Below, in pieces: positions 1 to 33,452 of a stretch of 33,452 nt of DNA. The notes under the pieces were generated by a model. The model searched no databases and was not told where the DNA came from. It saw nothing but the letters and a program-made list of their open reading frames with translations. Each line of letters opens with the position of its first letter. Within the stretch, counting starts at the first letter, position 1. Location of the stretch: NCBI GenBank assembly GCA_021779135.1, contig JAJYBH010000025.1:1-33452 (forward strand), given 5' to 3'. This DNA is from Deltaproteobacteria bacterium. GTDB taxonomy: Bacteria > Desulfobacterota > Desulfuromonadia > Geobacterales > Pseudopelobacteraceae. The position numbers and the translations under genes are program-made.

Positions 1-140
1 ATCTTGCCCATCGTTTCATTCATCAACTTGATGAGGTGAAACCTGTCGAAGGTCGTGGCAGCGTTGGGTAACTGCTCTTTGATTCCCTTGATGAAGGCTT
101 TTGACATGTCAATTGCCGCATCGGTTAATGGACTGAAGCC
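1..140 (-). pseudogene. ISL3-family transposase remnant
   Basis: Read on the minus strand from about 140 to the window edge, one open frame gives FSPLTDAAIDMSKAFIKGI and, a little further on, TTFDRFHLIKLMN. This is the DDE-domain pattern of ISL3-family transposases, where an 'hDMSxxFxxG' segment is followed by 'FDxFHhhKhhN'. No start codon or upstream part of the gene is present. Homology stops abruptly near 140, where AT-rich unrelated DNA begins, so the 5' part has been lost. The frame stays open to base 1, so the rest may lie outside the window. It marks past insertion at the edge of the defence-gene patch. Confidence 0.75.
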
Positions 141-159
141 TGATTATACCATTACCCAT

Positions 160-615
160 TCACTGCGACGAAAAGCCCATAAAGAACACAAAATAAGATA
201 TATTTGTTTGAGATATGCAACCAATATATAGGGTTTTTACACTTGATATTTGAGGTAATCCTAAACAAATGTAAAATGCGTCAAGTAATGACATTAATGC
301 TACAAGTATTGATAAATCACCTAATTTCATAAAAGACGGTAAGTTAACATTGTCAGGTAATACAAAGTATTGATCTATATTATCGTCAGTAATTTTAGAC
401 TTATGGATATCCTTGAAATATTTTCTAACCCCATTTACTGAGCGAGCATACAATGTACTATCTAATCTACTATTTAATACTATAAAAGATAATAGCATTC
501 CAATAATACCTACTAAAAGAAAATAGGTTGATATTATATTAGGTAAGTTATTGAAATTGAAGTCCAATAGTGGAGAAAAGCGGGACACCTCCCCATTTAT
601 CCAAAGTGCCGCCAT
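160..615 (-). CDS. Truncated AT-rich membrane protein of unknown function
   Basis: A 151-codon frame with hydrophobic stretches at residues about 28-47 (IISTYFLLVGIIGMLLSFIV), 100-120 and 138-148, so probably two to three membrane segments. Base composition is far more AT-rich than the neighbours, a sign of foreign origin. The first 15 residues (MAALWINGEVSRFS...) are encoded by the 46-bp direct repeat at 572-617, not by sequence that looks native to the gene. The original 5' end was therefore probably replaced or cut, and whether the frame is expressed is doubtful. It overlaps the 3' end of the Abi gene on the same strand. No family is recognised. Confidence 0.3.
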   Translation of the reverse strand: MAALWINGEVSRFSPLLDFNFNNLPNIISTYFLLVGIIGMLLSFIVLNSRLDSTLYARSVNGVRKYFKDIHKSKITDDNIDQYFVLPDNVNLPSFMKLGDLSILVALMSLLDAFYICLGLPQISSVKTLYIGCISQTNISYFVFFMGFSSQ

Positions 616-617
616 TC
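572..617. repeat. 46-bp direct repeat, copy A
   Basis: This segment (GGAGAAAAGCGGGACACC to GCCGCCATTC) matches the segment at 1711-1756 at roughly 80% identity without gaps, in the same orientation. Copy A contains the last codons and stop of the Abi gene and the first codons of the AT-rich membrane ORF. Together the copies bracket the Abi gene and its leader, as expected for a mobile cassette or a repeat that seeded recombination. Confidence 0.65.
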
Positions 618-1535
618 CCCTGCCGCAACAAGCCCCTGCCAGATCGGGCGCGCCTGCCAGTCATGGGGGACACCCATATCCTTTATCAACGCCGGATCAA
701 GCGTCTGCATCAAGCGCTGCAGACGCTGCGGCCAGTGGGTGGCCGGTTCTATAACCTGCATCAGATGAATAAGCAGCACCAGCGAGTTGTAGAGCTTGCG
801 TTCTCTGCCAACTCCATGCAGCGGATCGTTGCAGAAGTTATCCCAGAGATAGGCCGGTTTCTTGCGGGGCAGTTGGAAGGTTACGGCAAATTTGCGGTTC
901 CAGAGACGGCTATGGTGCGCGGCGGTATTGCGCAGTACACTGAGATGGTGAAAGAGGGAACAGAATGTTTTTTCGTCAAGTTGATAAGTGTTGGCTATGG
1001 TTTGACGGATGTGCGGCGAGACAAGCTGACTGACCAGATTTGATATGGTACCGAATGATGCTACTTCAACCGCTACCCAGACAGGAGGCCACGGCATATC
1101 GAGAGTTGTCTGATGATGGATGATAAAATCTTCCCGGCTGCGCTTCATTTCATCGTCCAGGTTGGTAATGGCGCGGGCATGAAGTAGCGGGTTCTTGAAG
1201 TGCCGGCTTTCAAGGTAGGCAAGCGGATCGAGCTGATGACCGACTACATACGCCCAACGGGAACGCACGGAAATCTCAACTCGCTTGCATGCCTCCAACA
1301 CCAGTTGGCGCAAGGCACGGTCGAAGCAGTACAGCTCCCATAGTTGCTGAAAGGTTATGCCAAGTTTGAATTGGTCGGGATTGCCTGAAACCGTGAAGGG
1401 GAACCGATAGGCGGATATACGGTAATAGTTGTGATGTTTCAGGCAGTGGATGGCGAATGGTTCGTCGGAAACAGCTAGACCACGACTTTTGAGAGTATCC
1501 AGTTGCTCCTGGTAGGTCTTGGCAGGCTTAGTCAT
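597..1535 (-). CDS. Abi_2 family abortive-infection protein (AbiD/AbiF-like)
   Basis: A 312-aa protein with the layout of the Abi_2 (PF07751; AbiD/AbiF) family. The N-terminus has 'YQEQLDTLKSRGLAVSDE' followed by an 'HxNYYRISAYRFPF' block (residues about 32-48). The C-terminal half carries RNTAAHHSRLWNR near residue 200, the RNxxxH-type motif that in HEPN-like folds forms an RNase active site. Members are linked to phage defence by abortive infection, probably through RNA damage after infection. The start ATG at 1535 has AGGTG six bases upstream. The gene has its own promoter and a structured leader (1536-1618), and its 3' end overlaps repeat copy A. RNase activity is inferred from the motif. 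Confidence 0.82.
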   Translation of the reverse strand: MTKPAKTYQEQLDTLKSRGLAVSDEPFAIHCLKHHNYYRISAYRFPFTVSGNPDQFKLGITFQQLWELYCFDRALRQLVLEACKRVEISVRSRWAYVVGHQLDPLAYLESRHFKNPLLHARAITNLDDEMKRSREDFIIHHQTTLDMPWPPVWVAVEVASFGTISNLVSQLVSPHIRQTIANTYQLDEKTFCSLFHHLSVLRNTAAHHSRLWNRKFAVTFQLPRKKPAYLWDNFCNDPLHGVGRERKLYNSLVLLIHLMQVIEPATHWPQRLQRLMQTLDPALIKDMGVPHDWQARPIWQGLVAAGEWRHFG

Positions 1536-1618
1536 ATTTCACCTGCGCTCCCTACACAAAGAACCAGAAACAAGAAACCCCCCTGGTGCGCATTGTTAAG
1601 AGGCGTGGGGGGTATTGT
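1536..1618 (-). ncRNA. Structured leader RNA of the Abi gene, candidate abiF-type RNA
   Basis: Between the predicted start point (about 1618) and the Abi start codon the minus strand forms a hairpin of 7 perfect pairs: ACCCCCC (plus 1577-1583) with GGGGGGT (1607-1613), with a 23-nt loop. A GCGC in the loop could pair with the GCGC just ahead of the AGGTG ribosome site, which would hide it. An 'abiF RNA motif' upstream of Abi_2 genes is known from comparative genomics. Position and compactness agree with that class, but the consensus cannot be checked from memory, so the class call is an inference. Confidence 0.45.
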
Positions 1619-1625
1619 TGATTTG

Positions 1626-1654
1626 ATATTGCCACCCACCCGGCTGTTCGTCAA
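1626..1654 (-). promoter_or_regulatory. Sigma70-type promoter of the Abi leader/gene
   Basis: On the minus strand TTGACG (plus 1649-1654) is followed after 17 bases by CAATAT (plus 1626-1631). Start would fall near 1618, just before the G/C-run hairpin. The -35 is near consensus and the -10 is moderate. Confidence 0.5.
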
Positions 1655-1710
1655 GAAAAATTCCATCTCAGCAGTTCCTCCGTAAGGATATTCTAGAGTT
1701 GGTCGCGCAG

Positions 1711-1756
1711 GGAGAAATGCGTGACACTTCCCCGTTTATTCAGTGTACCGCCATTC
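1711..1756. repeat. 46-bp direct repeat, copy B
   Basis: Second copy of the repeat at 572-617, upstream of the Abi promoter. Both carry the core GACAC(C/T)TCCCC(A/G)TTTAT and end in CCGCCATTC. In copy B the reading frames used by the two genes at copy A are broken, which suggests it is a scar or an ancestral flank. Downstream, 1757-1881 holds no gene. It contains a short internal echo, CACGGAT and GGATGAACACGGATGA, around 1814-1850. Confidence 0.6.
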
Positions 1757-1881
1757 AGTGGTATATTGTCAACATCATGCCGACTTCTCATAACTCATCA
1801 TTCCCGAAAAATCTTTTCCGGAACCACGGATACATAGGATGAACACGGATGAAACCTTAAACCAGCTTTCAGCTTCTGCCG

Positions 1882-2061
1882 TTATCCCTGTGTATCTCCT
1901 TCAGGCTCAGGATCCCGCTCTTTTTCGCATATCGGGCAGACGTAAAAAGACCGGCTGAGTTTCATGCCACAACAGGTCCACTCTCCAGAACTGGCGGGTT
2001 TCTCTAAGTCATCCCACGGATAAGGGTCTCGACTATAGTTGTGTCCGATTTTTTTTGACAT
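1882..2061 (-). CDS. 59-aa zinc-ribbon-like small protein coupled to the AbiEi gene
   Basis: The ATG at 2061 has AAGGAGAAC directly before it, so this start is chosen over upstream in-frame alternatives. The 59-aa product has a CC pair (residues 30-31) and a CPIC knuckle (42-45), a spacing compatible with a small zinc site, and an acidic tail. The start lies 29 bases inside the 3' end of the AbiEi-like gene, which points to translational coupling. This is the position where an AbiEii nucleotidyltransferase toxin is expected, but the protein is far too short and lacks nucleotidyltransferase motifs. Function unknown: possibly a toxin, an accessory factor or an unrelated passenger. Confidence 0.6.
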   Translation of the reverse strand: MSKKIGHNYSRDPYPWDDLEKPASSGEWTCCGMKLSRSFYVCPICEKERDPEPEGDTQG

Positions 2062-3109
2062 GTTCTCCTTGGTCGTCAGCAAATTCAATCTTCTCTGATA
2101 AGTTGATATGTTCGTCATATAGTATCCGTGCCGTTTCAATATTTCGCTGGTTTCCGGTGGCCATCAGGTCGGCATAAACCAGTATCGGGTGAACCGTATC
2201 CCCATGTGGAACAACTGTATCCGGTTGCCAGAAACGGTGGAGCAATTCCACATCACCTTCAGGGTCTTTCTTGAGCCGGTTCTGGATCAGCACGGCTTCC
2301 GGATTGTCCTTATCAACATAGACGGTTATTGTCTGAGGCTTTAGATAGTCGGTCAGCTTTCCTGCTGCAACCTCACCACCCCATTGTGCCTTTTCCGGAA
2401 CCAGCACAGCCTTTTGCCACCAGCCATCCGTACCTCGATAGCGCCCGATCAGCAATTTGGGGCGCAACTGCTCGGCATAACCGCTTATCCAGCGTTCCAG
2501 AAGCTTTTCTTTCCCTATCAAGCGAATATGTCGAGCACGACCTTTGCCGGTCTCCACCAGATAGCCTAGTTCGTTCAGCTCATTCAGGACCCAGTTCACC
2601 ATGCCCAAGGCGACATCTGTTTTGGCTGCAATGGCACGGTAGGTTTCATTCTCCAACCCCGGATTGCAAAGCAGGGCATAGAGTACCCGTAGCCCGGTTT
2701 GCTTAAAGGCACGGCCAACAGCAGGCGCTTTTACCACTCCCTGAGGCTTGTTGCCTTTGATGAATAGATACAGTGGCGGCTGATTGATGAAGCAGTTACC
2801 GGCTGTATCCATAAACTGGGTATCATCATCACGCAGCCGGTCAGCCATATCTGCCGTCACTTGCGGGATTATCATCACACAACGGGTCTGGTTTTTCAGC
2901 CGCCGATATAAGGCAAGCGCGGCATTAACTGCTATGGCACCGCCCTCGACAACCAGTAGTTCTAGCTTGACGGTTGCTTCCGGTGTTTTCAAGAGCAAGA
3001 ACTGCTTGCCTGGTGCTTTATTGTCAATATCGAGCACCAGCCCGGTCTGGCGCATAACAGCGCCGAGAGCAGTTTTTAGAATATGTTTTGGGTTGTTGGT
3101 TGCTGGCAT
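2033..3109 (-). CDS. AbiEi-like type IV antitoxin / transcriptional regulator
   Basis: 358 aa from ATG 3109, with an in-frame GTG at 3118 as alternative; neither has a strong ribosome site. The middle carries a winged-helix-like segment (residues about 140-205: 'TGLRVLYALLCNPGLENETY', then 'ALGMVNWVLNELNELGYL'), and the C-terminal part matches the large AbiEi-related proteins (COG4861 group). Such proteins bind DNA, repress their own promoter and neutralise an AbiEii nucleotidyltransferase. The promoter region shows a nested set of GTTCAC half-sites, as expected for self-repression. No AbiEii gene follows, only the small zinc-ribbon ORF. The family call rests on overall similarity and is fairly secure. 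Confidence 0.7.
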   Translation of the reverse strand: MPATNNPKHILKTALGAVMRQTGLVLDIDNKAPGKQFLLLKTPEATVKLELLVVEGGAIAVNAALALYRRLKNQTRCVMIIPQVTADMADRLRDDDTQFMDTAGNCFINQPPLYLFIKGNKPQGVVKAPAVGRAFKQTGLRVLYALLCNPGLENETYRAIAAKTDVALGMVNWVLNELNELGYLVETGKGRARHIRLIGKEKLLERWISGYAEQLRPKLLIGRYRGTDGWWQKAVLVPEKAQWGGEVAAGKLTDYLKPQTITVYVDKDNPEAVLIQNRLKKDPEGDVELLHRFWQPDTVVPHGDTVHPILVYADLMATGNQRNIETARILYDEHINLSEKIEFADDQGEHVKKNRTQL

Positions 3110-3112
3110 ATT

Positions 3113-3172
3113 GTTCACTTAATACTGCTGTTCATTTTTTGTGAACATATCATTTATGTGAACAAATATCAA
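3113..3172 (-). promoter_or_regulatory. AbiEi promoter with nested operator half-sites
   Basis: The minus strand has TTGATA (plus 3167-3172), a 17-bp spacer and TATGTT (plus 3144-3149). Four half-sites overlap it: GTTCAC 3113-3118, GTTCAT 3130-3135, GTGAAC 3141-3146 and GTGAAC 3158-3163. Outer and inner pairs share one centre near 3138, and same-side sites are 17 bp apart. This fits two dimers binding a symmetric operator. Confidence 0.6.
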
Positions 3173-3210
3173 GACGTTTGCCATATTGGATTTCAAATAG
3201 CCCAATAAAC

Positions 3211-3239
3211 AAAAAAAAGCCGTTCAACCGGCATTTTTT
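3211..3239. terminator. Bidirectional intrinsic terminator
   Basis: An eight-A run, GCCG, the loop TTCAA, CCGGC and then six T give a GCCG/CGGC stem flanked by A and T runs, usable on both strands. It lies 76 bp after the stop of the receiver-domain remnant and may have served that gene. The rest of 3240-3315 shows nothing recognisable. Confidence 0.5.
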
Positions 3240-3315
3240 CAGGTTCAGCGGCCTTTATAATTCTGATTCAACCATCCGTTACTCTCGTTTTTTCCTGCAC
3301 TTTGATGCCGCAGGG

Positions 3316-3459
3316 CTACTGTTTCAAGATTTCGGTTATCACATGTAGAGTCCTCGCGAAGTCAATCGGCTTGGAAATATAAGCGTCCATGCCGCCGTCG
3401 ATACATTTCTCCTCGTCCTCTTTGAGAGCATGGGCGGTCATGGCGACAATGGGGATTGG
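3316..3459 (-). pseudogene. C-terminal remnant of a response-regulator receiver domain
   Basis: The minus strand from 3459 reads PIPIVAMTAHALKEDEEKC, then GGMDAYISKPIDFARTL, then a stop at 3316-3318. This is the last third of a CheY-like receiver domain: the 'PIVAMTAHA' beta-4 region and the 'DAYISKPI' segment with the conserved Lys-Pro. Such endings are typical of hybrid sensor kinases. Upstream the frame is closed by a stop codon (3463-3465) and the HicB gene begins almost at once, so the domain has been cut by a rearrangement that brought the hicAB cassette in. The phosphoacceptor half is missing, so it cannot function. Confidence 0.75.
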
Positions 3460-3471
3460 CTCTTACTTTAT

Positions 3472-3888
3472 CTACACGAATTCCAACACTAAGCGTTTTC
3501 CTAAAGCAGCTGCAGCACGTTCCAACTGTTTCAAGTTGGGTGAATGGTGCGGATTTTCAAGTCGTTGGGCTGACGGCCAACTGGTGCCAAGAGTACGGGC
3601 CAGATCCGACAAGCTTCGGTCTTTTCTCGACTGGCGGATAAGCATAGCCGTTTGGGTGGCTGTATCTGGTGCAACCGCATACTGACCTGACTGCAGATCC
3701 GAAGGCAGTGGCACTTCGATTTTGTTATCAAGACGATAGCTAAGAACGCTTGTTAGTACCTCAGAAGCATTAAACAAGGCTTCTTCTTCGGTTACTCCAC
3801 CGGTGAAGGCTTCTTCGAAGTCGACAAACTGAACAAGGAACCCGGCCGGCTCATCTGGTACAATTGTGCAAGGATATTCAATTTTCAT
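3472..3888 (-). CDS. hicB: HicB-family antitoxin with C-terminal HTH
   Basis: 138 aa. Residues 1-50 are the partial RNase-H-like HicB fold (MKIEYPCTIVPDE, then 'GFLVQFVDFEEAFTGGVTEE', then 'EALFNASEVL'). Residues about 80-130 form a Xre/Cro-type helix-turn-helix (RSLSDLARTLGTSWPSAQRL). HicB binds and blocks HicA and represses the operon through the HTH. The ATG overlaps the hicA stop as ATGA, so the two are translationally coupled in the common hicA-hicB order. Its stop lies directly against the broken receiver domain. It is likely intact. Confidence 0.88.
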   Translation of the reverse strand: MKIEYPCTIVPDEPAGFLVQFVDFEEAFTGGVTEEEALFNASEVLTSVLSYRLDNKIEVPLPSDLQSGQYAVAPDTATQTAMLIRQSRKDRSLSDLARTLGTSWPSAQRLENPHHSPNLKQLERAAAALGKRLVLEFV

Positions 3889-4070
3889 TTTAGTGTCACT
3901 CCTGTCTGCCTCTGTATAGCGGCAATTAATCCTTTCCCGAGATCGGTAGTACCGTGGACTGGAACTGGGACTACCTTCCCATCTTTTTCCAATAAATGGT
4001 GACTTCCGGTTATCCGGTCAAGTTTCCATCCTTCTTTTTCCAAAAGCTTGATCACCTGTTTTCCATTCAT
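3885..4070 (-). CDS. hicA: HicA-family mRNA interferase toxin
   Basis: 61 aa from ATG 4070; a TTG six codons upstream lies inside the promoter and is rejected. The product has the short dsRBD-like HicA fold: 'NGKQVIKLLEKEGWKLDRI', then the GSHHLLEK segment with the catalytic His (residue 24), then PVPVHGTTDLGKG. HicA cuts mRNA without ribosomes when HicB is lost. There is no clear ribosome site, and the -10 box ends only about 9 bases before the ATG, so the message is probably leaderless or nearly so. Confidence 0.88.
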   Translation of the reverse strand: MNGKQVIKLLEKEGWKLDRITGSHHLLEKDGKVVPVPVHGTTDLGKGLIAAIQRQTGVTLK

Positions 4071-4078
4071 ATAAAAAA

Positions 4079-4105
4079 AGTATATCAAATAAGATATACT
4101 GTCAA
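4079..4105 (-). promoter_or_regulatory. hicAB promoter and palindromic operator
   Basis: The minus strand shows TTGACA (plus 4100-4105) and TATACT (plus 4079-4084) with a short 15-bp spacer. A perfect inverted repeat, AGTATATC (4079-4086) and GATATACT (4093-4100) with a 6-bp spacer, spans the -10 and reaches the -35. A further CAGTATA echo lies just upstream. This is where HicB would bind to repress. Confidence 0.6.
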
Positions 4106-4188
4106 TGGTATACTGTAAAAAAGATAACTCGACTAGTGTGCATTTGTTGCATCACAATAGAGTTTAAGCGGCTTTCTTCGGGTTTGTG

Positions 4189-4335
4189 AGACATCCCAGT
4201 GGCGAAGCCATGTTCAAACTGTTGTACCTGGCTCTGAGAAACATAACTAAAAAATGGACGATGCCGATCAGAGACTGGAAGGCAGCATTGAATCAATTCA
4301 GCATCATATTTGAAGAAAGAATACCGCCTCATTAG
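4189..4335 (+). pseudogene. C-terminal remnant of an IS256 (mutator)-family transposase
   Basis: The plus strand reads RHPSGEAMFKLLYLALRNI followed by TKKWTMPIRDWKAALNQF and ends with a TAG at 4333-4335. This is the standard C-terminus of IS256-type transposases ('AxKLLYLALRNIxxKW' with 'RxWxxALNQFAIxFxxR'). The catalytic domain is absent. Upstream sequence (4106-4188) is not coding in this frame for any length. Together with the ISL3 piece and the receiver remnant it shows repeated insertion and deletion around hicAB. Confidence 0.8.
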
Positions 4336-4430
4336 GATATAGGAGTAAGCCTGGCTGGTTACAAACAAACCTCTCCCGTCTTACTCAAAATATTCCTAAA
4401 AGCACCCTTTTACGCTCAATACTAATTCAT

Positions 4431-4472
4431 GGCTGCCCGGCATCTGTGCTATGGCACTAACCCCGGGCAGCC
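4431..4472 (-). terminator. Strong GC hairpin after the Tyr/Arg-repeat protein gene
   Basis: GGCTGCCCGG (4431-4440) and CCGGGCAGCC (4463-4472) pair perfectly over 10 bp with a 22-nt loop, 10 bp beyond the stop of the gene ending at 4482. No U-run follows on the minus strand, so it may act as a transcript-end or processing structure rather than a classic terminator. Confidence 0.4.
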
Positions 4473-4481
4473 GGTGTGAAG

Positions 4482-4847
4482 CTATCGAAATATGATGGGC
4501 GGTAAAAAGATGCTGAGGCCCACCGGTTCGGGCGGCGCATAGATAACCGGCGGAGGAGCGACATATACCCGTTCCCGGTAGACAGTTTGCCGGTCATAGC
4601 GCCGGCCGTTGTAGTAATAATAACGGTTGCGGTCATAGCGCCGGCCGTTATTGTAATAATAACGGTTGCGGTCATGCCCATGCCTTCTCTTCTCATAACG
4701 GCCGTTGTCATGCCCACGGCCTCCGCCGCGGTTATCGTCGCCGTACGACGACACAACGTTTATACCGCCGGTCATTGCGGCCAGCACGAGCCCCAGCATA
4801 ACCTTGCCCATGATGGTTCTTACATTCCATGTTCCTGGTGTCTTCAT
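4482..4847 (-). CDS. Secreted Tyr/Arg/Asn-rich repeat protein
   Basis: 121 aa from ATG 4847, which has GGAG nine bases upstream. An N-terminal signal sequence (residues about 12-33, 'IMGKVMLGLVLAAMTGGINV') leads into a charged Gly/Arg/His segment. Two near-identical 13-residue units of the type RNRYYY(N/Y)NGRRYD follow, encoded by the 39-bp DNA repeat. The tail is proline- and valine-rich (VYVAPPPVIYAPPEP). This design resembles small YXWGXW/Arg-Tyr-rich envelope proteins of unknown role. It follows the Spy-like gene on the same strand after about 115 bp and could be co-expressed in envelope stress. No enzymatic domain is seen. Confidence 0.65.
   Translation of the reverse strand: MKTPGTWNVRTIMGKVMLGLVLAAMTGGINVVSSYGDDNRGGGRGHDNGRYEKRRHGHDRNRYYYNNGRRYDRNRYYYYNGRRYDRQTVYRERVYVAPPPVIYAPPEPVGLSIFLPPIIFR
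4592..4675. repeat. 39-bp tandem repeat, about two copies
   Basis: GGTCAT recurs at 4592, 4631 and 4670, giving a 39-bp period with only a few changes between copies. The unit encodes the 13-residue Arg-Asn/Asp-Tyr block of the secreted protein, so it is in frame and can expand or contract without frameshift. Confidence 0.8.
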
Positions 4848-4963
4848 ATAGTCACTCCATTCTTGGATCGATTCCAATCGCCAGTTGGCTTCTACACTCA
4901 ATCTAATGGCGGGTAAATCCCTTCACTTGCGACGGCAGGATTCACCTGTGCAGTACTATCCGA

Positions 4964-5446
4964 TCATTTCATCCTGTGCTTTCCATGTTTCCCCGTCCGA
5001 AACAGAGTATCGGCAGCCTTCTTCTGTTCATCCGTCATGCTGCTGTAGAGCGCCTCGTAGGGCGGGATGAACCTCTTGAGCTGGTCCAGGCGGGCTTCGG
5101 AAATCTGACTTTGGAATTTCATCTGCTCGACACTGTTCATGGTCTTCATGGCATCAGCGCGGTCCTTGGTAAGTGCGTCCATGTTTTTCGCATTATCGCG
5201 CATCACCAGGGTAAGGTTGCTCCACAATGGTTCCTGCTCCGCGGTGATCTTCAGCGCGACCTGGAGTTCCGCGATGCGGGCCTCGGTATGTTCGACCGCC
5301 GAGGTTCTGGCAACTGCCGTCGATTTCTTTTTGGCTGAGGCTGCAAAAGAAGGCTCTGCAGTGGCAAAAAAGATAGCGGATAAAAACATCACCATTACAA
5401 CAACGAGTCCAGCCGGGAAAGCAACCTGATAAGCCCTTCGTTTCAT
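4964..5446 (-). CDS. Spy/CpxP-like periplasmic LTxxQ-family protein
   Basis: 160 aa with a signal peptide (residues about 10-35, 'GLVVVMVMFLSAIFFATAEP' then SFAA). A helical body follows with LKITAEQEPLWSNLTLVMRD (residues about 65-85) and a second ALYSSMTDEQKKAADTLF near 135-150. These are the two LTxxQ-like turns of the Spy/CpxP family, small cradle-shaped chaperones that respond to envelope stress. The ATG at 5446 has AAGGAG nine bases upstream. A perfect 7-bp inverted repeat in its 5' leader (5473-5492) may be an operator. The C-terminus is basic and His-rich (GKHGKHRMK). The exact client or metal is unknown. Confidence 0.75.
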   Translation of the reverse strand: MKRRAYQVAFPAGLVVVMVMFLSAIFFATAEPSFAASAKKKSTAVARTSAVEHTEARIAELQVALKITAEQEPLWSNLTLVMRDNAKNMDALTKDRADAMKTMNSVEQMKFQSQISEARLDQLKRFIPPYEALYSSMTDEQKKAADTLFRTGKHGKHRMK

Positions 5447-5892
5447 GATTTGTCTCCTTTTGTGTTTAATCTTTAGCGCATACAGGCGCTAAGAGGTTTG
5501 AAACATAGCCAACGTTCGCACATCTGTGTCCAGTGTCCTTGACCAACACTCAATGTACAAAGCAACTAACGCGCCAGAGAAGAGCTACGGGTACTGCTAG
5601 TGTAATGGTCTGATTGTACGGTGTTAAACGGAAAGGGCTGGTACGGTGAGAATGAAAAACTGTCAGCGGCCTGCGTCACATTTGACATAACGGCCATATA
5701 TGGCGGATTATAGCGAGCGACCGGAAGGCATTAGGAGCGTGGAAGTATATTGATTGGAGGCTTAATAATCTCAAACAAAGTTGAAAGCTGATGTCGTTTG
5801 ATGCACTTTTTACTGACAACATCACGATATGAATTTGCCGGACCTTTCACCAGACTTTCACCAATAGGACAAGGAGTCTATCAATAACTGAC
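5447..5892. other. 446-bp intergenic region between terC and the Spy-like gene
   Basis: No ORF with a ribosome site was found. It holds the hairpin TTAGCGC (5473-5479)/GCGCTAA (5486-5492) in the Spy-like leader and a 12-bp perfect palindrome, GCCATATATGGC, at 5693-5704 preceded by TTGACATAAC (5682-5691) on the plus strand. The second could be a regulator site, but no plus-strand gene follows it. Confidence 0.4.
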
Positions 5893-6822
5893 TCAAATAG
5901 GATTGGGTGGACGCCTGTTGCTCAAAAAGACCGAGGCAATGATCGAAATGGCCAGTACGCCGAAAATCACCCCGAGTGAAAAGTAGGTCGATATTTCAAA
6001 ACGGGTATCCGCCAGCAGCATCTTGACCCCGACAAAACCCAGGACAAATGATATACCCAACTTCAGATACGCGAACATACCCATCACATTGGCCAGAAGG
6101 AAATAAAGCGATCTGAGTCCCATAATTGCAAAGACATTGGAGGTATAGACGATAAATGGGTCCCTTGTAACGGCGAAGACAGCCGGAATTGAGTCCAGGG
6201 CGAAGACCAAGTCACTCCATTCTATCATCGCCAGGGTCAGGAACAGAGGAGTGGCCGCACGCACCCTGTTTCTACAGATGAAAAACCGGCCACCATGAAT
6301 CCGCTTGGTGATGGGAACAATAATTCTCAGCAGCTTTATCAGCAGGTTCTTCTCCGGTTCAATCTTCTCCTCGCCACCAAAAGCCATCTTGATGCCTGTT
6401 AGTATCAGGATTCCTCCGAAGATGTAGATCATCCAGTAAAACGCTTCCAGCAGTTCAATTCCGGCAAAGATGAAGACCGCTCTCATGACCAACGCACCGA
6501 TGATGCCCCACTTGAGAATCTTCGGCTGGTACAGCCGGGGGATATGGAAATAGGAAAAGATCATAATAAAGACAAACAGGTTGTCCACCGAGAGCGACTT
6601 TTCTAAGACATATCCGGTAAAGAACTCCAGCGCCTTGGTCTCACCAAAATAGAAGTAAATACCAGCGTTAAAAAGCAAGGCCAGCGAGATCCAGATCCCG
6701 GTCCAGGACAGCGCCTCGCGGAAGGAGACCTCGTGGCTCTTCCGGTTCAGACCCAGATCGATGATCAGCATGATCACCACAAGGGTGTTGAAGGCCAGCC
6801 ACATCAATGCTTGAACAGACAT
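5893..6822 (-). CDS. TerC/Alx-family integral membrane metal-ion protein
   Basis: 309 aa, the usual length of the Alx/TerC group, with seven to nine membrane helices. It contains the acidic signatures of the family: IIDLGLNRKSHEVSFREALSW near the N-terminus, EKSLSVDNLFVFIMIFSYF (about 74-92) and EWSDLVFALDSIPAVFAVT (about 201-219). TerC proteins are linked to tellurite resistance, manganese export and metalation of exported enzymes. The ATG overlaps the stop of the previous gene (TAATG). It is the last gene of a same-strand run that begins at the manganese-type riboswitch in front of htpX, which agrees with the known place of terC/alx genes in yybP-ykoY regulons. The transported ion is inferred. 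Confidence 0.88.
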   Translation of the reverse strand: MSVQALMWLAFNTLVVIMLIIDLGLNRKSHEVSFREALSWTGIWISLALLFNAGIYFYFGETKALEFFTGYVLEKSLSVDNLFVFIMIFSYFHIPRLYQPKILKWGIIGALVMRAVFIFAGIELLEAFYWMIYIFGGILILTGIKMAFGGEEKIEPEKNLLIKLLRIIVPITKRIHGGRFFICRNRVRAATPLFLTLAMIEWSDLVFALDSIPAVFAVTRDPFIVYTSNVFAIMGLRSLYFLLANVMGMFAYLKLGISFVLGFVGVKMLLADTRFEISTYFSLGVIFGVLAISIIASVFLSNRRPPNPI

Positions 6823-7046
6823 TATTTCCCTTTTCTCATTCGGTTAATGCGCTCTTGTACCGTCATCAGTATTCTTTTGGCCCAGATAAATTCGGTAGCC
6901 AGAATGGCAAGTCCAATCGGGATAACCACCACCGCCGGTCCCGGTAACACGATCATGACTACCCCAATAGCCAGGACCGTGAAACCGATTACCATGACTG
7001 TCAGACGCTTTGCCTGCTTCAATGTCCTTATTACAATATGTCTCAA
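6822..7046 (-). CDS. PGPGW-type small transmembrane protein
   Basis: 74 aa from a TTG start at 7046, chosen because GGGGAG lies six bases upstream (plus 7053-7058). Two hydrophobic helices (about 14-35 and 39-52) flank the family core VLPGPAVVVIPIGLAILATEF, the PGPGW (PF09656/TIGR02611) signature, here PGPA rather than PGPG. The tail is basic. Its stop overlaps the terC start, so the pair is translationally coupled. Function unknown; members are often found near stress or envelope genes. Confidence 0.7.
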   Translation of the reverse strand: MRHIVIRTLKQAKRLTVMVIGFTVLAIGVVMIVLPGPAVVVIPIGLAILATEFIWAKRILMTVQERINRMRKGK

Positions 7047-7102
7047 ATATTACTCCCCTACCGATAAAGACTTTTACTTCCGCCCGGATTATCACGATAT
7101 TA

Positions 7103-7546
7103 TCACCGATTATACGGAATGGCAGAGCTTGACGACTTTTTCTTCTTGATATAACGGTAGACGAGGTAGCCCCCTCCTGTCAGCAGGATTATTTCAAACA
7201 GGCCTATGCCACCCCCACAACCCCCACCGCCCACGCCACCAGTTCCGGCCCCGGCAAAGCTGCTGAACAGCATGCTTCCCAACATGCCACCCATCATGCC
7301 GCCGGCCATATTTCGCATGAACCCGCCGCCAGTCTGTTGTTGAAAGGGACCGGGGGCAGGCGAAACCTGCCGTGACTGGCTCGGCTGAGAATAGGCGGGT
7401 GCCGGCCGCGAATAGCTACGCGAACTGCGGCCACCCATTGAGCGGCCGCCGCCTGCCCTGGCCTCGGCGTTAAACTCCAGAACGGTTATGCTCAAAAACA
7501 GTACGGCGGCCACAACGGTAAATACCCTGGTAATGTGTCTTTTCAT
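7103..7546 (-). CDS. Secreted Gly/Ser-rich protein resembling a truncated Tim44-like protein
   Basis: 147 aa from ATG 7546, with AAGGAG eight bases upstream. A signal peptide ends near 'EFNAEARAGGG'. A low-complexity Arg/Ser/Pro/Gln region follows, then a Met/Gly-rich segment (residues about 74-95) and one membrane helix, GLFEIILLTGGGYLVYRYI, with a KKKK stop-transfer. The same layout begins bacterial Tim44-domain proteins ('EARxxGGGRSxG', Gly-rich stretch, 'IGLFxIIL..YRFIKKR'), but those continue with a globular Tim44 domain of about 150 residues, which is absent here. It is either a shortened paralogue or a membrane-tethered fragment with its own role. Confidence 0.6.
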   Translation of the reverse strand: MKRHITRVFTVVAAVLFLSITVLEFNAEARAGGGRSMGGRSSRSYSRPAPAYSQPSQSRQVSPAPGPFQQQTGGGFMRNMAGGMMGGMLGSMLFSSFAGAGTGGVGGGGCGGGIGLFEIILLTGGGYLVYRYIKKKKSSSSAIPYNR

Positions 7547-7590
7547 CAAGAAGTCTCCTTGGGAGCAGCGTTTCCGGCTAGCCGGGTGTA

Positions 7591-7809
7591 TTACATGCAC
7601 AGCTTGCGTTGTTTGGATCTCCACAGATCAATGGCCTCCCTCATGATCTCGGAGATGCTTTTGGAGGTTGTCTTGATCAGTTTTTCCAATATTTTCTTTT
7701 CGTCATCGCTGATACGCAGTGAAATGACATTCTGCAACTGCTCTGTTTCTTTTCTGTTCTTCTTGGAAGATTTCGGTTCCCTGGTGATAAGTTTCCTTGT
7801 GTAAGACAT
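7591..7809 (-). CDS. Ribbon-helix-helix (CopG/Arc-like) small regulator
   Basis: 72 aa from ATG 7809 with a strong AGGAGG eight bases upstream. The C-terminal half reads 'NVISLRISDDEKKILEKLIK' followed by TTSKSISEIMREAIDLW, a beta strand and two helices as in ribbon-helix-helix DNA-binding proteins. The N-terminus is basic (KSSKKNRKE). Antitoxins often have this fold, but no toxin gene adjoins it. It sits between htpX and the Gly-rich protein with gaps of 52 and 44 bases, so it is probably in the riboswitch-led operon and might regulate it. Confidence 0.7.
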   Translation of the reverse strand: MSYTRKLITREPKSSKKNRKETEQLQNVISLRISDDEKKILEKLIKTTSKSISEIMREAIDLWRSKQRKLCM

Positions 7810-7861
7810 GGCTTCCTCCTGTGTGGTGTGCCGGGCAGTATAGCCCAACTGTTAGGGTTGG

Positions 7862-8728
7862 TCAGAATGTTCGGGTGGCCAGTGCTTCAAGTCGTGCGAT
7901 ACGTTCCTCCATTGGTGGATGGGTAGAAAAGAGCGACATGATGCCGCCGCCTGTCAGTGGGGTGACGATAAACAAATGGGCTGTGGCAGGACTCGCTTCA
8001 TGCATCGGAATTACCTGAGAGGCGCTGTGCAGTTTGCGCAAAGCTCCAGCCAGAGTGAGCGGTCTACCGCAAATTTCAGCACCGGTGGCATCCGCCAGAT
8101 ATTCACGTGAGCGGGAGACAGCCATCTGGATCAGCATAGCCGCAATCGGTGCGATAATCGCCATGGCCAGCGACCCAATCACGCCGCCCACTCCGCCCCC
8201 CTCATCATCATTAGTCCGACCGGCGCCGAACATGGCCCCCCACTGCAGCATGTTGCCGAGCATCGAAATGGCGCCGGCAAATGTGGCCGCTATGCTAGAA
8301 ATCAGTATGTCGCGGTTTTTGACATGGGCCAGTTCATGGGCCATGACACCTTCCAGTTCATCAGGGGTGAGGATACGCAGGATGCCTTCGGTGGCGGCGA
8401 CAGCGGCATGTTCGGGATTTCGGCCTGTAGCAAAGGCATTGGGGGACTCATCAGGTATGATGTACACCCTGGGCATGGGGAGTCCGGCCCGACAGGCCAG
8501 GCGCTCGACCATCCCGTAGAAGAAGGGGTGAGCGTCTCGGGAAATCTCCTGGGCATTGCACATCCTGAGAACGATCTTGTCGGAAAACCAGTAGGAGCCG
8601 AAGTTCATGACAGCCGCCATGCAGAAGGCAACCAGCATGCCCCCCTGGCCACCGATGACGCCCCCCATAAAGACCAGCAGTATGGAGAGCAGGGAGAGAA
8701 GAATTGTTGTTTTGAAACGATTCATCAT
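7862..8728 (-). CDS. htpX: HtpX membrane zinc metalloprotease
   Basis: 288 aa. ATG 8728 is preferred because GGAGG lies eight bases upstream; an apparent GTG at 8737 is part of that ribosome site. Two N-terminal membrane helices (residues about 8-45) are followed by the gluzincin motif HELAH (131-135), with the third zinc ligand in [12 protein letters not shown] (E209 region) after a second hydrophobic pair (about 143-165 and 185-205). HtpX degrades damaged membrane proteins in envelope quality control. It is the first gene after the riboswitch leader, so its expression is probably tied to manganese. Length and motifs are normal for the family. Confidence 0.93.
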
Positions 8729-8765
8729 GTTTAACACCTCCGACGATAATTATTTCGCCGAAGGT

Positions 8766-8813
8766 AATAAAAAAGACCTTTACCCCCGGCATTATTGCCT
8801 GGATAAAGGTCTT
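8766..8813 (-). terminator. Riboswitch-controlled intrinsic terminator
   Basis: On the minus strand AAGACCTTTA (plus 8804-8813 complement) and TAAAGGTCTT (plus 8773-8782 complement) form a 10-bp stem. It is followed at once by a run of six T (plus 8769-8774). It lies 38 bases before the htpX start codon. Formation requires the 3' strand of aptamer helix P1. Confidence 0.85.
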
Positions 8814-8908
8814 GTTGGCAGATTTCTGCCCCGGTCCCGGGTCTTTCGACCGTATTGACGGAATCCGGGTCGGCCTTGTCTGTGGCCGATAACTACTCCC
8901 CTTTAACT
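8766..8908 (-). promoter_or_regulatory. yybP-ykoY (manganese) riboswitch in the htpX leader
   Basis: Read on the minus strand the leader has the blocks expected of yybP-ykoY aptamers: TTAAAGGGGAGTAG at the 5' end (plus 8893-8906), CCGTCAATACGG in the middle (plus 8850-8861) and AACAAGACCTTTA at the 3' side. The 5' TAAAGG (plus 8900-8905) can pair with the 3' CCTTTA (plus 8804-8809) to close helix P1. The same CCTTTA is needed for the terminator, so the two structures exclude each other. Known members bind Mn2+ and many turn expression on. The class call is strong by eye but was not checked against a covariance model. Confidence 0.85.
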
Positions 8909-9304
8909 TACTGGCAAATAATAAGCACTGAGTCAGAGGATGTCAAGAGATACTGGAAAGATTCTGGCGGAGTGATTTTGACCGATGGGATTCAAGTATG
9001 ATCTTTGTATGCAGTTGCAGCTATCGGGCTGAATGCCTGTGTCCATTCCTGATCGAATAGTATAGATCTCAGGGCGTACGGATGTTGAATGACGATCTCT
9101 ACGGCCAACTGAAAGATGCCGGCTTGAATGAGATCCGCTTCGGTCTTGAACAGCGCAGAGAACTTTAGTTTGGGACTATGCCAGGTTTCATGCGTGATAT
9201 TCGGACATTATTGATGAATCATCAACTAAGTAAAACCCGCTTTCGACATCCCGCTTGACCAACATGAAATCTGAAACAGCTAAAAATACAGCATGTTGGA
9301 AATA
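8909..9304. other. Mostly non-coding spacer upstream of the htpX leader
   Basis: No complete gene is seen. One short plus-strand stretch (9062-9166) looks like worn coding sequence and is listed separately. The start of the htpX transcript must lie at its left edge, but no clear -35/-10 pair stands out. Confidence 0.4.
9062..9166 (+). pseudogene. Short coding remnant, possibly radical-SAM-like
   Basis: A frame reads GVRMLNDDLYGQLKDAGL followed by NEIRFGLEQRREL and a stop. 'L-(N/T)-D-x-L-Y-x-x-L-K-(D/E)-A-G-L-x-E-I-R-F' is common after the second strand of radical SAM barrels. It is only about 34 residues with a stop just upstream, so at best a fragment; the family call is tentative. Confidence 0.3.
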
Positions 9305-9508
9305 TTAACGGGCAAACCTCTGCACCTCTGCTACGTCAGACCAGGAAACCGGCTCACCGGGTGAGCAAACCATCACCTTGTGTCGGTCCCCAGTGTCCCG
9401 TGCGGTTAGTTCGTACTCGTAATTCCGGCTCTTTTGGCGTTGCCGGCGTTGCGGCTCCTTGATGTATACCGGGCTACACCAGCGTCGCCGCGCCTTGGCA
9501 ACAACCAA
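9305..9508 (-). CDS. Doubtful 67-codon hypothetical ORF
   Basis: The frame opens with a TTG and has no convincing ribosome site. The product is basic at the N-terminus (KARRRWCSPVYIKEPQRRQR) and ordinary afterwards (RNYEYELTARDTGDRHKV). No family or motif is recognised. It stands 41 bases after the SDR stop on the same strand. It may be a small gene or chance. Confidence 0.2.
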   Translation of the reverse strand: MVVAKARRRWCSPVYIKEPQRRQRQKSRNYEYELTARDTGDRHKVMVCSPGEPVSWSDVAEVQRFAR

Positions 9509-9549
9509 AATATCTCGGAATTACTTCCCACGACCAACCAAACGGGACA

Positions 9550-10314
9550 CTAGTTTCGCCCGGCCATGACGCCGCCGTCCACGTTCCAGATCGCACCGGT
9601 GATCCAGCTTGCATCATCCGAGAGCAGGAACATGATCACCGCTGCCACGTCGCGAGGCTTGCCTACCCTCCCAATCGGATGAAAATCATTGAAAGCCTGC
9701 AGGGCTTCGTGGATCTCGTCCGGGTTGATGAAGGAGCCGTAGATGGGTGTCTCCACCACGGCGGGGGCCACCGCATTGACCCGTATGCCATATCCAGCAA
9801 GTTCCATCGCCAGGTGTTGCGTCAAGGCGTGCAGACCGGCCTTGGCCATCGAGTAGGCCGATGAGGGCGTAGCCTTGATCGCCTGATGGGCCCACATCGA
9901 GCCGATATTGACGATTGCCCCGCCGCCGCTGGCCACCATGTTCTTTGCCACCTGCTGGGTCACAAAGAACATGGCCTTATTGAGATCCAAGTAGGCGTCA
10001 TAGTCATCGTTCGTATGTTCCAGAAAAGACCTGGGTAAGAATACACCGGCGGCGTTGACAAGGTATTTCACGTCTTCCATCTCATCGCGCACGTGACGAA
10101 CCAGACGTTCAACATCCGCATGCTTCGTAAGATCGCACGCAACTATGTGCACCTTGCCGGGAGCAGCAAATGCTGCACGTGCTCTCTCAAGTTTCTCCTC
10201 TGCTTTGCCGACCAGCGTCACCGAAGCGCCGGCATCGGCCAGCATCCTGGCCGTTTCCAAGCCCATACCGCTGCTGCCGCCAACGATAAGTGCGTTCTTG
10301 TCTGAAAAGCTCAT
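9550..10314 (-). CDS. SDR-family NAD(P)-dependent oxidoreductase
   Basis: 254 aa from ATG 10314, with AAGGGGGG eight bases upstream. It is a classical short-chain dehydrogenase: cofactor loop GGSSGMG (residues 12-18), NAAG (87-90), and the active-site tetrad N112, S139 (NIGSM), Y154 and K158 (YSMAK). The C-terminus '[17 protein letters not shown]' is the usual ending of this family. The residues after strand beta-2 ([11 protein letters not shown]) do not clearly choose NAD or NADP. Substrate unknown. The small Cys-rich gene lies 77 bp upstream on the same strand and may be co-transcribed. Confidence 0.88.
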
Positions 10315-10391
10315 GTTGATCCCCCCTTCATAGAGCGGCACCTTGGAATCCGGGGAGGCCCTGTAAAACAGGCTTGCAGCCCGGAAATCCG

Positions 10392-10559
10392 TCAAGAGAG
10401 TGGCTGAGGCGCACAGAGGTTGTCGGGGCTGTTGGCCTTGGCACCGCAGTTGCCGCATTCAACGGTCGGTTTGTCGCTGAGGCTTTTGATGCACTCATCG
10501 TTGTTCTCTGCCTTGAGGGCACACATATGCATCTTGTGTTGTTCGATATTGCACGCCAT
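10392..10559 (-). CDS. 55-aa Cys-rich zinc-ribbon-like protein
   Basis: The ATG at 10559 has AGGAGG six bases upstream. The product begins [18 protein letters not shown] and contains [17 protein letters not shown], so C3, C13, C35, C38 and C49 could form a metal site, most plausibly a CxxC zinc knuckle. Similar short proteins occur in Geobacter-type genomes, but I know no function. It is short, has a clean ribosome site and a terminator-like hairpin just upstream at 10645-10676, which separates it from the next unit. Followed by the SDR gene after 77 bp. Confidence 0.7.
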
Positions 10560-10644
10560 GACATCCTCCTTTTTCCGGATACAAGATTTACTTCCTCACT
10601 GACAAGTATATCAAAAACTTTGCATCCTTTTGAAAGATTCAAAC

Positions 10645-10676
10645 AAAAAGCCCCGGATACATTACCGGGGCTTTTT
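10645..10676. terminator. Perfect bidirectional intrinsic terminator
   Basis: AAAAAGCCCCGG (10645-10656) and CCGGGGCTTTTT (10665-10676) are perfect inverted repeats with an 8-nt loop. The GC-rich core flanked by A5 and T5 works on both strands. No convincing gene ends at it, which suggests that a gene to the right (10.7-11.2 kb) has decayed. Confidence 0.8.
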
Positions 10677-11230
10677 CGACAAATTTCTGGCGCTGCCTGT
10701 GATACGTTATCCCGATTCGTCGGTAACGCCCCATACGATGTCGAATGCCACGCCCGTTATCGGGCCGCAACATCCAGGTTAACCTTGGGGTTCGCCTTTT
10801 TTAAGCGGTTTGTACGCGCTTGACGGATGGTTTAAAACGCTTTCGCGTTGTCGCAGCAGCGCCAAAATTATCTGCTCCGGAATACCGTTCGACCGTTCGA
10901 GCATACGTCCATTTCTTCCATTATGGCCCGGATAACGCATCCACCGTTCATCACGGAAGCGGTATTGCACATCGCGTTTGAAACCAGGCTATGTTTATAG
11001 TTATCGACAGTTTCCTCAACTGCGTGTGTACGCATATTCCAGAGCATCTGTCAAAGAGCGGTACTGCTTGTAGTTATATTGTACCACCAAAAATTGAATT
11101 CGTCGAACTGGTGGAATCCGGAGTCACATCCTCCGGCAGACAGCCGTCGCAGGTCGGGTTACTGCAATTTTTAGCGGATTGTGGGATAATTTAACCAGAA
11201 AGCAGGTGCTAGAAAAAGGTGGTGTTTCGC
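10677..11230. other. Gene-poor region with weak ORFs
   Basis: The only sizeable minus-strand frame runs from 10970 to 10779 (GTG start, product beginning MQYRFRDERWMRYPGHNGR, about 63 codons, extending upstream to a stop near 10988). It has even coding-like composition but no ribosome site and no recognised family. A plus-strand frame at 10991-11194 overlaps nothing but also lacks a ribosome site. Both are treated as unproven. GATAAT at 11184-11189 is a candidate -10 for the 61-aa gene at 11231. Confidence 0.35.
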
Positions 11231-11416
11231 ATGTCAGCCCAGACTGTGCAGAATGAGGCGGAAATAATCGAGAAACTGGCCGAAGAGGCCGAGATCCTCG
11301 TAGATGAAGACGACACCAAAAAGGACCTCAAAGAGAAACGCGGGTTCTTGAAACAGACCTTGTATGATGGTTCCAACAAACTGAAACACATCATCCCGAA
11401 GGGTAAACACCTCTAA
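11231..11416 (+). CDS. 61-aa acidic hypothetical protein
   Basis: ATG 11231 has AAGGTGG at a suitable distance. The product is strongly acidic and helical in its first half (EAEIIEKLAEEAEILVDEDD) and basic at the end (KLKHIIPKGKHL). It has no Cys, no membrane segment and no known domain. It stands alone and converges with the EF-G gene. It could be a small structural or regulatory protein; no function can be given. Confidence 0.5.
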   Translation: MSAQTVQNEAEIIEKLAEEAEILVDEDDTKKDLKEKRGFLKQTLYDGSNKLKHIIPKGKHL

Positions 11417-11536
11417 CGGCAGAACCGGTAAGGTTCCGGGGATGAAGCTGTCATTCACGTTTTCAGTCCAGATGTAACTGCCGGTGAACGATGTGCCCCA
11501 TACTCAACGTGGGGGGGTGCGCACTGATCATTGTTA

Positions 11537-13603
11537 TCAGGGTGACAATCCGAACAGCTGCTGGACCTCGGGCGGGGCTTCCTCGAAACGCAGGAATTCC
11601 ATGGTGTAGCTTCCGCGCCCCCGGGTAGCGCTGCGCAGCTCGGTCATGTAGCCGAACATCTCCGCCAGTGGCACGACCGCCCGCACCAGCTCGCTGTCGC
11701 CGCGCGTGTCCAGTCCTTCCACCCGGCCGCGCTTCTGCTGGAGCGAGCCGAGCACCCGGCCCAGGTTTTCGGTTGGAATCTCCAGCTCCAGGGACATGAT
11801 CGGCTCCAGGAGATAAGGTCCGCCATCCTGCGCCCCGAGTGCCAGCCCACGCAGGGCAGCCGCCCTGAGCCCCGGCTCGCTGGGCACCTCAGCATCCTGC
11901 AGGATCTCCAGCACCTGCACCTCCAGGTCGGTGAGGGGGTAGCCGCTCCGGCAACCGGTCAGACAACCCTGTTGCAGGCTCTCCTCCACTGCTGCCAGGA
12001 GTTCGGGGGTGAGGGGGGATACGGCGGGCGGCAGAAGGATGCGCACACCGCTCCCGTACGGCAGGGGGGTGAGACGCAGCAGCAGCTCCGTCGTCTCCAA
12101 ACGCCGTGCCCCTGCCCGCTGGAAGACCTCCCGTCGTATCACCCGCTGCCGCAAGGCCTCGCGATAGACCACCCGTGGACGGCCGGTCACCACCTGTACC
12201 CCATACTCGCGTTTGAGCCGGTCGATGATGATCTCCAGATGGAGTTCTCCCATGCCGGTAAGGATCGTCTGGCCGGTCTCGCGGTCTTCGTGCACCCGGA
12301 AGGTCGGGTCCTCCCACTGAAGCTGCTCCAGGGCAAGGGGGAGATGCTCACGCCCCTCCACGCGCCTGGCTTCCACCGCCAGTGAAACGACCGGTTCCGG
12401 AACAGCAAGCCCTTCCAGCACCAGCGGTTGCAGCGGGTCGCTGATGGTATCGCCGGTCAGGGTACTCTGGCAGCCGGAGACTGCAACGATGTCACCGGCG
12501 TGCGCTTCCGGGATTTCTTCGCGCCTGTGGGCGTGCATGCGGAACAGGTGCCTGATCCGCTCTTCCGCGCCCCGGCTGCTGTTGAGCAGCAGCACCCCGT
12601 TGCGGAGTGTCCCGCTGTAGATGCGCAGGTAGGTGAGCCGCCGGTTCTGCTCGGCCACCACCTTGAAGGCCAGTGCCCGCAGCGGCGCATCCGGATCGCA
12701 GATTGTCTGCTCCCGTGCGCCGGTTGTCGGGCTATACCCTGTCAGGGGCGGCGTTTCCACTGGCGAGGGGAGATACCGGCCGACAGCATCCAGCAGCGGC
12801 TGGATGCCCTTGTTGCGCAGCGCGGTCCCCATCATGACCGGGAAGAGGGAGCAGGCCAGCGTTCCCCGTCGCAGAGCGCTGCGCAGCCTTTCCTCCGTAA
12901 CCCGTTGCCCGTCCAGAAAATCGGCCATCACCCCGTCATCGAAGTCGGCGGCCACCTCGGTCAGTTTCAGGCGCGCCTCCTGCGCTTCCTGCAGGGCACC
13001 GGCCGGGATTTCGCCCCGTCGCACCGTACTCCCCAGATCGGACTCGTCAAAGAAGAGCGCCTCCTCGCTCAGCAGGTCGATCACACCGCCGAATCCACCC
13101 TCCGCACCGATGGGAAGCTGCAGAAGTGCCGGGCGCGCCTTCAGCCGCGTCTCCAACTGGCACAGCACCTGGCGGTAGTCCGCACCGACACGGTCCATCT
13201 TATTGATGAAACAGATCCGCGGGACAGTGTAACGATCCGCCTGACGCCAGACCGATTCGCTCTGGGGCTGAACCCCTTCCACCGCGCTGAAGATGGCCAC
13301 GGCCCCATCCAGGACCCGCATGCTCCGCTCCACCTCGATGGTGAAGTCAATGTGCCCGGGGGTGTCGATCAGGTTGATGCGGTACTCACCCCAGCGGCAG
13401 GTGGTGGCGGTGGCGGTGATGGTGATCCCCCGTTCCTGCTCCTGGGGCATCCAGTCCATGACCGCCTGGCCATCATGCACCTCCCCCATCTTGTGGGTCT
13501 CGCCGCTGTAATAGAGGATCCGCTCCGACACGGTGGTCTTGCCTGCGTCGATATGGGAGATGATGCCGATGTTGCGGATGGTGTCGAGGTAGTGCTGCTC
13601 CAT
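11537..13603 (-). CDS. Elongation factor G paralogue (EF-G2-like translational GTPase)
   Basis: 688 aa with all five EF-G domains. GTP-binding motifs: G1 HIDAGKTT (17-24), G2 RGITI (58-62), G3 DTPGH (80-84) and G4 NKMD (134-137). Domains IV-V are present, with [12 protein letters not shown] near the end. The sequence departs from housekeeping EF-G: P-loop context '[21 protein letters not shown]' instead of the usual '[15 protein letters not shown]', many Arg/Leu-rich substitutions in domain IV and unusually high GC. It is not in a str operon with rpsL, rpsG and tuf, so it is more likely a second, accessory copy than the main fusA. Its role (back-translocation, recycling or stress) cannot be told from sequence. 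Confidence 0.85.
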
Positions 13604-13737
13604 GATGGTGGCTGCTCCTGTCGAAAGATCCTGCCCCCCCTGCCGGCTGGTACCACGGAAAAACCTCGTCCAAGTGTCTGATATGGTTGAGGTTGCATTT
13701 TTCCGCTCTCGGTTATCTTGCCGGGATGGGTTAAGGG

Positions 13738-14793
13738 CTATACGGGAGAGATTCTGAGGCTGGTCTGTCCGAAAGATATCAGATCGTTTGGGGCAAGCTG
13801 CGTCATGGCAACCATTTTGCCGTTGACCTTGGTTCCATTCGTGCTCGCCAGATCTTCAAGCACCAGTTTATGCTCGACTATTTTGAGTTCCGCATGTCGT
13901 CGCGAGATAAGGCGGTCATCCAGTATCAAGTCACAGGCTTTGCGACCAATTGTACAAGGAAGCGTTACCGTAAAGCGTTCCCCCTGAAGAGGCCCTGACT
14001 CGACGGTGAGTACGACGCTGGGAAGTTTCGGCTTAGGATGAATAGCCTTGACGAGGACCTCAATACCCTCTGTTCCAGGTGTTGGCGGTTTTTCAGCGTC
14101 ATCGGCACGTCTGTCTTTCAGGTACCCGACCGTAAGCAGTTTGTAGAGCGATTCTTTGTCAAGATTGTATGAATCCTCTGACATCGGTGTACTCATGTCA
14201 CGGAAAATATAGGCCTGCACCTTTTCTCCGGGTTGTAATGCATAAAACAGCAACTCCTCCTCGAAGGACATTCCTTCCGGTCGCTCAAAGGCCAGATCGG
14301 CATAATGAGCGAGTGTCCCTTTTCCATCCCTGAAAAAGAAAAAATTCATTTTATTATCACGACAGAGGGCGATCACCGCATTCGCACCAACCTCGCCGAT
14401 CTGTTGCACGATATATTCGAAATCGAGCAGCGAGGGGGGCGCTTTGATGGCCGGCTCTTCCTGCAGAAAGAGCAGCATGCTTTTCAGCAGAACCGGATCG
14501 GTCTTGCAGAGGGAAATGAAGCGGGGCTCTTCGGCGGAGCTTGCCAGATGCCTCCCCAGCTCGTGGATTGAGTAACGGCTCGGCTTGCCATCTTCATATC
14601 TTCCGGCAGCATAGGGTGCGCCATTAAAGAAAAAGAGAAAATGAAGGCTGGATCCGAGGCCCGTAAGCTTTAGGTAACCGGTAAAAGGGGGAGAAGCTAC
14701 GTAGGACATCTCCAGTAATCTGTGCAACAGTTCACGGGAAAAGGGTTTACTATCGCAGAGAACTTTCTGTAGTGGAAACTGGTAGCTGTCCAT
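13738..14793 (-). CDS. FHA-domain signalling protein
   Basis: 351 aa. The C-terminal about 95 residues form a complete FHA phosphothreonine-binding domain: IGRK (282-285), SRRH (297-300) and STNGT (317-321). Residues 1-235 form a novel region rich in beta and aromatic stretches ([33 protein letters not shown]), looking like a duplicated sensory domain of the DUF4388-like type. A linker with Pro and Thr joins them. It is transcribed away from the kinase gene across a 224-bp divergent region, and is the natural reader of phosphothreonine marks set by that kinase and erased by the PP2C protein. ATG 14793 lacks a strong ribosome site. Confidence 0.85.
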
Positions 14794-15017
14794 AGTGGGT
14801 ACTTTCGTGAATTACTTGCGGCGTAACCTCGCATTCATGCATAACAGATTGTATGAAGTTTATCAGCTTTGTCAATTTTAAAAGATCTTCATCACACGGC
14901 AAAGTTGCCGGAGGTGGCCCTCTCAGCGCACTCCGCCAATCCTAACTAATCGCTTTACCCCGTAATATAAAATTGATACTGTTTCAATCCCAAGCACTCT
15001 AGATTGGAGATTGCTCC
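14794..15017. promoter_or_regulatory. Divergent promoter region between the FHA and kinase genes
   Basis: 224 bp without an ORF, AT-rich near both ends. A TATAAA (14967-14972) lies about 45 bp before the kinase start. No clear operator or repeat is seen. Its position implies that both arms of the module start here. Confidence 0.4.
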
Positions 15018-15908
15018 ATGACCAACATCGCCTCAATCGACCTCTCACAATACATTGGTGCAAGCATCGGCACCGTTACCCTGGTCAAATTATTGGGCCA
15101 TGGCACCATGGGCGCGGTGTTTATCGGGTATCAGGCTTCTCTCAAACGCCAGGTTGCAGTCAAAATCCTCCCCAAATCACTCGCCGGCAGCACACGGGCC
15201 CAGCAGATGTTTCGCGACGAAGCCGAGACAGTCGGGATACTTACCCACCCCAACATCGTGCCGGTGTACGAGATGGGAGAGACCGGCGATTTCTTTTTTC
15301 AAGTCATGCAACTTGTTGCCGGCCAAGACTTGCGAACAATCATCGTCAAGGCCCGCAAGCATCCGGTTCCGACCAAGCGGATCCTTCCTGTCCCGGAAAC
15401 AATCCAGTATATCGGCCAGATACTCGATGCACTCGGATATGCCCATGAAGAAGGCGTCTTTCATCAAGACATCAAACCGGCAAACATCCTGATCGACGAC
15501 CGTTTCAAGCGTCCCCTGGTGGCGGATTTCGGCATATCCCGAACTGTCTGGGCCGAATACAACTCAACGCATATGGTGGTCGGGACACCCACATACATGT
15601 CGCCAGAACAGGCCGCCGGCGCGGAAGTTGACGGCCGAACCGACATCTACTCCGTCGGCGTCATGCTCATGGAGATGACGGCGGGGTACTTGCCGACGCA
15701 CAAAGAACCACCTGGCGACATGATCAAACGAAAGCGGGCCGAGCCAGGCTCTTTTTTTACCGCCAGGCCATCAGAAATTAATCCCTCGATAAACAGAGAA
15801 CTAGAGGCGATAATCCTCAAGGCAATCGCGGCCGATCCCCAGAACCGTTTTGGCGATTGTCCGCAATTCAAGGCGAGGCTCGATGCTTACGTTCGCACCG
15901 GTGCGTAG
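15018..15908 (+). CDS. Hanks-type serine/threonine protein kinase (PknB-like)
   Basis: 296 aa, a kinase domain with little else and no membrane anchor, so cytosolic. Gly-rich loop LLGHGTMGAVFIG (25-37), Lys49 in VAVK, Glu68 of helix C, catalytic loop HQDIKPANIL (149-158) with D151 and N156, DFG (170-172) and GTPTYMSPEQ (189-198). The usual HRD arginine is glutamine (HQD), so it is a non-RD kinase whose activation may not depend on loop phosphorylation. The start has GGAG eight bases upstream. It is followed after 46 bp by the 722-aa gene, then the phosphatase. Confidence 0.92.
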   Translation: MTNIASIDLSQYIGASIGTVTLVKLLGHGTMGAVFIGYQASLKRQVAVKILPKSLAGSTRAQQMFRDEAETVGILTHPNIVPVYEMGETGDFFFQVMQLVAGQDLRTIIVKARKHPVPTKRILPVPETIQYIGQILDALGYAHEEGVFHQDIKPANILIDDRFKRPLVADFGISRTVWAEYNSTHMVVGTPTYMSPEQAAGAEVDGRTDIYSVGVMLMEMTAGYLPTHKEPPGDMIKRKRAEPGSFFTARPSEINPSINRELEAIILKAIAADPQNRFGDCPQFKARLDAYVRTGA

Positions 15909-15954
15909 GGCATGGCAGTGTGTCTTTGATACGAATACAGGGGCGTGACTTGAT

Positions 15955-18123
15955 ATGGCTGTAACCGCAATCGATCTAAAGCAGGCGTTACAGATTGCCC
16001 GGGGGTTCAACCTGGCGTTCAATAATGCATTCATGTATGGGGGCAGTCACCAGACCACCAAAGACAGCGCTGCATCCTTTTTTCGCGTCTTGCGGCCTAT
16101 GCTCGACATTACCGGCAGTATCACGGTAAGTGTCGAAAGGGGGTCGGTGTTCTTTGAAAATCATTGCGTGGATAAACTGGTGAGCGTTCAGCGTATCAAC
16201 AATCGCTTCAATAAAGCCGGGGTCCAGTCCGTCAGTTTTGACCGGGACGCTTCCCAGGAAAGCATCCAGTCACTGTTTTTCGTAATGGGGTCGCTGTCCG
16301 ATTTCACCAGCGTGGATACCATGCAGGCCTACCTCATCAAGGAGCGTACTCCGGGCGTAAAGCTCAACTATGTCGTATATCAGAAAGTCACCATTGACGA
16401 CGCCGTCGTCAATAAAAGCACACTTTCGGAAACCCGGATGCTGCTCGACACTCGGCATGACCCCGGGACAGGGCCGTATCTTCAGGCCGATCCGGGCGGA
16501 ATCCTCCGGGAATTTTCGGACATGTTGTCCCTGCGCAATCCCGCACCAGAACATGAGGCATCCGCAGCAGGCGCCGCCACTTCTACCGGGTTGACCCAGG
16601 CCGATCATGACAACTTCATATCAACGCAGATACGATCTATCAACAGGCAACTCGCGTCACCCCTGGAAACGGAAGATGATGCCGCTCTCACTCCTGCTGA
16701 AATGCTCGAATCGATCTATAGGCTCAAGGAGAATGTCCTCGAGAATATCAGGATCCAGAAAGAAACCGGCAAGCTGACTTCTACCGGGGATCTTGCCATA
16801 AACGAAATAAATCAGATCAGCTACCAGGTAATCGTGCGGCTGATCAAGGAGGAATACCGAAACGACCGGAAAATTTCCGTCAAGAGACTGGCCCAGATTA
16901 TCCGGCGCATGCTGCCGGACATCAAGGAGCTGAAGTTTCTGCTGCCGCAGCTTAAAGATGGCCTTTTTGCCGAAGGGATGTCGCCTTCCGATTACCTGTC
17001 ACTTGTGAAGGAACTGAACAAGGAGCTTGACAGTGACGGATTGATTCAGATCATGGTTGAGGCCTCCGACCAGATCGGACTCACCTTCAATGAACTGATC
17101 GAGGGGATCAAGGAAGCGCCGGAAGAATCGGCCAAGCTTATCGTGCTGGCCGCGGAAATAAAAAAAGGGGGCGTCAAGACCGATGACCAGCAGATGTCGG
17201 CGGTTTTAAGCGATTATATTGAAAAGGTGAGTCGTACCCTGGCGTTGCAGTCGCCCGAAGCTGCGGCCCCTGGCGGCGGATCGATGCTCAAGGCAGCCGT
17301 CACAAGGATTGAGCGCGAAATTATCGATCGCCTGAAGGCACAGAATGTCGCCTCGAACACGGTCGCTGAAGTTGCGCAAAAGCTGGCCAGCCAGTTCACC
17401 GAAACCATTTCTGTTTTGCGGGGCGACTGGATCAGGACGAACTTCAACAGTTCGAAAAAACCGAATGAAGAAACGGTGCTTTCGATTATTGAGCAGGTGG
17501 CCGAACATGGAGAGGGAAGCGAAGGTGTTACCGAGGAGATCCGGGCAATTCTGGTTTCCTATGGTTACTCTGCCGAAGCCGTCAATGACATTGTTAAAAA
17601 AGCCCAGTTACGTGCCGCATCGGCGATAACCCATGCAATTGAATTCCCCCCGGGCGTATGTGATGCCAAGAACACGAACTTCTTTCTCAATCGCGAAATC
17701 AAGTCTAATTTACGGTATAATACGCCATTTTCAACCATCCTCGTCTCCTACGAGAAGATTGTTGATCTCCGGACATTTACAACAATTGCGGTAACCCCGG
17801 ATATTACTATCCAGCTTACCAACCAGTCTCTCAAGTTATTAAAAGAGCTGCAGAAGAGGGATCTGGATTTGATCGGCATCTATCCGGTAAATAATGTGAA
17901 TATTCCCTTACTGGTATTGCCGATGACCGAACTGACCGGAGCGCTGTACATAAAAAAGAGGATCGACAAGGACTTCCCCTGCCACGAGTTTCAGGTTAAT
18001 GGTCTTACCGTCCACGTTGAACCGAAGGTTACGGTATCCAGCTACAACAAGAAGCTGACGCCTGACAAAGCTTCCTATTTGAGAGCTATTTATCAAAGTC
18101 ATTGTCAGCCGAAACTCCATTAG
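15955..18123 (+). CDS. 722-aa signalling protein with a degenerate GGDEF-like C-terminus
   Basis: The N-terminal about 170 residues are mixed alpha/beta (ALQIARGFNLAFNNAFMYGG, SHQTTKDSAASFF), and the middle (about 225-555) is largely helical with many charged residues. Residues about 575-710 follow the GGDEF fold: 'NTNFFLNREIKSNLRYNTPF', STILVSYEKI, LIGIYPVNNVNIPLLVLP at the active-site hairpin and ALYIKKRIDK after it. The GGDEF motif itself and the metal-binding Asp residues are missing, so it cannot make c-di-GMP and is more likely a binding or docking domain. It lies between kinase and phosphatase with short gaps (46 and 7 bases), so it may be a kinase substrate or scaffold. Confidence 0.7.
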   Translation: MAVTAIDLKQALQIARGFNLAFNNAFMYGGSHQTTKDSAASFFRVLRPMLDITGSITVSVERGSVFFENHCVDKLVSVQRINNRFNKAGVQSVSFDRDASQESIQSLFFVMGSLSDFTSVDTMQAYLIKERTPGVKLNYVVYQKVTIDDAVVNKSTLSETRMLLDTRHDPGTGPYLQADPGGILREFSDMLSLRNPAPEHEASAAGAATSTGLTQADHDNFISTQIRSINRQLASPLETEDDAALTPAEMLESIYRLKENVLENIRIQKETGKLTSTGDLAINEINQISYQVIVRLIKEEYRNDRKISVKRLAQIIRRMLPDIKELKFLLPQLKDGLFAEGMSPSDYLSLVKELNKELDSDGLIQIMVEASDQIGLTFNELIEGIKEAPEESAKLIVLAAEIKKGGVKTDDQQMSAVLSDYIEKVSRTLALQSPEAAAPGGGSMLKAAVTRIEREIIDRLKAQNVASNTVAEVAQKLASQFTETISVLRGDWIRTNFNSSKKPNEETVLSIIEQVAEHGEGSEGVTEEIRAILVSYGYSAEAVNDIVKKAQLRAASAITHAIEFPPGVCDAKNTNFFLNREIKSNLRYNTPFSTILVSYEKIVDLRTFTTIAVTPDITIQLTNQSLKLLKELQKRDLDLIGIYPVNNVNIPLLVLPMTELTGALYIKKRIDKDFPCHEFQVNGLTVHVEPKVTVSSYNKKLTPDKASYLRAIYQSHCQPKLH

Positions 18124-18130
18124 CAGATTC

Positions 18131-18892
18131 ATGATCTCCGCCCACGCCACCCACCCCGGTCTTGTTCGTCAGAATAACGAAGATTGCATCCGTGCGGACG
18201 ACAAGCTTGGCATCTACCTGCTGGCCGACGGTATTGGCGGACATAATGCAGGCGAAGTGGCCAGCGCCCTTGCCGTTGAAACCGTCTTCACTATCGTGCG
18301 TGCAAATATTGCCCATACTGAGGTTGATGGATATTTCGAGCTTATGGTGCATGCCATGCAAACCGCCCATTGGGAGATCAGCAGCAAGGCGCTGACAAGC
18401 GAGTCGTACATGAGGATGGGAACAACACTGGTTGTCGCCATCGTGCGGGAGGACAAGGCATACATCGTCAACGCCGGAGATAGCCGCTGCTATGTGTTTC
18501 AGGGCGGCGCCCATCCCGATCCCGGCTCTCCCCCCGAAAGCGGAGGGATAAGGTTCCGGCGGCTGACCAACGATCACACCGTCGGCGATCAACTTCTGGC
18601 AAGCGGCATATCACTCGGACAGATCCCAAAGAAACAATTTCATACCCTCACCCAGTCAGTCGGGTGCGGCAATCCGCCCTACCCCGATTTCAACACCGTT
18701 GAAATACAGCAGGGAGATCTGCTCCTGATCTGTTCCGACGGGCTGACCGATATGCTGACGGACGCCGAAATAGAAGCCATCCTTGCACAGGGAGACGCCG
18801 GTCTGGATGCACTGGCCGGGGAGCTTATCGATGCCGCCAATGCAAACGGCGGCAGGGATAATATCTCGGTGATACTGGTAAGATCGCCCTGA
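18131..18892 (+). CDS. PP2C-family serine/threonine phosphatase
   Basis: 253 aa with the PPM/PP2C metal-site signatures: RQNNED (13-18), ADGIGGH (32-38), GDSR (116-119), CSDGLTD (201-207, D203) and GGRDNIS (240-246). These residues hold the two or three Mn/Mg ions that activate water for attack on phospho-Ser/Thr. There is no transmembrane part. The gene starts 7 bases after the preceding stop, so it is clearly in one operon with the kinase, the usual eraser/writer pairing. The family, and the role as counterpart of the kinase, are secure; targets are unknown. Confidence 0.93.
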   Translation: MISAHATHPGLVRQNNEDCIRADDKLGIYLLADGIGGHNAGEVASALAVETVFTIVRANIAHTEVDGYFELMVHAMQTAHWEISSKALTSESYMRMGTTLVVAIVREDKAYIVNAGDSRCYVFQGGAHPDPGSPPESGGIRFRRLTNDHTVGDQLLASGISLGQIPKKQFHTLTQSVGCGNPPYPDFNTVEIQQGDLLLICSDGLTDMLTDAEIEAILAQGDAGLDALAGELIDAANANGGRDNISVILVRSP

Positions 18893-18945
18893 ACCGGGAC
18901 AGTGACTCACCGGTATCCAAGCCGGGGGCAGACCGGGAAGCCGGG

Positions 18946-19662
18946 TCACTCGCTTCCGACTGTAGGGATTTCGGCCTTTTCTATGGAAATAAGTTCCAGA
19001 TCGAAAATCAGGGTGCTGCCGGGAGGAATGCGGTTGTACGTGAGGTTTCCGTAGGCCAGGCGGGAGGGGATAACTATCTGCCACCTCGCTCCTGCCTTCA
19101 TCAGCGGCAACACTTCATCCAGGCCGCGGATTCCACCGCTGACAGGCATTAAGGCGGTCTCTCCACCGCGGCCGGAACTGTCGAACTCGGTCCCGTCAAT
19201 AAGTGTCCCGCGATAGTGAACCTTTACAATGTCGCTCTTTTTCGGGCTCGCCCCCATCCCTTCCCGCAACACCTTGTATTGGATACCATCCGCCAGTATT
19301 TTCACTCCGCTATTCTTTCCGTTTGCCGCCAGGAACTCACGTTCTTTTTTCTGGTTCGCGTTCGTTAATTCCCTGATGCGCCGGTCCTGGGCAATCATGC
19401 TCCTCCTTCGCAAATCCAGGAGCGTGCTTTTTATCTCGGCAAGGCTCATTTCAGGTTTATTGCCCGCAAGCGCATCGCGTAGTGCCCGGATGAGGGCCTC
19501 GACATCCAGGTCCAGCGACTGCCTCCTCAGGCTGTCCCCGTACTCGTAACCCATGCTGTAGCCGTCTCTTGTTTTCTGATCAGCAGGGAGAGGTCGATCA
19601 TCAGCCCTGCCGTTCCCGGAAACCATGCCCAAAACAAGGATTATCACTGTTATCTTCTTCAC
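18946..19662 (-). CDS. FKBP-type peptidyl-prolyl cis-trans isomerase, exported
   Basis: 238 aa from GTG 19662, chosen because GGGAGGGG sits just upstream and the signal peptide (KKITVIILVLGMVSGNGRA) then begins correctly. Residues about 30-125 are the helical FKBP_N dimerisation part ('GYSMGYEYGDSLRRQ', DLDVEALIRALRDALAG). Residues about 140-230 are the FKBP domain with VKVHYRGTLIDGTEFDSS, GLDEVLPLMKAGARWQIVIP, AYGN and IPPGSTLIFDLELI. This is the Mip/FkpA layout, a periplasmic or outer-membrane folding helper for Pro-containing exported proteins. It converges with the PP2C gene. The multicopper oxidase unit, which ends just upstream on the same strand, is set off by a terminator. Confidence 0.9.
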   Translation of the reverse strand: MKKITVIILVLGMVSGNGRADDRPLPADQKTRDGYSMGYEYGDSLRRQSLDLDVEALIRALRDALAGNKPEMSLAEIKSTLLDLRRRSMIAQDRRIRELTNANQKKEREFLAANGKNSGVKILADGIQYKVLREGMGASPKKSDIVKVHYRGTLIDGTEFDSSGRGGETALMPVSGGIRGLDEVLPLMKAGARWQIVIPSRLAYGNLTYNRIPPGSTLIFDLELISIEKAEIPTVGSE

Positions 19663-19691
19663 CAGACCCCTCCCGTAATTGCGGCTGTGCG

Positions 19692-19724
19692 TAAAAACGG
19701 GGGCCACTGGAAGAAATGGCCCCC
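19692..19724 (-). terminator. Intrinsic terminator of the multicopper oxidase unit
   Basis: On the minus strand a GGGGGCCA/TGGCCCCC stem (plus 19699-19706 and 19717-19724) with a 10-nt loop is followed by GTTTTTAC. It starts 26 bp beyond the oxidase stop codon. Confidence 0.8.
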
Positions 19725-19749
19725 TCTGTATTTTCAATTTTACGCCATG

Positions 19750-21984
19750 TTAATTTGTCACCTTGTACGGTCGCATCATCTCGTTGTCCTCATGGTCAAT
19801 GATGTGGCAGTGCCACACATAGCCCGGTCCCTTTGTCGGGTCAAAGGGATAGAGGTTTATTCCGGCAAGCGACTTGTTCGTAATCAGTGGTGTGCTGGTC
19901 GGGTTCCAGCGCACGACAATCCTCATGACCTGGCCGGGAAAAGCCTTGGCCGTGTCTTTCCAGCCGATCTCTTCCGGGGCAGGCGGGGCAGCCGCTCCGA
20001 TCAAAAACGGGCTGATAGCCGGGTTGCCACCAATGGCACCGTCAGCATTGGGTGTTTTATAGGGAAGCGGGGGTCCGTATCCCGGGCAGACTTGACCGTA
20101 CTGACAGCCGGTCGGCAAGGGTGCGGGGCCGGTACCGAAAGCCGCGGCCCATGTAGCGGCATATCCGCCGGGAATGTTTGATCCCATGGTGCCGTCGATG
20201 TCGAATGGCCGACGATCCAACACCTGGAATTGTGACAGATGTGTGTGCATCGGGTGGGCGTCCATGGTCAGGTTGATGATTTCCCACACCTCGATTGATC
20301 CCTTACGTGGGAGTTCGCTGATGCCATCTGCCGGAAATTGGTCAACTATGCTTGCTGACTTGAGTCCGTCCCACTTGGTGTTATTGACCAGCACCTCGAC
20401 GGGACCGCCAGGCCCCTGAACTTCCTTGAGGACAAGCTGCCTGATCTTATCGACCTTGACACCCGGAGCCAGGTTGCCTAACCCATCGGTAAGGCGGACA
20501 ACGTGAGACGGACGTCTGCACTGACCGGCAACAGCCGGGTTGCAGCTCATGTCGATCGGCATTACCGACGGATTACTGACCCTGAACTGCATGATATTGG
20601 CCATGGTCGGTTGATCGATACCCGGCACAAGTCCGGACGGGTAGGGAGTCGGTGCGTTGTTGGTGACGGTAATATTCTGTCCGGCCAGACCAGTGAAGTC
20701 TACTATGATGTCGGCTCGCTCACCGGGGGCGATAAACACCGAATTGACCTTTACGGGCGCATCAAGGTAGTTGTCATCAGATCCGATCTGGTAAACCGTG
20801 GCCGCTCCGAAGGAAAGGTTATAGAATCGGGCATTGGAACCGTCCAGAAGGCGCAGCCGGTAGCGCATCGGCTTCACATCCAGATACGGCCATGGCGCGC
20901 CGTTCACAATCGCCACATCGCCGATGAATTCAGGAATCCAGAAGGGGTGGATGTTAGGGTTTGGCACAGGGCCGTTCAGACAGGGGTCGTTTGGGGCGCC
21001 GCTGCCGCACAAGGGATCGCTGCCGTCAGGAAAATAGAGCTGGCCGGTGGTGTCAAACTGGCGATCCTGGATAGCCAACTCAATTTCATTCGGGCCTTTG
21101 GGCAGGTTCTTCGGTTCCTTGGCAGGGTCGCGGATAAAATAGAATGTGGCCAGGCCGCTGTAGACGTTTGTCCGGGTGGCCCCCAGAGCGTGGTCATGGA
21201 ACCAGAGCGTCCCCGGCTCCTGGAAGTTTGGATACAGGTACGCCGCCTTGCCGGGGCCGGTTCTGTAAAGTGAATTGTACGCGGAGCCGGTCTTTCCGTC
21301 AGGGGTAAACCATGCCTCAGGTCCGCCGTCAAACTGGGAAGGCACCTCGGCGCCGTGCAGATGGGGTACGGCTGGGACCGAATTCTGGTACGGCTTGCAG
21401 CACGGATCGCCGGGAGTCTGCGTACAGTCAACCGCCGGCATGCGCATCATGCACATCAGGTTCTCAGGGTCGGCCCAATGGATCGTCTGATCCGCGGTCA
21501 CAAGTCCCTGGACGAGCCCGGTGGTTGCCTGACCGTTGATGTAGATCGGGTCGCCGAACTTGGGCAGCTGGTTTTCATAATTAACCAGCGTCGGGATAAA
21601 TCGCCGGGTCTCAACCGTCACCGCAGGCCAATTGGCGGGACCAAGAACCTTTTTTGTCAGGCTGTCCGATGTTTCGTATGCCCACACTCTTGTCTTGCCG
21701 AAGGTAACGTCTTGGCCGATATCCGGACAAGCGAAAGTGCCCTGCGGCAGCACCTGCTGATCGACCTCTTTCATTTTGACAGTCAGTAACGGATGCCGGA
21801 GCGCATCCACCCTGGGAATCGGCCCTGCCGGACCAAAGACCGGCGCAGGCACGGCAAATTGCGGGATGCATGCGCCCGGGACCGCCACCTGGTTGGGCAC
21901 GAGGGTGCTTGCGCCGACAAACCCTGACCACAGGAGTCCCAAAAATGGTCCGGCGCCTTTTATTAATCCTGATCTTGTAATCAT
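19750..21984 (-). CDS. Exported multicopper oxidase
   Basis: 744 aa from ATG 21984 (AAGGAGG nine bases upstream). A signal sequence covers residues about 1-25. All four copper motifs are present: HLH (208-210), HDH (263-265), HPMHTH (577-582) and the C-terminal HCHIIDHEDNEMM, where C726, H731 and M736 bind the type-1 copper and the HCH histidines help bind the trinuclear site. The large cupredoxin architecture resembles the CotA/bilirubin-oxidase and Geobacter OmpB-like groups, which oxidise metals or phenolics or take part in Fe(III)/Mn metabolism. A Cys-rich insert lies near 178-196. It is in a unit led by a GEMM riboswitch, so it is probably controlled by a cyclic dinucleotide. The substrate is not known. 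Confidence 0.92.
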   Translation of the reverse strand: MITRSGLIKGAGPFLGLLWSGFVGASTLVPNQVAVPGACIPQFAVPAPVFGPAGPIPRVDALRHPLLTVKMKEVDQQVLPQGTFACPDIGQDVTFGKTRVWAYETSDSLTKKVLGPANWPAVTVETRRFIPTLVNYENQLPKFGDPIYINGQATTGLVQGLVTADQTIHWADPENLMCMMRMPAVDCTQTPGDPCCKPYQNSVPAVPHLHGAEVPSQFDGGPEAWFTPDGKTGSAYNSLYRTGPGKAAYLYPNFQEPGTLWFHDHALGATRTNVYSGLATFYFIRDPAKEPKNLPKGPNEIELAIQDRQFDTTGQLYFPDGSDPLCGSGAPNDPCLNGPVPNPNIHPFWIPEFIGDVAIVNGAPWPYLDVKPMRYRLRLLDGSNARFYNLSFGAATVYQIGSDDNYLDAPVKVNSVFIAPGERADIIVDFTGLAGQNITVTNNAPTPYPSGLVPGIDQPTMANIMQFRVSNPSVMPIDMSCNPAVAGQCRRPSHVVRLTDGLGNLAPGVKVDKIRQLVLKEVQGPGGPVEVLVNNTKWDGLKSASIVDQFPADGISELPRKGSIEVWEIINLTMDAHPMHTHLSQFQVLDRRPFDIDGTMGSNIPGGYAATWAAAFGTGPAPLPTGCQYGQVCPGYGPPLPYKTPNADGAIGGNPAISPFLIGAAAPPAPEEIGWKDTAKAFPGQVMRIVVRWNPTSTPLITNKSLAGINLYPFDPTKGPGYVWHCHIIDHEDNEMMRPYKVTN

Positions 21985-22181
21985 ATGGTTCCTCCTTGTT
22001 GAAAACAGCCTTGGCGAAATAACGATCGTCAAAAACTCCCTTTTGCTGATGTCTTTTCATCGGGATTGATATCACCCCCCCTGACCGCTGTGCGTTACTG
22101 GCATCAGGGTGCTTCTGACGCCGGTTACTGCCGGTTTCGGCTTTCAAGCCATATCCGGCGCATCCTTGATTCCAAATCGTA

Positions 22182-22544
22182 TTAATGCTGATTTCCTTCG
22201 ATTTGTTTTTTTAATTCAGCTAGTTGTTTCTTCAGATCCAATAGCTGTCTATGTTGCTTTAATTGCTGCCAGCCTTCGATTTCCTTAATCGCGGCCATCT
22301 GCTGCATAACCGCGCCCGTTTGCCCCAGAATCGTCATCACCAGTTGCTGCTGCCCTGCCGATATCTTCTTGTGGTTGATCAGTGCGTATATATCCGCCGT
22401 TATCCCGGATACCATGCCCAGGTTGTTAACCAACCCTTGATTAATTGTCACGGTTCGGGCCGGGACATCTTGCATCTGAGCCGGTACACAAACAGCCGTC
22501 ATGATACAAGCCGTAATTATTGCGTACATTGCTGCCCGTCGCAT
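22182..22544 (-). CDS. Small exported coiled-coil protein upstream of the oxidase
   Basis: 120 aa from ATG 22544 with GGGAG upstream. A signal peptide (RRAAMYAIITACIMTAVCVP) is followed by a mature part that is helical and Gln-rich, ending in a Lys/Leu/Glu coiled coil (QLLDLKKQLAELKKQIEG). No Cys in the mature part, no known domain. It is the first gene after the GEMM riboswitch and precedes the oxidase by 197 bp on the same strand, so it may assist or anchor the oxidase. The 197-bp gap holds no ORF. Confidence 0.65.
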   Translation of the reverse strand: MRRAAMYAIITACIMTAVCVPAQMQDVPARTVTINQGLVNNLGMVSGITADIYALINHKKISAGQQQLVMTILGQTGAVMQQMAAIKEIEGWQQLKQHRQLLDLKKQLAELKKQIEGNQH

Positions 22545-22616
22545 GGCATATCTCCCTTCCCCGGTCTGCTGTCGCGTCGGACAAAGCTCCGTTTCCACAA
22601 TCAGGTGGCGGTCAGA

Positions 22617-22730
22617 AACAAAAAAAAACCGTGCTGCGCAAAGAATACATCCTTCGGCAACCCGGCTATCTCTATCGTGAGACCCGCAGCATTCCGCCCC
22701 CTTCTCGCAAAGGGTTTGGCTTTATCGATG
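22617..22730 (-). promoter_or_regulatory. GEMM-I (cyclic dinucleotide) riboswitch with terminator
   Basis: The minus-strand leader has the GEMM landmarks: CAAACC, then a CCCTTT-GCGA-GAAGGG hairpin with a GNRA tetraloop, then GCTGCGGGTCTC, then ATAGCCGGGTTGCCG as tetraloop receptor. CATC and GATG at the ends (plus 22727-22730 and 22648-22651) close P1. A TGCTGCG inside the aptamer (plus 22685-22691) can instead pair with CGCAGCA (plus 22632-22638) just before a nine-T run (plus 22620-22628), forming a terminator. Ligand binding should hold the first strand and allow read-through. Class GEMM-I is strong; whether the ligand is c-di-GMP or 3',3'-cGAMP is open. Confidence 0.85.
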
Positions 22731-22756
22731 CTTTATTGGTTTTTTGTAATAATGTG

Positions 22757-22784
22757 AGTGTATCATATCAATCTTACCTGTCAA
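22757..22784 (-). promoter_or_regulatory. Sigma70-type promoter of the GEMM-led unit
   Basis: The minus strand has a consensus TTGACA (plus 22779-22784), a 16-bp spacer and TACACT (plus 22757-22762). The predicted start, near 22750, lies about 20 bases before the aptamer. The rest of the gap up to 22958 shows nothing else recognisable. Confidence 0.6.
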
Positions 22785-22958
22785 GTTGGCGTGTTAGTAA
22801 TTCTGATCATCCGGGCGCGGGATGCATGGGAAGCACGAGGAGAATAAGAATACGGGGGGATTCGAAACGATAACATAGTGGATTTCAGCATGATTTACTT
22901 CAGTCTCGTAACCGGTTTCGACCTTGGTACACAGATCGACAGCGTGCCCTTGGAAAAC

Positions 22959-24053
22959 TCAGCCCTGCCTCAATACATGAACAGCGGTCGCCTTGAATGA
23001 TGCGACCACCTGATCACCAGCCTGCAAGACAAGTTTTTCAAGTGATTGGTTGGTGATGGTTGCAACCAGGGATAATCCGCAATCCAGGTACACCTTGTTA
23101 AACAGACCGAGTTGCACAACCTTCGTGATAGTGCCGGTGAAAATATTCCGGCTGCTGGTTTTGACCTCCGGATTTACCAGGGAAATGACGATATTCTCCG
23201 GGCGGATGCAGATCACGACCGATTCATGGGGCGCGCCTCCCCCCATGATCTCGATCGTCTGGCCGGCCACGGAGACGCTAAACAATCCGTTGGTGGACTC
23301 CGTGACGGTCCCGGTAAAGATGTTTTCCATGCCGACGAAGGTAGCCACGAATTCATTCACCGGCTGGTTGAGCACCGCCGATGGCGAGCCGGACTGTACT
23401 ATTTTCCCCTGCTGCATCACGACCATCCGGCCGGCCAGTCGCAGGGCGTCCATCTGGTCGTGCGTCGTCAGGATGGCGGTCACGCCCGATTCCCGCAGCA
23501 CAAACTCCAGATCATCGCTCAAAGCCTGACGGGCCGGCGGATCCAGGGCCACAAAGGGCTCATCGAGCAGAATGATCTCCGGCCTGGTGGCGAACGCCCG
23601 TGCCAGGCTGGTGCGCTGGGCCTCTCCGCCGGACAGTTTGCGGGCGGAACGATCAGCCAGGTGCGCGATCCGGAAACGCTCCAGACAGGCATGGACCCGC
23701 TCATGAATCTCGCGGCTGCCCATGTGGCGCAGACGTAATCCCAGGGCAACATTATCGAATACCGTCGTATCGAAAAGCAGCGGTTCCTGGAAAACCATGG
23801 CCAGCTTCCGGCGGTATTCGGTTGATGAAAATCCGGGGACAATGGACTGTTGTCGAAAGAAGATCTCTCCGGATTCCAGCGGCAGCAATCCGGCCAGGGC
23901 CAGCAGGAAACTGGACTTGCCGGTGCCGTTCGGACCGATCAGTGCGACCGTTTCATTGGCGTGCAGGACGAATGACGGGATTTCAAGCACCCGCGAACCT
24001 CCCCGGCTGACCAGGAGATTGCGGATTTCAAGGAGAGTTTTGCTGTTGCTCAA
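22959..24053 (-). CDS. tupC: Tungstate/molybdate ABC transporter ATPase (TupC-like)
   Basis: 364 aa from a TTG start at 24053 that overlaps the tupB stop (TTGA), with GGGAG eight bases upstream. It carries Walker A GPNGTGKSS (40-48), Q-loop Q89, signature LSGGE (140-144), Walker B IILLDEP (160-166) and switch His198. Residues about 235-360 are a two-part TOBE/Mop-like oxyanion-binding extension, typical of Mo/W importers and often used to sense the anion. Oxyanion choice is not readable from these motifs; tungstate is inferred from the TupB partner and the AOR gene. It is the last gene of the cluster. Confidence 0.88.
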   Translation of the reverse strand: MSNSKTLLEIRNLLVSRGGSRVLEIPSFVLHANETVALIGPNGTGKSSFLLALAGLLPLESGEIFFRQQSIVPGFSSTEYRRKLAMVFQEPLLFDTTVFDNVALGLRLRHMGSREIHERVHACLERFRIAHLADRSARKLSGGEAQRTSLARAFATRPEIILLDEPFVALDPPARQALSDDLEFVLRESGVTAILTTHDQMDALRLAGRMVVMQQGKIVQSGSPSAVLNQPVNEFVATFVGMENIFTGTVTESTNGLFSVSVAGQTIEIMGGGAPHESVVICIRPENIVISLVNPEVKTSSRNIFTGTITKVVQLGLFNKVYLDCGLSLVATITNQSLEKLVLQAGDQVVASFKATAVHVLRQG

Positions 24054-24751
24054 CGTGGACGCTCCCGCTGCTGGATGACGGTCAGCAGGTAGTTGACACT
24101 GAAGGCCAGCACCATCAGGATCAGGGACAGAGCGATAGCCACATCGAAATTCCCTTTTCCCGTCTCCATCACCGTCGCCGTGGTTAGCACCCGTGTCTGT
24201 CCCTTGATGTTGCCGCCCACCATGATCGACGCGCCGACCTCGGAGATAACGCCTCCGAACCCGGCCATAACCGCGGCAAGCAGCGGCAGACGCGCCTCAC
24301 GCACCAGGATCCAGACCGTCTGCAGACGGGTCGCGCCCAGGGCCTGCACCTGAAGTTTGAGATTGGCGGGCAGGTTCTGGATCGAGGCCACGGTAATGCC
24401 GGTTACTATCGGGGTAGCGATAACGGCCTGGGCCAGTATCATGGCGGTGGGGGTGTAGAGAATTTCGAGAAAACCGAGCGGGCCGTTGCGCCACAAAAAC
24501 AGCGTCACGAACAGGCCTACCACGACCGGCGGCAGTCCCATGCCGGTATTGACCAGGCTGATGACGAAACGACGCCCCGGGAAATCCGACAATGCCAGAA
24601 AGACACCGGCCGGGATGCCGATAAAGAGACTGACAAGGGTGGCGCTACAGGAGATCTTCAGCGAAAGCAGCGTAACCGCGTAAACCTCCGCATCGAGACT
24701 GACAATCAGGTTCCAGGCTTTAAGGATGCCTTCGACAAAGAGTTCCATCAT
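24050..24751 (-). CDS. tupB: Tungstate ABC transporter permease (TupB-like)
   Basis: 233 aa with five to six membrane helices. The cytoplasmic loop 'ALGATRLQTVWILVREARLP' holds the EAA motif that docks the ATPase. SEVGASIMVGGNIKGQTRVL near the C-terminus is the family hallmark of TupB-type permeases, which import tungstate at very low levels. GGGGTA precedes the ATG. No substrate-binding protein TupA is encoded next to it, although one is needed for an ABC importer, so it must be elsewhere. It follows the ThiF-like gene by 57 bp in the same direction. Confidence 0.88.
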   Translation of the reverse strand: MMELFVEGILKAWNLIVSLDAEVYAVTLLSLKISCSATLVSLFIGIPAGVFLALSDFPGRRFVISLVNTGMGLPPVVVGLFVTLFLWRNGPLGFLEILYTPTAMILAQAVIATPIVTGITVASIQNLPANLKLQVQALGATRLQTVWILVREARLPLLAAVMAGFGGVISEVGASIMVGGNIKGQTRVLTTATVMETGKGNFDVAIALSLILMVLAFSVNYLLTVIQQRERPR

Positions 24752-24808
24752 TACCCCGAAATTTCAACAGTACCTGCAAACAACCGGTCGCGACCGCGTT
24801 CATGTCGT

Positions 24809-25642
24809 TTACCTGTTAGCATCCCGTATGTCAATGATGTTTACATCCATGGAAAGCAGATCAATGATCAACTGACGCCCGCGCAGGTTTGTTCCTTGAT
24901 GCAGCAGCAGCTTGCAGACTTCGGCGACCTCAAGGCTTGCTATCACGGCCGGCGTGAAGGAGGGATTGCCCAGCGTCTCTTCAACACCTTTCCCGGATTT
25001 CCAGGAGCGGTAGATGGTTTGCAGCGCATCATCGCCGGGGAACTGGGTGGTGACATGCCCGAACCAACCGGCGATGGCGCCATGCACAAGCGGGATGCCC
25101 AATGCTGTGCAGACCTCGGCAAGCTCCAGACGGACCTGAATGCTGTCGAGCGCATCCACCGCTATCGAGCAGCCAGCCAGCAAGTCAGACCCGTTTTCGA
25201 GAGAGAATGCTGTCCGGATCGGAACCAGGGTTACCGCGGGATTGACCATGGTGACGCGCTTGAGGGCGGCTTCCACCTTGGCGTGCCCCAAATTCGCCGG
25301 AGAACTGAACAACTGGCGGTTCAGGTTATGCTCCTCGAAGACATCCGGATCGACCACAACAATCCGGCCAACCCCCAGACGGGCCAGTTCTTCAACGATA
25401 TAACCGCCCAGTCCGCCACAGCCGATCACGGCCACGCTGCTCCGGAACAGGGTCAACTGGTCACTGACGGTCATGGCCTTGCGATTGCGCTGGTAGCGGG
25501 CCGGCAGGATGCCCCGCTCCAGGGCCACCTCCTCGACCTGTGCCATGGTCACGCCGAAACGTCCGGCGGCTTCGACCTGGCGTTGCCAGGGGAGCATTTG
25601 GGCTTCGGCGCGATCACGCACGAAAATCGGCAGCGTATCCAT
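24809..25642 (-). CDS. ThiF/MoeB/HesA-family adenylyltransferase
   Basis: 277 aa with the E1-like nucleotide fold: GCGGLGG (74-80), VVVDPDVFEEHNLNRQ (95-110) and Asp/Asn/Arg residues that hold ATP. Such enzymes adenylate the C-terminal Gly of a MoaD/ThiS partner, preparing sulfur transfer in molybdopterin or tungstopterin synthesis. The partner gene ends one base upstream. An N-terminal extra of about 60 residues precedes the fold. The zinc-binding CxxC pairs of MoeB are missing: where MoeB has PCYRC, this protein reads DALQTIYRSW. It therefore belongs to a zinc-free branch. Confidence 0.85.
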   Translation of the reverse strand: MDTLPIFVRDRAEAQMLPWQRQVEAAGRFGVTMAQVEEVALERGILPARYQRNRKAMTVSDQLTLFRSSVAVIGCGGLGGYIVEELARLGVGRIVVVDPDVFEEHNLNRQLFSSPANLGHAKVEAALKRVTMVNPAVTLVPIRTAFSLENGSDLLAGCSIAVDALDSIQVRLELAEVCTALGIPLVHGAIAGWFGHVTTQFPGDDALQTIYRSWKSGKGVEETLGNPSFTPAVIASLEVAEVCKLLLHQGTNLRGRQLIIDLLSMDVNIIDIRDANR

Positions 25643-25643
25643 C

Positions 25644-25868
25644 TCACCCCCCGCCCAGAAGCGGGAAGAGCGCCAGGCTGTCGCCCTCGGCCAGTACGTG
25701 CTCCAGTTTGACGTGGCGGTTGTTGACCATCATGATGCCCAGTTCGGCGTGCGGCAGCTTAAGCCTGTCGGCCACGTCCGCCACGGTGGTGCCGTCCGGA
25801 TAATCAATGCGAGCAGTCTCGAAACGACCGGTTCGAAACGAAGCGAACAGTTTTACGGTTACCTGCAT
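25644..25868 (-). CDS. MoaD/ThiS-family sulfur-carrier protein
   Basis: 74 aa with a ubiquitin-like beta-grasp: 'MQVTVKLFASFRTGRFET', 'DYPDGTTVADVADRLKLP', 'GIMMVNNRHVKLEHVLAEGD' and SLALFPLLGGG. The C-terminal Gly-Gly is the site of adenylation and thiocarboxylation by the adjacent ThiF-like enzyme; here there are three glycines. It probably serves the pterin cofactor of the AOR in the same cluster. Spacing is 10 bases from the previous gene and one base to the next, so it is co-translated. Confidence 0.85.
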   Translation of the reverse strand: MQVTVKLFASFRTGRFETARIDYPDGTTVADVADRLKLPHAELGIMMVNNRHVKLEHVLAEGDSLALFPLLGGG

Positions 25869-25878
25869 GGTCTGTACC

Positions 25879-26493
25879 TCAGGGGGATGAAAACGTCACG
25901 CTCAGACGAATGGTGGAGTCAGTGGGAAACGGTTTAGTTCTCAGCGATGAAGGCGGCACAAGCGGGATATCGTCGAGCAGAGCCGAACGGCACCCTTGCC
26001 AGAAGGAATCGCTTCTGCCCGAGATGAACAGCGCCAGTTCGGAAGCTGAAAGAGTAATCCCCCGCTGGAGAAAACCGGCACCGAGTTCCGGAAGCAGCAA
26101 ATTGAAAAGTTTGACGCGCACGGGAGCTATACGATCGCTGGCGTTTGCCGCTGTGTCGCGGTACGAAATGCCCTCCCGCATTGCGGCATAATACCCGCCA
26201 CGCCGCATGGTGGCACCGACCAGACCGGGCATGGCCCCCGACAGGGCCAGGACGGAATCGGCACGGATCACGGCCGTAGCCAGGCTGTCTACCGGGCGGC
26301 TGTCAAGAAAGATCGTCGTAATTCTCTCAGCTGCGTATTCCGGCGCAATGCCCCACTGTTGACTCAGCAGAGTGTCCAACGTACAGCCGACATGCGCCTC
26401 GACTTCCACCCCTTTTTGCAGAAGCGGGAAGAACGCCCCCAGCTGATCCGCCTGCAAGCTCAGGTGCAGTCTTGCTGCAGGGGTCTTATTCAT
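25879..26493 (-). CDS. 204-aa protein of unknown function in the AOR cluster
   Basis: The protein has a beta-rich start (RLHLSLQADQLGAFFPLLQK), a segment GVEVEAHVGCTLDTLLSQQW (28-47) and later LALSGAMPGLVGATMRRGG. No known domain is recognised. Its start overlaps the preceding zinc-ribbon gene by 8 bases and it precedes the MoaD gene by 10, so it is firmly in the operon. Location suggests a role in tungstopterin enzyme maturation or use; this is inference. A search for conservation beside AOR genes would be the test. Confidence 0.7.
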   Translation of the reverse strand: MNKTPAARLHLSLQADQLGAFFPLLQKGVEVEAHVGCTLDTLLSQQWGIAPEYAAERITTIFLDSRPVDSLATAVIRADSVLALSGAMPGLVGATMRRGGYYAAMREGISYRDTAANASDRIAPVRVKLFNLLLPELGAGFLQRGITLSASELALFISGRSDSFWQGCRSALLDDIPLVPPSSLRTKPFPTDSTIRLSVTFSSP

Positions 26494-26734
26494 CGGAGCG
26501 CCTCATCTTTTCTTTGCGCAGGTCATCCGGGAGGTGAATCAGGCCACAACTGCGGCACTTGCCGTAACGTGCCGGTAGGTAGACAACATTGACGGAGAGA
26601 CATTTCTTGCAGAGCCAGTAATTGTAATCCGTCGTTTCCCGTCCGGCAAGCTGGCCGTGAAGCCAACTGTAGTAGGAGTCCCAGTCGTACTCCGGCGGCT
26701 GCGCCGCCTTTTCCACCAGTTGTTCCAGCAGCAT
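26486..26734 (-). CDS. 82-aa zinc-ribbon protein in the AOR cluster
   Basis: ATG 26734 has AGGAGGGAG just upstream, so the longer upstream frame, which crosses a palindromic element, is rejected. The N-terminal half is helical and aromatic (EYDWDSYYSWLHGQLAG). The C-terminal half is a two-knuckle zinc ribbon, CKKC and CRSC around residues 42-62 (WLCKKCLSVNVVYLPARYGK), with a basic tail. It might be a small metal- or iron-sulfur-binding partner of the AOR. It is encoded directly after the AOR gene across the palindrome and overlaps the next gene. Function unknown. Confidence 0.7.
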   Translation of the reverse strand: MLLEQLVEKAAQPPEYDWDSYYSWLHGQLAGRETTDYNYWLCKKCLSVNVVYLPARYGKCRSCGLIHLPDDLRKEKMRRSDE

Positions 26735-26810
26735 GGCTCCCTCCTGGCTCGCATAAGTTGTGACTTTATTCAAACGGCTGGAAAATTGCCCCGTTCGTTT
26801 AGCAAGTTTT

Positions 26811-26932
26811 ACGACGTTCAGATTTGCATCAGGTCGGCCCCGCCCGCAGGAAATCCGCGGAGGCGTAGCAGCGCTACGTCGCACAAGGAATTTCTGAGGA
26901 CGGGGTCGAGATGGCGTAAATATGGACGTCGC
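26811..26932. repeat. Large imperfect palindrome, REP/MITE-like
   Basis: Two arms of about 58 bp (26811-26869 and 26873-26932) are inverted copies of each other. The centre is perfect (CGTAGC, loop AGC, GCTACG), and the outer parts match with scattered changes, for example ACGACGTTCAGATTTG against the reverse complement of the right arm. It starts 7 bp beyond the AOR stop and covers most of the gap to the zinc-ribbon gene. It could fold into a very long hairpin in RNA, setting the AOR level apart from the downstream genes. Confidence 0.65.
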
Positions 26933-26938
26933 AGTGTA

Positions 26939-28675
26939 CTACCAGTTGAATACTTCGTCCAGTTCCTCGTCCTTCATCATAAAGGTCTGGTTGTGCGGCG
27001 CGATCGGCTCGTTGTAGAAGAAACGCGGCAGACGGTCGTGATGCTTGGTGAAGCCGGCCCGGGTATTGAAATCGCGTTCGGCGGACAGCACCTTTTTGCC
27101 CAGCGCCACCACGTCGTCGCCGGTCATGGTAATACCATGGAAGGACCCGAGCATGTCAAGCAGTGCCTGAAAGGTTTCCGGCTGATCCATGATGGCAAAG
27201 GCGATGAACAGGCACATGCCGGTGGAGTCGATGGCAGCGGTGGCGATCTGCAGATTGCGCGACAGCTCGATCTGCCCCTCGGTCTTGAGCGGATCGACAT
27301 CGCCGCCGACCTTGAGGATGTTGGTGGCAATGGCGTAGCCGGCCGTATGGTCGGCGCCCTGGGTAGTGGTAGCGTAGGTGACGCCGATACCCTGTACGGC
27401 ACGCGGATCGTAGGCCGGCAGGGCCTGATCCTTGACGACCGGTACCCGCTCCACGCCAAAGACCTTGCCGGTGATGGCGGCGCCGCTGCCGAGCACGCGG
27501 CCCAGCGGGGTCCCTTTCTGGACCTCTTCAACCAGCCGGATGGCGCCGGCCTTGTCGCCGAACTCGATGATGCCCGCATCCATGGCCACGCCGATGGTGA
27601 CGCCCATCTCGATGGTGTCCACGCCGATATTGTCGTCCAGGAAGTCAAGGTGGGCCACGGTATCCAGATCATCGATGCCGCAGTGGCCGCCGTGGGACCA
27701 GACCGTCTCGTATTCCGGCTGTTTGGTCAGGTAGTGGCCGTCCTTGTCGTTGTAAACCCCCGAACACTGGATGACGCAGCCGCGGTGGCAGCCGTGTGTA
27801 GCCGTGCCGCCACGCTCGATTTCCAAAGCCGCCTGTGTCTCACCGCTCAGATTGTTGGAACCGGCGAACTGACCGCCCTTGAAGTTGTAGCTGGGGTAAC
27901 CGCCGGCCTCGTTGAGCACGTTGGTCAAGACGTTGGTGCCGTAGGCCGGCAGGCCTTCGCCGGTGACCGGGTGCTTGCGCAGCCCCTCGACAAACTTGCG
28001 ATTGGCATCGCGATAGGCGTCCGGGTCCTTGGGGGGGCGCATCTTGCAGCCGGCGTCATCGATGATGATCGCCTTGACGCGCTTGGCACCCATGACGGCG
28101 CCGACACCACCGCGGCCGCAGTGGCGGGTCGGACGCAGCTCGGGATCGGTGCAGGCGATGGAAGCCGCCAGCAGCTTGCGCTCGCCGGCCGAACCGATGG
28201 ACATGTAGGCCACCTTGTCGCCGTACTCCTTGCGCAGTTTCTCGATGAGGGGGTAGTTGTCCATCAGCTTGAGGCTGTTGTCCACGGTGACATGGATGCC
28301 GTCCTTGTTGATAACGATCTTGTACAGGTCGTCGCCTTCCGGTTTTCCTTCGAGGATGACGGCCGCGTAACCGAGACGAGCCAGCACCTGGGCAGCCTGG
28401 CCACCGGCGTTGGATTCCTTGATGGTGCCGGTCAGCGGGCTTTTGCAGCCTACCGACAACCGGCCGGTCATGGAGCCGGTGGTGCCGCTAAGCATGCCAG
28501 GCGAGATGACCAGTTTGTTCTCGGCGCCCAGCGGATGGGCGAGTGGATGAACCTCGGCCGCGACCACCAGGGACGTCATCGCCCTGCCGCCCAGCCCGGC
28601 GTACACCCCGAGATCACCAACGGTAACCTTCGGGCCGCCGGCGGCCCCCATGTCAATTCGTGCAATTTTGTCCAT
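26939..28675 (-). CDS. aor: Aldehyde:ferredoxin oxidoreductase, tungsten-dependent
   Basis: 578 aa from ATG 28675 (GGAGAACACGT before it). It has the AOR cluster motif C-x3-C-x3-C (C296, C300, C304, in HGCHRGCVIQC) and a distal Cys (C488 in IDSTGMCLF), which bind the [4Fe-4S] cluster. Pterin-binding loops are present near residues 60-95 (SPGMLSGTTGSMTGR) and DPELRPTRHCGRGGVGAVMG (177-196). AORs oxidise aldehydes to acids, reducing ferredoxin, or run the reverse. It is the first gene of the tungsten operon, under a probable Moco/Tuco riboswitch. Length is close to typical AORs (about 600 aa). The specific aldehyde is unknown. Confidence 0.92.
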   Translation of the reverse strand: MDKIARIDMGAAGGPKVTVGDLGVYAGLGGRAMTSLVVAAEVHPLAHPLGAENKLVISPGMLSGTTGSMTGRLSVGCKSPLTGTIKESNAGGQAAQVLARLGYAAVILEGKPEGDDLYKIVINKDGIHVTVDNSLKLMDNYPLIEKLRKEYGDKVAYMSIGSAGERKLLAASIACTDPELRPTRHCGRGGVGAVMGAKRVKAIIIDDAGCKMRPPKDPDAYRDANRKFVEGLRKHPVTGEGLPAYGTNVLTNVLNEAGGYPSYNFKGGQFAGSNNLSGETQAALEIERGGTATHGCHRGCVIQCSGVYNDKDGHYLTKQPEYETVWSHGGHCGIDDLDTVAHLDFLDDNIGVDTIEMGVTIGVAMDAGIIEFGDKAGAIRLVEEVQKGTPLGRVLGSGAAITGKVFGVERVPVVKDQALPAYDPRAVQGIGVTYATTTQGADHTAGYAIATNILKVGGDVDPLKTEGQIELSRNLQIATAAIDSTGMCLFIAFAIMDQPETFQALLDMLGSFHGITMTGDDVVALGKKVLSAERDFNTRAGFTKHHDRLPRFFYNEPIAPHNQTFMMKDEELDEVFNW

Positions 28676-28696
28676 ACGTGTTCTCCTTTCCCTTTT

Positions 28697-28711
28697 CTGT
28701 GCCTGGCACAG
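28697..28711. repeat. 15-bp palindrome in the AOR leader
   Basis: CTGTGCC-T-GGCACAG lies between the riboswitch and the AOR start codon and could form a small hairpin (CTGTG stem, 5-nt loop) just before the ribosome site. It may take part in the expression switch. Confidence 0.5.
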
Positions 28712-28719
28712 TGAAATTC

Positions 28720-28810
28720 TCCTTTTCAAAGGAAGGCTGCACCGTTTCCCGTGCAACCCAATGGCCTGATGCCGTTGGAGGGTCCCTGTAGGCGGTTAGG
28801 CTCGGAGTAA
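28720..28810 (-). promoter_or_regulatory. Probable Moco/Tuco riboswitch in the AOR leader
   Basis: The minus-strand leader reads CTCCGAGCC, then GGGACCCTCCAAC, then GGTTGCAC, a GGGAAAC loop and GTGCAGCC, then CTTCC. The GGTTGCAC/GTGCAGCC stem has 8 pairs including one G-U. I recall this order of blocks for Moco-motif RNAs; the tungsten-linked subset (Tuco) is known to lack one arm. The RNA starts almost at the predicted transcription start. A CCTTT and AAAAGG pair behind it (plus 28724-28737) includes a decoy AAGGAG, so control could be at ribosome access. The class was recalled from memory and not model-checked. Confidence 0.62.
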
Positions 28811-28816
28811 AATGTT

Positions 28817-28846
28817 ATTATACTACAGTTGAAGACTTTGCGCCAA
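28817..28846 (-). promoter_or_regulatory. AOR operon promoter
   Basis: The minus strand shows a perfect TATAAT (plus 28817-28822), an 18-bp spacer and TTGGCG (plus 28841-28846). Start near 28810 leaves a leader of about 135 nt, filled by the riboswitch. Confidence 0.7.
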
Positions 28847-28908
28847 CTACAGACAGAACTATCCTTCCTGTTGGCACAGATCTTTAAAAAGCGGTTTTAC
28901 AATATATG

Positions 28909-30357
28909 TCAGAGCCCGGGACACTCGGCTGACAACGCCGCCTGCCGGAGAATGAGCACCTTGTAGGAGGAGAAACATTTCCGGCTGAGACAGCCCCAGA
29001 ACACCCCCGCACCGTAGGCAAGCTGCTCCAGCAGGTAGATACCGGCGAACAGCGGAAACGACAGACGAGGTTTCTTGACGGCAAAGTCTACCCCTGCCGC
29101 ACTGAGCAGCACAAACCCGAACAGGGTCCACATCGCCGGCACGATCAGGGCCACAACGACCAGCGGGACCGAATAGTAGCGCACCAGGTGATAACAGAGA
29201 TAGTAGACCAGGCTGCCCAGGGCCCGCAGCCGCCCGGCCAGGATTGCGCCAAGGGCGATGGGCAGCCCCTGTTTGACTATCCTCTTGCGGACGGCCGCGG
29301 CATCGGCAGCCAGCAGCCCGCCGGCCAGCAGCAGCGTCCACCCCCCGGTAAGGGGCGCCATGAGGCAGAGCAGCAGGACGGCTGCCAGGATCGCCGGGAT
29401 GACCATCTGTTTGCGCCGCCGGGGATGCAGGAGCTGCAGCATCCCCTCGGAGGTGCCGTAATCGAAACGACGGGACATAAAGGATCGGATCGAACTGCGA
29501 TGCTCGTGCAGCACGTTTCCCGCCGGCAGGTAGGCGATGGTCCAGCCGCTGTCGCGCAGGCGCCAGGTCAGGTCCACATCCTCGCCGACATGCATCTCGT
29601 CCTTGAATCCGCCCGCGCGCCGGAAGGCGCTGCGCCTGACCAGCAGGTTGCAACTGGGGAGATAGAAGGTATCGCTGCCGCCGCTGCCGGTACGTTCGCG
29701 GGAGCCGAGCGAGAGGCTGGACATGCTCGATTCATAGCGGTCAACAGCCGATTCGGTGCACATGCCGTCCACCTGTCCCCCCACCGCCGCCATGGAGGGA
29801 TTGCTGAAGGCGGGGATCAGTTCGTTCAGCCACTCCCGGGATGCGCTGCAGTCGGAATCGATGAAGGCCAGGATCTCGCCGGTGGCCATGGCGGCGCCGA
29901 CATTACGGGCAGCCGCCGGACCGCGCCCGCTGCCGCCCGAAGGCACCAGCAGGGCCCCGGATTGAGTCGCCACCAGCGCGGAGTCGTCACTGCTGCCATC
30001 GTCTACTACAATTATCTGGAGTTTTTCCTGCGGGTAATCGAGATCGGAAAGTGATTTCAGGCAGCGCTGCAATTCTGCGGCGCGATCCTTGACCGGGATG
30101 ACGATGCTGATCACCGGCACTGTTGCCGGCTGCTGCTGAGTACCAGGCAGCCGCTCCGCGAAACCCCTGGACGCCAGTTGCTCCAGCACGGCAGCCTCGG
30201 ATGCGGAAGGTGTGATGACCGTCCCGTCCGCCCCCCGCGCGACCAGGTCCGCCAGAGAGCGGTTCAGGCGCAGTACGCAGAGCGGCGATTTCGAAAGCAG
30301 AAATATTCCCCCGTCCCGTTCCACCAGCTCCACGTTTTGCGCCAAACGGTAGTTCAT
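28909..30357 (-). CDS. PqqD-like plus GT2 glycosyltransferase, resembling mycofactocin MftF
   Basis: 482 aa. Residues 1-72 look like a PqqD-type peptide-binding fold (MNYRLAQNVELVERDGGIFL, 'CVLRLNRSLADLVARGADG'). Residues about 80-290 are a GT-A family 2 glycosyltransferase with VPVISIVIPVKDRA, VVDDGSSDDS (118-127) and the metal motif DSD (167-169). Three to four membrane helices follow (about 320-450). This fusion is characteristic of MftF, which adds glucose units to the redox cofactor mycofactocin. No mftA-E genes lie in the window. The start overlaps the etfB stop as ATGA, so it is translated with the FixBCXA genes. The mycofactocin link is inference. Confidence 0.72.
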   Translation of the reverse strand: MNYRLAQNVELVERDGGIFLLSKSPLCVLRLNRSLADLVARGADGTVITPSASEAAVLEQLASRGFAERLPGTQQQPATVPVISIVIPVKDRAAELQRCLKSLSDLDYPQEKLQIIVVDDGSSDDSALVATQSGALLVPSGGSGRGPAAARNVGAAMATGEILAFIDSDCSASREWLNELIPAFSNPSMAAVGGQVDGMCTESAVDRYESSMSSLSLGSRERTGSGGSDTFYLPSCNLLVRRSAFRRAGGFKDEMHVGEDVDLTWRLRDSGWTIAYLPAGNVLHEHRSSIRSFMSRRFDYGTSEGMLQLLHPRRRKQMVIPAILAAVLLLCLMAPLTGGWTLLLAGGLLAADAAAVRKRIVKQGLPIALGAILAGRLRALGSLVYYLCYHLVRYYSVPLVVVALIVPAMWTLFGFVLLSAAGVDFAVKKPRLSFPLFAGIYLLEQLAYGAGVFWGCLSRKCFSSYKVLILRQAALSAECPGL

Positions 30358-31235
30358 GTCGTCAGCCCCTCTTCGCGGAAGATCCGCAGAAGGTTGGATA
30401 CCGTATCATCGATCGAAAGCTGGTTCACTTTCCCCTCGCGGGCCTTGATGCCGCCGGACAGCAGCGACAGTATCCTCTCGAAGGCCGGCAGCTTCGGATC
30501 GGGCGTCACCACCCGCACCGGGTCGGGACGCGGGACGCCGAATCCGGCCTCGGCCAGGTAGGCGCCACTGGCGCCGATCTCCCAGAAGGGCAGCCCCAGC
30601 TGTGACAGGTCCCAGGTCTCTATCGGCAGATCCAAGGCCCCCACCACCGCCTCGACGGTCGGATAGCGGGGTTCACGCACCTCCTCGAAGAGGACCGTAC
30701 AGGGCAGCGGAGCGGTGACAACCTGGCGGGCTCCCCGGTCCGACTTGCGCTCCGCCTGTACCGAACCTTTCCCGGGCGTAAACGAAACGGCCGCGGAGAT
30801 GCAGGGCATGCCATTGGCTGCCGCCGCCATGGCCGCTGCCGGATCATCCCCCAGATCCAGCATGCGGTTGCCGGTGAAGAGCACATCCGGTACGAGTATT
30901 TTCACGATCCGGGCCAGAATACGGGCTTCGGCCATACTGTCGCCGCCTTCCGCCCCATGGTCCCAGAAACGGATGCCGCGATCGGCGCCCATGGAAAAGG
31001 CCAGGCGCAGGGTATCATCAAGCCGTTCAGGGCCTATGGCCAGCACCGTCACCCGCGCTCCCAGGGTATCTCTGAGATGCAGCGCCTCTTCCAGGGCGGC
31101 CAGGTCGGCCGGGTTCGGCAGGCGGCGCAGCCCCCGGTCACTGATGGCCGCGCCGCGGACCGTGACACGGGCCGGGGGACGGGGGTCGCTGGTCTCGCGG
31201 AGCAGAACGAGTATATCGAGTTTATTGTTGTGCAT
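30354..31235 (-). CDS. Electron-transfer flavoprotein beta subunit (FixA/EtfB-like)
   Basis: 293 aa from ATG 31235 with GGAG seven bases upstream. Features of EtfB: N-terminal NKLDILVLLRETSDPR, NPADLAALEEALHLRD, VTVLAIGPERLDDTLRLAFS, MGADRGIRFWD and DVLFTGNRMLDLGDDPAAAM, the nucleotide-binding region. It pairs with EtfA (FixB) encoded four genes upstream. In bifurcating Fix systems the EtfB also holds a second FAD; whether this one does cannot be decided by eye. It is followed by the glycosyltransferase with ATGA overlap. A strong hairpin and GTTGAGG repeats separate it from fixX. Confidence 0.88.
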   Translation of the reverse strand: MHNNKLDILVLLRETSDPRPPARVTVRGAAISDRGLRRLPNPADLAALEEALHLRDTLGARVTVLAIGPERLDDTLRLAFSMGADRGIRFWDHGAEGGDSMAEARILARIVKILVPDVLFTGNRMLDLGDDPAAAMAAAANGMPCISAAVSFTPGKGSVQAERKSDRGARQVVTAPLPCTVLFEEVREPRYPTVEAVVGALDLPIETWDLSQLGLPFWEIGASGAYLAEAGFGVPRPDPVRVVTPDPKLPAFERILSLLSGGIKAREGKVNQLSIDDTVSNLLRIFREEGLTT

Positions 31236-31250
31236 GGAAAGTCTCCAAAA

Positions 31251-31316
31251 GATGTTGAGGGTTGAGGGTTGAGGGTTGAGGGATGAGATTTTCTCTGATT
31301 CATCCCTCAACCCTCA
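31251..31316. repeat. GTTGAGG tandem repeats with a 17-bp perfect hairpin
   Basis: GTTGAGG recurs four times from 31254 to 31282. The stretch TGAGGGTTGAGGGATGA (31270-31286) is perfectly complementary to 31300-31316 across a 13-nt loop. It lies in the 97-bp gap between fixX and etfB in an otherwise overlapping operon. It may adjust the ratio of the downstream genes or be a copy of a dispersed simple repeat. Confidence 0.75.
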
Positions 31317-31332
31317 CCTCTCATCCTCGTTT

Positions 31333-31611
31333 TTACGTCATTCTGTACGCCACCCCGAATCCTCCCCGGGGATAGCGCCAGCGGGTAAAGGCGTTGCGAT
31401 GGCAGACGACATAGCAGGTGCCGCACTCCAGGCAGCCGTCATGGACGAAGGTCATCTTCTGCTCCTCCTCCGACCAGGTGTAGCAGCGGGCCGGGCAGGA
31501 GTTGACGCAGCCGCGGTTGTCGCAGCCGGTGCAGATATCGTAGTCGAGGACGATGTGCGGATCCCGGTCGATGGCGAAGCTGGTATTGTCGAAAATCTCG
31601 TCGATATTCAT
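31333..31611 (-). CDS. fixX: FixX-like ferredoxin
   Basis: 92 aa with two Cys sets: CTGCDNRGCVNSCPARC (about 27-43) and CLECGTCYVVC (about 60-70). This is the 4Fe-4S ferredoxin-like pattern of FixX, the electron-entry module that completes FixC into an ETF:quinone oxidoreductase-like complex. ATG 31611 has GGAG upstream and overlaps the fixC stop (ATGA). Gene order fixB-C-X-A differs from the common fixA-B-C-X, so here the beta subunit gene comes last. Confidence 0.9.
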   Translation of the reverse strand: MNIDEIFDNTSFAIDRDPHIVLDYDICTGCDNRGCVNSCPARCYTWSEEEQKMTFVHDGCLECGTCYVVCHRNAFTRWRYPRGGFGVAYRMT

Positions 31612-32906
31612 AGTGATCTCCAGGCGCTGAAGCCGTCCGCCAGCAGGTTTCCAAGCCCGACCTTTTCCCTGGCAGCCTTGAGGAACTGTTTGGACACGTT
31701 CTGCTTGGGCGCTCCCTCAATCTTGTAGATGTTTTCCATGAAGCTGCACATCATCTCCGGGTATTCCTGGTAGATGCGGTTGTTGTGCAGCATGTGCGGC
31801 GCCTTGCGGGCCTGCTTGAGGTCCTTGATGACATAGCTTTCATCGAGGAGTTTTTTATAGATGCCCAGACCCTGGCGGCTGAAGTCCCCGGCCTGATGGG
31901 CGGCGATCACCGCTTCTCCGGCTACGACGCCCGAATGCGAGGCCAGGTTGATGCCTTCCAGGTTCAGCCCGGTAGCATTGCAGAACGCAGCCGCATCCCC
32001 GGCCACGAGGATGCCGTCGCCGAACAGTTCCGGGATCATGTCATAGCCCCCTTCCGGTATCAGGTGGGCCGAATATTCCTGCAGCCTGCCGCCGGAGATC
32101 ATCTTGGCCACCTGCGGCTGTTCCATAAAGGCGTTCAGCAGGTCATAGGGTGTCTTGCCGCTGGTGCGCAGGCTGGCCAGATGGAAGACCAGGCCGAGGG
32201 AAAGCGAATCATAGTTGGTGTACAGGAAGCCGCCGCCGCGCACCCCGGAGGTCACACCGACGAACTCATTGGCAAAACCCTGGTCGCGCACCAGACCGAA
32301 GCGCTCGTCGATGGTCTCGCGGGGCATGTCGATCAGCGCCTTGACTCCCACCGCCATCTGGGCCGGATCGAAGCTCGGCTGGCGCAGTCCGGCCTTCTTG
32401 GCCGTGAGCGACAGAACACCGTCGGCAGCTACAACAACAGGGGCACTCAGCTGTCCGCTTCGTCCCAGGACTGACACGCCGGAGATCTTTCCGTTTTTGA
32501 GTACCAGCTCATCGACCGTGGCCCGGGTGATCAGCGTAGCGCCGGCGGCAACAGCCTCTTCAGCCAGCCAGCGGTCGAAGCGGGGACGGAAGATGGTGTA
32601 GCCGTTATAGGGCGGCCGGTCGTAATTGCCGGCCTCGATGGTGGTACTGAAGCTGGAATCCCCAGTCATGAAGGTGACACCCTTCTTGACGATATGCCGC
32701 TCCAGCGGGGCGCGCTCCCAGAAGTCCGGGAAGATCTTTTCCAGGGAGGGCAGGCGGTGCAGCACCCCGCCGAACATGTTCTTTTCACCCGGGAAGGTGC
32801 CGCGTTCCACCAGGGCCACATCCAGCCCGGCACGTGCCATGGTCAGTGCGGCCGAGGAACCGGCCGGGCCGGCGCCGATCACAATGGCCTGATAAGTTTT
32901 GCTCAT
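31608..32906 (-). CDS. fixC: FixC / ETF:quinone oxidoreductase-like flavoprotein
   Basis: 432 aa. N-terminal FAD-binding GAGPAGSSAAL (12-22) and the later FGDGILVAGDAAAFCN that closes the flavin site; a VERGTFPGEKNMFGGVLHRL stretch follows the first Rossmann strands. In FixABCX and ETF-QO this subunit carries electrons from ETF to the quinone pool, either for respiration or, in bifurcating complexes, coupled to ferredoxin reduction. ATGA overlaps with etfA upstream and fixX downstream, so the four proteins are made together. Length fits FixC (about 430). Confidence 0.92.
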   Translation of the reverse strand: MSKTYQAIVIGAGPAGSSAALTMARAGLDVALVERGTFPGEKNMFGGVLHRLPSLEKIFPDFWERAPLERHIVKKGVTFMTGDSSFSTTIEAGNYDRPPYNGYTIFRPRFDRWLAEEAVAAGATLITRATVDELVLKNGKISGVSVLGRSGQLSAPVVVAADGVLSLTAKKAGLRQPSFDPAQMAVGVKALIDMPRETIDERFGLVRDQGFANEFVGVTSGVRGGGFLYTNYDSLSLGLVFHLASLRTSGKTPYDLLNAFMEQPQVAKMISGGRLQEYSAHLIPEGGYDMIPELFGDGILVAGDAAAFCNATGLNLEGINLASHSGVVAGEAVIAAHQAGDFSRQGLGIYKKLLDESYVIKDLKQARKAPHMLHNNRIYQEYPEMMCSFMENIYKIEGAPKQNVSKQFLKAAREKVGLGNLLADGFSAWRSL

Positions 32907-33452
32907 GGCGCACCTCCGTTGGCTGCTTTGACCTGTGTCAGAAGGCGCGGCAGCACCTCCTTCAGGTTGGCCACGAAGCCTTCATCACAATTGGGAAAAA
33001 TCGGGGCCTTGGAATCCGTGTTGACCGCTATGATGCGGCGCGAATCCTTGATGCCGCCCACATGGTGCATGGAACCGGAAATGCCCAGGGCAACATACAG
33101 CCGGGGCGTTACCGTGCGGCCGGTCTGGCCGACCATGCGTTCGAAGCCGGTCCAGCCAAGGTCGTAGACCGGACGGGTGACGCCGTAGGAAACATTCAAC
33201 AGGCGGCACAATTCCTTGAATTGCTCGAACGTGGCCGGGTCACAGCCTTTGCCGACGCTGAAGATCACCTCCGCCTCGGTCAGGTCGACCGTCTGCGGAT
33301 CGGCCGGTATCCGGCCGGTAACCGTGGTCGTGGCACCCGTCACTGGGGCCGCGGGACGCCAGACAGCCACAGCCGGTGTGCTCGGGCGCACCGTGGCCAG
33401 CAGCACCTGGCTCAGCGACCTGATCGGAACCGTGACAACCAGGGGACGCTTA
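32903..33452 (-). CDS. Electron-transfer flavoprotein alpha subunit (FixB/EtfA), partial
   Basis: The C-terminal 182 residues are visible and the frame is open to the window edge, so the gene continues to the right. It contains the EtfA FAD domain: VGQTGRTVTPRLYVALGISG, SMHHVGGIKDSRRIIAVN and DSKAPIFPNCDEG. The usual 'QTGxxVxPxLYxxxGISG' loop binds the FAD that passes electrons to FixC. Its ATGA overlap with fixC fits a tight operon. Genes upstream of it, beyond the window, would show what dehydrogenase feeds the system. Confidence 0.92.
   Translation of the reverse strand, partial: KRPLVVTVPIRSLSQVLLATVRPSTPAVAVWRPAAPVTGATTTVTGRIPADPQTVDLTEAEVIFSVGKGCDPATFEQFKELCRLLNVSYGVTRPVYDLGWTGFERMVGQTGRTVTPRLYVALGISGSMHHVGGIKDSRRIIAVNTDSKAPIFPNCDEGFVANLKEVLPRLLTQVKAANGGAP

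Follow-up and report, generated by a model that had tools for sequence, protein, structure and literature searches.

A GEMM-I riboswitch precedes a probable operon for an exported multicopper oxidase in a Geobacter-like bacterium, and similar elements precede such genes in its relatives

What does a GEMM-I riboswitch control, and through which messenger, when it lies ahead of a gene for an exported copper oxidase? In Geobacter, GEMM-I switches are well known ahead of cytochrome, pilus and transpeptidase genes (PMC6456294). The literature that we searched returned only incidental matches for a riboswitch before a multicopper oxidase (MCO), though an example may already be contained in a supplementary table. 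Such an arrangement occurs in the stretch of DNA analysed here (the window; 33,452 nucleotides). This 33-kb contig (G000:C35) belongs to a draft genome, 3.43 Mb in size and 98% complete, whose nearest named relatives are Geobacter-like Desulfuromonadia. We propose, with a probability of roughly 0.8, that the window encodes a transcriptional GEMM-I ON riboswitch that most likely senses cyclic di-GMP (c-di-GMP) and drives an operon for a small protein, an MCO and an FKBP isomerase. The aptamer with its pocket residues, a terminator that excludes it, the gene order and recurrence in relatives are all found in the analysis, and the features of the locus are these:

22757..22784, minus strand: sigma-70-type promoter, by consensus match only (TTGACA 22784-22779, 16-nt spacer, TACACT 22762-22757)
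22652..22730, minus strand: GEMM-I (c-di-GMP-I) aptamer, from Rfam, pocket residues and covariation in a 25-member set; by alignment, G20 = 22720, C21 = 22719 pairing with G46 = 22694, A47 = 22693 and C92 = 22657
22620..22667, minus strand: intrinsic terminator, from folding (hairpin 22667-22627, nine T 22628-22620)
22182..22544, minus strand: orphan exported protein of 120 aa with a signal sequence and a predicted three-helix bundle behind it (open reading frame, ribosome-binding site, structure model)
19750..21984, minus strand: exported CotA-like MCO of 744 aa with four copper-ligand motifs (domain and motif search)
18946..19662, minus strand: exported FKBP-type peptidyl-prolyl isomerase, GTG start assumed (domain search; adjoins the MCO gene in loci L048 and L049 too)

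As a riboswitch, the window RNA is unremarkable: it is well formed and belongs to a known class. The TTGACA promoter that an earlier note had claimed is found on the minus strand (TTGACA-16-TACACT), with TG preceding the −10 element and 10 of 12 consensus matches; one promoter-type site was seen against 0.6 expected in shuffled sequence. The GEMM-I aptamer with a GNRA loop and receptor, for which the note had proposed a covariance search as a check, is borne out by that search: the RNA scores 56.0 bits against RF01051 (cut-off 35; E = 3.7e-10 in a whole-genome search), its P2 loop is GCGA (22708-22705), the P3 receptor side is conserved, and G20, A47 and C92 are all present. A20 marks the cGAMP subclass GEMM-Ib, and the window RNA, with G20 at 22720, falls outside it. 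The c-di-GMP-I-GGC model RF03167 matches 22729-22652 with a marginal 59.9 bits (curated cut-off 59; E = 6.4e-12 in a search over the window); because its consensus has C-G at pocket positions 46-47, where the window has G-A, we dropped this label.

The nine-T terminator, one strand of which the note had placed within the aptamer, is likewise present. Its 5′ arm (AGCCGG, GTTGC, CGAAGGA) consists of the 3′ part of the aptamer and 3 nt beyond, and the stem recruits the 3′ strands of P3 and P1 together with the ligand-pairing C92. The leader is most stable when folded into this terminator, which is built from the aptamer 3′ strand and the spacer and is mutually exclusive with the aptamer. The leader folding energy is −40.2 kcal/mol (z = −1.99), and the aptamer-constrained fold reaches −19.7 kcal/mol without ligand against a free optimum of −36.8. 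For the anti-aptamer duplex of the window RNA alone, 141 of 2000 shuffled spacers were equally good, a modest gain only; for the eight other MCO-linked elements the number ranged from 0 to 112 of 2000. In the pilM riboswitch of Geobacter metallireducens, ligand blocks a terminator that captures the ligand-pairing C75, making an ON switch (PMC9262584). As the window terminator excludes the ligand-bound aptamer and takes C92 into its 5′ arm in the same layout, ON switching is likely here by analogy. The proposal as a whole is also supported by the orthologous element of a same-genus genome (G002), which lies directly before an MCO gene and likewise carries G20.

We suggest that transcription would start about 20 nt 5′ of the aptamer. 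Without ligand, the aptamer 3′ strand, including C92, would pair with the spacer to form the terminator before nine U, and transcription would stop; ligand held in the G20/A47/C92 pocket would keep that strand in P3 and P1, no terminator would form, and the operon for the small exported protein, the CotA-like MCO and the FKBP isomerase would be transcribed. High c-di-GMP, in a surface or biofilm state, would thereby turn the exported copper oxidase on. Four parts of this scheme are inferred: which ligand binds, which way the control runs, that the genes are transcribed together, and what the oxidase does, which may be electron transfer, metal oxidation or phenol oxidation.

The gene order fits the note's further suggestion, of a riboswitch ahead of genes for a small periplasmic protein and an exported MCO, as far as sequence can tell, and the link to the MCO recurs in relatives. 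The operon probably also includes the FKBP isomerase gene, conserved beside the MCO gene in two relatives, and the small protein appears to be an orphan: no relatives were found in Pfam, NCBIfam, plasmids or 140 other genomes of the order, and its single-sequence model, a three-helix bundle with a mean pLDDT of 74.5, gave no significant match in the PDB, the top hits being designed bundles. We therefore propose no function for it. The MCO scores above the cut-offs of PF07731 and PF00394 and carries the expected copper-ligand motifs (HLH 209, HDH 264, HPMHTH around 581 and HCHIIDHEDNEMM 726), identifying it as a multicopper oxidase; CotA laccases are its closest solved relatives (E = 8e-80). 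Good ribosome-binding sites precede the small-protein and MCO genes, and the gaps of about 195 nt between these two and 87 nt between the MCO and FKBP genes leave space for extra promoters. The same genome encodes a second MCO (L043, G000:C10), 55% identical to the first; its 13-kb neighbourhood contains no GEMM-I, which makes different regulation of the two copies probable.

The window also holds an abiF RNA (RF03085, 48.3 bits; 1577-1612, minus strand) directly 5′ of an Abi_2 (AbiF-type) gene (600-1535, minus strand), which an AbiEi_2 gene (2036-3118) adjoins. Farther along is a Moco (molybdenum/tungsten) riboswitch (28703-28819, minus strand; 61.5 bits). Its model end and the listed start of an aldehyde ferredoxin oxidoreductase gene overlap, and genes for an ABC transporter permease and an ATPase with TOBE domains follow farther downstream.

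Beyond the window, MCO neighbourhoods (85 belonging to the family, 79 to named genomes) were scanned with a covariance model (R1) built from 25 family members, which show clear covariation. GEMM-I is linked to an MCO at nine loci in Desulfuromonadia, and eight of these carry G20. In G002 (L048), a genome of the same genus, the riboswitch lies 253 nt 5′ of the MCO gene, followed by the FKBP gene, and the small-protein gene is absent; in Geobacter sp. clean984 (L049) it precedes genes for a subtilisin-like protease, the MCO, the FKBP isomerase and a multiheme cytochrome. GEMM-I stands directly before the MCO gene in Desulfuromonadales GWC2_61_20 (L104), in Geobacteraceae GL140_3 (L064; an A20 element that scores only 32 bits and lacks a clear U tract) and in G084 (L340, the only further locus from a second covariance model, R2). 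It also precedes a 1473-aa MCO with an fn3 domain (L176, G055), genes for a CxxCH surface protein, a PEP-CTERM protein and an MCO (L177, G051), and a large MCO reading with a frameshift (L205, G058). Three loci with GEMM-I near an MCO gene but on the opposite strand (L179, L180, L200) were left out of the count. In L048 the stretch 1103-2688 has the two switch types side by side: ahead of the G20 element that precedes the MCO gene, and close to it, lies an A20 (cGAMP-type) GEMM-I followed by a gene for a DUF4382 lipoprotein.

The family as a whole has 734 GEMM-I matches in 76 genomes (273.7 Mb). Assuming uniform GEMM-I placement, and with some loci ending at contig ends, same-strand elements within 1 kb upstream of the 85 family MCO loci number 4 against 0.11 expected (P = 6e-6), and within 4 kb upstream 5 against 0.46 (P = 1e-4). 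Part of this excess may reflect a general preference, because GEMM-I RNAs often precede genes for exported proteins. G20/C21 elements before genes for proteins with a twin-arginine-like start were seen in three genomes (L294, L307, L309); at the place of L294, the product (L174) has by eye the look of a metallo-beta-lactamase fold. A quick tree of 121 MCOs requires nine changes in the GEMM-I trait, gains not being separable from losses, and eight of these are forced by well-supported branches; the window, L048 and L049 elements may share one origin. By subtype, 7 of 65 G20/C21 elements had an MCO target against 0 of 38 A20 elements (Fisher P = 0.045), 6 of those 7 being training members of the model; with training members removed the counts became 1 of 57 and 0 of 38 (P = 1). 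We therefore dropped a subtype preference, which that sample does not establish because six of the seven MCO-linked elements had trained the model that fetched them. Somewhat short of an even bet, and put forward tentatively, is the broader idea that across Desulfuromonadia G20/C21-G46 c-di-GMP riboswitches have been recruited repeatedly to exported MCOs of different lineages, forming a c-di-GMP-ON copper-oxidase regulon beside the known cGAMP cytochrome regulon.

The host genome has nine GEMM-I RNAs, five with A20 (L001, L006, L007 and the tandem L008/L009) and four with G20 (the window element, L002, L004 and L005). Judged from its G20/A47/C92 pocket, the window element likelier prefers c-di-GMP over 3′,3′-cGAMP. 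Position 20 is a selectivity factor rather than a hard filter (PMC9262584), and a GEMM-I ON switch whose main cellular ligand is cGAMP, or which answers to both messengers, is an unlikely alternative. The five A20 elements make cGAMP signalling probable in this bacterium, the C21-G46 pair is common to the window RNA and those elements, and one riboswitch of G. sulfurreducens responds to both messengers (PMC6456294). Against this, G20 occupies the selectivity position here as in the orthologous G002 element and L049, and among the GGDEF proteins found in the host genome the Hypr position is Ser in none and Thr in one. The latter, a membrane protein (L141, G000:C91), reads GHLAGT, with its Thr at the position of Asp in diguanylate cyclases and of Ser in the cGAMP synthase GacA, and may be a candidate for altered nucleotide choice.

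The 195-nt gap and the small gene's place as first gene would also suit a riboswitch that controls the orphan protein alone, with the MCO and FKBP genes as a separate transcription unit. We consider this quite improbable, since in G002, L104, L064, L176, L205 and L340 the small gene is missing and the riboswitch directly precedes the MCO gene. That the RNA is a degenerate GEMM-I remnant without regulation, the MCO operon being driven from elsewhere, seems very improbable indeed: the bare passing of the RF03167 cut-off and a U-U mismatch at the base of P3 point that way, but the RF01051 score is 21 bits above its cut-off, every pocket residue is intact, promoter and terminator are correctly placed, and the orthologous element of the sister genome retains both pocket and terminator. 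A c-di-GMP-sensing ON switch for the whole operon is the reading that we carry forward.

If it is true, c-di-GMP would acquire, through G20 ON switches ahead of exported copper oxidases, a direct and testable enzyme output at the cell surface. In G. sulfurreducens the two messengers have opposing roles, cGAMP promoting iron oxide particle respiration through A20 riboswitches and c-di-GMP promoting electrode biofilms (PMC6456294). Insoluble Fe(III) reduction requires two multicopper proteins (PMC3495685), so the riboswitch–MCO link offers a concrete route to asking what these oxidases do in anaerobes. In Pseudomonas, c-di-GMP is tied to Mn(II) oxidation, and the part of that source considered here reports no riboswitch at the oxidase genes (PMC9765421). 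The recurrent GEMM-I–MCO link appears unreported in the literature searched, and the target class, which recurs, seems new.

Compared with the c-di-GMP-I riboswitch (GEMM-I, RF01051), the window RNA has the same fold, GNRA loop and receptor and G20/A47/C92 pocket, but its 21-46 pair is C-G, as in the A20 elements of its own genome, rather than the commoner G-C, and its target is an MCO operon. With the GEMM-Ib switches of pilM (G. metallireducens) and GSU1761 (G. sulfurreducens) it shares the aptamer and an ON-type terminator that takes the ligand-pairing C, whereas it has G20 instead of A20, c-di-GMP is the expected ligand, and the target is neither a cytochrome nor a pilus gene. Among Rfam models, RF03167 scores highest on the three nearest MCO-linked elements, yet these RNAs have G-A where its consensus has C-G at 46-47. 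The window MCO is homologous to the CotA laccases over the three-domain core, with all four copper-ligand motifs, but is about 230 residues longer, exported and from an anaerobe-type bacterium. The 1473-aa GEMM-linked MCO with an fn3 domain (L176) resembles the OmpB/OmpC type; like OmpB and OmpC of G. sulfurreducens, the window MCO is an exported multicopper protein, although it is half the size of the L176 protein and belongs to another branch of the tree.
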